Below, piece after piece: positions 1 through 64,000 of a stretch of 64,000 bases of DNA. Origin of the DNA: Spirochaetota bacterium (GTDB taxonomy: Bacteria; Spirochaetota; Spirochaetia; SZUA-6); NCBI GenBank assembly GCA_013151965.1, contig JAADHF010000126.1:1-64000 (forward strand), in the 5' to 3' direction. Every line of letters starts with the position of its first letter. Position 1 is the first letter of the stretch. The notes under the pieces were generated by a model that was not told the DNA's origin, did no database searches, and saw only the letters and a list, made by a program, of their open reading frames with translations. The translations under genes and the position numbers were made by a program.

Positions 1-765
1 TACGATAAATACGGTAAGTATAAGGCAGCAATAAAAGTGTTGAACCGGTGCTTAAAAATATTCCCCGATGAGAAATATCCGGGCCTTCTTTTACTGCATA
101 ACTATGTTTTATCGAATAATATCCCTGCTGCCGGAGAAGTTCTTAAAAATCTCATTGTAAGATTTCCCGGGGACGATTCACTTAATTTAATGGAATTAAA
201 ATTAAATTCAGAAAATTACCCTCCTGTAAGGTACGAAGCGGAAATCCGGAAGCTGTTTAATTCGAATCCTTCCGGTAATGATATTACGCTGTATTTAGTT
301 CAATACCTGCTTGAAATGAATGATCCGGAAGGCGCACAGAAGGTATTAATGATAAACATGCGGGCTAATAGAGGAATTGCTAAAGAATGGTGGTATGGTT
401 ACCATGGAATAATTAATGCAGAACTCGGGAAATTAGACGATGCCCGTGCCGATCTGTTAAAAAGCATATCCTTGTTTAAAAAATGGGATACGTACTATAA
501 CCTGGCGGTTGTAGAAGAACATAAAGAGTTGTACAGAGAAGCTCTTGTTTCCCTGAAAAATGCGGAAAATTTGCTTAATAGTGAGAGCCCGGATAAAAAT
601 AAAAATATCCGGATTTCCAGAATTCGTTATTTAACGGGGAAATTGTACTACATGCTTGGAAATATTTCATCCTCACGCAGAGAATTGAACTATTCGGTTC
701 AGCTGAATAGGAACAATCTTTCCAGTATTCTTCTTTTAAAAAAGCTTGAAGATGAAAAAAAATAA
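1..765 (+). CDS. TPR-repeat protein (5' end truncated by window edge)
   Basis: Frame is open from base 1 (YDKYGKYKAAIKVLNRCLKIFPDEKYPG...); TPR-like helical repeats to the stop at 765. Confidence 0.75.
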   Translation, partial: YDKYGKYKAAIKVLNRCLKIFPDEKYPGLLLLHNYVLSNNIPAAGEVLKNLIVRFPGDDSLNLMELKLNSENYPPVRYEAEIRKLFNSNPSGNDITLYLVQYLLEMNDPEGAQKVLMINMRANRGIAKEWWYGYHGIINAELGKLDDARADLLKSISLFKKWDTYYNLAVVEEHKELYREALVSLKNAENLLNSESPDKNKNIRISRIRYLTGKLYYMLGNISSSRRELNYSVQLNRNNLSSILLLKKLEDEKK

Positions 766-804
766 TGTTATCTTGTTGAAATGCTGAAATTATAAGGAGA
801 TTTT

Positions 805-1263
805 ATGGCTAACAAAACCGAAACGTCAAACTGTGTTATTGGTGAGGGTTCTGTATTTGATGGTCGGTTTTATGTTAATGGTTCGATATTGATAGAGGGT
901 AAATTTCAGGGAGATATAAAAACCGATGACCAGCTTACAGTCGGTCCTACCGGCAAGGTAAAGACGGATATAATTGCAAAAAGGGTTACCGTAGCAGGGA
1001 CATTGATAGGCAATATTGTAGCTTCCGAGGAGGTAAACCTTCTTCAGAGCGGCAAAGTACTCGGAAATATTACCACTCCGAAACTTACCGTGGAACCAGG
1101 CGTAATAACCGCAGGAAAAGTCACAATAACATCCGGTCATTCCGATGATCTGGAAAAACTAATCGAAGGTTCTTTCGGAAGCGAAACCGAGGAAGTCTTT
1201 TCGGGAATAAGCAGGGAAAAGAAAAAAGAAAAGATTAAAAGCGATGATTCGAATAAAGAATGA
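805..1263 (+). CDS. Bactofilin-family (polymer-forming cytoskeletal) protein
   Basis: GSVFDGRFYVNGSILIEGKFQGDIKTDDQLTVGPTGKVKTDIIAKRVTVAGTLIGNI beta-helical bactofilin core; SD aaggag upstream. Confidence 0.9.
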   Translation: MANKTETSNCVIGEGSVFDGRFYVNGSILIEGKFQGDIKTDDQLTVGPTGKVKTDIIAKRVTVAGTLIGNIVASEEVNLLQSGKVLGNITTPKLTVEPGVITAGKVTITSGHSDDLEKLIEGSFGSETEEVFSGISREKKKEKIKSDDSNKE

Positions 1264-1996
1264 GGATGAAATATCCGGAATACGGGAGTCGTGCAGATTA
1301 CTTGCAGAAACTTTTTCAGAATTAAAAAAAATTGTAAAAGAAGGAATAACCAGCAGAGAACTGGACGATTTTGCCAGAAATTATATAGAATCACACGGCG
1401 GCAGGCCTGCTTTTTTGGGATATATGAACTATCCGGCATCGCTATGCGTTTCTATAAATGATCAGGTTATACATGGAATACCCGGCAAAAGAAAGTTAAA
1501 GAATGGTGATGTAGTAAGCCTTGATCTGGGAATTGATCTGGATGGCCGTTTTAGCGACGCCGCTGTAACGATTCCAATCGGAGATGTAGATAAAGACAGA
1601 TTACAGCTTATAAAAGTTACCGAAGAAGCCCTTTACAGGGGTATCGAAAGGGCAGTAAAGGGTAACCGGGTAAGCGACATTTCGGAAGCTGTTTTTAATC
1701 ATGCAAAAAAATACGGCTATGGTGTCGTGCGGCAGTACTGCGGCCATGGTGTCGGTCTTGCTCCTCATGAAGATCCGCAGATTCCTAATTATCCCGGAGG
1801 AGCTCCCGACCCGAGATTAAAGGAAGGAATGGTTATTGCGATAGAACCTATGATAAATATGGGAACCTGGGAGATTAAGGTATTAAACGACCAATGGACT
1901 GTTATAACAGCCGATGGTATGGTTTCCGCACACTTCGAACATACTATTGCAATAACCCGAAGCGGAACGGAAATACTGACTAAACTATCTGATTAA
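1244..1996 (+). CDS. map: Type I methionine aminopeptidase (copy 1)
   Basis: Metal ligands present: SLDLG, SDAAV, CGHGVG, IEPM, HFEHT; overlaps bactofilin by 20 nt. Confidence 0.95.
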   Translation: MIRIKNEDEISGIRESCRLLAETFSELKKIVKEGITSRELDDFARNYIESHGGRPAFLGYMNYPASLCVSINDQVIHGIPGKRKLKNGDVVSLDLGIDLDGRFSDAAVTIPIGDVDKDRLQLIKVTEEALYRGIERAVKGNRVSDISEAVFNHAKKYGYGVVRQYCGHGVGLAPHEDPQIPNYPGGAPDPRLKEGMVIAIEPMINMGTWEIKVLNDQWTVITADGMVSAHFEHTIAITRSGTEILTKLSD

Positions 1997-2012
1997 TTCC
2001 GGAGGGGATATT

Positions 2013-3482
2013 ATGGCCGATAAAAAGCTGTTTAATTTTAAAGCCGCAGTTATGATTACGGGTTTCTTACTTGCAGGTATGTTTTTTTATTCATGTTCAA
2101 CAACTATTCCCAAAGGCGGGGAAAAAGTACCTGCAAAGAGTCTTTCTTACAACAGTATCGATGCACTTAAAAGTATTCAATATTCATTTAACCGTGTTGC
2201 GGAGAAAGTGCTCCCGGTTGTAGTGGAAATCGATGTGGAAGAAGTGGTAAAACAGAGCATACCCGAAGGTAATTGGCCGTGGGACTTTTTCTTTGGTTCT
2301 CCTCCGTCGGGCAGCAGGCCTAAAGAAAAAGAGTTTAAGAAATACGGGCTTGGTTCCGGTTTAATAGTTAACCGGATAGGTAATAAGGTTTATGTACTTA
2401 CAAATAATCATGTTGTAGGTGATGCTGAGAAAATAAAAATAAAGTTATACGACCAGAGACAATTTAAGGCAAAGCTTGTGGGGAAGGATTCGAGAAAAGA
2501 TATTGCCCTCGTGGTTTTCGAAACAAAAGAAAAAATTCCCATAGCAGAGTTAGGTGATTCGGATAATCTCAAGGTGGGAGACTGGGTACTTGCCGTAGGG
2601 AATCCGCTGGGTTTTGAATCTACTGTAACTGCAGGAATTGTAAGCGCACTCGGAAGACGCGGCGGACCAGCCGGGAATATAAATGATTTTATCCAGACCG
2701 ATGCAGCGATTAATCAGGGGAATTCAGGAGGTGCTCTTGTCAATATCGACGGCAAGGTTGTCGGCATGAATACATGGATAACTTCTCCGACAGGAGGCAG
2801 TATCGGACTGGGTTTTGCTATTCCCATTAATAATGCTAAAAAGGCTATTCAGGATTTTATTAAAAAAGGTAAAGTGGAGTATGGATGGCTCGGTGTAAAT
2901 ATAGGGGACCCTGTGCCTGAAGTTGTGAAAGATCTGAAAGTGGAGAATAAAAAGGGAGCCCTTGTATATGATGTTTTTAAAGGTTCTCCCGCCTATAAGG
3001 GAGGTTTGCTTCCCGGTGATTATATTACAAAAGTAAATAATACACAAATTAATAATTCGAACTATCTTGTACTGCTGGTCGGGGATCTTCCTCCCGGAAA
3101 ACTGGCGAAGTTTACATTGATCAGGACTGGCAGGACGGTACACCTGTCGATCAGAATAGATATAAGAAAAGAAGAAAAAAAACTTATAGCTCTTAAAAAG
3201 AATTTATGGCCCGGATTTTCCGTTGTAAGAGTTACCGATGATATTCGGGAACGGTTAAAATTGCCCGGCAAGATTGGCGGTTTGATAATTGCGAAAGTCG
3301 AATCCGGCTCACCGGCTGCAACTGCAGGATTAAAACAGCTTGATATTATAAAAAGTATAAACGATAAAGATATTAGAGATGTTATGGATTTTTATAAAAC
3401 GCTCAATAATAAATCGGATAAGGAGCTTTCATTTAAAGTGGTCAGAAAGGGCAGCGAAGTGCTTATAGGTCTTGTTCGATAA
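2013..3482 (+). CDS. HtrA/DegP-like serine protease with two PDZ domains, probable lipoprotein
   Basis: Lipobox-like FFYSC; catalytic NNHVVGD, KDIALVV, QGNSGGAL; PDZ segments GALVYDVFKGSPAYKGGL and GSPAATAGLKQLDII. Confidence 0.93.
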   Translation: MADKKLFNFKAAVMITGFLLAGMFFYSCSTTIPKGGEKVPAKSLSYNSIDALKSIQYSFNRVAEKVLPVVVEIDVEEVVKQSIPEGNWPWDFFFGSPPSGSRPKEKEFKKYGLGSGLIVNRIGNKVYVLTNNHVVGDAEKIKIKLYDQRQFKAKLVGKDSRKDIALVVFETKEKIPIAELGDSDNLKVGDWVLAVGNPLGFESTVTAGIVSALGRRGGPAGNINDFIQTDAAINQGNSGGALVNIDGKVVGMNTWITSPTGGSIGLGFAIPINNAKKAIQDFIKKGKVEYGWLGVNIGDPVPEVVKDLKVENKKGALVYDVFKGSPAYKGGLLPGDYITKVNNTQINNSNYLVLLVGDLPPGKLAKFTLIRTGRTVHLSIRIDIRKEEKKLIALKKNLWPGFSVVRVTDDIRERLKLPGKIGGLIIAKVESGSPAATAGLKQLDIIKSINDKDIRDVMDFYKTLNNKSDKELSFKVVRKGSEVLIGLVR

Positions 3483-4081
3483 TGTATAAAGAATTCCTTT
3501 CATATTTAACCGTGCGTAATAATGGAATAAAAATGGCATATAGTATTTATAAGGAAGGTTTTATACCGGATGTTGTATATGTTTTATTACGCGGCGGTGC
3601 CTATCTTGGCAATGTTATAAGCGAATATTTTAAACTCCTTCGAAGGGACAGGCATCCGATTTATTATGCCGCCGTTGTTGCCAGGTCTTATATAAATATA
3701 AATCAGCAGTCGGATGTAATGGTGGACGGCTGGACATATAATCCGGAACATTTAAGGCAGGGTGATAAGGTTCTATTGGTTGATGATATTTTTGATACCG
3801 GAAGAACGATTAATCAGCTTGTCGGCATAATAATGAAAAAAGGTATTCCCAGGGAAGATGTAAAAATAGCAGTTCACGATTATAAGATACGTTTGTACTG
3901 TAAAACAAAGCTTCCTGTCCAGCCCGACTATTACTGCAGAAAACATATTGTAAAAACGGAAGATGATGATTTCTGGATACACTATCTGAGCCATGAACTG
4001 GTAGGGTTAACGCAGAAAGAGAAGGAGGAGTATTACTATTCGGATGATCAGGCGTTGCGTGAAGCGCTTGAAAGCTTATAA
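3482..4081 (+). CDS. Phosphoribosyltransferase-family protein (HPRT-like)
   Basis: PRPP-binding motif VLLVDDIFDTGRTINQLV; start overlaps htrA stop (taATG). Confidence 0.85.
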   Translation: MYKEFLSYLTVRNNGIKMAYSIYKEGFIPDVVYVLLRGGAYLGNVISEYFKLLRRDRHPIYYAAVVARSYININQQSDVMVDGWTYNPEHLRQGDKVLLVDDIFDTGRTINQLVGIIMKKGIPREDVKIAVHDYKIRLYCKTKLPVQPDYYCRKHIVKTEDDDFWIHYLSHELVGLTQKEKEEYYYSDDQALREALESL

Positions 4082-7000
4082 AATTAATATTAAGAACCTC
4101 TTTTTTATTTCTTTATTAATGCTGTCATACCGGACGATAGCTGCTGAAGAACTTTTGCTTTTATCGGTGCATCCCGGAATATACGGAGAAAATAAAGAGC
4201 TCAGTATTGTTCCGCTAAAAAAGGATACCAGAATATGTTACGGTTTCTTAAATAATAGTTCCAATGATACAGAAACAACCGTTCCCTTTCTCGAACCTTT
4301 ACGTTTAACAGCAGTACAGGGAGAGGAAAGGCATTACAAAATAGCTGTACGGGTGTTTCAGGGAGAAGATGTATTAAAAACGGAATTTTTTAATTATACA
4401 ATAGACAGGCGAAATCCGCTGCCGGCTGAGATTTCGGTTAAAGGCGGCGAGTATTTTAGGCCTGTTAAACTATTATTCTCGCAGAAGGAATCGGAGAGTG
4501 TTTTTTATTCCATTAATGGTGATATTTATGATAAACCGCAGCGCTGGCAGGGGGATGCTCTTATTCTTAACGCACCGGCCGGTGCAAAAAAAGAATACAG
4601 AATCGACTACTATTCGGAGGATGCTGCAGGAAACAGAAGCTATGTTTCGACAGTCAATTTTACAATTAACCATGAAGAACCTTATTTAAAAATAATGAGT
4701 CCGGTAGATGGCGAATATGCCAACTATCAAATACTGTACATTGAGTATAAAAATATACAATGGATAAAATATACTCTCGACGGAAGCGATCCTGTAGAAA
4801 ACGGGATTGTATACAGTACACCGGCCCTGTTAAAATATTCCGGAAATCGCAGTCTTCGAATTGCCGCAAAGCCAAAATGGCAGTCCCCGGATTATATAAG
4901 GAAAAAAATATCGATAAATATAAAACCTGAAAAAAAACTATCCGTTACAGTGGATTATCCGAGCGGTATTTACAACAGGGGACTAAAAATATCCATAAAA
5001 GGTAATAAAAGCGGCAGGATATATTATACACTGTCGGAAAAAACTCCGAAGGATTATGATTTTTTATACAGCTCCGGGGTATATTTACAATCCATACCTA
5101 TGGCAAAAAAATTATACACCCTCAGGATAAGAGGATTTTATAATAACGGCAGGCGAAGCGGCGAATACCGGTATTTTTATATAATTAATCGCAGACGGCC
5201 CCGAAAACCGGTTATAGAATTCTCTGCAGAGCCGCCGTTTAACGGAAGAACGAAAGTTACAATCAGTACCAAAAGCAGAGATAAAATATTTTATACATTA
5301 GACGGAAGCAGTCCCGATTCGCACTCTGACAGTTACAAGGGTCCTTTTTTTATTTCGCCTGAAGATGCAAAGAACAAAAGGGCACTCACGGTAAAAGCCG
5401 TAGTTATTAATGATGCGGATATTATCGGGGACGAAGCGGTAAAATATGCAATTTTCGATACCGCGCCTCCTGCTCCGCCGCTTGTTACAGTACAGCACGC
5501 TGACGGACAGAACGGGGATGTTGTCTTAAAAGTTAAAGCTGCAAAAGATGTCAGGGTTTTATACGAAGTCTCCTCGTCATCCCCGCCTCCGGAAATTCGT
5601 ATAGGCAAATCGCCTTCGGCAGAGAAATATCTCTCGGTAGCAGTTCCTTATGGAATGGAGAAGGAGTTTTTGTTCAGGTTCGCAGCAGTAGATGCTGCAG
5701 GCAACCTGACGCCGGCAAAAAATATAATCAAAATAGTTATCGATAAAAAACCGCCGGATAAACCGGAGTTAACGCCTGTTCCCGGGAACAAAATGTATGA
5801 TCACGGCATATCGGTAGGAATACCGCAAATTAAAGGGGATGTATTTTACTCTTTAACCGACGACGGAGCCATACCTGACAGGCCTACAGAGAGAAGTAAA
5901 CGGTTAAAAGAGGAACTTAATTTAAACGGCATAAAGAGCAAACTTGTTCATTATCAGCTTAAACTTCTTCTCCGGGATAAAAACGGAAATATAAGCAGAG
6001 TCTTCGGTCCGTATCATTACTATGTGGATAAGCGAAAGCCTGTTGTTCCTCATATTAGAGATTTTGATAACGGCCGGCTGTACACCAATCATTCGGTTAA
6101 TATAACCATGCCTGATAATGCCCCGCTTATATATTATACCTTTACGGATAACGGCAGGGAACCGAAAGATCCGGATTTGAATTCTCCTGTAATACCGGGA
6201 AAACTGGTATTCAAAGGAACGGACGGCCTGGAAACAGAATACAGGGTTAAATTACTGCCTGTATCCTCAGGAGGAAATATTAAAGGAGATATAAAAAAAT
6301 TATCTTTTGTTATCGACCGCAAGCCGCCTTTAGTGCCTGCACTGGAGGGTATTTCCGGAGATGCCGTATATAGAAAACCCGTTTCCGTAGGTGTATTAAA
6401 ATCAGAGCCCGGCACGAAGGTATTTATAAGCTATTCCACATCCGAAAGTCCTCCTCCGGACCCGCTAAAATACGGAGAGGAATTAAAAAACAAGCTGGTA
6501 TTCGATGTCGAAGACGGTATTGAAAAAACCTTTAAGATACGCGTAACCGCACTGGACAATGCCGGAAACAGGTCGGTTTATGATAGTTTTTATACATTTA
6601 AAATAGATAAAAAACCGCCGGAAAATCTTGTTGTCAGCGGATTTCCTTCCAATGGCATTTCGAATGATGCCGTGGTCATATCCATGCATGTTTCAGGCGG
6701 AACCATTTATTACAGTATTACCGATGACGGCACAATACCTCAGATTCCGGATAGAAGATCAAAAAAATACGAATCACCTTTTATTTTAAACGGGAAACCG
6801 GAGAAAGAGGTAACATACAGAATTATTGCCAGGGCTGCGGATAGAGCGGGTAATTTTACGCATGGTTTAAGAATAAACAACATTACTGTCGACAGGAAAG
6901 CTCCTGAGAATCCTCCCGTCCCGGTTGTTGTAAAAACGGATTTAAGAAACATTCGCAGTGTAATATGGAAAGTACCTGAAGGGAATAAAATTTATTATAA

Positions 7001-9317
7001 ATTCAATGATGATTATCTTCCGTATAATAGCCCTCTGACTATAAAAAAAACAACCACAATCGAGTACTATATGGAGGATAGAGCAGGCAACAGGAGTCCG
7101 GTAAAAGAATATACAGTTAAAATATTTGCTTCTTCTTATCTTTTACCCCCTTATATTACAGGGGTTAAAAGTCATGCTGTTTATAACCATCCCGTAAAGA
7201 TAGCGTTTAGAACAAAACGGGGCACCGTACATTATGAGATAACTCTGGATGGGACGGAGCCTTCCGATGTAACTATCGATTCTCCGGCAGGCAGTGGTAT
7301 TGTTCCTGTAAATGTAATTGACGGAGACACAGTACCGGTCAAATTAAAAGCCCGGGTTTTTGATAGTAACGGAAACAGCTCTGATATATCGTATGTAAGT
7401 TTTCTATTGGACAGGACTGCTCCGGAAGCTCCGGTTATTACGGGAATAGAAAATCAGGGACATTATCAGGAAACAAAAAGGATTTCACTTTTAACCGACG
7501 AGGGGTTAATATATTATGCGCTGTCATCGAGCGGGAAGGATCCTGAAATACCGAAACAAACCAGGGCTCATCGTTATAAGGGTGAGATTGTTCTGCCTGC
7601 GGAAAACGGAAAAATTAAAGATTACAGGATCATAGCTTATACGGTTGATAAAGCCGGCAATAGAAGCAGAGATATACCTGTGTGGCGAATAGTGATAGAT
7701 AATAAAATTATTTATGTTTCCTCCGGCGGTAACGATTTATACGAAGGTACGGCATCCAAACCTTTAAAGAGTATAAAGAGAGCTGTCGAACTTGCAGATC
7801 AGCAGAGCAGGCGGACAATTTATATTGCAAGCGGTATATATAAACTTAACCGGCCATTAAGAACAGGAAACAGGACCTTGACGATCCGGGGCGGTTTTGC
7901 ACCGGATACCTGGAAGGTATCCCGTTTTCAAAAAACAGAAATAACGACAGGTAAATACTTTAATAAAGGAGATGCCCTTATTATTTTAGACGGGGGAAAA
8001 TTAAAGATTATAAACTGCAGTTTATACGACTATAGCGGCAGGGCAGAGTCTCTTGTTTCTGTTTCCGCAGGCGAGTTGGATCTTAAGGATGATTTTTTAG
8101 AAGTAAACGGCAGCAGCAAGGTAAAAGGAATTGTCCAGACAGGGGGAAAAGTAACGGTCAGGAATTCCGAACTATCCGTCGGAAAGGCTTCCGCTGCGGT
8201 TCTTATAGATTCAGGGAATGGTGATCTGTATCTTACGGGAACATCTCTGGAAGGTGCTGTAAAGCAGAAAGATTTTACGGCACTTAAGCTTTTTAAAAAC
8301 AGAGAAGTTTTAATGAACGGAATAACGATAAATCCGGGTTCTGGTAATAATTTAACCGGAATAGATGCGGTTGATACGAATATGAAATTAACCGGCAGTT
8401 CAGTGTTATCCGGCAGCGGATCGGAGAGTGCATATGCAGTATTCATGAGAAACACAAATGCCGTACTGTATAAGAGCAGAATAAAAACACTTTCTTCGGC
8501 GGCTTATCCGGTTGCCGTATTTTCCGAGAATTCAAGATTAACGGTAAGCAATACGGATTTTAAAGTAGCAGGTCTATATGGTGCAACAGGATTACAGATA
8601 AAGGGCGGATATACGCAATTTGATAATAATAGAATCGAAGGCATTAAATCACAGGAATATCTCTATATGATCAATTTAACCGGTAATGGTATTTTTACAA
8701 ATAATGTAATCAGCGGAGGAGAATCCGGTGATTTTATCTGTATACAGCTTTTTAAATCCGTTTCGAGCTGGTTTAATAATACAATTATCGGAGGAACCGG
8801 AAATGGTTTTACCATAGGTTTCTATGTCGGAGAAGCATCAAAGCCGAAGATAGTAAATAATATCATAGTAAGGGAAAAAGCTTCTGCAGGAGACGGTATT
8901 TTATTTGCCGGAAGTAAATCCGTTAATTTTCCTATAGTGACAAATGATTTTACAGGATGGAATAATCTTATTAAAATTGCTCATATAACACCTAAAAAGG
9001 TAAATATTTATCCGTATCAGAACAATATCCGTAATCAGGAAATTAAAAGTATAGAGAAGCTCAATAACCTGGATAAGAATCCTTTCGGCGGCATAATCAG
9101 CGGTAATATAACGGAAGATATCGAAAAAACTTTCGGGGCCTTAAAAAAGGATAATTATCATCTTTCAAAATTATCGGAATGTATTAACGGCGGCACGGGC
9201 AGAAGCAGTAAAAATAATTACAAATTGCCGGAAAAAGATTTTGACGGTCAAAGCCGGCCGGCCCCTTTAATAGGAATTAAACCCATGTACGATATCGGAG
9301 CGGATGAATTCTATTAA
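4044..9317 (+). CDS. Giant secreted protein: about 12 chitobiase/HEX_C-like modules followed by DUF1565-type right-handed beta-helix
   Basis: Signal peptide-like N-terminus; recurrent PxxPxV...G.Y...V.I...G.IYYT.DGS.P modules linked by DKKPP/DRKAP; then IYVSSGGNDLYEGTASKPLKSIKRAVELA and beta-helix. Confidence 0.85.
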   Translation: MIRRCVKRLKAYKINIKNLFFISLLMLSYRTIAAEELLLLSVHPGIYGENKELSIVPLKKDTRICYGFLNNSSNDTETTVPFLEPLRLTAVQGEERHYKIAVRVFQGEDVLKTEFFNYTIDRRNPLPAEISVKGGEYFRPVKLLFSQKESESVFYSINGDIYDKPQRWQGDALILNAPAGAKKEYRIDYYSEDAAGNRSYVSTVNFTINHEEPYLKIMSPVDGEYANYQILYIEYKNIQWIKYTLDGSDPVENGIVYSTPALLKYSGNRSLRIAAKPKWQSPDYIRKKISINIKPEKKLSVTVDYPSGIYNRGLKISIKGNKSGRIYYTLSEKTPKDYDFLYSSGVYLQSIPMAKKLYTLRIRGFYNNGRRSGEYRYFYIINRRRPRKPVIEFSAEPPFNGRTKVTISTKSRDKIFYTLDGSSPDSHSDSYKGPFFISPEDAKNKRALTVKAVVINDADIIGDEAVKYAIFDTAPPAPPLVTVQHADGQNGDVVLKVKAAKDVRVLYEVSSSSPPPEIRIGKSPSAEKYLSVAVPYGMEKEFLFRFAAVDAAGNLTPAKNIIKIVIDKKPPDKPELTPVPGNKMYDHGISVGIPQIKGDVFYSLTDDGAIPDRPTERSKRLKEELNLNGIKSKLVHYQLKLLLRDKNGNISRVFGPYHYYVDKRKPVVPHIRDFDNGRLYTNHSVNITMPDNAPLIYYTFTDNGREPKDPDLNSPVIPGKLVFKGTDGLETEYRVKLLPVSSGGNIKGDIKKLSFVIDRKPPLVPALEGISGDAVYRKPVSVGVLKSEPGTKVFISYSTSESPPPDPLKYGEELKNKLVFDVEDGIEKTFKIRVTALDNAGNRSVYDSFYTFKIDKKPPENLVVSGFPSNGISNDAVVISMHVSGGTIYYSITDDGTIPQIPDRRSKKYESPFILNGKPEKEVTYRIIARAADRAGNFTHGLRINNITVDRKAPENPPVPVVVKTDLRNIRSVIWKVPEGNKIYYKFNDDYLPYNSPLTIKKTTTIEYYMEDRAGNRSPVKEYTVKIFASSYLLPPYITGVKSHAVYNHPVKIAFRTKRGTVHYEITLDGTEPSDVTIDSPAGSGIVPVNVIDGDTVPVKLKARVFDSNGNSSDISYVSFLLDRTAPEAPVITGIENQGHYQETKRISLLTDEGLIYYALSSSGKDPEIPKQTRAHRYKGEIVLPAENGKIKDYRIIAYTVDKAGNRSRDIPVWRIVIDNKIIYVSSGGNDLYEGTASKPLKSIKRAVELADQQSRRTIYIASGIYKLNRPLRTGNRTLTIRGGFAPDTWKVSRFQKTEITTGKYFNKGDALIILDGGKLKIINCSLYDYSGRAESLVSVSAGELDLKDDFLEVNGSSKVKGIVQTGGKVTVRNSELSVGKASAAVLIDSGNGDLYLTGTSLEGAVKQKDFTALKLFKNREVLMNGITINPGSGNNLTGIDAVDTNMKLTGSSVLSGSGSESAYAVFMRNTNAVLYKSRIKTLSSAAYPVAVFSENSRLTVSNTDFKVAGLYGATGLQIKGGYTQFDNNRIEGIKSQEYLYMINLTGNGIFTNNVISGGESGDFICIQLFKSVSSWFNNTIIGGTGNGFTIGFYVGEASKPKIVNNIIVREKASAGDGILFAGSKSVNFPIVTNDFTGWNNLIKIAHITPKKVNIYPYQNNIRNQEIKSIEKLNNLDKNPFGGIISGNITEDIEKTFGALKKDNYHLSKLSECINGGTGRSSKNNYKLPEKDFDGQSRPAPLIGIKPMYDIGADEFY

Positions 9318-9368
9318 AGTTTTTTCCCGGGTTCCGTGACCGGGTTCCGGGACGGGCAGAAACCTGAC

Positions 9369-10499
9369 CTATTCCCATTTCCATCCGGTATCGCTATCCG
9401 GAGTTGTATTGCTCCATAAGCCGGAACCGTATGTGCCGATAAAAACCGTCGGCGGAATAGTCGTTGAATCAACATAAAAATTAATGATTATGCCATTGTA
9501 CAGTTCCGAGATCGTACTGCCGGGAAATCTTGTTACATTGCCGTCTTTTGTAATGTCTCCGGTTATCCTGTAAAAGCCGTAACCATTTGTCGCTGTAAAC
9601 AGAAGGCTGCCGGTTACCTGGACAAATCCTCCGAAGGGAACTTCCTTTCCGGAAACTTTAACGGAATCTCCATAGACTGTATCCCATGTAGTTCCGTCGT
9701 CACCGCTGCTGTAAATAATACCGTTTTTTGTGGAAACAAATAAACGCGAAAAACCACTGGAATAGAATATACCGCCGAAACCCTGAACCGGAACGGATAA
9801 CGGACTGGTATAGGTGATTTCCGAAAGAGCCGACAGGCTGGAACCTTTAAATATTTTACTGGCTGTTATGACCCAGTACATCGATGCGGAGGAATTGTAT
9901 GCGGCATCTATTACTGCAAGGGGCTGACCTGTAAGTGCATCGGCAGCGGAAAATGTTGTTCCGTCGGTAGAGTAGTAGAGATTGTATGTATTGGGACTGC
10001 TGCTTTCTCTCGTTGCCGCAAGGAGTGTGTTATTGACAACCATGAGATTGTCGATCTGCTTGCCGGCAATATTCGAGGAAGCGACAGCGTCCCATGTTAT
10101 GGTTGACCCCAGGGAACCGGTAGAGTATAGCCCGTACTCGGAGCCGTCACGTGAAACAAAGGAAGCAAAGTAACTGCTGTTGAATACGACAAGTTTATTA
10201 CAGAGCATTTTCGCACCGGAAGTATCGGTAACTCCGGAAAGTGATGCCTTATTCCATGTGGTGTCCGCGGCACCGGAAGCAGCCCTGTAAAAAATGGAAC
10301 CTGCAGCAGCATAATAATTTGTTCCGTCCCTGACCAGGCTGACAACGGTAAGCGTATTATTAAGGGAATTGTCAACAACTTTTGTTTCATTTTCCAGGGT
10401 ATAAAATATCGCATTGGAACTTTCCGTGCAGGATAGAATAAATACGGTAATTGTAATTATGACTGCAGTCAAAGCAGATATTATTAGTTTATGTTTCAT
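9369..10499 (-). CDS. Lipoprotein with BNR/Asp-box beta-propeller-like repeats
   Basis: Start moved from the track (10616) to MKHKLIISALTAVIITITVFILSC, which has a lipobox and SD agggag; Asp-box-like SGDDGTTWDT, YYSTDGTTFS. Confidence 0.75.
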   Translation of the reverse strand: MKHKLIISALTAVIITITVFILSCTESSNAIFYTLENETKVVDNSLNNTLTVVSLVRDGTNYYAAAGSIFYRAASGAADTTWNKASLSGVTDTSGAKMLCNKLVVFNSSYFASFVSRDGSEYGLYSTGSLGSTITWDAVASSNIAGKQIDNLMVVNNTLLAATRESSSPNTYNLYYSTDGTTFSAADALTGQPLAVIDAAYNSSASMYWVITASKIFKGSSLSALSEITYTSPLSVPVQGFGGIFYSSGFSRLFVSTKNGIIYSSGDDGTTWDTVYGDSVKVSGKEVPFGGFVQVTGSLLFTATNGYGFYRITGDITKDGNVTRFPGSTISELYNGIIINFYVDSTTIPPTVFIGTYGSGLWSNTTPDSDTGWKWE

Positions 10500-10509
10500 A
10501 TTAAGCTCC

Positions 10510-11127
10510 CTAAAAATGATATAGAGCGGAAAGTGATATTTCCAGGAAATTCCCCATTCTCGTCTCGTTCTTAGCCTGGATTCCCGTTGCAGGCTGGAAT
10601 ATCCACCAGTATGCAACGTTGACTCCGAAGGACCATGATGTATTGTACCGCCAGTAAGTGGAAAAACCGGGTTTCAGCATGAAATCAACATGAATATTTT
10701 CCTGGTATTTGGCTATATCGATACCGGTGCCTAAAAAAACAGGAAAATCAAACGGGAAATATGAAAAAATATACGAGGCTTTTACCGTTATGGGAAGCAG
10801 CAGGAGTATATTCAGATTGGGACTGAATGCAAAAACACCTCCTATTTCGGCGCCGATTGTAAAATTACTCTTTATATAGGTATTCCATTGGAGAGAACCC
10901 ACTCCGCCGGGAGTCAGATTTGTCGTATGGAGAGAACCTGTAAGCTCCTGGAAAAAAAGCGGCACAAAAATGCCTCCGTTAATAGACAATGTTTGATCCC
11001 CAAGGGAATATACCGCTCCCGGTTCCTTATTTTTGTCATTCGGTTTGGTTTCCTGAGCTGAAACATTCATGACGGGTAAAAGGACAAGCATTAAAAATGA
11101 AATAAACCGTATGTTTTTCCTGTTCAA
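10510..11127 (-). CDS. Predicted outer-membrane beta-barrel protein
   Basis: Signal peptide MNRKNIRFISFLMLVLLPVMNVSAQE; alternating aromatic strands, terminal LSALYHF; TTG start with SD taggag. Confidence 0.65.
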   Translation of the reverse strand: MNRKNIRFISFLMLVLLPVMNVSAQETKPNDKNKEPGAVYSLGDQTLSINGGIFVPLFFQELTGSLHTTNLTPGGVGSLQWNTYIKSNFTIGAEIGGVFAFSPNLNILLLLPITVKASYIFSYFPFDFPVFLGTGIDIAKYQENIHVDFMLKPGFSTYWRYNTSWSFGVNVAYWWIFQPATGIQAKNETRMGNFLEISLSALYHF

Positions 11128-11225
11128 AAAAAACTCCTAAAACTAATTTATTTTCAATACAATAAAGTATCCGCTACAGATAATATCATTTTTAAAGGAA
11201 AAAATACAAGATAAAACAAAGCTAT

Positions 11226-13217
11226 TTAACGAAGAACCTTTTTTTTAAGTAAAGCAAAATAATCTTTTTCCTCATCCGGCCCCTCTGTTTCCTCTGTGCA
11301 GTACTGAATGTATTTTTCCGGTATTTCCTTGAGGAACGGCGAAACTGCGGATTCTTCCGGCTTTCCCATTCTTTTTCTGGTTTTACACGAAGTTAGAAAA
11401 AGCCTGTTCTTAGCCCTTGTAACGGCGACGTAAAGCAGCCTTCTTTCTTCTTCGAGCATTTTTTCATCATCACTCAATGCCCGGATATGCGGAATTATTC
11501 CGTTTTCGAGGCCTGCTATAAACACGGTATCAAATTCGAGACCCTTGGCAGAGTGGATTGTCATTATATGAGCCTTTCCCCGTATATCGCCCGACTGTTC
11601 ATCTTTGGAGTTAAGGGTTATCCGGTTAAGATATTCATAGATATTCGGAGAAAGATTATCCGGATTCGTTTCGTATTCCTTTATGGATTCTAAAAAACTC
11701 ATTATATTTTGATATTTCCACTGTGCAATCTGTTTTTTCTTATTCTCGGATAAAAGATATCCCCAGTAATTTATACTTTCTACCATGGAATCTATTGCTT
11801 TTGCCATATTCTTGCCTTTAAGAATTATTTCCCTGTAGTAATCGACAAGCGTGATAAAATCCGTTAATGAATCATTTATTTTTTTTTCGAATACATTCTT
11901 TTCCGAAAAACGGAGTGCGGAAATAATGCCGAAAAGCGATACCCCTTTAGTTTCGGCAAGATTTATCAGCTTTTCCACGGTTCTCAGACCGATTCCCCTG
12001 CGCGGCACATTTAGAATCCTTAAAAGGTTAATATTGTCGTCCGGATTTGCAAGTACCTTTAAATATGCAATTATATCCTTAATTTCTCTTCGCTGAAAAA
12101 AACTTATTCCGCCCGAAACTTTGTATGGGAGGTTATCCCTCAGAAAAGCCTCTTCTATGTGGCGTGTCAGATGGTTGGTCCTTACAAGTACCGAAAAGTC
12201 ATGATATTTTAAGCTGTGCCTTATGGAAAGCGTTCTGATCTTATCTGCAATCCACTCTCCTTCCTCCCTTTCGTTGTCAGGGAAATACAGCTGAATGAGA
12301 TTTTCTTTTTTGTTTGTGGATCTTAAAGTTTTTAGTTTTCGCACTGTATTATTCTTTATCAGTTCATTGGCAGCGGACAGGATAATCGATGTGGATCTGT
12401 AATTCTGCTCGAGCTTTATCTCGAGAGTTTCTGGAAAATCTTTCTCGAAGCGAATTATATTGCCGAAATCAGCCCCCCTCCAGGAATAAATGGACTGATC
12501 ATCATCACCGACTGCACAGATATTTTTTATTTTATTTCCAAGCATCCTGATAAGTGTATATTGAGCTTCTGAAGTATCCTGAAATTCGTCGATTAAAATA
12601 TGCCTGTACTGTCTTTGATATCCTTCGAGAATCTTACCGTGCAGGGTAAATAATTCTATCGGCAGTACAATGAGGTCATCAAAATCGACTGCATTGTAGG
12701 ATTTTAAGTGCAGCTGATACCTGTTGTAAAGCTCTGTAATGTTTCCATCCTGCGAATTCATATCCTCTCTCCCCATTTTTATTCGTGAAAACATATCCGA
12801 AAGGATGTGGGTATCCTTAACATCACCTGTTCTGTCTTCATTCAGGATTTCTTTAATAAGTGAATCCCTGTCAGACTGGTCATAAATACTAAAATTCTGT
12901 TTGTAGCCTAAAAGGGAACCGTGTTTTTTTAAAACAGAGACTCCGAATGCATGAAATGTCGAAACGGTTAATTTATGAAGCTTCAGGCCTGTTATTGCCC
13001 TGATTCTCTGTTTCATTTCCATGGCGGCTTTGTTGGTAAAAGTAACGGCAAGTATTTCACTCTGTTTTACTCCCTTTTCTAAAGCATGGGCTATCCTGTA
13101 TGTAATAACACGTGTTTTGCCGGAACCCGCCCCTGCTATAACCAGCAGCGGCCTTTCGAGTGTAGTAACAGCTTTTAACTGTTCCTTGTTGAGAAGTTTG
13201 GAATATTTAATCTGCAT
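11226..13217 (-). CDS. UvrD/PcrA/Rep-type superfamily 1 DNA helicase
   Basis: AGAGSGKTRVITYRIA, TFTNKAAMEMKQR, DEFQDTSEAQY, GDDDQSIYSWRGAD, QNYRST, TIHSAKGLEFDTVFI, VAVTRAK. Confidence 0.96.
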   Translation of the reverse strand: MQIKYSKLLNKEQLKAVTTLERPLLVIAGAGSGKTRVITYRIAHALEKGVKQSEILAVTFTNKAAMEMKQRIRAITGLKLHKLTVSTFHAFGVSVLKKHGSLLGYKQNFSIYDQSDRDSLIKEILNEDRTGDVKDTHILSDMFSRIKMGREDMNSQDGNITELYNRYQLHLKSYNAVDFDDLIVLPIELFTLHGKILEGYQRQYRHILIDEFQDTSEAQYTLIRMLGNKIKNICAVGDDDQSIYSWRGADFGNIIRFEKDFPETLEIKLEQNYRSTSIILSAANELIKNNTVRKLKTLRSTNKKENLIQLYFPDNEREEGEWIADKIRTLSIRHSLKYHDFSVLVRTNHLTRHIEEAFLRDNLPYKVSGGISFFQRREIKDIIAYLKVLANPDDNINLLRILNVPRRGIGLRTVEKLINLAETKGVSLFGIISALRFSEKNVFEKKINDSLTDFITLVDYYREIILKGKNMAKAIDSMVESINYWGYLLSENKKKQIAQWKYQNIMSFLESIKEYETNPDNLSPNIYEYLNRITLNSKDEQSGDIRGKAHIMTIHSAKGLEFDTVFIAGLENGIIPHIRALSDDEKMLEEERRLLYVAVTRAKNRLFLTSCKTRKRMGKPEESAVSPFLKEIPEKYIQYCTEETEGPDEEKDYFALLKKKVLR

Positions 13218-13221
13218 CCAC

Positions 13222-13695
13222 TTAACCTAACAGAAAAGAAAAAGCTTTTATTCCGAAATACGAAATAACGGATACAATGGCACCTGAAATAAAAACCCCC
13301 GCGGTTATGGCAATAATACTTCTTTTAATCTCCATGCCGATAATCCATGCACCGAGGACACCGGTATATGCTCCTGTAACAGGCAAAGGCACTGCGACAA
13401 AAAGTGCAAGGCCCACATAGCCGTACTTTTCCACCTTCCCGTGTACTTTGCTCCGGGACTTCTGTACAATCGAATCGAAAAAGCGTTTATACAAATTAAT
13501 TCCATACAGAACCTTATGAATCGTATTTAGAAAAACAAAAACAAGCGGAGCAATCAGGGAATTCGCAAGTACACAGATAAAGTAAGTTAGAAAAGGATTT
13601 GCACCATGGGCAAGTGCATATGGTATTCCGCCTCTTAATTCGGAGATGGGAAGTATGGTTAATATGATCGTCATCGCGAGAACCTGCGGATTCAA
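13222..13695 (-). CDS. Small multidrug-export-like integral membrane protein (Sm_multidrug_ex family)
   Basis: ISELRGGIPYALAHG...VGLALFVAVPLPVTGAYTGVLGAWI; TTG start at 13695 preceded by aaggaaaag is preferred over the track start at 13986, which overlaps the divergent gene. Confidence 0.8.
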   Translation of the reverse strand: MNPQVLAMTIILTILPISELRGGIPYALAHGANPFLTYFICVLANSLIAPLVFVFLNTIHKVLYGINLYKRFFDSIVQKSRSKVHGKVEKYGYVGLALFVAVPLPVTGAYTGVLGAWIIGMEIKRSIIAITAGVFISGAIVSVISYFGIKAFSFLLG

Positions 13696-13762
13696 AATCT
13701 TTTCCTTATTATATATAATAATTAAATTTGACTTTGGGGCATCATAACATATTATTAAAGTT

Positions 13763-14503
13763 ATGCAACTATTCATTCCCCGTTGTCCCAAGTGTCTGGG
13801 AATACTTGAACGGAACGGGGATACTTTAACGTGTGCCGGCTGCGGTGAAATATATTCAGTGAAGCATAATATTATACTGTTTCTCGATTCGCTGCCGCTT
13901 AAGGAAAAAGTAATCTCCCGGAAAACTTTCTTTGATAATATCGCAGAAACATATGATAATTCCATTGTATCTATTGTTGAAAGCATGGGGTGTAAATGGC
14001 GCAGCTATACGGAAACCCTGGAAGATATAATCCGGACAATGGACAACAAAATTATTCTTGATATAGGATGCGGAACCTCATTCCCTCTTGCATCTTTTTT
14101 ACCTGATTCGACTGAATATTTAGGTCTTGATTTATCTTCCGCAATGTTGACTGCTGCAAGTGATTTTGTATCGAAAGATGTCAATGCCACTTTTTTAAAT
14201 ATTGAGGCCGAGAAATTACCGCTTTCGGAAAAAAGCGTGGATGTCTGTCTTTCGCTTTTCTCTTTGAATTCAATTCCGGAACCTGAAAAAGTGGTTGAGA
14301 AAATCATGCAGGTTGTGCGCGACGGAGGAGAATTTATTGCCAGTTTTCCTGTATCTCCCTCCGGTATTCATGATAATGATATAAACAGTCCCATAAGAGA
14401 AGAAGTATTGGAAGGTTTATTTTATCCTCTTGTTAAAGACAGATGGAAAGTATCTTATTTTCAATGCGGTTCTATAAGAATATACAGATTCTTAAAGGGA
14501 TAA
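13763..14503 (+). CDS. SAM-dependent methyltransferase with N-terminal Zn-ribbon (Trm112-like)
   Basis: CPKCLGILERNGDTLTCAGCGEIY; DIGCGTSFPLASFLPDSTEYLGLDLSSAML. Confidence 0.88.
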   Translation: MQLFIPRCPKCLGILERNGDTLTCAGCGEIYSVKHNIILFLDSLPLKEKVISRKTFFDNIAETYDNSIVSIVESMGCKWRSYTETLEDIIRTMDNKIILDIGCGTSFPLASFLPDSTEYLGLDLSSAMLTAASDFVSKDVNATFLNIEAEKLPLSEKSVDVCLSLFSLNSIPEPEKVVEKIMQVVRDGGEFIASFPVSPSGIHDNDINSPIREEVLEGLFYPLVKDRWKVSYFQCGSIRIYRFLKG

Positions 14504-14512
14504 TATTTTACT

Positions 14513-17500
14513 ATGAGAAAATACTATCTTATAATTTTTCTGTTTATACTTGCTTTGTTTGTACTGCTCGGGTGGTATATGTATTCTGTCCGGGCATTAA
14601 CATTAGATAATTTTAAAGAGGAAGCTTACAGGGATATTAATGTTATTTCCCTGCTTGTTTCGGAACGAATCAGTGAAATATTTGCACGGTTAAAGTATAC
14701 TGCATCTCTTCCTGATATTATTGAATTCAACAAGAACGGCAGAAGAATCTTAAATGGTTTGTACAATCCGGTTACACCATTTTTCAGGGCTGTTTCGAGA
14801 ATATCTTCCGCTATGAAGCTTATATACACATTTCCGGATATCAGTGCCATAGGTTCCGATCTATCCGGACAGAAACACAATCAAATTATTTCAAAAGATC
14901 ATTTGCCGATTATGAGCAGCCCTTTTACTGCCGTGCAGGGATACAGGGTGGTTTCTCTGCATTATCCGGTGTTTTCCGGCAAAAAATATAAGGGAGCGGT
15001 TGCGGTTCTTCTTGATTTTGATAAATTCTCACAAAAGTATTTCCATAATCTCAAAACCAAAGGTGTTTCGAAAATCTGGATTATAGATCGAAACGGTTAT
15101 ATCATTTACTCGCATAATAAAAATGATAATGGTAAAAATGTTTATGATGTATTTACATGTTTTCCCGGTCTGCTTAAGTTTATAGAAAAAGCCGAAAAGT
15201 CCGGTAATGGCGTAGGTTATTTTAAATATCCGGAAGGGAGGAACAGTGCTCACCTATACGAGAGCTATATAGCAGGTTTTAAGAATATAAAGCTCACGAA
15301 TTACAACTCCTGGCTTATTATAAATTATGCTTCCGTCAATTCGATTCTGTCATCACTTAAATTCAACTATCTGTTTATCGGCACACTCCTGGCACTCGCA
15401 ACTATATTTATAATGATGAGCTATTTCATGGAAAGAATTAATGTTAAGTACGGAGAAAGGCTGAAAGCGAAACTTGACAGAAAAACAAGTGCCCTGAAGG
15501 ACAGTGAAAACAGATTAAAAGCAATGTTCAATGGTATGGCAGAGCTTGTTTTACTTACCTCCGAGGATGGTGAGATCGAGTATGCAAACAAGAGTACTGC
15601 AAAAGCCTTAGGCTTTATTCCCGAAGGCAGGAAGTGTTACGAAGTGCTTGCCGGAAGATCGTATGACTGCCCCGGATGCAGACGCAGGGATATCCTCCGC
15701 CATAATTATACCGATTTGCACGGGAACAAATATATAAACGGAAGGGAGTATATCGCTCATAACTACCCGATAAAAAACGGGGACGGCACTGTTTCTCAAT
15801 TAACCATTATGCAGGATATTACGGAGAAAAAATATCTGGAGAAAGAGCGTGACTTACTCTATAAGGCAATAAATTCCGCAACGGAAATTGTTATTATTGT
15901 TAATCCGAAGGGGATTATAAGGTATGTCAGCCCTTCTTTTAAGATTATTGCGGGGTACGATGTTAAGAGCATTCAGGAGGAAAGAATAAGACGGATCGGT
16001 ACGCATTTTATACCTTATGATCTCTATTACAGTGTAATAAGATCTTTGCGGACCAGTGACCGCTGGACAGGAGAATTTACAATAAGGGGTGCGGAAGGAC
16101 AGATAATTCTCTTTCTTGCAGGTGTTTCGCGTTTTAAGGATTCAGGCAATGAAGTGGCCGGATATATCATTATACTTAAGGATATTACAAGGGAGAGACG
16201 GCAGGAAATAACCTTAAATCGTATTTTAGAAAATGCACCGATAATAGCCCTGTTTCTCGATAATGATTTTAATGTAATCTCTATGAACAGAGGTTTTACA
16301 AACATTACAGGCTGGTACAGCGATAAAATAATAGGCAGAAATATTTTTAATTTTCTTGTCGAAAAAGATGACGACGGGTATGTTAAGGATTTAATAATTA
16401 CTGCTGACGGAAAGATGAATAAAACCCAGAAGAACATCAAGGCTAATGGAAAACCCGTGTATATATCGTGGATTAATCTCCCCATCAATGATCTCGACGG
16501 CAGGCGGACCGGTACATTCTGTATCGGGATCGATGTAACGAGAGAAAAAGAACTGGAAGAGAAATATCTTCAGGCTCAAAAAATGGAAGCTGTCGGAAGA
16601 CTTGCAGGAGGCATAGCGCATGATTTTAATAATCTGCTTACTGCAATTATGGGAAATGTCGAACTTGCTAAAATCGCCGAGGAAAATGAAGAACCGCTTA
16701 TGGAACATTTAGTCGAGATTCAGAATGTTGCAAAGCGGTCTGCCGCGCTTACGAAACAGCTTCTTTCATTAAGCCGTCAAAAAATAGGCCAGAAATATGA
16801 TTTTATAAACTGTAATACAATTATTAAAAATATAGAGAAAATGCTTACAAGAATAATAAGAGAAGATATTTCCCTGGTCTTTAATTTGACAGATCATATT
16901 CCGATGATTTATGCCGACGAGACTCAAATTGAACAGATTATTCTGAATCTGGCTGTAAATGCCAGTGATGCGCTGCCTGCAGGAGGAAAAATAAACATAG
17001 AGACAATTTACAAAAGTGATTCGGAAATGATTAAAATACTTGTATGTGATAACGGCCATGGTATCGATGAAGATATTCTTCCTCATATTTTTGAACCCTT
17101 CTTTACGACAAAGGAAAGCGGAAAGGGAACAGGGCTCGGTCTTTCCACAGTATATGGAATTGTCAAGGCATATAATGGCGAAATTAGTGTGGAAAGTAAA
17201 CTCGAAAGGGGGACGACTTTTACGGTTTCTCTGCCTGTTGCAGGAAAACAGAGAGGGAGTTTTCATAAAAGAGATATTTCCGAACCGTCACTGTTACCGA
17301 AGAAAGGTACCGGGACCATCCTCATAGCTGAGGACGAAGCATCGATAAGAACAATGCTTGGTTCCATATTGATGAAATACGGTTATAATATTATCACAGC
17401 CGACAGCGGCCACAGTGCCGTTGAAATTACAAAAAAATACGGAAAGAATATTTCTCTGCTTATTACGGATATTGTAATGCCGGGAATGAACGGCAGAGTA

Positions 17501-17674
17501 TTGGCGAAAAAATTAAAGGCAATATATCCGGACTTAAAGGTAATTTTTATGTCCGGCTATGCGGAGGATATACCGGATGAAATGATAGGTGAAATAGAAG
17601 GAAGCATATTTATTCAGAAACCATATACTCTGGAAAACATTATGCAGGCAATAGCTTCCGTTCTGAAAAAGTAA
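14513..17674 (+). CDS. Hybrid sensor histidine kinase: Cache-like sensor, PAS repeats, HisKA, HATPase, receiver
   Basis: H-box AGGIAHDFNNLLTAIMGNVELA; N-box NASDALPAGG; G-box GKGTGLGLSTVYGIVK; receiver LLITDIVMPGMNG. Confidence 0.95.
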   Translation: MRKYYLIIFLFILALFVLLGWYMYSVRALTLDNFKEEAYRDINVISLLVSERISEIFARLKYTASLPDIIEFNKNGRRILNGLYNPVTPFFRAVSRISSAMKLIYTFPDISAIGSDLSGQKHNQIISKDHLPIMSSPFTAVQGYRVVSLHYPVFSGKKYKGAVAVLLDFDKFSQKYFHNLKTKGVSKIWIIDRNGYIIYSHNKNDNGKNVYDVFTCFPGLLKFIEKAEKSGNGVGYFKYPEGRNSAHLYESYIAGFKNIKLTNYNSWLIINYASVNSILSSLKFNYLFIGTLLALATIFIMMSYFMERINVKYGERLKAKLDRKTSALKDSENRLKAMFNGMAELVLLTSEDGEIEYANKSTAKALGFIPEGRKCYEVLAGRSYDCPGCRRRDILRHNYTDLHGNKYINGREYIAHNYPIKNGDGTVSQLTIMQDITEKKYLEKERDLLYKAINSATEIVIIVNPKGIIRYVSPSFKIIAGYDVKSIQEERIRRIGTHFIPYDLYYSVIRSLRTSDRWTGEFTIRGAEGQIILFLAGVSRFKDSGNEVAGYIIILKDITRERRQEITLNRILENAPIIALFLDNDFNVISMNRGFTNITGWYSDKIIGRNIFNFLVEKDDDGYVKDLIITADGKMNKTQKNIKANGKPVYISWINLPINDLDGRRTGTFCIGIDVTREKELEEKYLQAQKMEAVGRLAGGIAHDFNNLLTAIMGNVELAKIAEENEEPLMEHLVEIQNVAKRSAALTKQLLSLSRQKIGQKYDFINCNTIIKNIEKMLTRIIREDISLVFNLTDHIPMIYADETQIEQIILNLAVNASDALPAGGKINIETIYKSDSEMIKILVCDNGHGIDEDILPHIFEPFFTTKESGKGTGLGLSTVYGIVKAYNGEISVESKLERGTTFTVSLPVAGKQRGSFHKRDISEPSLLPKKGTGTILIAEDEASIRTMLGSILMKYGYNIITADSGHSAVEITKKYGKNISLLITDIVMPGMNGRVLAKKLKAIYPDLKVIFMSGYAEDIPDEMIGEIEGSIFIQKPYTLENIMQAIASVLKK

Positions 17675-17678
17675 AAAA

Positions 17679-17749
17679 GCGCCCGATCGGAATCGAACCG
17701 ACATCACAAGCTTGGAAGGCTTGGGTAATAACCATTATACGACGGGCGC
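17679..17749 (-). tRNA. tRNA-Gly (anticodon TCC)
   Basis: Reverse complement gcgcccgtcgtataatggttattacccaagccttccaagcttgtgatgtcggttcgattccgatcgggcgc; 7-bp acceptor stem, anticodon arm CAAGC-CTTCCAA-GCTTG, T-loop GGTTCGATTCC. Confidence 0.97.
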
Positions 17750-17802
17750 CCGCAGAGGTGAATTTAACAGACCCGGCTTATATTTGTCAAGATGGAAATA
17801 GT

Positions 17803-17836
17803 TGCAGTTGTAAAAATAGATTAACTGCAGTATAAT
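17803..17836 (+). promoter_or_regulatory. Promoter with embedded palindrome (TTGTAA-17-TATAAT; TGCAGTT-N13-AACTGCA)
   Basis: -35 17808-17813, -10 17831-17836; inverted repeat 17803-17809 / 17823-17829 overlaps the -35 and reaches the edge of the -10. Confidence 0.5.
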
Positions 17837-17882
17837 TCTGATCCGGGATACAATTAATTAACCAATAAGGAAGGCTTTTACT

Positions 17883-18110
17883 ATGGGTTCAAGGGGAGAG
17901 ATTTTTTCATCCAAAGCATCGACCGGGCGTAGAACGTATTTTTTTAATGTAAAAGAAAACAGGCATGGGGATATTTTTTTGAATATCGTAGAAAGTAAAA
18001 AAAACGGCGAGAGTGAATTCGAAAGGCATTCTCTTATAGTATTTAAAGAGGATTTACAGAATTTCCTCGATGGCTTTGATAAAGCTGTTAACTTTATTCA
18101 GGAACACTGA
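17883..18110 (+). CDS. PUR-alpha/DUF3276-family nucleic-acid-binding protein (BpuR-like)
   Basis: RGEIFSSKASTGRRTYFFNVKENRHGDIFLNIVESKK...RHSLIVFKEDLQNFLDGFDKAVNFI. Confidence 0.82.
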   Translation: MGSRGEIFSSKASTGRRTYFFNVKENRHGDIFLNIVESKKNGESEFERHSLIVFKEDLQNFLDGFDKAVNFIQEH

Positions 18111-18657
18111 ATCTAAAACTGTTTCTGTGTATGGGGGATTTCCCGTGCCGGGCAATTAGAAGTCTGTGCTGCTTCGTGGGATAACCCTTATGCTTGTCGA
18201 ACATATATTGCGGCTCTATCCGTGAATATCGAATCATCCATAAGTCTCTCATTGTTTTTGCAATAATAGAGGCTGCCTGTATTTCCGGTATGTAGCCGTC
18301 GCCTTTTATATAGGTTTCCGATGGTATGGCGGTAAAGGGAGCATATAGTCCGTCGACCTTTACAAGTGCCGGTTGAATTTTAAGGGACAGTACAGCTCTG
18401 TACATGGCTAAAAGCGTTGCTCTGTGTATGTTAAAACGGTCGATTTCTTCCGGCCAGGCCCAGCCTGTGCTCCATGAAACCGCCTGTTTTCTTATTACGA
18501 CAGCAGCTTTTTCTCTTGCCGGTGCAGTCATTCTTTTGGAATCTTTTAATATCGATGCAGGGAAACTGCGGTTAAGAATGACTGCACCGGCAACAACAGG
18601 TCCGACAAGAGGACCTCTGCCGGCCTCATCGACCCCGCAAATAAGTATTTCCGACAT
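18094..18657 (-). CDS. rnhB: Ribonuclease HII
   Basis: ICGVDEAGRGPLVGPVVAGAVIL; KGDGYIPEIQAASIIAKTMRD; YMFDKHKGYPTKQH. Confidence 0.96.
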   Translation of the reverse strand: MSEILICGVDEAGRGPLVGPVVAGAVILNRSFPASILKDSKRMTAPAREKAAVVIRKQAVSWSTGWAWPEEIDRFNIHRATLLAMYRAVLSLKIQPALVKVDGLYAPFTAIPSETYIKGDGYIPEIQAASIIAKTMRDLWMIRYSRIEPQYMFDKHKGYPTKQHRLLIARHGKSPIHRNSFRFSVPE

Positions 18658-18798
18658 GTTATAAAAATACCTCTTATGAATTAACGATAGTAAGCCCTGT
18701 AATATTAGCTTAACCGTATCGTATTAATCAACATCATCTTGACCTGTGTATATTTTGAATGATAAACTTCATATGGTAAGTTAAGGCTGGGAGCGGGA

Positions 18799-21588
18799 GT
18801 GTTTTTAAAAAGCATAGAACTTTTCGGATTTAAATCGTTTGCGGAGAGGACAAAAATAGAATTCTCATCGGGTATAGCTGCGCTTTTGGGGCCGAATGGC
18901 TGCGGTAAAAGCAATATCGTGGATGCCATAAAATGGGTACTCGGAGAACAGGCCACAAGAAGTTTACGGGCCGACAAAATGGAAGATATCATTTTTAACG
19001 GAACCGAATCCCGTAAGGCGCTTAATGTGGCGGAAGTTTCACTTATTATTTCAAATAATAACGAGCTTTTGCCGATAGGAACGCCGGAATTATCTATAAA
19101 GAGGAGATTATTCAGGTCGGGCGAGAGTCAGTATTTTATTAATGAGAGCCCTGTTAAGCTAAAAGAACTAAAAGAACTATTTTTTGATACCGGAATAGGG
19201 AAAAGCACATACTCGATAATGGAGCAGGGGAGAATAGATCAAATTCTTTCCGTAAAGCCGGAAGACAGAAGATTTATTTTTGAGGAAGCTTCGGGAATAA
19301 CTAAATACAGAATTCGCGGGGAAGAGGCGGAGAAGAAACTTACCGCTACGGAAGAGAATATGAGGAATCTTCAGGCTGTAATCGGAGAAGTGCGTAAGAG
19401 TTATGAAAATTTAAAGAAACAGGCGGAAAAAACCGGAAGATACCGTGAATTACAGGAAAAGTTGTTTCTTCTCGAAACAAAATATGATCTGCTTAAACTG
19501 AGGGATCTCAACGAAAAAAATGAAATATTACGTGAGAGAGAGGAAAGAGTTCAGAAAAAACAGGATGTACTAAAAGCGAAAATCGATAGAATAAACGCAT
19601 CGATGGAAAACAGCATAGAAGACGTTAATAAAATGGAATCCCGGCTGGTGGATATTCAGAAGATGCTCTATAAAGTGGACCTGGAAAAGAGCAGCTCTAA
19701 CAATCAAATTAAAGTATTACGTGACAGGATCGAAGAACAGAATCTTAAAAAGTCCAATCTTATCTCACGGAATAAATTCATAGAAGAAAAAATTAAACGT
19801 ATTAAAACTCAGTGTGATGATATAACTTTAAGGTGTACAAAGCTCAATAAGAGTAAATCGGAAATAGATTTGAATATTGAGAATTTTACTGCAGGTATAA
19901 ATAATTATGAGCTGAAGATCGAGGAAAATGAAAATAGTATTAATAAATATGAAGATGAAAATCATGAACTCGAGTTGTTATTGGAGGAAATGAGGGAAGA
20001 CTTAAGGAGTATAACGGATGCAATTGTTTCGCAGCTGGACAAGAAACTGAATGAAACCGAATACTCCTCGGAAAAAAAGTTAAAATTGGAACAGAATATC
20101 GAAACCTATATTAAACAGATAAAAGTACAGCTGCAGAAGAAAAAGGATTATTTAAAAGAGACATTATACTCCGTTAACAGTAACAGCATCGAATCGATTT
20201 TAAAATTGATGGTGGAAAGTTATGACAAATTGGATGCTCTTTTACTTCTTTTTAAAGAATACAAGAAGTACAATTTATCATTCCTGGATGATTTTCTTTC
20301 CACGAACGGAATAATTACCAGGAAACGAACTGTTGATAATAAAGTAAAGGATGCTGTTAATAAGCTTACGGAAAACAGAAGTAAAATAACAGGTATGAAG
20401 AAGGATAATTCTTTATCCATGCAGAAGTTAAAAGAATACAGGAACACCCTCGGCGACTTAAAAATAAACAGGGCAAGAGTAGTTTCGGAAGAAAAAGCTT
20501 ATCGGAAAGAATTTATGCGGCTGGAAGAAGAGGCATCCGAATATGCTGCAATGTTCGATGAGAATAAAAGCGAAATTAACGATATAGAACATAAAATAAA
20601 ATCATTTATAAAACAGATAGAATTACTGACCGATAAACAGGAGAATTATAAGAAAAAAGAGGAGGAATACCGGAAAGAGCTTAATGATGTAAAAACGAAG
20701 ATCAAAAAAAGTTCGGAAAAATTAACTTTTAACGAAAAAGATTTAAAGAGGAATATGGGGGACTTAAACCGGATACAGCTGCAGATAGAAAAAGTTAAGC
20801 TCGATTATGCCAGACTGCAGACAGAAATAAAAAATGTTTATGAAAATTATATGGAGAAACACTCAAGAGATCTTTCCGAATCCGAACATGAGATGTTTTC
20901 CGTCAGAGAATCATTTCAGACGCTCAAAGCCGAAATCGGCAGAATAAAAAAAGATATTTCGGTTTTAGGACAGGTTAACCTGATGGCTTTGGAAGAGTAT
21001 AGTGAGGTTAAGGAACGGTACGATTTTTTAAGTACCCAGATAGAAGACCTTTCAAAGGCAAAAGAAGATCTGGACAGAATAACGGATGAAATAAAAAAGG
21101 AATCAACCGAACTTTTTATGAACACCTATGAGAGCATTAAAAGGAATTTCCATTTAATGTTTCGAAGGCTTTTCGGAGGAGGAAGGGCGGAACTCGCGTT
21201 AAGCAATCCTGAAAAACCTCTGGAATCGGGAATAGAAATACTTGCACAGCCGCCGGGTAAAAAATTAGAAAGCATGGCGCTGTTGTCCGGCGGTGAGCGT
21301 TCTTTGGCCGCAATTGCCCTTATGTTTGCAACATATATGGTTAAACCCTCCCCTTTCTGTATTTTGGACGAAATCGATGCTGCTATGGATGAAGGAAATG
21401 TGGGACAGTTTATAAGTCTTTTGCAGGAATTTTCTAATCAGACTCAATTTATAGTTATTACTCACAACAAACGGACTGTAGCAGGTGCGGGAATCTTATA
21501 TGGTATTACTATGGAAGAATCCGGTATATCTAAAATGATAACCATAAAAGTAAAAAACAGGGGAAACAGCCTGACATATGCTAAATAA
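18799..21588 (+). CDS. smc: SMC-family chromosome segregation ATPase, short form
   Basis: Walker A GPNGCGKSNIVDAIKWVLGEQ; signature LLSGGERSLAAIALMFA; Walker B FCILDEIDAAMDEGNV; long coiled coil; GTG start; 929 aa. Confidence 0.92.
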   Translation: MFLKSIELFGFKSFAERTKIEFSSGIAALLGPNGCGKSNIVDAIKWVLGEQATRSLRADKMEDIIFNGTESRKALNVAEVSLIISNNNELLPIGTPELSIKRRLFRSGESQYFINESPVKLKELKELFFDTGIGKSTYSIMEQGRIDQILSVKPEDRRFIFEEASGITKYRIRGEEAEKKLTATEENMRNLQAVIGEVRKSYENLKKQAEKTGRYRELQEKLFLLETKYDLLKLRDLNEKNEILREREERVQKKQDVLKAKIDRINASMENSIEDVNKMESRLVDIQKMLYKVDLEKSSSNNQIKVLRDRIEEQNLKKSNLISRNKFIEEKIKRIKTQCDDITLRCTKLNKSKSEIDLNIENFTAGINNYELKIEENENSINKYEDENHELELLLEEMREDLRSITDAIVSQLDKKLNETEYSSEKKLKLEQNIETYIKQIKVQLQKKKDYLKETLYSVNSNSIESILKLMVESYDKLDALLLLFKEYKKYNLSFLDDFLSTNGIITRKRTVDNKVKDAVNKLTENRSKITGMKKDNSLSMQKLKEYRNTLGDLKINRARVVSEEKAYRKEFMRLEEEASEYAAMFDENKSEINDIEHKIKSFIKQIELLTDKQENYKKKEEEYRKELNDVKTKIKKSSEKLTFNEKDLKRNMGDLNRIQLQIEKVKLDYARLQTEIKNVYENYMEKHSRDLSESEHEMFSVRESFQTLKAEIGRIKKDISVLGQVNLMALEEYSEVKERYDFLSTQIEDLSKAKEDLDRITDEIKKESTELFMNTYESIKRNFHLMFRRLFGGGRAELALSNPEKPLESGIEILAQPPGKKLESMALLSGGERSLAAIALMFATYMVKPSPFCILDEIDAAMDEGNVGQFISLLQEFSNQTQFIVITHNKRTVAGAGILYGITMEESGISKMITIKVKNRGNSLTYAK

Positions 21589-21919
21589 AAAAATTATTTT
21601 GCAGATTTCATCTCTTGTTCTGCTTATTGTCTTTAGTGTGGTTATAACGATTTTGTATCTGAACGGAAAAGCCGGGGGAGAAAATGTGTCCGTTAAAAGT
21701 ACTGAAAACGAAGTGTCAGGCAAAGCTGTGGATCTTTCCGAATTTATTCAAAACGGGTATTTCAAGGATACCGGGCAGCTAAAACCGGTTTTTTTACGCG
21801 CCAGACATAAAAAATGGTCAGAAGCAGAGGTTAAAAAATACTGGATAGATCCGGATAAAATAATCGGAAACATATTGAAAAAGGAAAATGAACAGAGGAT
21901 ACGCAAATTGCTTCAATAA
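21578..21919 (+). CDS. Small membrane-anchored hypothetical protein
   Basis: N-terminal TM helix; overlaps smc stop by 11 nt. Confidence 0.6.
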   Translation: MLNKKIILQISSLVLLIVFSVVITILYLNGKAGGENVSVKSTENEVSGKAVDLSEFIQNGYFKDTGQLKPVFLRARHKKWSEAEVKKYWIDPDKIIGNILKKENEQRIRKLLQ

Positions 21920-21953
21920 TTATTGTTAGTATGCGTATGGGAGGGAGTGTATA

Positions 21954-23381
21954 TTGAAGTGGACAATATTACTTTTCTGTTTATTGTTTTTTTCCTGTGC
22001 GACACGTCCGCAGAACAGGTACTCCGTATACAGTGCGAAAGGTACAGAAAAGAATAGGAATAAGAATACGGTTATGGCCGGTATTCCTTCCGAAAGGATA
22101 ATGAAACAAAAAAAACAGTTGAAAATATCAGTAACAGCGGAACCGGGAGCCGAACATCCGGTTGTTTCATGGTTTTTATATCCCTGGTCCCATAAAGGAA
22201 AAGAACCGGTCTCCGGAGAAAAGTTTTATATTTCAAAAATCAGACTGCCCCTGCCTGATCCCATCGGTTATAATCTGTATTCTGAAATAAACAGGACTCA
22301 GGCATCTGCTAAAAGAATTATTTTAATCGAGCCGGCAGTAATACACCGCCGGCTGAAAACAAAAATTAAAGCAAAGAGAATTGTACAGGCTCCGAAGAAA
22401 GAAACAAAAACTGATAAAATAGTTATATTCAGACATATTGTATCACGGCCGAAGGATTCCATTATTATAAGTTTTACCGGCCGTGGATGGTTGTACAAAG
22501 GTTTGGTAAATAATAAAAATAGTAAAAATAATAAATCCGGCATAAAGGCTATTCAGTACGGCGGCAAAGAGTATAATAATGAAAAAACAACATTTAATTT
22601 TAAAGCTTCTGCCTTAGGCAATTATGATATCGAGTTCATAAAACAGGACAACAGTTCGGGGAAAAACGAAAGCAGGATTGTGCAGCTCAAGGTTGTTCCC
22701 GAAGCTGATTTTGATAAATATCTGGCGGAAGCTAAGAATACGGACCGGATTAAAAGGAGTAAATTAGATCCCGATATTAGTGCAGCGGATAATCTTTACA
22801 AAATGGGCAGCTACAGGGCTGCTTTGAATGAATATTTAAAAGTGTATGACAGTAATAATTCATATCTTAATCAGAAAATCGCAGATATTTATTTTAATGA
22901 AAAGGAGTATGATGCTGCTCTTAAATATTGGGAACACAATTTAGATAAAAAGAATATTTATTACAGTGAAGCTCTTGCAGGCACCATGATGAGTGCGGCT
23001 GCAGTTGACGACATAGCTAGAATCTTTGAGTACCTTGAATCTTTCGAGAAATTGCCGGAGAACAATGCAGAAACTGATAATCAAATTAAAAAAGAAGAGG
23101 CGGTATTTTTTACTGCCGGAGAACTGTATAAACACGGAAGAATAAAATTTGCCCTTAAGCTCTTTGATAATTATATTAGAAACTATCCGGCAGGAGAACA
23201 GCTCGATGCGGTATATTTTTATCTCGGAAAGATTTATGAAGAGGCTGCGGATGTCAGGAATTTAAAAAAAAGCCTTTATTACTATGGAAAGGTGTATAAT
23301 AATTATTCGGGAAGCAGTTATTATCTGGCTGCGGGGAAAAGGATTCGATACATAAAGCGACATTTTTTCGATATTCGGTAA
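21954..23381 (+). CDS. Lipoprotein with C-terminal TPR repeats
   Basis: MKWTILLFCLLFFSCAT lipobox; TTG start; AADNLYKMGSYRAALNEYLKVYD TPR-like. Confidence 0.7.
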   Translation: MKWTILLFCLLFFSCATRPQNRYSVYSAKGTEKNRNKNTVMAGIPSERIMKQKKQLKISVTAEPGAEHPVVSWFLYPWSHKGKEPVSGEKFYISKIRLPLPDPIGYNLYSEINRTQASAKRIILIEPAVIHRRLKTKIKAKRIVQAPKKETKTDKIVIFRHIVSRPKDSIIISFTGRGWLYKGLVNNKNSKNNKSGIKAIQYGGKEYNNEKTTFNFKASALGNYDIEFIKQDNSSGKNESRIVQLKVVPEADFDKYLAEAKNTDRIKRSKLDPDISAADNLYKMGSYRAALNEYLKVYDSNNSYLNQKIADIYFNEKEYDAALKYWEHNLDKKNIYYSEALAGTMMSAAAVDDIARIFEYLESFEKLPENNAETDNQIKKEEAVFFTAGELYKHGRIKFALKLFDNYIRNYPAGEQLDAVYFYLGKIYEEAADVRNLKKSLYYYGKVYNNYSGSSYYLAAGKRIRYIKRHFFDIR

Positions 23382-23450
23382 TTGTAAGATTGACAAGTGG
23401 GTAATTTATAGATATACATCTATACAACAATTTCAAGAGAATCAGTTAGC

Positions 23451-24782
23451 ATGTTAGACAGATTTAGTAAAAAGATATCAGAACTCGTTAAGCAGATATC
23501 GGGAAAGTCTCATATTTCCGATAAGAATATCAGAGATGCTATTAATGAGATCAAAATTGCACTGCTCGAAGCTGATGTTAACATTCGTGTCGTAAGAAGA
23601 TTTGTTAACAGAACCGCAGAAGAAGCACTGGGTGAGAAGATTTTAAAATCCGTATCTCCCGGGCAGCAGTTTATAAAGATACTCAATGATAAGCTGGTAC
23701 AGCTTTTGGGAGATACTCAACAGGGTTTGGTACTTAAGGGTACCGATACCGTCACCCCGCTATTAATGGTGGGTCTGCAGGGTTCGGGCAAAACTACTAC
23801 GGCCGTTAAAATCGGTGATTATCTAAAGAGAAAGGGGCGGAATGTACTGCTTGTGGCGGCAGACCTTGTACGTCCCGCTGCAGTGGAACAATTAACTGTT
23901 CTCGGAAATCAGGCCGGAATAGAGGTGTATAAAGAGGATAGTAGTAAACCGCAAAAGGTCGTAAAAAATGCTCTTAAATATGCAAAAAAGAATCAGTTTG
24001 ATACCATTATAGTTGATACTTCGGGAAGGCTGCATATCGATGAGAATATGATGGCGGAACTGTCCGATATCAAAAAGGTTCTGGATCCGGATGAAATACT
24101 TCTGGTTGCCGATGCAATGACCGGCCAGACTGCAGTCGATATAGCAAAATCTTTTAATGAACGGTTATCACTAAGCGGGATAGTCTTAAGTAAATTTGAT
24201 TCCGACACGCGCGGAGGCGCTGCACTGTCGATAAAAAGTATTACCGGTAAACCCATTAAGTTTATCGGCACCGGAGAAAAAATAGAAGACCTCGAATTGT
24301 TCTATCCTGACAGGATGGCTTCCAGAATTCTCGGCATGGGTGATGTTGTAACGCTTGTGGAAAAGGCACAGGAAACCATACAATTGGAAGAAGCGGAGGA
24401 ACTTCAGAGGAAAATAGAAACTAAAACTTTTACATTACAGGATTATCTGGATCAGTTTAAGAGATTAAAAAAGATGGGAAGTCTTCAGTCTATTGCGGAA
24501 ATGATACCGGGAATGAATATGACAGTTAATGAAAATGCTATAGATGAAACCGAAATAAAAAGAGAAGAGGCCATTATTCTGTCCATGACAAAAGTTGAGA
24601 GAAATAACTATAGAATAATAAGCCCCAGAAGAAGAAAGAGGATTGCACGGGGGAGCGGCACTTCCGTATTCGAGGTTAACAGGCTCTTAAAAAAATATGA
24701 TAAGTTAAAAACAATGATGAAGAAAATGGCAAAAAATAAAAAATACCAATCGAAAATGTTGGCTCAGTTTGGGAAAAATTAG
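23451..24782 (+). CDS. ffh: Signal recognition particle protein Ffh
   Basis: GLQGSGKTTTAVKIGDYL, DTSGRLHID, LSKFDSDTRGGAALSI, GTGEKIEDLELFYPDRMASRILGMGD. Confidence 0.98.
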   Translation: MLDRFSKKISELVKQISGKSHISDKNIRDAINEIKIALLEADVNIRVVRRFVNRTAEEALGEKILKSVSPGQQFIKILNDKLVQLLGDTQQGLVLKGTDTVTPLLMVGLQGSGKTTTAVKIGDYLKRKGRNVLLVAADLVRPAAVEQLTVLGNQAGIEVYKEDSSKPQKVVKNALKYAKKNQFDTIIVDTSGRLHIDENMMAELSDIKKVLDPDEILLVADAMTGQTAVDIAKSFNERLSLSGIVLSKFDSDTRGGAALSIKSITGKPIKFIGTGEKIEDLELFYPDRMASRILGMGDVVTLVEKAQETIQLEEAEELQRKIETKTFTLQDYLDQFKRLKKMGSLQSIAEMIPGMNMTVNENAIDETEIKREEAIILSMTKVERNNYRIISPRRRKRIARGSGTSVFEVNRLLKKYDKLKTMMKKMAKNKKYQSKMLAQFGKN

Positions 24783-24816
24783 AGCTGATGAAATGACCGA
24801 CTGAAGGAGGATATCA

Positions 24817-25068
24817 GTGAGTGTAAGAATAAGATTAAAGAGGTTTGGAACCAAGAAACGTCCCTATTACAGAATTGTGGTAATGGATTCAAGAAAGCCA
24901 AGAGACGGCAGGACAATCGAAGAGGTTGGTTTTTACCATCCGATAGAACTGGAGGAAAAACAGGTAAAAATAAAAGAGGATCGTATTCGGGATTGGCTTA
25001 ACAAAGGGGCCCAACCGAGTGATACTGTGCGAAGGTTGCTCAATAAATTAAATTTTCGTATTAAATAG
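24817..25068 (+). CDS. rpsP: 30S ribosomal protein S16
   Basis: [42 protein letters not shown]. Confidence 0.98.
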
Positions 25069-25088
25069 GTAAAATAGAGGAGTAAGCA

Positions 25089-25322
25089 GTGGAAAAGGAA
25101 CTGGTAGAGTATATTGCTAAGTCTCTTGTTGATGAACCGGGCGGAGTAAAAGTTAATATGATAGAAGGGGAGAAATCCACGATTCTCGAGCTCAAAGTAT
25201 CAGAGGGTGATATAGGTAAAGTAATTGGCAAGCACGGCAGGATAGCAAAAGCCATAAGAACCATACTCAGTGCAGCAGCCACAAAAACAGGAAAGAGGGT
25301 CGTTCTGGAAATACTTGATTGA
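25089..25322 (+). CDS. khpA: KH-domain RNA-binding protein KhpA
   Basis: [36 protein letters not shown]; position between rpsP and rimM. Confidence 0.93.
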
Positions 25323-25825
25323 TGGACAAGCTTGCCATAGCAATTATTAAGCGCAGTCATGGTGTAAAAGGTTATCTGCGTATTAAAAGTTTGTCAGGCG
25401 AAACAGACCATTTCGTTTCTCTTAAGAGGGTATTCATAAAAGAAAGAGACGCAGAAAAAGTATTTACAGTGGAGGATATCCGGGCTGTTTCGCCCGATGG
25501 TCTTCTTATAAAGTTAAAAGGTATAGATTCTCCGGAGACGTCAAAGTCTTTTGTCGGGAAAGAGATTCTTGTGGAGAGAAAATATGCTTCACAGTTAAAA
25601 AAAGGTGAATACTATATATCAGATCTTTGTCAGTGTGATGTTTATAAGGGCAATGAAGTTATCGGGCATGTAAAATCCGTTATTAATGCAGGGAATGCCG
25701 ATTTACTCGAAGTCTTAAGTAAAAACGGGGAGGTATTAATGATACCGTTTATAAACCGTTTTGTGGATAATGTAGATATCGGGAATGGTAAAATATACCT
25801 GATGCAGGATTATGAAGCGCCGTGA
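25322..25825 (+). CDS. rimM: 16S rRNA processing protein RimM
   Basis: IAIIKRSHGVKGYLRIKSLSGE; synteny; ATG at 25322 overlaps khpA stop. Confidence 0.93.
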   Translation: MDKLAIAIIKRSHGVKGYLRIKSLSGETDHFVSLKRVFIKERDAEKVFTVEDIRAVSPDGLLIKLKGIDSPETSKSFVGKEILVERKYASQLKKGEYYISDLCQCDVYKGNEVIGHVKSVINAGNADLLEVLSKNGEVLMIPFINRFVDNVDIGNGKIYLMQDYEAP

Positions 25826-26583
25826 TTTTTAATATTATAACCCTGTTTCCCGAATTTTTTAAAGGCTTTATCGAAAACACGATTATTTCCCGTGCTGTCA
25901 GGAAAGGTATTGTCGGGATTAACCTTATAAACTGCAGGGATTTTACGGAAGACAGGTATAAAAGCTGTGACGATTATACTTACGGCGGGGGTGCCGGTAT
26001 GATTTTGCGGGCGGGTCCGCTTGCCGGAGCTCTCGATTCCATACAGGTAAAGGGAAATAAAATAATATACCCCACACCTTCCGGGAGGCTCTATACCCAG
26101 GAGAGAGCAAAAGAGTATTCGAAAGAAGAGTGCATTGTTATAATTTGCGGAAGGTACGAAGGCATAGATCAGCGAATTGTTGATCTGTATAGTCCTGATG
26201 AGATTTCCATAGGAGATTATATAATCTCAGGAGGAGAGCCTGCAGCCTGTGTAATTATGGATTCGATTATAAGGTTGTTAAAAGGGGTGATAAAGGAAGA
26301 ATCCTTAAGAGAAGAGAGTTTTAATAACGGTCTTCTTGAATACCCTCAGTATACACGTCCTGAAATTTTTAAAGGTCTCCGTGTTCCGGCAGTGCTGTTA
26401 TCGGGGCATCATGAAAATATTAGAAAATGGCGTTTGAAAAAAAGTATAGAAAAAACTATAATGATGAGGCCTGACCTTTTAGATCAAGTAATCGATGATT
26501 CGGAAGTTTCATCAGAGATAAAAGAAATTGTAAACAACATTATTGAAGAAGGAGAAGAAAATGGATTTAATAAAAGCAATTGA
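25822..26583 (+). CDS. trmD: tRNA (guanine-N1)-methyltransferase
   Basis: [78 protein letters not shown]. Confidence 0.98.
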
Positions 26584-26956
26584 AGCGGAACAGTTAAAAG
26601 ATACCGAGATTAATTTTAAGGCGGGTGATACCGTACGTGTTCATTTTAAAATTGTCGAAGGAAAAACCGAAAGAATACAGGTTTTCGAAGGTCTGTGTAT
26701 TGCCATAAAAAGAGACGGCATAAAGAAAACCTTTACCGTACGAAAAATATCATACGGTGTCGGTGTGGAACGTGTTTTTCCTTTTAACTCACCAAGAATT
26801 CAGAAAATAGAACCGGTTAGACTGGGCAGGGTCAGGAGAGCGAAGTTATACTATATACGGGACAGAATAGGTAAAGCTGCAAAAGTGCCCGAGCTTATAA
26901 GGAAAAAAAAGAATGCGGCAAAGCCCGTTAATGAAAAGAAAAAAGAAAAAGCCTGA
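26561..26956 (+). CDS. rplS: 50S ribosomal protein L19
   Basis: [13 protein letters not shown]...[30 protein letters not shown]; start moved downstream of the track start to the conserved ATG. Confidence 0.97.
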
Positions 26957-26965
26957 AAAGCTTGT

Positions 26966-27982
26966 ATGTTTCCGGGTAAAGTAACTGCTGGAATTAAATT
27001 ATTATCTGCATCAGGATTCTATTTAAAACCGGGAGAAATCGTATCTCTTCGGGTTGTAAAGAAATTATTCAACAATAAATGGGCGGTAAGCATAGCCGGA
27101 AAACTGCTTACTGCATTTGCTGATATCGAGCTTAAACCCGGAACTATAATTAAAGCAAAAGTTGTAATAGAAGAAAATCATATTATTCTAAAACTCAATC
27201 AAATCGCAGAAGATGCGGCGGATATCGTTATTTCGAAATACGGGCTTGAGTCGGATGAATTAAATCATACTATTGTAATGAGTTTATTAAGAGCAGGGGT
27301 GGCAATAAAGGAAGAATATATAACTTTAATAAGAAATCTCATAAGGAATAGAAATAAAGCGGGGAAAAAATTAGCGCGTCTCCTTGCTGTAATGCTGGAT
27401 AAAGGCATTCTACTTAAATATCTGAATATGGAAGAAATTATGCCTTTAATATTCGAGAACTCCTTTGACAGCAGAAAGAAAAAAGACAGAAAGAAAAGAG
27501 AAGATCAGAGTTCGGAAAATCACGAATATTCCCTGAAAAAATATATAAAGAGAAGAATTACAGCGGTTGATAATAATAATACAAATCTGTTACAGCTTTT
27601 TAACCATTTAAACGCCGCAAATGATAACTGGATAGCAGTGCCCTTCGGCATGGAATGGGATAATACTAAAGTGTCCGGAACTATCAGGATAAATATTGAA
27701 CCTTATAAAAAAGCGGTAAAGAAAATTGTAATCCAGAGTTCAATAGACGGCATTCATTTGAGTTTTATAGCGTACAGGAAAAATCCTGGATATTTTCTTT
27801 CTGTTTTCTGTGACAATGACTCCTTTAAAGAACATATCAAATATGAACTTGGTAATTTAAAGACAAAATTACAAAACCTCGGAGTAATAATTGACGATAA
27901 TATACTATATGATGATTACTGTGATGGTTTTTCATCAATACGTAATGATCCGGTTTACAAGCCGGTAGACACACTTGGATAG
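26966..27982 (+). CDS. Possible FliK-like (flagellar hook-length control C-terminal domain) protein
   Basis: C-terminal IRINIEPYKKAVKKIVIQSSIDGIHLSFIAYRK...LGNLKTKLQNLGVIIDD; placed directly before an FlhB-C-like gene; N-terminus unassigned. Confidence 0.5.
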   Translation: MFPGKVTAGIKLLSASGFYLKPGEIVSLRVVKKLFNNKWAVSIAGKLLTAFADIELKPGTIIKAKVVIEENHIILKLNQIAEDAADIVISKYGLESDELNHTIVMSLLRAGVAIKEEYITLIRNLIRNRNKAGKKLARLLAVMLDKGILLKYLNMEEIMPLIFENSFDSRKKKDRKKREDQSSENHEYSLKKYIKRRITAVDNNNTNLLQLFNHLNAANDNWIAVPFGMEWDNTKVSGTIRINIEPYKKAVKKIVIQSSIDGIHLSFIAYRKNPGYFLSVFCDNDSFKEHIKYELGNLKTKLQNLGVIIDDNILYDDYCDGFSSIRNDPVYKPVDTLG

Positions 27983-27987
27983 GTACA

Positions 27988-28245
27988 ATGGAAAAAGCTG
28001 TTGCTGTAAAGTATATTGAGGATCTCCCTGCCCCTTTTGTAATTGCAAAAGGGAAGGGAGAATTGGCTCAAATAATAAAAAAAATTGCCGCTGATAATAA
28101 TATTTCATTGCTAAAGGATATAAATTTAACAGAATCTCTGATAGAATTGGATGTAGGTTCTTATATACCGGAAGAATTATATGAACTTATTGCAAAGATA
28201 CTTGTTTTTGTTCTTGATTTAAGGAAAAAATATGCGACAGATTAA
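27988..28245 (+). CDS. FlhB C-terminal-domain-like protein (FlhX/YlqH type)
   Basis: KAVAVKYIEDLPAPFVIAKGKGELAQIIKKIAADNNISLLKDINLTESLIELDVGSYIPEELYELIAKILVFVLDL. Confidence 0.87.
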   Translation: MEKAVAVKYIEDLPAPFVIAKGKGELAQIIKKIAADNNISLLKDINLTESLIELDVGSYIPEELYELIAKILVFVLDLRKKYATD

Positions 28246-29377
28246 GACGAAAGATTTACATGAGGGAATGCGTTTTGATAAGCCGGTATATATAGATGGC
28301 GAGAATATTCTTGTTCCTCCGGGAATCCCGTTGAAACAGAAAGATATCGACCGGCTGTTGAAATGGGAAATAGAAGAAGTTCAGACAGAGGGACAGCTGA
28401 TACGTGATATATCAGATGTACTGAAAGGTTCCGGCGGAGAAGAAAAACTCTGGGAAATACCAAGAGAAAAAGAATATGTCAGGGTTTATCTTTCGTCGAT
28501 AGAGAAGATGTCGGAGATTTTCGCAGACATCAGAGATAAAAATGATGTTTTTCATTCAAGAATCGATAATCTTTTAAATGAACTTTTAACGGCAGTAAAA
28601 GAACATACAAATGAGATGATACAGCTGACAATTTTCGGCGGTATTGCAGATAATAAATTTTCAAGAAGTGCGGTCAATTGCACGGTTCTGTCAACGGTTA
28701 TAGGCATGACATTAAAAATTATAAGTCACCGGCTTATTCAAATTGCAACAGGGGCGCTTTTGCACGATGTCGGTATGCTGAGAGTCCCTTCAGATATACT
28801 GGATAAAAAGGATAAACTGGCTCCTGATGAATTAAATCAAATAAGGACTCATCCGATTCATTCTTACAGGATAATTACGCAGCAGTTAAAATATCCCGAA
28901 ACAATTGCAGCTATTGCTCTACAGCATCATGAAAGATGGGACGGCAATGGTTATCCGCGAAAACTTCACGGCAACGATATTTTGCTTTCTTCCAGGATAG
29001 TTTCAGTGGCGGATGCATATGAAGCTATGATAAGCGAGCGTCCCTACAGGAATTCAATGATCGGCTACAGTGCAATGAAAGCTATTCTCAGCGATAATGG
29101 AAGAATGTTCGATCCTACTATTATAAAGGCGTTTTTAAACAGTATGGGTATATTCCCCATAGGGAGCATAGTGCAGCTTAATGATTCAAGTATCGGGAGA
29201 GTTATAGAAACACATACTGCAGCCCCTTTAAGGCCTCGTCTGGAGCTTATCATCGATGAATATGGTGATAAATATGCCGAGACTCAGGTTGTCGATCTGC
29301 TGAAAAAAAAGAATCTTTTTATTGTAAAAGCGATAGATTTAAAAGAGTTAAATGAAGGTTCCGGGCTTGAACAGTAA
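28232..29377 (+). CDS. HD-GYP domain protein (putative cyclic-di-GMP phosphodiesterase)
   Basis: GALLHDVGMLRVPSDILDK...HPIHSYRIITQ...QHHERWDGNGYPRKL...RIVSVADAYEAMISERPYR. Confidence 0.93.
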   Translation: MRQIKTKDLHEGMRFDKPVYIDGENILVPPGIPLKQKDIDRLLKWEIEEVQTEGQLIRDISDVLKGSGGEEKLWEIPREKEYVRVYLSSIEKMSEIFADIRDKNDVFHSRIDNLLNELLTAVKEHTNEMIQLTIFGGIADNKFSRSAVNCTVLSTVIGMTLKIISHRLIQIATGALLHDVGMLRVPSDILDKKDKLAPDELNQIRTHPIHSYRIITQQLKYPETIAAIALQHHERWDGNGYPRKLHGNDILLSSRIVSVADAYEAMISERPYRNSMIGYSAMKAILSDNGRMFDPTIIKAFLNSMGIFPIGSIVQLNDSSIGRVIETHTAAPLRPRLELIIDEYGDKYAETQVVDLLKKKNLFIVKAIDLKELNEGSGLEQ

Positions 29378-29726
29378 GGAGAAGGGCAGGCGCGGGGAAG
29401 ACTTCGCAGCATTATACTTAAGCAAAAAAGGGTATGATATTATAAGCAGGAATTTCAGATCGAAATGGGGAGAAATAGATATTATTGCCGGCAGGAAGGA
29501 TACATTAACATTTTTTGAGATAAAATATTGGGGCAGTTATTCCTATGAAGATTTGGAATATGCAATAAACAAAAGGAAACAGAGCAGGATTGTGAGAACA
29601 GCAAAATATTTTTTATATAAAAATCCCGGGTATTATTCGAAAAGAAAGATATTCGATGTCATTTATTTAAATGAAAACACCGGGAAATTAAGGCATATTG
29701 CAGAGGCATTTTCCGGAGAAGAATAA
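29352..29726 (+). CDS. UPF0102/YraN-family protein
   Basis: KEKGRRGEDFAALYLSKKGYDIISRNFRSKWGEIDIIAGRKDTLTFFEIKY. Confidence 0.93.
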   Translation: MKVPGLNSKEKGRRGEDFAALYLSKKGYDIISRNFRSKWGEIDIIAGRKDTLTFFEIKYWGSYSYEDLEYAINKRKQSRIVRTAKYFLYKNPGYYSKRKIFDVIYLNENTGKLRHIAEAFSGEE

Positions 29727-29728
29727 AA

Positions 29729-29866
29729 GTGGTAAGAATTGCGAAAAAATCAGATCCTAAACGGCTGGATGAACTAAAAAGAAAAATCAATGATGAAAAC
29801 TATGTTATGAATGCCATAATCAAAATTGCGCAGGATTTAACAAAGAATCTTTTAAGAGAGGATTAG
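29729..29866 (+). CDS. Unannotated 45-aa small protein (not in ORF track)
   Basis: GTG start; VVRIAKKSDPKRLDELKRKINDENYVMNAIIKIAQDLTKNLLRED-stop; fills the gap between yraN and the next CDS in tight operon spacing. Confidence 0.6.
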   Translation: MVRIAKKSDPKRLDELKRKINDENYVMNAIIKIAQDLTKNLLRED

Positions 29867-29867
29867 C

Positions 29868-30233
29868 ATGGGAAGGGTCAATGAGCAGAATAGAAGAAAG
29901 TATAATAATCCCAGGAGAAACAACCGGGAAAAATATGATTTACCGAAGTGTCCTGTCTGCGAAAAATATATCAGAGATGTTTACTCTGCAGTATCCTACA
30001 GTGTAACGCAGACACCTGCGCATTTTAATTGTATTCTTAATGAACTTAAAGATGCCAATGAATTAAAGCCGAATGAAAAAATATGTTATCTAGGCAGCGG
30101 GAGCTTTGGAATTGTACAATTCAGAGGTCCTGAAAGCCCGATTCGTATTTTTATACGCAAGAGAATCCAATACGAGGAAAAAGACAATAATCCGGAATGG
30201 AGAGAAAAACTTCCGCTGAAAACTTCTTTGTGA
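29868..30233 (+). CDS. Conserved hypothetical with Cys/His putative zinc site
   Basis: CPVCEKYIRDVYSAVSYSVTQTPAHFNC; ATG immediately after preceding stop. Confidence 0.6.
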   Translation: MGRVNEQNRRKYNNPRRNNREKYDLPKCPVCEKYIRDVYSAVSYSVTQTPAHFNCILNELKDANELKPNEKICYLGSGSFGIVQFRGPESPIRIFIRKRIQYEEKDNNPEWREKLPLKTSL

Positions 30234-30313
30234 TTCTGCGGGATGTAGTTTTTAGTCTTGAATAATTATCTTTTTATGCTATTATAAAATCAGAAGGTTA
30301 ATAAGGAGTTGGT

Positions 30314-30844
30314 ATGTCTTTAAAATATGCATTATTGGGGTTGCTTGCGGAAAGTCCTAAATACGGTTATGAAATAAAACAGAATTTTGAATCCACATTG
30401 GGTAATGTATGGTCCGTTTCATATGGTCAGTTATATCCCACTCTTCGGAGACTTTCCGAATTAGGATGGGTTACAAAGAAAACCGCACCGGGTAAAAAAG
30501 CGGCAGAAAAAAATATTTACTTTATTACGGATACCGGAAAAAAGGTACTCGACGAATGGCTTTTAAAGCCTCTCAGGTTCAGCTATAAGGTAAAGGATGA
30601 ATTTACATTAAAATTTCTCTTTTTCAAGAAGCTCCCGAAAGATAAGGTTCTGGAATATCTTAAAATGCAGCAGAAAAAAACATTACTGCAGAGGGAGAGC
30701 TTTCAGCGAACACTTGTTTCCATACGTGACGAAATCGATTACTACCTTCAGGCTATCATCAGGAAAGGGGTAATACATTTAGAAGCGGAAAATCAATGGC
30801 TCGAAGAGGTTATTACCGACCTGGAAACTTCTTCAATGGAATAA
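30314..30844 (+). CDS. PadR-family transcriptional regulator
   Basis: KYALLGLLAESPKYGYEIKQNFES...SYGQLYPTLRRLSELGWVTKK; SD aaggag. Confidence 0.92.
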   Translation: MSLKYALLGLLAESPKYGYEIKQNFESTLGNVWSVSYGQLYPTLRRLSELGWVTKKTAPGKKAAEKNIYFITDTGKKVLDEWLLKPLRFSYKVKDEFTLKFLFFKKLPKDKVLEYLKMQQKKTLLQRESFQRTLVSIRDEIDYYLQAIIRKGVIHLEAENQWLEEVITDLETSSME

Positions 30845-30854
30845 ACAATACAAT

Positions 30855-31574
30855 TTATTTATACTGTCTCATTTCATCCAATACCTGCAGAGCCTTATTC
30901 TTTACCGTTCGTATGTAGCTGCCCTGAGCTATTTTTACAAGAGCTCTGTATGCTGAGGGATCTTTTATGCCGTTGTTTTTCCTGGCAATTTTTTCCAGAG
31001 ACAGAATGATTGCATATGCAAAATTATTGTCGGGTTTCCGGGGGTCCTGTGCATTTAAGGCGAACAGAAGAGCCTTGACAACTTCGTTATTCTTGTTTAA
31101 TCCGATTGTACCCAGGGCATATGCCGCTTCGGATTTTACCATTGGTTCATTGTCGTTTAGAAGCACGGCTATTAAAGCGTCCTTTGCCTGCTCTCCTCCG
31201 ATTTTACCAAGGAGATTACATGCCCGTCTTCTTACTTCGGGGAAATAGTTTACCAGCCGATGATTTTCGAGAACTTTTCGGCCTATCCCTTCCATGGAAA
31301 GATATTCCAGTACAAATTCCACTTTGCGGTTATCCTGGTTGACAGAACCGTTATCGATCTGTTTTTCCAGATCATCAAGTGCTTTTAACTTCATATCCCT
31401 TTTGCCGGAAAAAGCTTTTTCTCTGAGAATCTGGAATTCAATATCCTGCAGGTAAAGTTCTTCTACCGTCAGCTGCTTTTTGTTCTTTTTCTCCGTACTG
31501 TTCTGTGCGGCAAGAGGTACGGTTATAACGAGTATAAGAATAATCGATAATATAAGATAATGCTTTGCTTTCAT
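30855..31574 (-). CDS. Secreted HEAT-repeat protein
   Basis: Signal MKAKHYLILSIILILVITVPLAAQ; HEAT repeats RRRACNLLGKIGGEQAKDALIAVLLNDNEPMVKSEAAYALGTIG; start refined from 31598. Confidence 0.75.
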   Translation of the reverse strand: MKAKHYLILSIILILVITVPLAAQNSTEKKNKKQLTVEELYLQDIEFQILREKAFSGKRDMKLKALDDLEKQIDNGSVNQDNRKVEFVLEYLSMEGIGRKVLENHRLVNYFPEVRRRACNLLGKIGGEQAKDALIAVLLNDNEPMVKSEAAYALGTIGLNKNNEVVKALLFALNAQDPRKPDNNFAYAIILSLEKIARKNNGIKDPSAYRALVKIAQGSYIRTVKNKALQVLDEMRQYK

Positions 31575-31587
31575 AGCTACTCCCTTT

Positions 31588-32202
31588 TCATCTGGCACCT
31601 ACTTCCCATTGGCCTTCGTTTTTAACAAGCCAGTATAGAATAATAGGTGTATTGTTTACTATAGTTATTGCTTTTACATGTGTTTTGTCAATCATTTCAA
31701 TCTTATCAAGCCGGGCATTTGCACGGCTGGGAACAACGACATAGTCAAAGTAATCCTTTAGAGATTTAAGTTGTACATTATTGCGCTTCAGTATGGCACT
31801 GGAAGACATTCTATTTAGAAAATCCGGATCGCTTCTCTTTGCTATATACCGATCGGTAAGATAACCGACCCATTTTTCATAATCCTTATCACTTATAATA
31901 CGGTTTAATTTCTTAATTGTGAATTCTATTTCTTCGAATGTTTTATCGTATAGTTCCTTTGTAACTGTAAAATTACTTTTTTCTTCCGCTTCTTTCGAAG
32001 GTGTCTGTACTTTTGTTTCTTCAGCCGGCTTTTCTGCTTGTTTTTTCGCAGGTACGGCAGTGGATTCGGCCAAAGATGCTGCTGCTTCCTTCTTTTTAAC
32101 GGGTTCGGCAGCGGCATTCAGCGGCTTTTTGCCCGATACACAGGATATAAAAAGAAAGAGAGACAAAATCAACAGGATTGGTAATATTTTCCTTTTATTC
32201 AT
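31588..32202 (-). CDS. Hypothetical lipoprotein
   Basis: MNKRKILPILLILSLFLFISCVSG lipobox; Ala/Lys/Glu-rich linker; C-terminal globular domain. Confidence 0.65.
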   Translation of the reverse strand: MNKRKILPILLILSLFLFISCVSGKKPLNAAAEPVKKKEAAASLAESTAVPAKKQAEKPAEETKVQTPSKEAEEKSNFTVTKELYDKTFEEIEFTIKKLNRIISDKDYEKWVGYLTDRYIAKRSDPDFLNRMSSSAILKRNNVQLKSLKDYFDYVVVPSRANARLDKIEMIDKTHVKAITIVNNTPIILYWLVKNEGQWEVGAR

Positions 32203-32256
32203 TTAAAATATATTTTATATCCTGAAATACCTTTTGTCAAAGATAATTTTAATATG

Positions 32257-32285
32257 TTGACTGCCTGGTTATTTAGAGTTAAATT
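32257..32285 (+). promoter_or_regulatory. Promoter of coaD (TTGACT-17-TAAATT)
   Basis: -10 ends 8 nt before the coaD ATG; no SD. Confidence 0.55.
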
Positions 32286-32293
32286 AAGTAACT

Positions 32294-32770
32294 ATGTTTA
32301 AGGTAATATATCCCGGTTCTTTCGATCCGCCGACAAACGGCCATCTGGATATAATGAAAAGGGCTTCCGTTCTGTTCGATCAGCTGGAAGTGGTTATCGC
32401 TGTTAATCCTCAAAAGAATTATTTTATTCCGGCAGAGGAAAGACTTAAGATGATAAGGATAATGGTAAAAGATCTTAATAATGTAAAGGTCGTAACGTGG
32501 GAAGGTCTTGTGGTTGATTATGCGGAAAAAACTAATGCAAGGATAATTCTAAGAGGAGTGCGGGCTTTGTCCGATTTTGATTATGAGTTTGAGTTATCCA
32601 TGATTAATAAAGCCCTGAATCAGAAGATCGAAACGATATTTTTGCCGACCGATCAGAAATATTTTGTTTTAAGGTCTTCCGCCATAAGAGAACTTGCCAT
32701 GTTTCACGGGGATATATCGGAGATGGTTCCCCCTGTCGTAGAGCAGGCATTAATGAGAAAATGTAAATAA
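32294..32770 (+). CDS. coaD: Phosphopantetheine adenylyltransferase
   Basis: YPGSFDPPTNGHLDIMKRA; RGVRALSDFDYEFELSMINKAL; RSSAIREL. Confidence 0.97.
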   Translation: MFKVIYPGSFDPPTNGHLDIMKRASVLFDQLEVVIAVNPQKNYFIPAEERLKMIRIMVKDLNNVKVVTWEGLVVDYAEKTNARIILRGVRALSDFDYEFELSMINKALNQKIETIFLPTDQKYFVLRSSAIRELAMFHGDISEMVPPVVEQALMRKCK

Positions 32771-32774
32771 TGCC

Positions 32775-32803
32775 TTGACATTGTATTGCCGGATAGGTTA
32801 ATT
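32775..32803 (+). promoter_or_regulatory. Promoter for rpmF-acpP-rnc (TTGACA-17-TTAATT)
   Basis: Consensus -35 and 17-bp spacer upstream of rpmF. Confidence 0.5.
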
Positions 32804-32843
32804 TTCACTAAATCCTAAATCTGTATTTGTGAGGTAGAATATA

Positions 32844-33032
32844 ATGGCTGTTCCTAAAAGTAAAACATCGAAAGCAAAAAGCAGGGGCAGAAGAGCGATC
32901 AATATGCGTTTTAAAACAAAAACTCTTATTGAGTGTCCCAGTTGCGGAAACAAAGTACTTCTGCACAGGGTATGTCCGAAATGCGGTTTCTATAGAGGCA
33001 GACAGATTTTTAAGCCGGAAGAAATAGCTTAG
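32844..33032 (+). CDS. rpmF: 50S ribosomal protein L32
   Basis: MAVPKSKTSKAKSRGRRA; CPSCGNKVLLHRVCPKCGFY zinc ribbon. Confidence 0.97.
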   Translation: MAVPKSKTSKAKSRGRRAINMRFKTKTLIECPSCGNKVLLHRVCPKCGFYRGRQIFKPEEIA

Positions 33033-33076
33033 ATCCCTGCTGATAAGAATAAAACAAAACTTAGGAGGAAATCTTT

Positions 33077-33316
33077 ATGGATGAACTTTTTGAGAAGATA
33101 AAAAAGTTAATTGCGGATAGGCTGGAAATTGAGGAGGATAAAATTACCCTCGATTCGACATTCAGACAGGACCTCGGAGCTGACAGTCTTGATACATACG
33201 AACTTGTATATGCCATAGAAGAGGAATTAGGTATTAGTATTCCCGATGAAAAAGCAAATGAATTCGAAACTGTTCGTGATGCCTATGATTATATTAAATC
33301 ACAGCAGGGGAAATAA
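33077..33316 (+). CDS. acpP: Acyl carrier protein
   Basis: DLGADSLDTYELVYAIEEELGISIPDE phosphopantetheine site DSL. Confidence 0.97.
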   Translation: MDELFEKIKKLIADRLEIEEDKITLDSTFRQDLGADSLDTYELVYAIEEELGISIPDEKANEFETVRDAYDYIKSQQGK

Positions 33317-33327
33317 AATAGATATTC

Positions 33328-34080
33328 ATGGCTCTCTTTCATAGGGCACCTGTTTTCAGGACTCCGTCAGTTTCTTCTGAACGAAAAAAAGAACTACAAT
33401 TATTTGAGAAACATATGGGTATCAGGTTTAAGAGCCTCGGGCTCTTAAACCTTGCTTTTACTCATAGGTCATTTGCAAACGAATCTTCCGAGGATATCGA
33501 GAATAACGAGAAACTGGAATTTCTCGGCGATTCGGTACTCGGACTGGTCACGAGTGAATACCTTTTTCTTTTACTGCGTGATAAAAACGAAGGTGTTCTT
33601 GCAAAGATAAAATCTTTTGTAGTCAGTGAAAACAGCCTTTCCGAAATTGCCAGGAAGATAAAAGTTGACAACTTTATTTTGATAGGACGCGGGGAAGAGT
33701 TTTCGGGCGGCAGATCTAAAAAGGCTCTTCTTGCAGATACAACGGAAGCTATTATCGGTGCTTATTATATCGATTCGGGTTTTTACGCTGCAAGAGAGTT
33801 TGTCCTTAAATTACTCATACCCGAAATAGAGAAGGTGCTGGAAAACAAGCACGAAAAAGATTTTAAAACGCTTCTGCAGGAATATGTACAGAAGAGGTTT
33901 AAAACTCACCCCAAATACAGAGTTGTACGTAAGACAGGCCCCGATCATGATAAAACATTCTGGATAGAGGTTTCTGTTCAAAACAGAACATACGGCCCGG
34001 GCAAAGGCAAAAATAAGAAAGAAGCGGAACAGAGCGCCGCAGGTATAGCATACACAAGTCTTACCGGTAATTCCTTGTAA
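33328..34080 (+). CDS. rnc: Ribonuclease III
   Basis: NNEKLEFLGDSVLGLVTSEYL; LADTTEAIIGAYYID; C-terminal dsRBD. Confidence 0.97.
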   Translation: MALFHRAPVFRTPSVSSERKKELQLFEKHMGIRFKSLGLLNLAFTHRSFANESSEDIENNEKLEFLGDSVLGLVTSEYLFLLLRDKNEGVLAKIKSFVVSENSLSEIARKIKVDNFILIGRGEEFSGGRSKKALLADTTEAIIGAYYIDSGFYAAREFVLKLLIPEIEKVLENKHEKDFKTLLQEYVQKRFKTHPKYRVVRKTGPDHDKTFWIEVSVQNRTYGPGKGKNKKEAEQSAAGIAYTSLTGNSL

Positions 34081-34096
34081 CGAAAGGAAAGCGGTT

Positions 34097-35449
34097 TTAA
34101 CTTTCTTTAAGCCTTTCCGTATAGTAATTTTTTGCCATGTTAATAAGTGTTCTTCTGTTATTTGTTTCAGGATCTTCTAAAACAGATTCCAATAAGAAAT
34201 CAAGGATAATACCGATTTTATATCCTTCTTTAATGCCTATAGCTTTCATTATATCATTGCCGTTAATATTCAGATCCTTAATCGTAAGGGCCTGATCTTT
34301 CTGTTTGATAGTTTCTATTCTATCCATCAGTTTAATCAGATTATCGGATATAAAGTACCTGTTGCAGGTACCAATCTGGTCTGCACGGCGTAACCGGATA
34401 AGGTCTGCAATATTTTCCTGTCCGACTCTTGCAATAAACCTTCTTAACGCTGCATCACTCCAATCATCGGTATAGTTAAACATGTGATGTTTTATAAGAT
34501 GGACAACCCTGGTTGTTATGGAATTCGGGAATTTCAGCCTTTTTAAAATAGTTTGTGCCATATCGGCGGATAGAGTTTCATGTCCGTGAAATCTGGGTTC
34601 GCCGTCTTTATCGTAGGTGAGGGTTCCCGGTTTACCAATATCATGCAAAAGAGCCGACAGCCGTACTGCAAGATTATTGTAAGGCGCAGCATCACATGAA
34701 AATAGGGAATGATAGAAAACATCATAGCAATGGAGGGATCTCTGTACAATACCGGAACCTTCTTCCAGTTCAGGTAATATATAATTAAGAAGTCCTGTTT
34801 CGTGCATACATAAAAAGCCGGTGGAGGGCTTATCAGAATTGAGTACACGGATAATTTCTTCTCTGATTCTTTCTTTTGAGATATTAATCAGAGCCGGTAA
34901 AGATGCTCTGATTGCCTGTTTCGTTTTCTCTTCCACATTAAAATTCAGTTGTGAGGAGAATCTGCATGCTCTTAAAAGTCTTAAACCGTCCTCCGAAAAG
35001 CGTTTTAACGGATCACCAATTGCCTTAATAAGCTTTTTTTTTATATCCGGCCTTCCATTATGAGGATCAATAATTATTCGTTTGTGCAGGTCATAAGCAA
35101 TTGCATTAATTGTAAAGTCTCTTCTTTCTAAGTCTTCATAGATAGTGGGGACAAAAGTTACTTTCTCCGGATGTCTTCCGTCGGAATAATCCGATTCCGA
35201 ACGGAAGGTTGTTACTTCCAGTTTGATGTTTTTAAAAAGTACCGTGACGGTGCCGTGTTTTATTCCTGTCGGAATAACCTTTTTAAATAACTTCATTATG
35301 TCGTTAGGTTTGGCATCGGTTGCTATATCGAAATCTTCTACCCGGCGTTTCATGATAGTATCACGTACGGCCCCGCCTACTATGTAGCATTTAAAACCAT
35401 TGTTCTTAAGAATATCTGCAAACTGGTAAATAGTTTTCGGAAAATGCAT
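34097..35449 (-). CDS. cca: tRNA nucleotidyltransferase / poly(A) polymerase family, with HD domain
   Basis: CYIVGGAVRDTIMKRRVEDFDIATDA; ERRDFTINAIAYD; LLHDIGKPGT. Confidence 0.92.
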   Translation of the reverse strand: MHFPKTIYQFADILKNNGFKCYIVGGAVRDTIMKRRVEDFDIATDAKPNDIMKLFKKVIPTGIKHGTVTVLFKNIKLEVTTFRSESDYSDGRHPEKVTFVPTIYEDLERRDFTINAIAYDLHKRIIIDPHNGRPDIKKKLIKAIGDPLKRFSEDGLRLLRACRFSSQLNFNVEEKTKQAIRASLPALINISKERIREEIIRVLNSDKPSTGFLCMHETGLLNYILPELEEGSGIVQRSLHCYDVFYHSLFSCDAAPYNNLAVRLSALLHDIGKPGTLTYDKDGEPRFHGHETLSADMAQTILKRLKFPNSITTRVVHLIKHHMFNYTDDWSDAALRRFIARVGQENIADLIRLRRADQIGTCNRYFISDNLIKLMDRIETIKQKDQALTIKDLNINGNDIMKAIGIKEGYKIGIILDFLLESVLEDPETNNRRTLINMAKNYYTERLKES

Positions 35450-35457
35450 TATAATGA

Positions 35458-35487
35458 AAAGTAAATGATTAGATCAGTTAAGGTCAA
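35458..35487 (-). promoter_or_regulatory. Candidate promoter for cca (TTGACC-18-TACTTT)
   Basis: -10 ends 8 nt before ATG 35449; no SD. Confidence 0.4.
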
Positions 35488-35504
35488 GCGTATTATAGAT
35501 TTAA

Positions 35505-35531
35505 AAAGCAGCCTTTTTTAAAGGCTGCTTT
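35505..35531 (-). terminator. Rho-independent terminator of flaB
   Basis: AAAGCAGCCTTT / AAAGGCTGCTTT inverted repeat followed by a T tract on the minus strand, just past the flaB stop. Confidence 0.85.
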
Positions 35532-35544
35532 AACTGTTTGCGTG

Positions 35545-36417
35545 TTATCTGAATAACTGTAATACCGTCTGCGGTTTTGTGTTTGCCTGTGCAAGCATTG
35601 CTGTTCCCGCCTGTACGAGTATCTGGTCTGTAACAAATTGAACCATCGCTTTGGCCATATCCGTATCACGGATTCTTGATTCGGCTGCCTGAAGATTTTC
35701 GGAACCTACGGAAAGACCTTTCATCGCGAACTCAAGACGATTCTGATATGCTCCGAGATCCGCTCTCTGTTTATTTACTATTGTGAGAGCATTATCAAGA
35801 ACACCGATCGCCATATTTGCCCTGTCCGGACTGGAGAGTGAGATAAATGTTGCTGAATTGGGAAGCCCGTTGGTTCCCTGAATCCCGAGTCCCTGAGCTG
35901 TCATGGTACCTATGTAGATTCTTTCACGCTGGTCCATGTTTGCACCGATATGGAACCACATGCTTGCCGTTATAACATTTTCACCGGTAGGACGTCCGAA
36001 TCTGCCTGTCATTACGTTCATGCCGTTAAACTGTGCATGAGATGCAATCCTGTTTACCTCGTCGACAAGCTGTGAGACTTCTACCTGAATCTGCATTCTG
36101 TCTTCCGAAGAATATATTCCGTTGGAGCTCTGAACAGCAAGTTCGCGCAGCCTCTGCAGAATATCCTCAGTTTCCTGAAGGTATCCTTCCGTTGTCTGAA
36201 TAAAAGAAACACCGTCTTCAGCATTTTTTTCCGCGCGCTGCAGCCCCCTGATCTGGGAACGCATCTTTTCGGAAACGGCAAGGCCGGAAGCATCGTCACC
36301 GGCTCGATTAATTCGATGACCGGAAGAGAGCTTTTCCATATCCTTGTCTACTGCCATGTTGTTAAATTTGAGCTGACGTTGAGCGAAGATGGCACTCATA
36401 TTGTGATTGATGATCAT
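35545..36417 (-). CDS. flaB: Flagellin (FlaB core protein)
   Basis: [19 protein letters not shown]...[32 protein letters not shown]-terminal [40 protein letters not shown]. Confidence 0.97.
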
Positions 36418-36440
36418 ACAATCCTCCTTGATAAATTATT

Positions 36441-36458
36441 AAGGACATCCTTGTCCTT
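36441..36458 (-). promoter_or_regulatory. flaB 5'-UTR hairpin, candidate CsrA-binding site
   Basis: RNA 5'-AAGGACA-AGGA-UGUCCUU-3': perfect 7-bp stem, AGGA loop; contains ACAAGGAUGU. Confidence 0.7.
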
Positions 36459-36473
36459 ATATGCCTACTTTTA

Positions 36474-36500
36474 TACTCGGAATATTAAAATGCCCCTTTA
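36474..36500 (-). promoter_or_regulatory. Sigma28-type promoter of flaB
   Basis: TAAA-N15-TCCGAGTA compared with consensus TAAA-N15-GCCGATAA; about 50-nt predicted leader. Confidence 0.65.
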
Positions 36501-36569
36501 GCAGCAAAAAATATTTCTTTAATTGAAGTATGTAATCAATAGGTATATTCTTATGAAAAAGGTAATAAT

Positions 36570-37220
36570 ATGACAGGAGTTCTTTTAATCGGCGGCAACG
36601 GCCCGTCAAAAAAATACTTTCGGTCGATTATAGGGAAATACGAGTTTGTAATCGCTGCTGATTCGGGAGTAGATCTTGCATTGTCTCTGAGTATAGAGCC
36701 CGATCTTATTGTCGGAGATATGGATTCCATATCCGGCAGGCAGAAACTAAAGAATTACCCGCCTGAGCAAATAATAGAATATCCTCATGACAAAGATGAA
36801 ACGGATACGGAAATTGGTTTGAGAATTTTCAGAGAAATGGGTTATACTGATATTATACTCGCAGGAGGAGGCGGGGGAAGGCTGGATCATGTTCTTGCAA
36901 TTCTAAATATTTTTGAACGGAAGTTTCATCCTGATATCTGGATTACGGACAGGGAAGAGGTATACTTTATTTCCGGCACTTTTTACATTAAGGGGTGGAT
37001 TAATAGTACCGTTTCCCTTTTTCCTGTCGGAGGTCCTGTTAACGGATTGGACTCTAAGGGGTTAAAATGGACTTTAAAGGGATTTAAATGGAAAAGAGGG
37101 GAATACGGGATAAGCAACCTCGTTACCGATGATGAACTATATATAAAAGTGAAGGAAGGTAATTTATTATTGATACGGAACAATATTTTAAGGGAAAATA
37201 AATATGGCAGAGAAAAGTAA
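36570..37220 (+). CDS. Thiamine pyrophosphokinase
   Basis: IAADSGVDLALSLSIEPDLIVGDMDSIS; HDKDETDTEIGLRIF; GGGGGRLDHVLAIL. Confidence 0.92.
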   Translation: MTGVLLIGGNGPSKKYFRSIIGKYEFVIAADSGVDLALSLSIEPDLIVGDMDSISGRQKLKNYPPEQIIEYPHDKDETDTEIGLRIFREMGYTDIILAGGGGGRLDHVLAILNIFERKFHPDIWITDREEVYFISGTFYIKGWINSTVSLFPVGGPVNGLDSKGLKWTLKGFKWKRGEYGISNLVTDDELYIKVKEGNLLLIRNNILRENKYGREK

Positions 37221-38982
37221 ACTGGAAGAATTATCGAGCGAACTTCCTGAAAATGAAAGAAAAAAACTGCTGGAAAAAATTACAAAGCGAATGCAGAAAG
37301 ATGAGAAGGAAGAGATAATTCACGTTGAACTGCAGGATGAAGAACGGGACAGGATTATTACAAATGAGATGGCCCAGCTCAGTCTACTCCAGAAAATCGG
37401 TCTCTGGCTGAAAAAATTTTTCAGCGGAAAAGATCCGAAAGAAGCTTTTCTGGATTTAAAACTGTCTCATATAAAGAAACGTATTCATCAAATTGCACCG
37501 GAACTGACGGGTTTTGAGACAAGAAACCTTACACCTAAATTTGCAAAGAGGCTCTACGATCTATACAAAAAAACATATCCGCTGTTCTCCTTTTTCAGGG
37601 TTTTTTCAAAAAACATCGATTTCCGCCATAATGCCTCCGCATTCCTTGTGGAGAAGAAATACGACGGAGTTAAAAAAACTATCGGAGAATTTATAACAAT
37701 CGATGAGATGGAAGAGATATTTGCAACAACGAGTTTCGAAGATGAAATAAAAAAAGAACTCCTTAAGCGGCTAAACAAATACTTAAAAACCATTCCGGAA
37801 TCTCTCTTTGCCGAAATAGAAGCGGGAATAAAAACACTTGGTTATCTGGAAAAGGTTGTTTTTTTTCCTTTCGGATCAATTTTTCAATATTTTCATTATA
37901 ATTTAGAAAGCACTGTTGAAGAAAAATATCCGTTCTTTGAAAATGCTCCGGTAATGCTTATGCTGGATCTTCTGGAGAAACTGTATTACTCCGTGTACAT
38001 TGTCAACAGACTCCCGGATGAATATGTTATTCATGAAGAGATTCTCCTTGCGTATATATTTTATAAGCGTGATCAGGAAATCGGCGGAGAAGTAAATGAA
38101 GCCGGTGTAAAGGCTGAAATCGATGAACTTAAAAGGTATCTAAAGGAACTCATCGAGGATGTACAGGATTTTTATAAAAAGATACCGCTGCTGGAGATGA
38201 TCCGGTATTTTCGAAAAGATCCGTATTACAGACTTATGTTTAACATTCCCAAGGTTTATATAAAGGCTCTGTATGCGGCTTTTCTTAAAGAAAAACTTTT
38301 AACGGAATTCAGGAACCAGCTGAAAGAGATAAAAATACGTGTAATCGATAAAAAGGTTCTGGACATCTTTAAAGAACGTAAGGTCATGGATCTTTTTTAC
38401 TACAATGAGAATCCTAATTTTGATTACAGAAAACTCGGTCTTCCGTATTTTAAACATATTAAATCCCTGACTCTGCTCTACAATTACCTGAACTCCCTGT
38501 ATAAGAATTATATTCAGGATGCCATTCAGCTTGTCAACAACTTTCTTCTTGTCAATAATAGAATTGTTCAGAATAGAATAATGCAGTATGCTTCCGGTCT
38601 GGAAGACTTAGAAGCAAAAATTGTGCTCTTCGACCGGTCTCTTTCTCAGGAAGAAGAAGACGGCAAAACATTAATGCAGTTCAGATATAACCTTGCCAAT
38701 GATATAACCCTGCAGAAATCTTACAGGTCCTTTATCTATCAGAAGGATAAGGAAGCAAAGGATTTACTCGATAAAGCCAGGGAATCCATGCAGGGCATAA
38801 AGAAAATCTTCGATGATATATTAACAAGTCCCATGGAGAGTGTAAAATCCACTCTGAAAACACTTCATTTTACAAAAGGGAGGAGTTATACCCTTTATCA
38901 GATATTAAAATCCAGATCGGATAATATAGTATATTTCGTAAATCTCTTAACTCAGCTGTTGGAAATAGAAAAAGGCGATTGA
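37204..38982 (+). CDS. Large conserved hypothetical (DUF5312-like, spirochaete)
   Basis: 592-aa soluble, helix-rich ORF overlapping the preceding gene; family name from memory only. Confidence 0.6.
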   Translation: MAEKSKLEELSSELPENERKKLLEKITKRMQKDEKEEIIHVELQDEERDRIITNEMAQLSLLQKIGLWLKKFFSGKDPKEAFLDLKLSHIKKRIHQIAPELTGFETRNLTPKFAKRLYDLYKKTYPLFSFFRVFSKNIDFRHNASAFLVEKKYDGVKKTIGEFITIDEMEEIFATTSFEDEIKKELLKRLNKYLKTIPESLFAEIEAGIKTLGYLEKVVFFPFGSIFQYFHYNLESTVEEKYPFFENAPVMLMLDLLEKLYYSVYIVNRLPDEYVIHEEILLAYIFYKRDQEIGGEVNEAGVKAEIDELKRYLKELIEDVQDFYKKIPLLEMIRYFRKDPYYRLMFNIPKVYIKALYAAFLKEKLLTEFRNQLKEIKIRVIDKKVLDIFKERKVMDLFYYNENPNFDYRKLGLPYFKHIKSLTLLYNYLNSLYKNYIQDAIQLVNNFLLVNNRIVQNRIMQYASGLEDLEAKIVLFDRSLSQEEEDGKTLMQFRYNLANDITLQKSYRSFIYQKDKEAKDLLDKARESMQGIKKIFDDILTSPMESVKSTLKTLHFTKGRSYTLYQILKSRSDNIVYFVNLLTQLLEIEKGD

Positions 38983-39458
38983 ACTACCAGTACTTTCAGT
39001 TTTTCTGCGGTTCTTCCGGGATCTTCCACAAGTACTCTTTTGCCGGCTATAAGATCCGCTATCCCGATTTCCCGGGGAAACCTCGGTATTATATGTATAT
39101 GAAGATGCCGTATCGATGCACCTGCGGTTAATCCCATATTGTATCCGATATTGTATCCCGAAGGGGCATACGCTTTATCTGTGATATCGAGAATGTATTT
39201 TATTAAAGCGGCAAGCCTGATTTCCTCTTTTTCGGTATATTCTCTTATATCTTCTATGTGCCTTAAGGGGAAAACAAGCAGATGTCCCGGATTATAAGGG
39301 TATAAATTAACCGTGATAATAAAAAGTTCATCCCTGTATATTGTCAGATCAACTATTTCCGGTGAATTATCCCTTATAAGGCAGAGAATACAGCCCCTCG
39401 GGGGTTTGTTTTTAAAGTAGTTTATTTTATCAAAATTTAAAAAATATTTACTCGGCAT
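38952..39458 (-). CDS. HIT-family (histidine triad) hydrolase
   Basis: CILCLIRD; NLYPYNPGHLLVFPLRHI; HLHIHIIPRF; start refined to ATG overlapping the upstream stop. Confidence 0.93.
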   Translation of the reverse strand: MPSKYFLNFDKINYFKNKPPRGCILCLIRDNSPEIVDLTIYRDELFIITVNLYPYNPGHLLVFPLRHIEDIREYTEKEEIRLAALIKYILDITDKAYAPSGYNIGYNMGLTAGASIRHLHIHIIPRFPREIGIADLIAGKRVLVEDPGRTAEKLKVLVVQSPFSISNS

Positions 39459-40308
39459 TTTTTGTTTCCGGCAGCTTGACATCCGGAATATTAAGATTAT
39501 TTTTATCCTGATTCTTAATGGAAAAGTATTTTAAAAGTATGGGGTAATCATTTAAGAGCTTTCCGTACTCTTTATACATTTCGATTTTTTCTTTTTCTTT
39601 ATCCTGCAGGATCATCCGCTTTGCCCTGTCGGCTTCTGTCTGTTTAATGACATTTTTTTGTGATTCTTCTTCAGCTTCCGAGATATCAAAGTATATCTTT
39701 TTTGCTTTTTTATACAATTCGATATCCGGCAAAGACACGTCCTTAACTGTAATATCTGAGACTATAAGAAACGGGTATTGTTTTTCTATGGCTTTTTTTA
39801 GATTCTGTATAACATTGGAATCATGATAATATTCATCCGCATTCTGCAGGTCGATTAATTGTTCTGCTATAAAATGAAAAGCCGAATTCGCTAATGTCCC
39901 GTACCATTGCCCGATCGTATCGGGACGGAGATGTTTTTCGGATACAAGCATGGGGAGTGATTCCGGATTCAGCATAAAAGCTATCCTTAAATCAAAGTTA
40001 TAGGTAAATTCAGGCGAACCGGGAAGTACCGTTGAATATATACCGCCCGAAGGAAGTTCCCCTTTAATGTTAATATTTTTTTCCACCGGATTAAGTTTAA
40101 ACTTATAAAGAGTCATATTAGTCGGAATCAGTCTTTCCCACCGCCACGAGAATTTTCCCGGTTCGGTAACAAATGTATCGAAACCGCCTGTTTTGGTAAA
40201 TGCTACACAGTAAGTATCCGGAGGAATAAAGATCTGAAGCCAGCCGAAAATAAAAGCGGTACCTCCGAGAATTATCAAAACTGAAGAAATAATAATAAAT
40301 TTTTTCAT
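39448..40308 (-). CDS. Membrane-anchored SPFH/prohibitin-like protein
   Basis: Single N-terminal TM then FIPPDTYCVAFTKTGGFDTFVTEPGKFSWRWERLIP, central helical EAEEESQKNVIKQTEADRAKRMI. Confidence 0.55.
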   Translation of the reverse strand: MKKFIIISSVLIILGGTAFIFGWLQIFIPPDTYCVAFTKTGGFDTFVTEPGKFSWRWERLIPTNMTLYKFKLNPVEKNINIKGELPSGGIYSTVLPGSPEFTYNFDLRIAFMLNPESLPMLVSEKHLRPDTIGQWYGTLANSAFHFIAEQLIDLQNADEYYHDSNVIQNLKKAIEKQYPFLIVSDITVKDVSLPDIELYKKAKKIYFDISEAEEESQKNVIKQTEADRAKRMILQDKEKEKIEMYKEYGKLLNDYPILLKYFSIKNQDKNNLNIPDVKLPETKNAE

Positions 40309-40369
40309 ACCATTCCTCTTTTATGACCTATAATAATTAAAAGGTCCGAAATTGCAAGCATTTTTGACT

Positions 40370-40392
40370 TGATGCTGTTTCCCTGATATAAT
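40370..40392 (+). promoter_or_regulatory. Promoter -35/-10 upstream of 40404 (TTGACT-17-TATAAT; start coordinate approximate)
   Basis: ttgacttgatgctgtttccctgatataat; -10 at 40387-40392; only 11 nt to the ATG; no SD. Confidence 0.6.
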
Positions 40393-40403
40393 TAAATAAC
40401 AGT

Positions 40404-40736
40404 ATGCTGAATTCAGTCAAAATACTAAACAATGTAATAAGAAAAATCTTTGTTTTTCTTTTTATAAGTATTGCAATGCTCGTGTTTCTTTATCTCCTTG
40501 GAAACAGACAGGAATTTTTAGATTCCACGCAGATGTTTTTACTTAGAATGATAAATTATACATCCTCTTTGTGCTTTCCGGCAGGAATAGTTCTGCTGCT
40601 TCTCTATATTTTTTTAATTATAAAACTGGAGCATATAAGAATTGTCAGTATAATACTGGTCTGTGCTGCAACCGTTTTTTCTCTCGGAATCTTATTAGGT
40701 GTTAAATTCATATCCGTATGGCTGTCTTTCACCTAA
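40404..40736 (+). CDS. Small integral membrane protein
   Basis: Three predicted TM helices; strong upstream promoter. Confidence 0.6.
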   Translation: MLNSVKILNNVIRKIFVFLFISIAMLVFLYLLGNRQEFLDSTQMFLLRMINYTSSLCFPAGIVLLLLYIFLIIKLEHIRIVSIILVCAATVFSLGILLGVKFISVWLSFT

Positions 40737-40870
40737 GTTTGCATTGATGATCTACAGGGAATTGACATTTACTTAATTTGATTGTTAGTATGAAATAATT
40801 ATCATATTAAGAACATTTTGCACGAACTATAATTTCTAATTCATAAATTAAGGATTACAGGTTAAAAAAA

Positions 40871-41233
40871 ATGGTAAAAGCGGTACGGGGAGCAATTAAA
40901 GTCAAATGCAATAGTATGGAATCTATAAAATTTTCCACAAAAAGGCTGGTAGGAATATTGCTTTCGGAAAATTCTATTGGAGAAGATTCGATTGTCAGTA
41001 TTATATTTTCCGTAACGAAAGACCTTAATACTTATAATCCCGCTACGGCATTGCGTACGGCCGGATTTGCCGAGGTTCCGCTTTTCTGTGTACAGGAAGC
41101 TTTTATAGAGAAACAGGCATCACTCATTCTAAGGGTACTTGTAACTTATAATTCGGAAAGTCCCGGCAAACCGCTGCCTGTATATCTGGACGGTGCGGAA
41201 AATTTACGTCCGGATTTGAATTTGCAGAGGTGA
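40871..41233 (+). CDS. aroH: Chorismate mutase, AroH class
   Basis: VRGAIKVKCNSMESIKFSTKRLVGILLSENSI...SIIFSVTKDLNTYNPATALRTAGFAEVPLFCVQE. Confidence 0.9.
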   Translation: MVKAVRGAIKVKCNSMESIKFSTKRLVGILLSENSIGEDSIVSIIFSVTKDLNTYNPATALRTAGFAEVPLFCVQEAFIEKQASLILRVLVTYNSESPGKPLPVYLDGAENLRPDLNLQR

Positions 41234-41237
41234 ATCT

Positions 41238-42041
41238 ATTCGTCTTAACAGGGATGTCATACTAAAAACTTCCATAGATATTGCAAGAATCAGAAGAAGC
41301 TGCAGAATTGTCGAAGTTACCCTTAAATATTTAAATGATTTTATAAAACCGGGAATAAGCACAATGAAGCTTGATAAAATTGCGGAATCTTTTATTATCA
41401 GGCAGGGTGGAATTCCCGCACTTAAAGGTTATAGAGGCTTCCCCTCCGCTATATGTACATCGGTTAACAATGTGATTGCCCATGGCAAACCTGATGATTA
41501 TTATCTTGAAGATGGTGATGTAATAACGGTAGATACAACAGTTTCTGTTGACGGCTGGTTCGGCGACGGCGCCTGGACATATTCCGTGGGCAGTAAAACT
41601 CCTGATATTACACGGTTAATCAAAACCGCATGGCAGGCCAGTCTTAAGGGAATTTTATCGGCAAAATCAGGTAATTTTATAGGTGATATCGGTAAAGCAA
41701 TAGAGGGCGCTGTTATTAACACAGGCTGTTCTGTTGCCCAGGATTATGCGGGACATGGTATCGGCAGAAATATTCATGAAGAGCCTGTAATACCGAATTT
41801 CGGTGAGAAAAACTCCGGTATCAGAATAGTTCCGGGAATGGTTTTTACTATCGAACCGATGGTGGCTCTCGGTGAATCATCGGTGAAAAAAACCGGAGAC
41901 GGCTGGACTCTGATTACCGCTGATAACAGTATGTCTGCACAATTTGAACATACCGTTGCCGTTTTCAGAGATTATACCGAGATACTTACTTTTTCAACAG
42001 GAAAAATCGAGGATTATCTTGACTTTCCGCCGTTCTTCTAA
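41238..42041 (+). CDS. Type I methionine aminopeptidase (copy 2), probable ATT start
   Basis: VDTTVSVDGWFGDGAW, YAGHGIGRNIHEEP, TIEPM, QFEHT; frame is open upstream of the track ATG (41364) and encodes (I)RLNRDVILKTSIDIARIRRSCRIVEVTLKYLNDFIKPGIST, homologous to the map1 N-terminus; gaggtgaatctATT. Confidence 0.85.
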   Translation: MRLNRDVILKTSIDIARIRRSCRIVEVTLKYLNDFIKPGISTMKLDKIAESFIIRQGGIPALKGYRGFPSAICTSVNNVIAHGKPDDYYLEDGDVITVDTTVSVDGWFGDGAWTYSVGSKTPDITRLIKTAWQASLKGILSAKSGNFIGDIGKAIEGAVINTGCSVAQDYAGHGIGRNIHEEPVIPNFGEKNSGIRIVPGMVFTIEPMVALGESSVKKTGDGWTLITADNSMSAQFEHTVAVFRDYTEILTFSTGKIEDYLDFPPFF

Positions 42042-42060
42042 TAATCTCTACAACGGTTTA

Positions 42061-42134
42061 GCCACCTTAGCTCAGCTGGCCAGAGCACGTGATTTGTAAT
42101 CTCGGGGTCGTCGGTTCGAATCCGACAGGTGGCT
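42061..42134 (+). tRNA. tRNA-Thr (anticodon TGT)
   Basis: gccacct...gatttgtaatc...ggttcgaatccgacaggtggct cloverleaf. Confidence 0.96.
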
Positions 42135-42172
42135 TGACATTAAAGCGATCATTGTTTTAAATGATTCGAAAT

Positions 42173-42254
42173 GGGGAGGTTCCCGAGCGGTCAAAGGGGG
42201 CAGACTGTAAATCTGTTGGCGAAGCCTTCGAAGGTTCGAATCCTTCTCTCCCCA
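42173..42254 (+). tRNA. tRNA-Tyr (anticodon GTA), type II with long variable arm
   Basis: ggggaggttcccgagcggtcaaagggggcagactgtaaatctgttggcgaagccttcgaaggttcgaatccttctctcccca. Confidence 0.96.
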
Positions 42255-42255
42255 G

Positions 42256-42294
42256 AAGCCTTCTTTTCTTATTTTTTAAGAGAAGGCTTTTTTT
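42256..42294 (+). terminator. Rho-independent terminator after the tRNA genes
   Basis: AAGCCTTCT / AGAAGGCTT stem followed by a T run. Confidence 0.85.
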
Positions 42295-42762
42295 ATGGAG
42301 TTAGCTCTTATGAAGCATTTCTACGATGGCGGATTACATTTCGAATGCACACAATGTTCGAAATGCTGCCGTTTTGAACCGGGTTATGTTTTTCTTTCCG
42401 CTAATGATATCGACGGACTTTCGAAAGGAACCGGAATAAAAAGAACTGCATTCATAAATCAATACTGCAGAATTGTCGTTACCGGATCCGGTCAGAGAAT
42501 CAGCCTTAAAGAGAAGGATGATTACGACTGTATTTTCTGGAATAAAGGAGGATGTACTGTATATCCTTATCGTCCTCTTCAATGCAGGGCATACCCATTC
42601 TGGGATTCCAATCTACCGGCAGAAAAGGTGTGGAACAGTTTGGAGGATCAGTGTCCCGGGATAAACCGGGGAAGACTCAACAGTAAAGAGTTAATCGAAT
42701 ACTGGCTTAACAGAGAAAAAAATACAGACTATTCTTTTGAAGGGAAAAACAATGGAAATTAA
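42295..42762 (+). CDS. YkgJ-family Cys-cluster (zinc/iron-chelating) protein
   Basis: FECTQCSKCCRFEPGYVFLS; CTVYPYRPLQCRAYPFW. Confidence 0.9.
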   Translation: MELALMKHFYDGGLHFECTQCSKCCRFEPGYVFLSANDIDGLSKGTGIKRTAFINQYCRIVVTGSGQRISLKEKDDYDCIFWNKGGCTVYPYRPLQCRAYPFWDSNLPAEKVWNSLEDQCPGINRGRLNSKELIEYWLNREKNTDYSFEGKNNGN

Positions 42763-42931
42763 ACTTTCCGAGAAGGAAACTATTAATCTGTATACTTATT
42801 TAAAAAGCAGTGAACTTACCATCAATTCGGTACTTCTGGGTATTTTACAGAAGATAGAGAAGAAAATTTACAGCCGTCTCACAATAGAGCAGATAGAACA
42901 GCTTGAAATTCAAAATACCAAAAAAAGTTGA
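42752..42931 (+). CDS. Small hypothetical protein
   Basis: MEIKLSEKETINLYTYLKSSELTINSVLLGILQKIEKKIYSRLTIEQIEQLEIQNTKKS; start refined inside the track ORF. Confidence 0.5.
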   Translation: MEIKLSEKETINLYTYLKSSELTINSVLLGILQKIEKKIYSRLTIEQIEQLEIQNTKKS

Positions 42932-42976
42932 ATTTTTTTAAGTTAAGAGATAACTTTAGGAATAACGGAGAAAATT

Positions 42977-45900
42977 ATGAAAAAGTCAATTATACTCATT
43001 ATGTTACTCTTCATAACTGTACGGCTTTTTGCACAGTATATTCCTCCGAACGGAACGGAAGATATTTTTAATTATTATTCTCCGGTTTTCCTTTCCGGAG
43101 GTGCTGCAGTTACAAGCGCGGAGTCCCCCCTGGCGGATTCTTTAAACCCCGCTGTTGCGGGCAATAAACAGAGAACTACAATTGATGTGAATTATATCGG
43201 GCTTGCAGGTTTAGGAAGTGAAAGCGGGTGGGGTAATATAATTAATTCCGGGATTACACTTCCGACAAGGTATGGGGTGTTTTCAGGTGCATTACATTTT
43301 CTGCAGTCTCCGTTTGCGGGAATCAATATGGGAGTTCTCGGAGGACTTGATCTGTCATTTTCCAAGGACCTTCTTCCGGAATTACTTGTAGGAGCCGGTT
43401 TGTCTTTCAGGGCAGGGGCAGGGGAGATAGGAGATTGGGGGCTTGGTTTAAACCTTGGTATACTCGGCTTTCTCGATAATGTATGGATTTTTAAGGATTT
43501 TAAGTATGGTATAGCAATAAAAGATATGGGCAAGGGATATAAACCGGTTACCGGAAGGAGTGCTTTTCCGCCTATATTTACACCATCTGTAAGTACGGAT
43601 TTCAGTGTGTTAAAAAATGATCTTTTTTCAGTCAGATTTTCTACTGATATAACGCTTCCGAGTTTTCAGGATTTCCGGTTTCTGGCAGGAGCGGAGATCG
43701 GTTATAAAGATTTTATATTTCTCCGTTCGGCATACCAGTTTGATCTCATGGAACTTATCAGTAATGATTTAAGCGGACGAACCTTTCCTGTATCCTTCGG
43801 AGGAACGGTTAAAATTAAAACTTCCATTAAAGATAATATAAACTTTCTCGGCATATCCGAAAAAGGCTGGAACCGCAGCGAGATAAATATTAACTTCTCC
43901 GCCGCACCGCTTCAGAACGGAACATGGGGTTTCGGCCTCGGAGTTAATATTCCTCTCGGTGTTATAGATAAAACTCCCCCGTCGATAACTCTTGGTTCTA
44001 AAGACATCGAATATATTTCGCCTAACCTCGACGGTGTACTGGATAACCTTGTAGTTCCCTTAACTATTACGGACGAGCGTTATATTAAGGGTTATAATTT
44101 TATTATTCTCGATTCCGGCGGGAGTAAGGTTCGTACGATTGTAAACAAGGATGTACGGCCGGAAAACCTGACATTCAAGAATATAATGGACAGGCTGCTG
44201 TATGTTAAAAAAGGAATAACGGTTCCCGAAAAGTTAGTCTGGAATGGTAAATCCGATAACGGAAAAGTCGCGGCGGACGGAAATTATACATACTATGTGG
44301 AAGCATGGGATGATAACGGTAATATCGGAAAAAGCGGCATAAAGAGGGTTGTAGTTGATAATACAAAACCTTCGGTGAAAGTAACTTCGCCGTACCTTGT
44401 TTTTTCACCCAATGGAGACGGAAGCAAGGATACTTTAATAATAAATCAGGATGGAACAAAAGAGGATCTCTGGCAGGCATTTATTAAGGATACCGAAGGG
44501 AATCTGATCAGGAAGTTTTCATGGAAGAATAAAAAACCGCTGAAGTTAGTATGGGATGGTAAAAATGATGGCGGAATCCTTGCAAAGGACGGTGTCTATA
44601 ATTATCGAATTACAAGTACCGACCGTGCAGGGAATACAGGTTCGGGATCTTTAATAAATATTATTATAAATACTCAGGCAACGCCGATTAATATAAACAT
44701 CGATAAATCTTATTTTTCACCTAATAACGATAAAATAAAAGATACAATTAATTTTAATTTAAATGTTCCCATAACTTCCGGAATAGAAAAGTGGAACCTT
44801 GTTGTAAAGGATTCGGGCGGAAAGGCAGCCAGAACTTTTTCAGGGAAACAGGAAATTCCGGCGATTATAAGTTTCGACGGAAAAGGTGATAAAGGAAATA
44901 TCTTACCGGAAGGAAAATACAGTGCCGAACTGCATGTAAATTATATAAACGGCAATAATCCCAATGCAGTATCGCCTGACTTTTATATTGACATTACAAA
45001 GCCTGTTGCAAGTTTAAAAAGCGACACAAATATTTTCTCACCGAATGGGGACGGAAACAAGGATACGGTTACAATTTTTCAGGAAACATCGGAAGAATTA
45101 AACTGGAAAGGTATAATAAAAGATAATAACGGCGAAATTGTAAAAAATTTATTCTGGAGAGGAAAGGCGGATTCCAAAATATCCTGGGATGGCAGAAATG
45201 ATAAAGGAATGCTTGTTCCCGACGGCTCTTATACCTATCAACTGGAAACAACGGACAGAGCGGGAAACTATGGTAAATCCAATATAATTTCAATGGTTCT
45301 TAATACTCAGGAAACACCTGTTTTCCTTTCCACTGATCTTTTGTATTTCTCGCCTAATTCGGATGGCAGTAAGGATAGTATCAGGATAATTCCTCACTTA
45401 AAGATCGAAACAGGAATAGAAAGTTATAATCTCATCATTAAGGATAAGGATGGTAATTCAGTCAGAGAATATTCGGGAAGAAAGAGTGTTCCGAAAGATT
45501 TTGTCTGGGACGGGCTTGATAAGAACAGCAGCCGGGTTAAAGAGGGAGAATACTATGCTGAAATTAATATACTTTACAGTAACGGCAATAATCCGGGTGC
45601 AAAAACACAACTTTTCACTATCGACAATACATTCCCGGTTGTAAAGGTATCTGTTTCTCAAAAAATATTTTCTCCTGATAATGACGGAAACCTCGACACA
45701 CTGACTTTTAATCAGAAATCGAGCAGAGAAGATCTCTGGGATGGTACGATTTTAAACGATAAAGACGAAATCGTAAAATCATACTTCTGGAAGGGTACTG
45801 CAGCTTCGTTTAAGTGGGACGGCAGGGATGAGAATGGGAATAAACTTCCGGATGGCACCTATACTTATAAGGTGCAGTCAACGGACAAGGCAGGAAATAA

Positions 45901-46993
45901 AACAACCGCGGAAATAAGGAGTATTGTTATAGATACAAGACCGACGGCTGTTTTTATAACAGTTCAGGCACGGGGACTTTCTCCTAACGGCGACGGATAT
46001 ATGGATAACATATCATTCAGAATATATATTTCACTGGCAGAGGGAATATCATCGTGGAATTTAAAGATGGTAAATGATAAAGGGAAAGCGGAAAAAGTCT
46101 TTAAGGGTTCGGCAAAAGTTCCGCCGGTGATTGTATGGGATGGCAGGAACAGCAGGGGAAAAGTGTCCGAAGGAACTTATACGGGAGAAATTACCGTTAA
46201 TTATACCAAGGGCAACAGACCGACTGCGAAAACAAATAGTTTTCGTGTCGATATAAGTCCTCCCCGGGTTGATTTGAATATAACTCCGAAGTTATTTTCT
46301 CCTGATAATGACGGTGTGAATGATGAACTCTACCTGAACCTGAAAATAAATGATTTAAGTCCCATATCCTCATGGACAATAAATATTTTGGATCCCATGG
46401 GTAATTTATTCAGTTCATTCGGAGGACTTGGAGTTCCTTCCGATAGAATAGTATGGAATGGTATTTCGGATACAGGAGAACTTGTCCAGGCTGCGGAAGA
46501 TTATTCTCTTGTATTTACAATCAAAGACGATTTGGGCAATGTGCGTACGGTAAAAAGGATAATTCCCGTAGACGTTCTTGTAATTCGTGAAGGGAATAAA
46601 TTAAAAATCAGGATATCCAGTATAACCTTTGCTCCGAATAAGGCGGACTTTATAACGATAGACAAAACAAAAGCGGGGAAGAATAAGAAAACCCTTAAAC
46701 GTCTTGCCGAAATTCTTAAGAAATACAGGCGTTATAATATAAGAATCGAGGGTCATGCGGTTAATCTGTCATGGAACGATCCCAAAAAGGCGGAGAAAGA
46801 GGAAATAGAGGAATTAATTCCGCTTTCACTCGATAGAGCGAAAGCAGTAAAAAAAGCACTGGTGGAATTGGGAATAAACGCAAATCGTATTACAACTGCA
46901 GGCCTGGGAGGTTCACAGCCGGTTGTTCCTTTCAGTGACAGGGAAAACAGGTGGAAAGACAGAAGAGTAGAATTTATCCTTATTAGAAAATGA
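42977..46993 (+). CDS. Multidomain outer-membrane protein: N-terminal PorV/UPF0164-like barrel, 8 FlgD-type Ig-like repeats, C-terminal OmpA domain
   Basis: Signal peptide; eight S-P-N/D-x-D-G-like motifs (e.g. FSPNGDGSKDT); OmpA-like NIRIEGHAVN...LSLDRAKAVKKALVELGINANRITTAGLGGSQPVVPFS...NRRVEFIL-type end. Confidence 0.85.
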   Translation: MKKSIILIMLLFITVRLFAQYIPPNGTEDIFNYYSPVFLSGGAAVTSAESPLADSLNPAVAGNKQRTTIDVNYIGLAGLGSESGWGNIINSGITLPTRYGVFSGALHFLQSPFAGINMGVLGGLDLSFSKDLLPELLVGAGLSFRAGAGEIGDWGLGLNLGILGFLDNVWIFKDFKYGIAIKDMGKGYKPVTGRSAFPPIFTPSVSTDFSVLKNDLFSVRFSTDITLPSFQDFRFLAGAEIGYKDFIFLRSAYQFDLMELISNDLSGRTFPVSFGGTVKIKTSIKDNINFLGISEKGWNRSEININFSAAPLQNGTWGFGLGVNIPLGVIDKTPPSITLGSKDIEYISPNLDGVLDNLVVPLTITDERYIKGYNFIILDSGGSKVRTIVNKDVRPENLTFKNIMDRLLYVKKGITVPEKLVWNGKSDNGKVAADGNYTYYVEAWDDNGNIGKSGIKRVVVDNTKPSVKVTSPYLVFSPNGDGSKDTLIINQDGTKEDLWQAFIKDTEGNLIRKFSWKNKKPLKLVWDGKNDGGILAKDGVYNYRITSTDRAGNTGSGSLINIIINTQATPININIDKSYFSPNNDKIKDTINFNLNVPITSGIEKWNLVVKDSGGKAARTFSGKQEIPAIISFDGKGDKGNILPEGKYSAELHVNYINGNNPNAVSPDFYIDITKPVASLKSDTNIFSPNGDGNKDTVTIFQETSEELNWKGIIKDNNGEIVKNLFWRGKADSKISWDGRNDKGMLVPDGSYTYQLETTDRAGNYGKSNIISMVLNTQETPVFLSTDLLYFSPNSDGSKDSIRIIPHLKIETGIESYNLIIKDKDGNSVREYSGRKSVPKDFVWDGLDKNSSRVKEGEYYAEINILYSNGNNPGAKTQLFTIDNTFPVVKVSVSQKIFSPDNDGNLDTLTFNQKSSREDLWDGTILNDKDEIVKSYFWKGTAASFKWDGRDENGNKLPDGTYTYKVQSTDKAGNKTTAEIRSIVIDTRPTAVFITVQARGLSPNGDGYMDNISFRIYISLAEGISSWNLKMVNDKGKAEKVFKGSAKVPPVIVWDGRNSRGKVSEGTYTGEITVNYTKGNRPTAKTNSFRVDISPPRVDLNITPKLFSPDNDGVNDELYLNLKINDLSPISSWTINILDPMGNLFSSFGGLGVPSDRIVWNGISDTGELVQAAEDYSLVFTIKDDLGNVRTVKRIIPVDVLVIREGNKLKIRISSITFAPNKADFITIDKTKAGKNKKTLKRLAEILKKYRRYNIRIEGHAVNLSWNDPKKAEKEEIEELIPLSLDRAKAVKKALVELGINANRITTAGLGGSQPVVPFSDRENRWKDRRVEFILIRK
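44400..46290 (+). repeat. ABABAB super-repeat inside the OmpA/FlgD-Ig protein, period about 630 bp
   Basis: Module A (E-D/E-L-W...AFIKD, TDRAGN) alternates with module B (SGIEKWNLVVKD, VNYINGNNPNA) three times. Confidence 0.75.
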
Positions 46994-48039
46994 AAAAGGT
47001 AAAAAAGATTATTCGGTTTTTTATAATAATATTTGCTGTAATTCTTATCGCCGTACTTGCAGCGGCATCAGGCATGGTATATCTAAACAGTCCGGCGGAC
47101 AGGAATCAGGCGGACAGGAATCAGGTATTTATAATTGATCACGGAGAAAATCTGTCGAATATAGCTAGAAGCCTTAAAACACGGGAATTTATTCGGGCTG
47201 CATTTTTTCTTAAACTGCTTAGTAAATTTAACAATACCGAGAAGGAATACAAAGCGGGATACTATAAAATAAAACCCGGCTCGACGACGATAGATATAAT
47301 GGAATTACTGACATCGGGCAGACAGGAACAGGTAAAAGTAACTTTTCCCGAAGGATGGACAATAAAAAAAATAGCATTACACCTGCAGGGAAAGGGAATA
47401 ATAAAAGCCGCTGATTTTATAGCTGCTGCTCATTCTAAAAAGATTCTTAAAGAATTCAATATTCCGTCTGATACTGCAGAAGGATACTTATATCCGGATA
47501 CCTATTTTTTTCCGAAAGAATTTTCCGCGCAGGTTGTGGTGGAAATCATGATAAAACAATTTTTTAAGGTACTTGAGAAAATAGAACCTCAGTATAAAAA
47601 AATGAGTAATGTTGATCTGCATAATAAGATAATACTTGCTTCGATAGTCGAACGTGAATACAGAATAGAATCGGAAGCTCCGCTGATTGCATCTGTTTTT
47701 TACAACAGACTAAGACGAAATATCGGACTTGAATCCTGTGCTACACTTGAGTATATTATTACTGAAATAGAAGGGAAAAAACATCCGAAATATATTACAT
47801 TGGCAGACAAGAAGATAAAATCTCTTTTTAATACGTATATGTGGGCAGGACTGCCGCCGGCTCCTATTTCCAATCCGGGAGTTGTTGCAATAGACGCGGC
47901 TTTTCATCCGGCAAAAACGGATTACTGGTATTTTGTACTGAAAAATGTTAAAACCGGAGAGCATTATTTTTCCAGGAGTCTAAAAGAACATAACAAGGCC
48001 AAGCATATCTATCTTAAGAAAGTATATGCCGGCAGTTAG
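46990..48039 (+). CDS. mltG: Endolytic murein transglycosylase MltG
   Basis: TFPEGWTIKKIALHLQGKG; AEGYLYPDTYFFPKEFS; LASIVEREYRIESEAPLIASVFYNRL; GLPPAPISNPG. Confidence 0.95.
   Translation: MKKVKKIIRFFIIIFAVILIAVLAAASGMVYLNSPADRNQADRNQVFIIDHGENLSNIARSLKTREFIRAAFFLKLLSKFNNTEKEYKAGYYKIKPGSTTIDIMELLTSGRQEQVKVTFPEGWTIKKIALHLQGKGIIKAADFIAAAHSKKILKEFNIPSDTAEGYLYPDTYFFPKEFSAQVVVEIMIKQFFKVLEKIEPQYKKMSNVDLHNKIILASIVEREYRIESEAPLIASVFYNRLRRNIGLESCATLEYIITEIEGKKHPKYITLADKKIKSLFNTYMWAGLPPAPISNPGVVAIDAAFHPAKTDYWYFVLKNVKTGEHYFSRSLKEHNKAKHIYLKKVYAGS
47094..47125 (+). repeat. Perfect 15-bp tandem duplication (GGCGGACAGGAATCA x2)
   Basis: Direct reading; encodes ADRNQ-ADRNQ in MltG. Confidence 0.95.
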
Positions 48040-48054
48040 ATGAAAGTATTATAA

Positions 48055-49836
48055 ATGAAAATACCGGATAGCATTCTCTCGGAAATATTAGATAAAGTCG
48101 ATCCTGTGGAAGTTATCGGCGGGTATGTTCAGCTTAAAAAGGCCGGAAACAGATACTGGGGGTTATGTCCGTTTCATCATGAAAAAACTCCTTCGTTTAC
48201 CGTTTCACCGGATAAAGGAGTTTATTATTGTTTTGGCTGTCACAAGGGCGGAGGTCTGTTTAACTTTATAATGGATATTGAATCCATATCCTTCATCGAA
48301 GCTGTAAAGATACTCGCCGAAAGTGCCGGTGTAGATATTCATGTGGAACAGGCGTTCGGAGAGGACAATACGCGGAAGGCACTCGGAGAATTGTACGAAA
48401 GAGTGGCCGGAAGTTTCCATTACCTGCTTACTAACAGTAAGCAGGCAGAAGGACCTTTAAATTATCTTTTAAAAAGGGGAATCAGAAAAGAAACAATAGA
48501 AATATTCAAAATAGGATATGCTCCGCCGGATGTAAAATGGCTTTTCTGCTTTTTGGCAAAAAAGAGCTATACGAAAGATTTTCTTAAAACTTCCGGACTT
48601 TTTTTTGAAAGGGACAATGAACTGCTTTCGTTATTCTATGACAGAATTATTTTCCCGATTCAAAATGAAAGAGGTAAAGTTATAGCATTCGGCGGCAGGA
48701 CTTTAAGGGACAGTACATCTAAATATTTAAACTCTCCGGAAACCGTACTGTTTCGTAAAAAGGATAATCTTTTCGGAATTGCTCATGCGGTTAAAAGTAT
48801 AAGGCAGATGCGGGAGTTTATAATGGTAGAAGGCTACATGGACACAATTGCAATGCATCAGGCTGGGTTTTTAAACACAATAGCGCCTTTAGGTACCGCT
48901 TTTACTACGAATCAGGCTGTAAAATTAAAAAGATATGCTGATAACGGTATTCTCCTCTTCGATAGTGATGATGCCGGCAGGGAAGCTACAATACGCGCAA
49001 TTAATATTCTTGAAAAAGCGGGAATCAGTACTACTGTCGCGGATTTGGGGACAAGCAAGGATCCTGCCGATATTTTACAAAAAGAAGGCGAAAAAAAGTT
49101 GCAAAATATGCTTAAATATACTATAACTAGCTTTCAGTACCTGTTTAACAACGCCATTATCAGATATAACAGGAATACGCCGGAAGGGAAAGAGCAGATA
49201 GCAAAAGAGCTATTTTTATATATATATCAGGCAGACTCACAGGTTCGCAGGGAGGGTTATCTTACAATTCTTGCAGATTATCTGGAGATCGGATTCGATT
49301 CTCTGCTGTATGATTTTATTAATTGGCAGAAGAAGTATTCCGGAAAAAGCATCAGGTCGGGGCATATAGAACAGCCTATTAAGGGATCTGCAGAGAAAAC
49401 AGGAAGGTACTCAAGCGAGCTGTTCCTTATGATCGCTGTTGCTTTAAATAGGGAGTATTTTAAAACTGTAAGGAATATACTTAATCAGGATGATTTTAAT
49501 GACAATTCTGCACGTGAATTATTTATTGCTCTGGAAGAGTGTTTCAGGAATGAAGAGTCTTCCCTGGAAAGCTTGTTTTCCAGAATTGAAAATAATGCAT
49601 TAAAAAATCTGGTTATCGAAAAGGCTTCTTCCGATGAATTTGCAATGAATACCGATAAAATAATTCAGGACGGAATTATTGTTGTTAAAAGAAAGAGTCT
49701 TGAAAAAAAGCGGGATGAAATAGTTAAAATGTTAAGGAGAAGTAATAATATTACTGATAAGAAATATAATTCCAGGGTATTACTGGAAGAAAAAATGCAT
49801 TTAGATAACGAATTAGAAAAATTAAGGGTGAGGTAA
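48055..49836 (+). CDS. dnaG: DNA primase
   Basis: [33 protein letters not shown] zinc finger; Toprim [27 protein letters not shown]. Confidence 0.97.
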
Positions 49837-49837
49837 G

Positions 49838-51559
49838 ATGTCCGATCTACAGAATGATCCTTCTGTTCTCAAGTTAATAGAATTTGCAAAGGCAAAAAAT
49901 AGTATCAGTTATGATGAGGTAAATGACTATCTTCCCGACAACATTGTAAATTCCGATAGAATAGAAGAAGTTATTGCAATACTGGAAAAACATCATATTA
50001 AACTGGAAGACGAAGATATAACGGTTGATCTCGAAAAAGAAAAGGCTCCTGCCGCTAAAAAGGTGGTCTATGGGAGTAAGGAAGCATCGATCGATGATCC
50101 CATACGGCTGTACCTTCGTGAGATCGGCAAAGAAAATCTCCTCACTGCAGAACAGGAAGTAAAGCTGTCAAAAAAGATGGAAGACGGTGCAAATATTGTA
50201 CGTAATATTATTAAGAATTCCGGATTATTGATTAATGAATTTTACAGGATTGTCAGGAAAGCCACGACACGTAAAGATCCGAAGGAAATGAATCTTTCAA
50301 AAAAAGAAATAGCCGAGTATCTGGCAGAAAAAAGAAGGCTGAATCAATTTTATAAGGATTCAATACGCGAATACGGACAGACCATAAAACAGTATATTGA
50401 ATTAAAAAACAAAATGGAAGCTGATAATGAAGACGTTATTACTAATGAACAGCTTGCAAAGAAAAGAAAAACAATCATACAGAAACTCAGCAATATCGAT
50501 ATTCATCAGGTGGAAATATCTTATCTTGCCGATGAATTTGTCAACACTGCCCAGAGGATAAGATCCATACAGAAGGAACAGAAAAAAATACAGAAACGGC
50601 TCAATATAAACAGCTTAAAAGAGATTAGAATACTCGGACGTGCACTTGCCGTTAAACAGGAGAGAGACCGGATCGAAAACGAACTGGACATTTCCGTGGA
50701 AAAAATCAAGGATTTAATACGGATACTCCAGGCAAATATTAAAAAACTTAAAAAGATAGAAAATGAATTCGAAAACAGGACAGTAGATATTCTCCAGATG
50801 GCACATGAAATACAGCATGGAAGATTAATGATGAAAAGTGCAAAAGACCGGCTTATAAAAGCAAATCTGCGTCTTGTTGTCAGTATTGCAAAAAAATATA
50901 CAAACCGGGGGCTGCATTTTTTCGATCTTGTTCAGGAAGGTAATATAGGATTGATTAAAGCGGTGGAAAAATTCGAATACAGAAAGGGTTATAAATTTTC
51001 CACATATGCTACATGGTGGATCAGACAGGCTATAACACGCTCGATTTCCGATCAGGCCCGTACAATACGTGTTCCTGTACACATGATAGAACAGATTAAT
51101 AAAGTAATGCGGGAATCCAGACAGCTCATGCAGGTGTATGGGAGAGAACCTACCGATGATGAGGTAGCCGAACGCCTCGGCTGGTCTGTAAGCAGAGTAA
51201 AAGCGGTAAAAAGCGTGGCCCGGGAACCTATATCACTTGAAACACCGATCGGGGAAGAAGAGGATTCTCTGCTCGGAGATTTTATAGAAGATAAGGATGT
51301 GGAGAATCCTGCGACACAGACTGCCTTTACTATCCTGCAGGAGCAGCTTTTTGAGGTGTTAACAACTCTGCCGCCCAGGGAGCAGGAAGTGTTAAAGATG
51401 AGGTTCGGACTCGAAGACGGTTATTCACTTACACTCGAAGAGGTGGGTTTGTATTTTAATGTTACTCGTGAAAGGATCAGGCAGATAGAGGCAAAGGCTC
51501 TGAGAAGGTTGCGCCATCCGACGAGAAGCAGGCGACTAAAGGATTATTTAGATCATTAG
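49838..51559 (+). CDS. rpoD: Primary RNA polymerase sigma factor
   Basis: [78 protein letters not shown]. Confidence 0.98.
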
Positions 51560-51570
51560 GGAGGAACGAT

Positions 51571-52308
51571 ATGGAAAATAATGTTTTTGCAAAATTAAGA
51601 ACTCTGCAGGAAATTCTTTCAAAAAAATTCGAAATTCAGGCTGAAATAGATGAGCTGCCCAAAGCTCTTGCGACAAAAAACGAGCTTTTATCCAGAATGA
51701 AGCAGTCCTATGTTGAAAAAAATAATAATTTTCTCTCTGTAACGGAAAAAATAAAAGAGCTCAATCATAAGATGAATGAAGCGGAAAGAACAAGGGAAAA
51801 ATATGAAGAACAGATGGATCAGATTCAGACGCAGCGGGAATACGAGGCACTGGATAAGGAGATAAAAGATGCCTCGGATAAGGAACTGCAGTACAGACAT
51901 GATCTGCAGAGAGAAGAAGCACATCTGGAGGATATGAAATTAAGTCTTGAAAAAGACGAGGTGATGATTGAAAAGCAGGAAGAAGAAGTAAAAAATGAAC
52001 AGCTTAAAATTAAATCGGAAATAGAGGAGAGAAACAGAGTTCTTTCTGAACTTAAAAAGAAAGAATCCGAGATTACGCCGGATCTGGATGAAGAAATACT
52101 CTTTAAATTCGAAAGGATAATCAAAAGTAAATCCGGGCTTGGTATTGTACCGATACAGGACCAGGTTTGTACGGGATGCCATATGCAGCTTCCTCCCCAG
52201 TTTGTTAATGATGTGAGAACAGGCAACAGGATAATGTTTTGCCCTTACTGCAGCAGAATATTATACTATGAGGGAGAAGAGACCGAAGAAGAAGTAAAAG
52301 TCGGATAA
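51571..52308 (+). CDS. Coiled-coil C4-type zinc-ribbon protein (DUF164/CdsZ-like)
   Basis: Long coiled coil and C-terminal CTGCHMQLPPQFVNDVRTGNRIMFCPYCSRILYY. Confidence 0.88.
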   Translation: MENNVFAKLRTLQEILSKKFEIQAEIDELPKALATKNELLSRMKQSYVEKNNNFLSVTEKIKELNHKMNEAERTREKYEEQMDQIQTQREYEALDKEIKDASDKELQYRHDLQREEAHLEDMKLSLEKDEVMIEKQEEEVKNEQLKIKSEIEERNRVLSELKKKESEITPDLDEEILFKFERIIKSKSGLGIVPIQDQVCTGCHMQLPPQFVNDVRTGNRIMFCPYCSRILYYEGEETEEEVKVG

Positions 52309-52316
52309 TTAATTAC

Positions 52317-52668
52317 AGGCAGGCTGTGCCATCGCTGTCAGGTTTATGCCTGACAGAGGAAAGTCCGGGCTCCGAAGAGCGGGATGCCGGCTAATTACCG
52401 GGCACCTTCGGGTGACAGAAAGTGCCGCAGAAAATATACCGCCTTTTTCTTTAAGAAAAAGGCAAGGGTGAAAAGGCGGGGTAAGAGCCCACCACCTGAA
52501 CCGGCAACGGTCAGGGTATGGTAAACCTCATCCGGAGCAAAACCAAACAGCAGGCAGGCTGCTCGCCTATATGCCTGCGGGTAGGTTGCTAAAAAAGGAA
52601 ATGGCAACAATTTCCTTTAGATAGATGATGGCTTAATACAGGACCCGGCTTACAGGCCTGCCTTTTTT
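52317..52668 (+). ncRNA. rnpB: RNase P RNA, class A (rnpB), with P1 stem leading into a T run
   Basis: P1 aggcaggc / gcctgcct; gaggaaagtccgggctcc (CR I); gggtaagagcccacc; acaggacccggcttaca (CR V). Confidence 0.95.
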
Positions 52669-52683
52669 CTGGAATTGTAAAGA

Positions 52684-53628
52684 ATGATTTGGAATATTGA
52701 TAAATACCGGTTCACAACAGTGAAAAAAAAGAAAAACAGACCCGTCCTGTTTGTTATTATATTTGTTTTAATAGCAGTTACTATTACGGGCTGGGCTCTG
52801 CGTATTGATAAAAGAATTCATATATTCAACCGGCTGTCAAAGAATAGTGCAACTCTACTGGAATTATGGGATGATCAGCTATACGATAAAGTGATTGACA
52901 GGTGTAATGCCATTTTAAAAAAAGATCCGATGGACAGTAAAGCGCTTATTTTCCGCGGATTCTCTTATTTTTATAAAGCAGCTCCCGAGATATCCGTAGA
53001 AAAGAAAATACCGCTGCTCACAAAATCAATTAATTCCCTGAGATTAGCTAAATTAACAAATCTCGATACAATAAAAGGCGAAGTTGATTATATTCTAGGC
53101 AAAGCGTATTTTTTAAAGGGTAGGTACTACTATGATTTGTCGATAAGATATATACTCCTTTCCATAAAAGAAGGGTATAGTAGTAATGATGCCTTTCAGT
53201 TTTTAGGACTCGCATATACGCAATTGGGCAATCCGGAAAAGGGAATTGAATATTTTAATCTTGCCTTAAAAGAGAAAACGAGCGATATTCTGCTGCTTGC
53301 AGCCGCAAAGAATTACTTTACTTTAAAAAAATATAATACGGCGACAGAGTATCTTGAGAGGGCGATTAACAGTACAAAAGATACCGTAGTCGAAGAAAAG
53401 AGCAGATTTTTACTTGGTGATATTTATACAAAGCAGAATAAATTACTGAAGGCAGAGGAAGAGTACAGTAAAATAGCAAAATTGAATCCGAAATCTGCGG
53501 ATGCGCATTATTATCTCGGAGAAATTTACAGGATGATGAATAAACCTGTAAAAGCAAGGGCTGAATGGCGGGAAGCGCTGATAATTGATCCTTCGCACTA
53601 TGCAGCAAAGCTCCGATACTACAAATAG
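52684..53628 (+). CDS. Membrane-anchored TPR protein
   Basis: N-terminal TM; AFQFLGLAYTQLGNPEKGIEYFNLALKE; ADAHYYLGEIYRMMNKPVKARAEWREALIIDP. Confidence 0.85.
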   Translation: MIWNIDKYRFTTVKKKKNRPVLFVIIFVLIAVTITGWALRIDKRIHIFNRLSKNSATLLELWDDQLYDKVIDRCNAILKKDPMDSKALIFRGFSYFYKAAPEISVEKKIPLLTKSINSLRLAKLTNLDTIKGEVDYILGKAYFLKGRYYYDLSIRYILLSIKEGYSSNDAFQFLGLAYTQLGNPEKGIEYFNLALKEKTSDILLLAAAKNYFTLKKYNTATEYLERAINSTKDTVVEEKSRFLLGDIYTKQNKLLKAEEEYSKIAKLNPKSADAHYYLGEIYRMMNKPVKARAEWREALIIDPSHYAAKLRYYK

Positions 53629-53643
53629 AATGGAGGACAAATA

Positions 53644-54678
53644 ATGGGGTTTGGGAATATGTTCGAAGCATTTTCGACTGATATTGGTATCGATCTGGGT
53701 ACATGCAACACTCTTGTTCATGTAAAAGGGAAAGGAATTGTTCTTTCCGAACCCTCTGTTGTTGCAGTGGAGAGGGGTACGAAACGTGTAGTTGCTGTCG
53801 GAAAGGATGCAAAGAAGATGCTGTGGAAGACACCCGGTGATATTATTGCTATACGCCCCATGAGAGATGGTGTAATAGCTGATTTTGAAACAACGGAAAA
53901 AATGATACGCTACTTTATAGGGAAAATATTACCTAAAAGATGGTTTGTAAAGCCGCGTATGGTTATCGGTGTACCCACATGTATTACAGAAGTGGAAAAA
54001 CGCGCTGTTAAGGAAAGCGCCGAACAGGCAGGAGCCCGTGAAGTTTACCTTATAGAAGAGTCCCTTGCAGCGGCGATAGGGGCGAATATACCGATTCTTG
54101 AACCTGCAGGCCATATGGTATGTGATATCGGGGGCGGTACAACCGAAATATCGGTTATTTCTCTGGGAGGAATGGTTGTTTCAAATGCCATCCGTATAGG
54201 CGGTGATGAATTCGACCAGGCCATCATAAAACATGTAAGAAATGTGCATAACCTGATTATCGGTGAACAGACAGCGGAAAATGTAAAAATAACAATCGGA
54301 AATGCTTCGCCCGAGAAAAAAATAGAGAAAATGGAAGTTAAGGGAACAGATGCTATAACAGGTCTGCCGAGAAGGCTGGAGATGGATTCGGTCGAGGTGC
54401 GTGAAGCTTTGGAGGAACCCATAGATACCGTAATCGAGGAAATAAAAAGAACTCTCGGGCAGACTCCTCCGGAATTGGCTGCTGATATTGTGGAGAGAGG
54501 GATTGTCATGACAGGCGGAGGTTCTCTGTTAAAAGGCCTTCCGAAATTAATTGCAAAGGAAACGGGCGTACCTGTTATACTGGCAGAAAATCCTCTTCTA
54601 TGCGTTGCTCTTGGTGCAGGTAAGTTCCTGGATAGTCCCAGGGATATGGGGAGTAAATACTTTAATCTTAATAAATAA
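53644..54678 (+). CDS. mreB: Rod shape-determining protein MreB
   Basis: [62 protein letters not shown]. Confidence 0.98.
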
Positions 54679-54681
54679 TTA

Positions 54682-55530
54682 ATGAATAAAATAAGTTCTG
54701 CGTTTTTAAAACATAAAAGGGGTTATCTGCTTTTAATTTTCCTTACTGTTTCCCTTATAATGTTGGGTATTTCTTCCAGGGGGTTTCTTAACAGACCGAA
54801 AGAGGTTGGAGTATCATTTTTTTCTTATATTGATGCGGGGATAAGTGCAGTAACAAAGTGGTTTTCCAATACGTGGAATTCAATAAGCGAGCTGAAAAGA
54901 GTCAGAGAAGAACTTACTTCAGTACAAAAAAAGCTGCTTGAGTATGAGCGTATCTCCAGGGATATCGTGGAATTAAGAAAAGAAAACGAACAATTACGTG
55001 AACAGCTTAAGCTATCCAGAACATCGATTTATACTCAAATACCGGCAGAGGTTATAGGGCATGATCCGACAATCCCATTTTCATCCATACTTATAAACAA
55101 GGGATTAAAAGACGGAGTTAAACGTGAAATGCCGGTCATAGCTTATCAGTCGGGGCTGCAGGGGCTTGTAGGCAAGGTGATACTGGTAAACAGGCATAGC
55201 GCAATTGTCCTGCCTCTTTTCGATCCCTCTTCCTATGTTGCAGGCAGAATACAGAAAAATAGATACGGGGGTCTTCTTAAAGGACAGGGTGCTGCTTCGC
55301 CTCTGCTGATTATGGAGTATGTAAAGAAAAATGCAATGAAATCTACGGGTTACGGTGATGATGTTGTTACTTCCGGGCTCGGCGGAGTATATCCCAAAGG
55401 CATTCATATCGGCAGAATACGAAGCATAAGCTCAAAAAGCTACGAAACATCGATGGTACTCGAAGTGGAACCTATTATCGATTTCGCCAGAATTGAATAT
55501 GTTTTCGTAATTAAAAAGGCAGCAAAATGA
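54682..55530 (+). CDS. mreC: Rod shape-determining protein MreC
   Basis: TM, coiled coil, AEVIGHDPTIPFSSILINKGLKDGVKREMPVI; synteny. Confidence 0.95.
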   Translation: MNKISSAFLKHKRGYLLLIFLTVSLIMLGISSRGFLNRPKEVGVSFFSYIDAGISAVTKWFSNTWNSISELKRVREELTSVQKKLLEYERISRDIVELRKENEQLREQLKLSRTSIYTQIPAEVIGHDPTIPFSSILINKGLKDGVKREMPVIAYQSGLQGLVGKVILVNRHSAIVLPLFDPSSYVAGRIQKNRYGGLLKGQGAASPLLIMEYVKKNAMKSTGYGDDVVTSGLGGVYPKGIHIGRIRSISSKSYETSMVLEVEPIIDFARIEYVFVIKKAAK

Positions 55531-56042
55531 GAAGTGTCAGAAATGAATACCCGGTATCACTTGTTCTGCTTATCGGAGCTGTTATTCTCCAGTCTACGAT
55601 ACTGAACCGCATAAGAATAGTGAATATCATACCTGACCTTTCCCTTATTATACTGGTCTATATCTCCTACAGAAAGGGAAGTATGACAGGTCAGATAACA
55701 GGATTTGTTTCAGGTTTAGTAGAGGATATTTTAAGTATCTCTCCATTAGGATTAAGTACTTTTATCAAAACTTTAATCGGATATCTATACGGACTCATGG
55801 AGGGAAACATATTTGTCGATCCTCTTCTTATGCCGATTATACTCGTTGCATCGGCAACCCTTTTAAAGGCTGTAATAATGGGTGCTTTAAGTATCCTGTT
55901 CCCTATACCTCAGATAACACTGAATTATTTTATTCACAGTCTCTGGATAAGTATTCTGTATAACTCACTGCTTGCACCGTTTATATTTGCAGTACTGAAT
56001 TTATTAAAAGCCTTAAAACCACGGGAAAAAGGTATACAGTGA
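55527..56042 (+). CDS. mreD: Rod shape-determining protein MreD
   Basis: Polytopic; IIPDLSLIILVYISYRKGSMTGQITGFVSGLVEDILSISPLGLSTF; synteny. Confidence 0.92.
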   Translation: MRSVRNEYPVSLVLLIGAVILQSTILNRIRIVNIIPDLSLIILVYISYRKGSMTGQITGFVSGLVEDILSISPLGLSTFIKTLIGYLYGLMEGNIFVDPLLMPIILVASATLLKAVIMGALSILFPIPQITLNYFIHSLWISILYNSLLAPFIFAVLNLLKALKPREKGIQ

Positions 56043-57907
56043 GAGACCCTTTTTCACAATCAAATGCAGACAAGTCATCAAAACGCCGTATTTATACGGT
56101 TGTTGTGTTAATTGCGGGAACATTTTTACTCTATGCCATATATCTGTTCAACCTTCAGATTGTAAAAGGCTTTGTATATAAGAAGAAAGCGAAAGAAGTA
56201 ACACAGCGTGAAATTATAATTCCTGCACAGAGGGGAGAGATATACGACAGGAACTACAATCTTCCCCTTGTTGAAAACATCGAATCATTTGCAGTGGATA
56301 TTACACCCGGAGAAATACCGAATAAATTAAGAAATAAAATTTATGATAGAATATGCAAGCTGCTTGATATCAGGAAAAGTTTAATCTTAAAAAAGGTGCC
56401 GCCTAAATATTATCATCTGTATCAGCCCATAGAAATAAAAAGCGGCGTGAGTTACGGCAAAATTGCATACCTCGCAGAACATATAGACGAATTTCCGGGT
56501 ATATCATGGCGTAATAAACCTATCAGAAAATACCGTTCTCCGAAATCACTTTCACATATCCTGGGTTATGTGGGAAATATAACAAATGAGGAACTTCAGA
56601 TACTATACAACCAGGGCTACAGTCCCGGGACAATATTGGGGAAAAGCGGAATAGAAAAAGAGTACGATGAAATGCTGAGAGGTAAAGTCGGAAAAAAATT
56701 CAAAATCGTAGATGTTAAAGAGAGAACATTAAAGGAAAAATATGTCGGTGAAGTCGATCCTGTGCCCGGGAAAAATATTGTACTTACAATAGATAGAGAT
56801 ATCCAGATACTCTCTGAAAAGGCATTGGGACCGAGAATAGGTTCTGTGATCGTTCTGAAACCGGCAACAGGGGAAGTGCTTGCAATGGTTTCCTATCCCT
56901 GGTTCGATTCGAATATTTTTTCCAGGGAAGGAAGTGAAGAGCTTTATAAGAAACTTTCGTTAAACCCGGCTTCACCGTTTATCAACAGAGCAATTCAATC
57001 TGCATATCCGCCTGCATCGGCATTTAAAATGGTCATGACAACCGCATTTATAGAGGAGAAACCGAATGCCGTTACAACTACTTTTGTCTGCACCGGTTCA
57101 TTTAAGTATGGCGACAGAGTATTCCACGACTGGAAAAAAACGGGCCATGGAAAACTTGATCTCTTCGGCGGACTTGCACAGTCATGCGATGTTTATTTTT
57201 ATAATGTTGGTCTGCAGTTAGGGGTGGAGAGAATTATTTCTTATTCGAGAGATTTCGGATTAGGACGACGTTCGGGAATAGATCTGCCCGGTGAAGTATC
57301 CGGCTTTGTTCCCACACCCGAATGGAAGGAAAAAGTGCACCATATGAAATGGCTTGGCGGCGATACTATTAATCTTTCCATAGGACAGGGTTATATAACT
57401 GTTTCTCCTCTACAAATGGCAGATATCGTAGCCATGATTGTAAATGAAGGGACAATCTATAAACCCCGTCTGTTAAAGGAAGTACGTGATCCGGTATCGG
57501 GAAGGGTGTTGATAATAAAAAAACCCGACGTTCTTCATACCTCTCATATCAAGAAGAGCACGTTTAAACTTGTACAGCAGGCAATGCGCGGTGTAATTAC
57601 GAAGGGCACGGCACATGTTGTTATCACTACCAAAGCTGTGGAATCGGCAGGCAAAACAGGTACAAGCCAGACCGGTATAAAAGACAGATTTCACTCATGG
57701 TTCGCTGCATATGCACCGTACAAAACGGATAATCCCGAAGACAGAATTGTAGTAGTAGTAATGGTGGAAGCTGCAAACAAATGGGAATGGTGGGCTCCGA
57801 AAGCTGCAAATATAATTCTGCAGGGTATATTTGCACATCAGAATTTCGAAGATGCGGTAACAACACTGAACCCATGGTATATAAGAGGTATAAGGGGATT
57901 CAATTGA
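56039..57907 (+). CDS. mrdA: Penicillin-binding protein 2
   Basis: PAQRGEIYDRNYNLPLVENI; SAYPPASAFKMVMTTA; SQSCDVYFYNVG-type motif; AGKTGTSQTG; GTG start overlapping mreD stop. Confidence 0.96.
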   Translation: MRDPFSQSNADKSSKRRIYTVVVLIAGTFLLYAIYLFNLQIVKGFVYKKKAKEVTQREIIIPAQRGEIYDRNYNLPLVENIESFAVDITPGEIPNKLRNKIYDRICKLLDIRKSLILKKVPPKYYHLYQPIEIKSGVSYGKIAYLAEHIDEFPGISWRNKPIRKYRSPKSLSHILGYVGNITNEELQILYNQGYSPGTILGKSGIEKEYDEMLRGKVGKKFKIVDVKERTLKEKYVGEVDPVPGKNIVLTIDRDIQILSEKALGPRIGSVIVLKPATGEVLAMVSYPWFDSNIFSREGSEELYKKLSLNPASPFINRAIQSAYPPASAFKMVMTTAFIEEKPNAVTTTFVCTGSFKYGDRVFHDWKKTGHGKLDLFGGLAQSCDVYFYNVGLQLGVERIISYSRDFGLGRRSGIDLPGEVSGFVPTPEWKEKVHHMKWLGGDTINLSIGQGYITVSPLQMADIVAMIVNEGTIYKPRLLKEVRDPVSGRVLIIKKPDVLHTSHIKKSTFKLVQQAMRGVITKGTAHVVITTKAVESAGKTGTSQTGIKDRFHSWFAAYAPYKTDNPEDRIVVVVMVEAANKWEWWAPKAANIILQGIFAHQNFEDAVTTLNPWYIRGIRGFN

Positions 57908-59214
57908 GGCGTTTCTCATTAATAGGTTTTGATATTTTACTGTTTGCTGCTGTATCTGCTTTAATCGTTATCGGTATTTTATTTATATATTCAAGCGGCG
58001 TTACCTCTACCGGAGTTATCGTCTCCAATGAATATATAAAACAGATAATCTGGGCGGTAACAGGTCTGCTGCTCTTTTTTATTTTCTCCTATATTTCCTA
58101 TGAACGGTACAGATATCTTTCGGTATATATTTATATTTTTACTATAGTTCTGCTTCTCATAACACCTTTTATCGGAAGAGAGGTAAATGGTGCTCATTCA
58201 TGGCTCGGATTCAGGGATATAGGAATACAGCCGTCGGAATTCGGCAAACTGAGTATAATTCTGTTTTTAGGCTACTACTTCACCTCTGTCGGTAAAGATA
58301 TCAGAAAATTATCCAAATTCCTCGTCGGTTTTGCGATAGTTCTGCTGCCCATGTTTCTTATATTACTGCAACCCGATATAGGGACTGCAATCGTTTATTT
58401 TCCTATATTTCTATTCATGGCTTTTATCAGCGGAGCTGCCCTGAGCCATATCATGTTTCTTGTTCTGGCATCCGGGCTGTCAGCGGTGCTTATATCACTC
58501 TCTGCCATCAGGGATTATATTCTTTCAGACGGACATCCATTGCTCAGGCTTTTATCGGACTCTGCAACAAACAATTATTTTCTGATTTCCATGGCAGTTA
58601 TTTTAATGATTGCGGTTTTGGGCTACTTTCTGTTTAAAAGGAAATATTTTTACTGGATAGGTTATAGTTCGCTGATGTTTCTGATTTCTTTATTAGCCGG
58701 CGCGGGTGCTCATCGTTTTATGAAGAATTATCAGATCATGCGGCTGATCATTTTTCTTAAACCCGATATAGACCCGCGGGGTTCGGGCTGGAATATAATA
58801 CAATCGATTACTGCAGTAGGTTCCGGCGGTTTCTGGGGAAAGGGTTTTTTACACGGAACTCAGAGTCACTACAGATTTTTACCGCAGCAGAGCACGGATT
58901 TTATCTTTTCCATTCTTGCGGAAGAATGGGGCTTTATCGGCTGTATTCTTGTTTTTATCCTGTTTCTGATTATTCTGCTTCGGGGAATATATGTTGTGTA
59001 CAAATCGCGGGATAATTATGCTATTTTAATAGGTTCCGGGATTGTAGGCATGATTTTTTTTCACATCATGGTAAATATCGGCATGGCTGTCGGGATAATG
59101 CCCATTACAGGTATACCGCTTTTCTTTCTCTCATACGGCGGCTCTTCACTGTGGACGGCACTTATTAGTGTTGCAGTTCTTAATAATATTAATATGCACA
59201 GAAGAATATTTTAA
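57904..59214 (+). CDS. rodA: RodA (FtsW/RodA/SpoVE family)
   Basis: PFIGREVNGAHSWLGFRDIGIQPSEFGKLSIILFLGYY; TDFIFSILAEEWGFIG; TGIPLFFLSYGGSSLW; TTG start near pbp2 stop preferred over track start 57781. Confidence 0.95.
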   Translation: MRRFSLIGFDILLFAAVSALIVIGILFIYSSGVTSTGVIVSNEYIKQIIWAVTGLLLFFIFSYISYERYRYLSVYIYIFTIVLLLITPFIGREVNGAHSWLGFRDIGIQPSEFGKLSIILFLGYYFTSVGKDIRKLSKFLVGFAIVLLPMFLILLQPDIGTAIVYFPIFLFMAFISGAALSHIMFLVLASGLSAVLISLSAIRDYILSDGHPLLRLLSDSATNNYFLISMAVILMIAVLGYFLFKRKYFYWIGYSSLMFLISLLAGAGAHRFMKNYQIMRLIIFLKPDIDPRGSGWNIIQSITAVGSGGFWGKGFLHGTQSHYRFLPQQSTDFIFSILAEEWGFIGCILVFILFLIILLRGIYVVYKSRDNYAILIGSGIVGMIFFHIMVNIGMAVGIMPITGIPLFFLSYGGSSLWTALISVAVLNNINMHRRIF

Positions 59215-59215
59215 A

Positions 59216-61687
59216 GTGAATAAAAGAATAGACGAAAATATCATAATTAATATTCTAAACAGGGTGCAGAAACCGGGAAGATACTCGGGCGGCGAATACG
59301 GGTCGGGAAGATATTTTAATTCTAGAGCACTTAATATAGTTATTTCCTATCCGGACCTGTATGAGATTGGAATGTCCAATCTGTCCGTGAAAATTCTTTA
59401 CAATCTGTACAACAGCTTTAAGAATGTTGCATGCGAAAGAGTTTTTGCGCCTGCACCCGATTTTGAAGAAGAATTAAGAAAAAATAATATACCCCTTTTT
59501 TCTCTGGAATCGAGGATACCGCTATCGGAATTTGATATTATAGGGTTTTCCGTTGGTTATGAACTTAATTTTACAAATATTCTGGCGATTTTAGAGCTCG
59601 GCGGGATACCGCCTGTTACTTCCGAACGCAGTGATAACGACCCTGTAGTTATTTTAGGCGGTCCTGCTCTGATAAACCCTGTGCCGTACGGCTCATTTGC
59701 AGACTGTGTTTTTATGGGTGAAGCGGAAGGCTGGAGTACGGAAATGATTCCGGCTCTTGCAGAGTTAAAATCCGCCGGGGCGAACCGCAGAGAAATACTT
59801 TATGCACTGCGTTTAAGTCCCTATATATGGTTTAAAGAAAAGGGTGAAAACACAAAACGGGAAATATGGAACGGCTTTGGGAAGGGTGCTGTATTACCGT
59901 CTTTAGTCTCGAATATATCTACGGTTCAGGATCACGGAGTTGTGGAGATTATGCGCGGATGCCCCCACAACTGCCGCTTCTGTTCCGCCTCTTCTTTTTA
60001 CAGGCCCTATAGAGAAATTGATTTTAAAGATGTTATTGAGCAGATTGATTATCAGATTTTACAATGCGGGTACCGCGAAGTTACATTGTCTTCTCTTTCT
60101 ACCGGAGATTATCATGGTGTTTTTGAACTTATACAGTTACTGAATGAACGGTACCTGAATTTAGGGGTTTCATTTTCTCTGCCCTCCCTGCGTATCAATA
60201 CATTTACACTTGATCTTTTATCCGAGGTATCTGCAGTCAGGAGGAGCGGCCTGACCTTTGCCGTGGAAACCCCGCGGGCAGAATGGCAGGCAGGAGTTAA
60301 TAAGATAGTATCTCTCGATAAAACAATAGAGGTACTGAGAAAAGCAAAAAAACTTGGGTGGAGAAATGCAAAATTCTACTTTATGATAGGATTACCGTTT
60401 TCGGATAAAAATAAGAGAAATGCAGATGAATCGGAATATATAACGGAATTTATAAATCATATTTATAAAGAAGTTCATATGGATCTTAATGTGAATGTTT
60501 CAACATTTATTCCCAAGGCGCAAACACCGTTTCAATGGGCGTCACAATTAGATGAAACAAAAGCGATGGAATTGATACATAATATAAAAAGAGAGGTTAT
60601 ATCAAAGAGGATTAAAATAAGATACCACTCTACGTTTCTGTCGTTCCTGGAAGGAATTATATCACGCGGCGGCGACAGAGCCGGCTGGCTGTTTTATGAA
60701 GCTTTTAAAGCCGGGGCAAGGCTGGATGCATGGGATGACTTTATTAATAAGGAACTGTGGTTTAAAATCATTAAAGACGCACACTGGAAGGTACGGGAAG
60801 AAACATGCAGGGAAAGGGAGAAAAATGAGATTTTACCCTGGGATAAAATTAAAATCGGAGTCTCGAAATCTTATCTTTTTCGTGAATATGAAAAATCAAA
60901 AAAAGGTGTAATGACGCCTGATTGTGCGGAGGAATGCTCTGTTCCGTGCGGTGTGTGTAATAAAAAAATAGGCGTAAAACCGGGAAGTTCGGAAAAGAGA
61001 AATATTTCTCCGTTGTCTTTACCTATGGATAATGTTTCCCTGGTTCTTATTTCCTTTAAAAAAACAGAACGTGCAAAATACCTTTCTCATCTCGATCTGA
61101 TGACAATTTTTGACAGAAGTTTTTTAAGAGCGGGATTTTTTCCTGTATTATCCGAAGGTTTTAATCCGAAGGCGAAGATGGAATTTGCAAGTCCCCTTTC
61201 CCTCGGTATTTCCTCGTTCGAAGAAATTATGTCTGCAAAACTCTTTAACTATACCGGCAGAGATAATTTTATGGAAAAAATAAACAGGGTACTGCCGCAG
61301 GGCCTGGCGGTAACCGATGTAAAACCTCTTAAAGAAACAGGTACTCGAAAAAAAAGGAAATCTTTGATGTCGCTTTTCTGGGGTTCTGTTTTCCGGATAA
61401 TCTGCGGCACGAAAAAGAAACAGAAAATATTTATGAAGTTTAAAGGAAAACAGAGCGATTATTCATCGATAATTTCCCTGGCAGAAGAGGAACAGGGTTT
61501 TACGGTGAAATTAAAACAGCAGGAAAAGGGAAATAAGAATATTATAAAGTTATTCGGAGAGATAACAGGATCGGAACCATTCTGCAATGAGATCTCAATA
61601 ACAAGAATTATAACCCTTGCAAAGGATCCGGATAAAAATCCTGTTCCTTATTTTGAACTATTTGCATCTTCCTCAGATTTTACCTGA
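59216..61687 (+). CDS. Radical SAM protein with C-terminal DUF2344-like domain (TIGR03960-like)
   Basis: VEIMRGCPHNCRFCSASSFYRPYRE; LSSLSTGDY; C-terminal KTERAKYLSHLDLMTIFDRSFLRAGFFPVLSEGFNPKAKMEFASPLSLGISS. Confidence 0.92.
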   Translation: MNKRIDENIIINILNRVQKPGRYSGGEYGSGRYFNSRALNIVISYPDLYEIGMSNLSVKILYNLYNSFKNVACERVFAPAPDFEEELRKNNIPLFSLESRIPLSEFDIIGFSVGYELNFTNILAILELGGIPPVTSERSDNDPVVILGGPALINPVPYGSFADCVFMGEAEGWSTEMIPALAELKSAGANRREILYALRLSPYIWFKEKGENTKREIWNGFGKGAVLPSLVSNISTVQDHGVVEIMRGCPHNCRFCSASSFYRPYREIDFKDVIEQIDYQILQCGYREVTLSSLSTGDYHGVFELIQLLNERYLNLGVSFSLPSLRINTFTLDLLSEVSAVRRSGLTFAVETPRAEWQAGVNKIVSLDKTIEVLRKAKKLGWRNAKFYFMIGLPFSDKNKRNADESEYITEFINHIYKEVHMDLNVNVSTFIPKAQTPFQWASQLDETKAMELIHNIKREVISKRIKIRYHSTFLSFLEGIISRGGDRAGWLFYEAFKAGARLDAWDDFINKELWFKIIKDAHWKVREETCREREKNEILPWDKIKIGVSKSYLFREYEKSKKGVMTPDCAEECSVPCGVCNKKIGVKPGSSEKRNISPLSLPMDNVSLVLISFKKTERAKYLSHLDLMTIFDRSFLRAGFFPVLSEGFNPKAKMEFASPLSLGISSFEEIMSAKLFNYTGRDNFMEKINRVLPQGLAVTDVKPLKETGTRKKRKSLMSLFWGSVFRIICGTKKKQKIFMKFKGKQSDYSSIISLAEEEQGFTVKLKQQEKGNKNIIKLFGEITGSEPFCNEISITRIITLAKDPDKNPVPYFELFASSSDFT

Positions 61688-62463
61688 TTCCAGAGAGTAT
61701 CCATGGTGTCTGTTTCTGTATTTTCAATTTTAACCCCCATTGCTTTTATTTTTTTTTCAACTTCCTGAAATCTTCGTATAAATTTTTCATTTGTTCTGTT
61801 AAGTGCAAGGGACGGGTCTATTTTATAGGATCTTGCAAGGTTTACCATGGTAAAAAACAGGTCCCCGAATTCTTCTTCGGTCCTTTTATTATTTTCGATT
61901 TCAAGTGCATTTATTAATTCCAATTCCTCTTCTTTTAGTTTGTCCCAGATTTTTTCTGCAGATTTCCAGTCGAACCCTATTTTTGATACTTTTTTCTGAA
62001 TTTCCAGTGCTCTCTCTAAAGGAGGGAGCGAGCGGGGAACCCTCTCTAATATCGAGTTTTTGTTATTCTTCCCCTCAACCTTTTCCTTGATTTGATTCCA
62101 CTGATCGATTATTTGCTTTACGGAACCTATCTTTGTATTTCCGAAAACATGCGGGTGTCTTCTTATAAGTTTTTCGGAAATCTCATCGAGTACCTCTTCT
62201 ATGGAAAAAGAGCTTTCCTCTTCCTTCATTTCCGTAATCATAGTAACGAGAAGGTAAATATCTCCGAGCTCTTCGCGCAGATTGGCATCGTCCCCGTTAT
62301 CTATTGCATCCACGCACTCATAGGATTCCTCTATCAGGTTGCCCCGTATTGTCTCAGGGCTCTGCTCCCTGTCCCAGTTACAGCCTCCCGGTGAACGCAG
62401 TCTTTTCACTATCCGGTAGAGCCTGTAAAATGATTCCTTGACAGCAGTTTCTTTTTCCTTCAT
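61648..62463 (-). CDS. mazG: Nucleoside triphosphate pyrophosphohydrolase MazG
   Basis: LRSPGGCNWDREQSPETIRGNLIEESYECVDAID; LREELGDIYLLVTMI; EEFGDLFFTMVNLAR. Confidence 0.96.
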   Translation of the reverse strand: MKEKETAVKESFYRLYRIVKRLRSPGGCNWDREQSPETIRGNLIEESYECVDAIDNGDDANLREELGDIYLLVTMITEMKEEESSFSIEEVLDEISEKLIRRHPHVFGNTKIGSVKQIIDQWNQIKEKVEGKNNKNSILERVPRSLPPLERALEIQKKVSKIGFDWKSAEKIWDKLKEEELELINALEIENNKRTEEEFGDLFFTMVNLARSYKIDPSLALNRTNEKFIRRFQEVEKKIKAMGVKIENTETDTMDTLWNQVKSEEDANSSK

Positions 62464-62621
62464 AAAAATATCCCGTTTGTAAAATATCTCTGATTAATAA
62501 CATGTTAACTGAACTCTGACAAGCTCCGGCATGTTTATATAAAAATATTTTAAACCGTCTTGCTTAAAATACATATTATTGCTATGATACTATGTAAATA
62601 ACATTACAAATGAGAGGTTCT

Positions 62622-63593
62622 ATGATTTCGCCGTCTCTTAAGAATGAACTTATAGAAATTATTGCGCTTGGTTTTAATACAAAGGAGATTGATGAGGTCG
62701 GCAATCTTCTCTATTCATCCTACAATTCCAATAAAATTTCAGGAAAAGCTGCGCATATTTCTATTTCTTCAAGGAAAAGTGCAAAAGTACTTGTAGAGTA
62801 TTCGGAGCTAAACAACAATATGCCTCAGCTTATCAAGCTGATTGTCGAGCTGGACGGCGGAATTATTTTAGGCAGGCATATCAAAATTGAAGGCATCGAG
62901 ATATTTCTTAACCAGCTTGCACGGGAAGGTCTTGTGTATGATTTTCATAAGAGAAAACTTCTTCGAAAGGATAAAGATGTCGAAGAAATGCTTAACTGGG
63001 GTTCGTTAAAGAATGGAAGAATATACGATGCGACCATAATGAGCATTGACATAGCGGGGAATTCCATACTTGTAAGGAAGTACGGCATAAAAAAAATGGA
63101 AAATGTCTATTTTAAGCTCTGGAATTTTTTAAAAATGAGACTAAAGGAATACAACGGAAGAATATGGTCGTGGGCGGGTGATGGCGGGATACTCGCTTTC
63201 GTATTTAAAAATCATCAGGAAAGGGGAACTATGTGCGGACTTGAAATACAGAGCCTCATGTCTATTTTTAACCTGCGCGTTAATTTTCCCGGGCCGGAGA
63301 GAATTAATTTACGAATTGCACTGGATACGGGAAGAGTAAAATTTTATAACGACACCGGAAAAATTGTCTCCGAAGTAATAAACTATGCGGCCCATCTCGA
63401 AAAGAAAGGTACGGAACCCGGCAAGGTTACCATCTCCGGAAAACTTCACGGCTTTCTTTCCCGGAATATTTATGATCTTTTTAAACCTGCAGGTATTTTT
63501 GAGGATAAAGATTGTTTTTCCACCTCTTTAAGGCTGGATAATATTCTATCGCTTTCCGGGATACAGGCGGATAGAATTAAAGATTATGCTTAA
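62622..63593 (+). CDS. Class III nucleotidyl cyclase-like protein with uncharacterised N-terminal domain
   Basis: MSIDIAGNSILVRKYG (metal Asp 1), WAGDGGILAF (metal Asp 2), VSEVINYAAHLEKKG; SD gagagg before ATG 62622. Confidence 0.7.
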   Translation: MISPSLKNELIEIIALGFNTKEIDEVGNLLYSSYNSNKISGKAAHISISSRKSAKVLVEYSELNNNMPQLIKLIVELDGGIILGRHIKIEGIEIFLNQLAREGLVYDFHKRKLLRKDKDVEEMLNWGSLKNGRIYDATIMSIDIAGNSILVRKYGIKKMENVYFKLWNFLKMRLKEYNGRIWSWAGDGGILAFVFKNHQERGTMCGLEIQSLMSIFNLRVNFPGPERINLRIALDTGRVKFYNDTGKIVSEVINYAAHLEKKGTEPGKVTISGKLHGFLSRNIYDLFKPAGIFEDKDCFSTSLRLDNILSLSGIQADRIKDYA

Positions 63594-63684
63594 ATACGCC
63601 TTCGTATAAGATAAGTTTATAATATTTTAATTGAAAAATTCTCTGCAAAAGTTTACCTTTTTTAAAAGAACAGAGGAGGGATGT

Positions 63685-64000
63685 ATGGTTGATTTCCATG
63701 ACCGGTCTTTTAGAAATATGTTCAGGGAATACGATCTTCGCGGCAGAGTTAATGAAAAGGAATTAAGCACGGAATCCGTATTTAAAATCGCAAGGGCTTT
63801 CGGGCAGTTACTGCAGAAAAGAAACATAAAAGATGTTGTCATAGGGTATGATAACCGTAAAACATCCTTTGAATTTAAAAACTCCGCGGTAACGGGACTT
63901 CTCAGTACAGGATGCAATGTGATCGATATAGGATTAACACTCAGTCCTGTTCTGTATTATGCCCAGCATTTCTACAGTATAAAAGGCGGTCTCATGATAA
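63685..64000 (+). CDS. Phosphomannomutase/phosphoglucomutase (3' truncated by window edge)
   Basis: MVDFHDRSFRNMFREYDLRGRVNEKELSTESVFKIARAFGQLL...VVIGYDNRKTS; SD gaggaggg; not listed in the ORF track. Confidence 0.88.
   Translation, partial: MVDFHDRSFRNMFREYDLRGRVNEKELSTESVFKIARAFGQLLQKRNIKDVVIGYDNRKTSFEFKNSAVTGLLSTGCNVIDIGLTLSPVLYYAQHFYSIKGGLMI

Follow-up and report, generated by a model that had tools for sequence, protein, structure and literature searches.

Control of flagellin synthesis by CsrA has been established in other bacteria, and the closest described counterpart of the leader examined here is that of Campylobacter jejuni flaA, in a different phylum (PMC4894983). In the flaA leader of ~45 nt there are two stem-loops with ANGGA loops, of which the second covers the ribosome site; CsrA repression was demonstrated by mutation, two-step gel shifts and footprints, with FliW as the antagonist, and flaA has further been reported to titrate CsrA and to have a polar localisation (PMC4894983). 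In Bacillus subtilis, hag carries two CsrA sites, one of them on the Shine-Dalgarno (SD) sequence (Yakhnin 2007, via passages of PMC7652899 and PMC6529632). According to the same passages, FliW antagonises CsrA there and csrA is located downstream of fliW; flagellin holds FliW, and free FliW removes CsrA (PMC6529632). In Escherichia coli glgC, CsrA is held at a hairpin-loop site and from there reaches across to the SD (PMC7652899). Among spirochaetes, CsrA represses FlaB in Borrelia burgdorferi (Sze 2011, as cited in a passage of PMC9481697), CsrA sites have been predicted near the flaB1 and flaB2 SDs of Treponema denticola (passages of PMC9481697), and CsrA binds the flaB leaders of Leptospira, where a GGA hexaloop lies 6-7 nt before the start (passages of PMC8668096).

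Here we describe a spirochaetal flaB leader that, judged by its sequence, is very probably a two-site CsrA operator. Like C. jejuni flaA, it has the two-site layout and a sigma28-type promoter, varies between species by compensatory changes and occurs alongside csrA and fliW, whereas flaA has a third GGA in its second codon. With two predicted CsrA sites, one of them on the SD, this leader also resembles hag, but B. subtilis has a single external flagellin and spirochaetes have several periplasmic ones. The likeness to glgC lies in tethering and bridging, while glgC is a metabolic gene controlled by the CsrB/C RNAs and not by FliW. The first hairpin of the leader is absent from the passages of PMC9481697 and PMC8668096 that deal with CsrA and spirochaete flaB.

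The window analysed, a 64,000-nucleotide stretch of one contig, belongs to a Spirochaetota genome of 3.6 Mb in 143 contigs (94% complete). Its flaB gene (35545..36417, minus strand) encodes a core flagellin of 290 amino acids with Flagellin_N (E 6e-43) and Flagellin_C (E 1e-25) domains. On the minus strand, hairpin 1 (H1; 36440..36459) of the flaB leader reads UAAGGACA-AGGA-UGUCCUUA: AAGGACA (36458-36452) pairs with UGUCCUU (36447-36441) around an AGGA tetraloop (36451-36448), and an outer U36459-A36440 pair extends this 7-bp stem to 8 bp. A GGA is thereby displayed inside a hairpin loop 5' of the SD, and H1 is presumed to be the upstream candidate high-affinity CsrA site. No other NGGA tetraloop closed by 7 Watson-Crick pairs or more was detected on either strand of the window, dinucleotide-shuffled versions of which gave 0.1 per strand. 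When the 83-nt leader was shuffled 20,000 times with its dinucleotides preserved, an equally good one arose in 4 of the shuffles. The minimum-energy fold of a 56-nt stretch (RNAfold, -11.0 kcal/mol, z = -2.2) includes H1. The distance from the GGA of H1 to that of the SD is 23 nt, as a preliminary description of this DNA had estimated; its sequence and coordinates for the AAGGACA/UGUCCUU stem and AGGA tetraloop were also right, apart from the additional outer pair, and its wording of a "textbook" CsrA-ligand hairpin is fair.

The core of the CsrA SELEX consensus, also pointed out in that description, is indeed present within H1 (ACAAGGAUGU), but is nonspecific alone: ACARGGAUGU occurs 32 times genome-wide, including 3 copies in the window, and we rejected it as a genome-wide marker, since most copies seem to lie in reading frames and only that of flaB combines a long stem with an SD. 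Among 30 genome copies checked, the flaB copy has the longest stem (8 pairs; the runner-up has 7), and no other copy is followed by an SD and a start codon. The window copies at 41248 and 44145 were discarded as CsrA targets; both are within reading frames and their GGA has no surrounding hairpin. Two other genes of the window were noted in passing. A methionine aminopeptidase-like gene (41235-42041, plus strand), listed with an ATG at 41364, probably starts further upstream, because the frame from ~41236 (IRLNRDVILKTSIDIARIRRSCRIVEV) reads as the N-terminus of a methionine aminopeptidase-like protein. A 1338-amino-acid protein (42977-46993, plus strand) contains repeated FSPNGDGxKD and WDGRNDxG segments, and its C-terminal region looks OmpA-like.

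Upstream of H1, a sigma28-type promoter-like sequence (36473..36500, minus strand) could be read directly, with TAAAG at 36500-36496 and CCGAGTAT at 36480-36473, such that TAAA-N16-CCGA spans 36500-36477. Among 93 related flaB genes, 33 have the pattern T[AC]AA-N14-17-CCGA in their upstream regions, compared to 2.7 expected from shuffles, in line with the promoter proposed in the preliminary description. Two features of sigma28 dependence are present, namely a TAAA-N(15-16)-CCGA promoter pattern and a FliA-type sigma factor; the latter, of the FliA/WhiG family, is encoded in the genome at L086 895-1683. Transcription from the predicted start would yield a leader of ~50 nt containing both CsrA sites.

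A scan of GTDB genomes provided 80 Spirochaetota flaB loci, which together with second copies and own-genome paralogues gave 93 non-redundant leaders, and H1 was anchorable in 87 of them. The H1 stem varies by compensatory substitutions around the ANGGA loop, with pair 5 occurring as GC (18), CG (17), AU (15) and UA (8). Pairs 1-7 each displayed paired counts above every one of 2000 shuffles, counts that overstate significance because related sequences are not independent. Double changes were found in all of six H1 pairs, with 91.6% of cells paired. When both helices were considered in a 60-sequence alignment, 82.8% of cells were paired, 11 of 12 pairs had double changes, and the covariation score was 0.538, whereas shuffled alignments scored 0.203 (sd 0.015) and slid versions no higher than 0.201. 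Because the anchor fixes A.GGA by construction, only the stems and the N of ANGGA, which drifts in both sites, count as independent evidence. Stem and loop, whose conservation in relatives had been proposed as a check, are thus both conserved, the stem with compensatory changes.

In several related flaB leaders H1 is absent, or is found 39-57 nt from the SD. Treponema-like leaders (L055, L063-L066, L068, L070, L074, L076, L079) have a different layout, with H1 ~40-57 nt from the SD, several SDs reading AAAGGAGT, and often an extra hairpin between H1 and the SD, such as GCCGTC-ATGG-GACGGC in L074. In the L056 flaB leader (upstream of 1501), a long perfect hairpin without GGA, CAGTTTCAGACTTAAGTCTGAAACTG, stands in place of H1, and the SD hairpin TTC-AAGGAG-GAA is retained; this leader may have lost the upstream CsrA site.

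The SD itself reads as a second CsrA-like site, C-A-N-GGAGG, whose N drifts as it does in the H1 loop. Site 2 of the window's flaB, AUC-AAGGAG-GAU around the SD (36421..36432, minus strand), is delineated by consensus, by a covarying stem in the GGAGGA class and by the fold; the SD AAGGAGG occupies 36429-36423, and ANGGAG is displayed in the loop of a second, short hairpin, which is weak here, having 3 bp or, in another register, 7 pairs with G-U pairs among them. CA-N-GGAGG was found in 98% of 85 flaB leaders with GGAGG (N being A in 70, C in 6, U in 5 and G in 4), whereas CA precedes N-GGAGG in 1 of 24 (4%) non-flagellin genes with GGAGG, and pairing with 16S rRNA does not require this C-A. 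In 64 leaders of the GGAGGA class, a second stem covaries around the SD (AAUC/GAUU, CAUC/GAUG, UUC/GAA and others), its third pair being formed in 52 of 64 compared to 30 in shuffles, and places ANGGAG in the hexaloop of a short hairpin. Leaders of the GGAGGG class, which is characteristic of a second flaB copy, keep C-A-N-GGAGG and have no stem, and the SD motif therefore outlives the stem. The flaB paralogue at C3:28444 was seen to have a perfect 6-bp SD stem, AGUUUC-AAGGAG-GAAACU. The preliminary description correctly placed a second GGA in the SD, at what is a bridging distance from H1 (23 nt), but its reading was incomplete, missing the conserved ANGGAGG site and its frequent location within a hairpin of its own.

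We built a covariance model from both hairpins. In the own genome it matched the three flaB genes with 52, 37 and 36 bits (E 1.5e-8 to 1e-4), matches that are expected, because these sequences, or the near-identical L002, helped to build the model. The informative part is the absence of other matches: beyond the three flaB genes, nothing in the 3.6-Mb genome exceeded 20 bits, the next match having an E of 0.45. That fourth-ranked match (C126) was dismissed as noise: it is a hairpin in the leader of a different gene, and its GGA is part of the stem and not of the loop. H1 on flaB, as given in the preliminary description, is present, but all three flaB paralogues and the spread through the phylum had been missed. 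At E <= 0.01 the model matched 182 of 394 Spirochaetota genomes, representing 95 of 155 genera, and in other genomes each of the 28 top-ranking loci inspected is followed by a MIINHN flagellin, flaB. Matches were found in 172 of 323 csrA-positive and 10 of 71 csrA-negative genomes (odds ratio 6.9). Three of these ten, in family f14, are false positives, no flagellin having been found in the family; the remaining seven do have flaB but are assemblies of several contigs, so that csrA may simply be missing from them. In a same-order genome lacking csrA, neither flaB nor a model match was found. A search of Rfam returned only chance-level matches, none above the gathering score.

Twenty genomes (L189-L208, ~1-2 Mb), which we take to be Borrelia-type from their FlaB sequence and genome size and which, where listed, the model missed, all carry a hairpin of 6-7 bp with an NGGA loop. 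Its stem exhibits compensatory changes (GGC/GCC, GGU/ACC, GAC/GUC), its loops are AGGA, GGGA and UGGA, closed by AA-NGGA-UU instead of CA-NGGA-UG, and CA-N-GGAGG follows downstream at the SD. These genomes have a diverged, covarying first hairpin.

The own genome has a single csrA (C3:19145), which overlaps the fliW end and is positioned behind flgL (Pfam FliW E 3e-40, CsrA E 5e-26). The solved structures closest by sequence are 5dmb_A for FliW (E 3e-27) and 5dmb_D for CsrA (E 1e-18), two chains of one PDB entry. The CsrA protein is 49% identical over 69 residues to B. subtilis CsrA and comprises 98 amino acids versus 74, with a longer C-terminal tail. L4, R6 and R44, the RNA-binding residues of CsrA, are kept in the alignment to B. 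subtilis CsrA, and alignment to the PDB chains 5dmb_D and 1t3o_A gave the same pattern. A C-terminal extension of CsrA has been reported as the binding place of FliW (PMC7652899), so that this protein appears to possess both the RNA-binding residues and the extension for FliW. The gene order flgN-flgK-flgL-fliW-csrA is common with T. denticola (passages of PMC9481697). The distance from the flgL-fliW-csrA cluster to the other two flaB paralogues is ~7-9 kb (L083, C3:26466-28444, minus strand), and the window's flaB is on a different contig from the cluster. Finding this cluster answered the suggestion to look for csrA and fliW elsewhere in the genome and, together with the conserved loop and compensatory stem changes, supports the CsrA circuit on the core flagellin that the preliminary description had put forward.

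Other functions for the hairpins can be weighed against this evidence. A 5' hairpin often stabilises a highly expressed mRNA, and H1 might be such a CsrA-independent stabiliser, or the landing site of another protein, with the GGA loop incidental; the long hairpin without GGA in the L056 leader would fit. Such a stabiliser would not need an ANGGA loop common to families with a drifting N, nor a matching ANGGAGG at the SD, and the model matches track the presence of csrA, so that we consider this explanation very improbable. Slightly less credit still is given to an SD hairpin acting alone, as an RNA thermometer or intrinsic control of accessibility, with CsrA irrelevant to site 2. It draws on the folding of the SD site, which forms stems of 4-7 bp in 38 of the 85 flaB leaders that have GGAGG versus 1 of 24 other genes, but the GGAGGG class keeps C-A-N-GGAGG without any stem, and the stem of the window's flaB is weak. 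The perfect short inverted repeat close downstream of the promoter could also recall an intrinsic terminator or attenuator; no U-run follows the hairpin (AAUAAUUUAUC), and the conserved element is the loop and not a U-tract, leaving this idea with a probability close to nil.

In our model of a two-site CsrA operator, H1 almost certainly lets CsrA switch flagellin translation off. The architecture, its covariation, its specificity for flaB and the genes for CsrA, FliW and a FliA/WhiG-type sigma factor were directly observed; from these we infer CsrA binding, repression, the direction of control and relief by FliW. RNA polymerase with sigma28 would produce flaB mRNA with the ~50-nt leader, and a CsrA dimer would dock on the ANGGA loop of H1 and, tethered there, bridge through its second pocket to ANGGAGG at the SD, blocking the ribosome. 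The 23-nt spacing falls in the preferred bridging range, for which an optimum of >18 nt and a range of 10-63 have been given (PMC7652899). The adjacency of fliW and csrA hints at a partner switch like that of B. subtilis: export of flagellin into the growing periplasmic filament would free FliW, which would remove CsrA from the leader and permit flagellin translation. Flagellin would thus be translated only while it can be assembled, because the FliW freed by export would take CsrA away. The sign of control can differ, since csrA overexpression raised flaB transcripts in Leptospira interrogans (PMC8668096).

CsrA control of flagellin has known precedents in other bacteria and, in part, among spirochaetes, and what is added here is its phylum-wide extension; we found no account of phylum-wide paired covarying hairpins in the open-access literature, of which our coverage was partial, making this weak evidence. 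An unlikely but broader interpretation is that the two-hairpin operator is ancient, inherited with fliW-csrA since before the split of Spirochaetota and Campylobacterota and not invented anew, and that in spirochaetes with several flagellins its graded strength among flaB paralogues, with a strong H1 on the window's flaB and no SD stem left in the GGAGGG class, determines in which order or proportion the flagellins enter the filament.

Collectively, our analysis describes a covariation-supported RNA element for post-transcriptional flagellin control that is conserved across much of a phylum in which regulation of motility genes is said to act mostly after transcription. The element covers all three flaB paralogues of the genome and predicts exact loop mutations, and it offers a concrete structural proposal for the CsrA sites of Borrelia-type flaB leaders, where repression by CsrA has already been reported.
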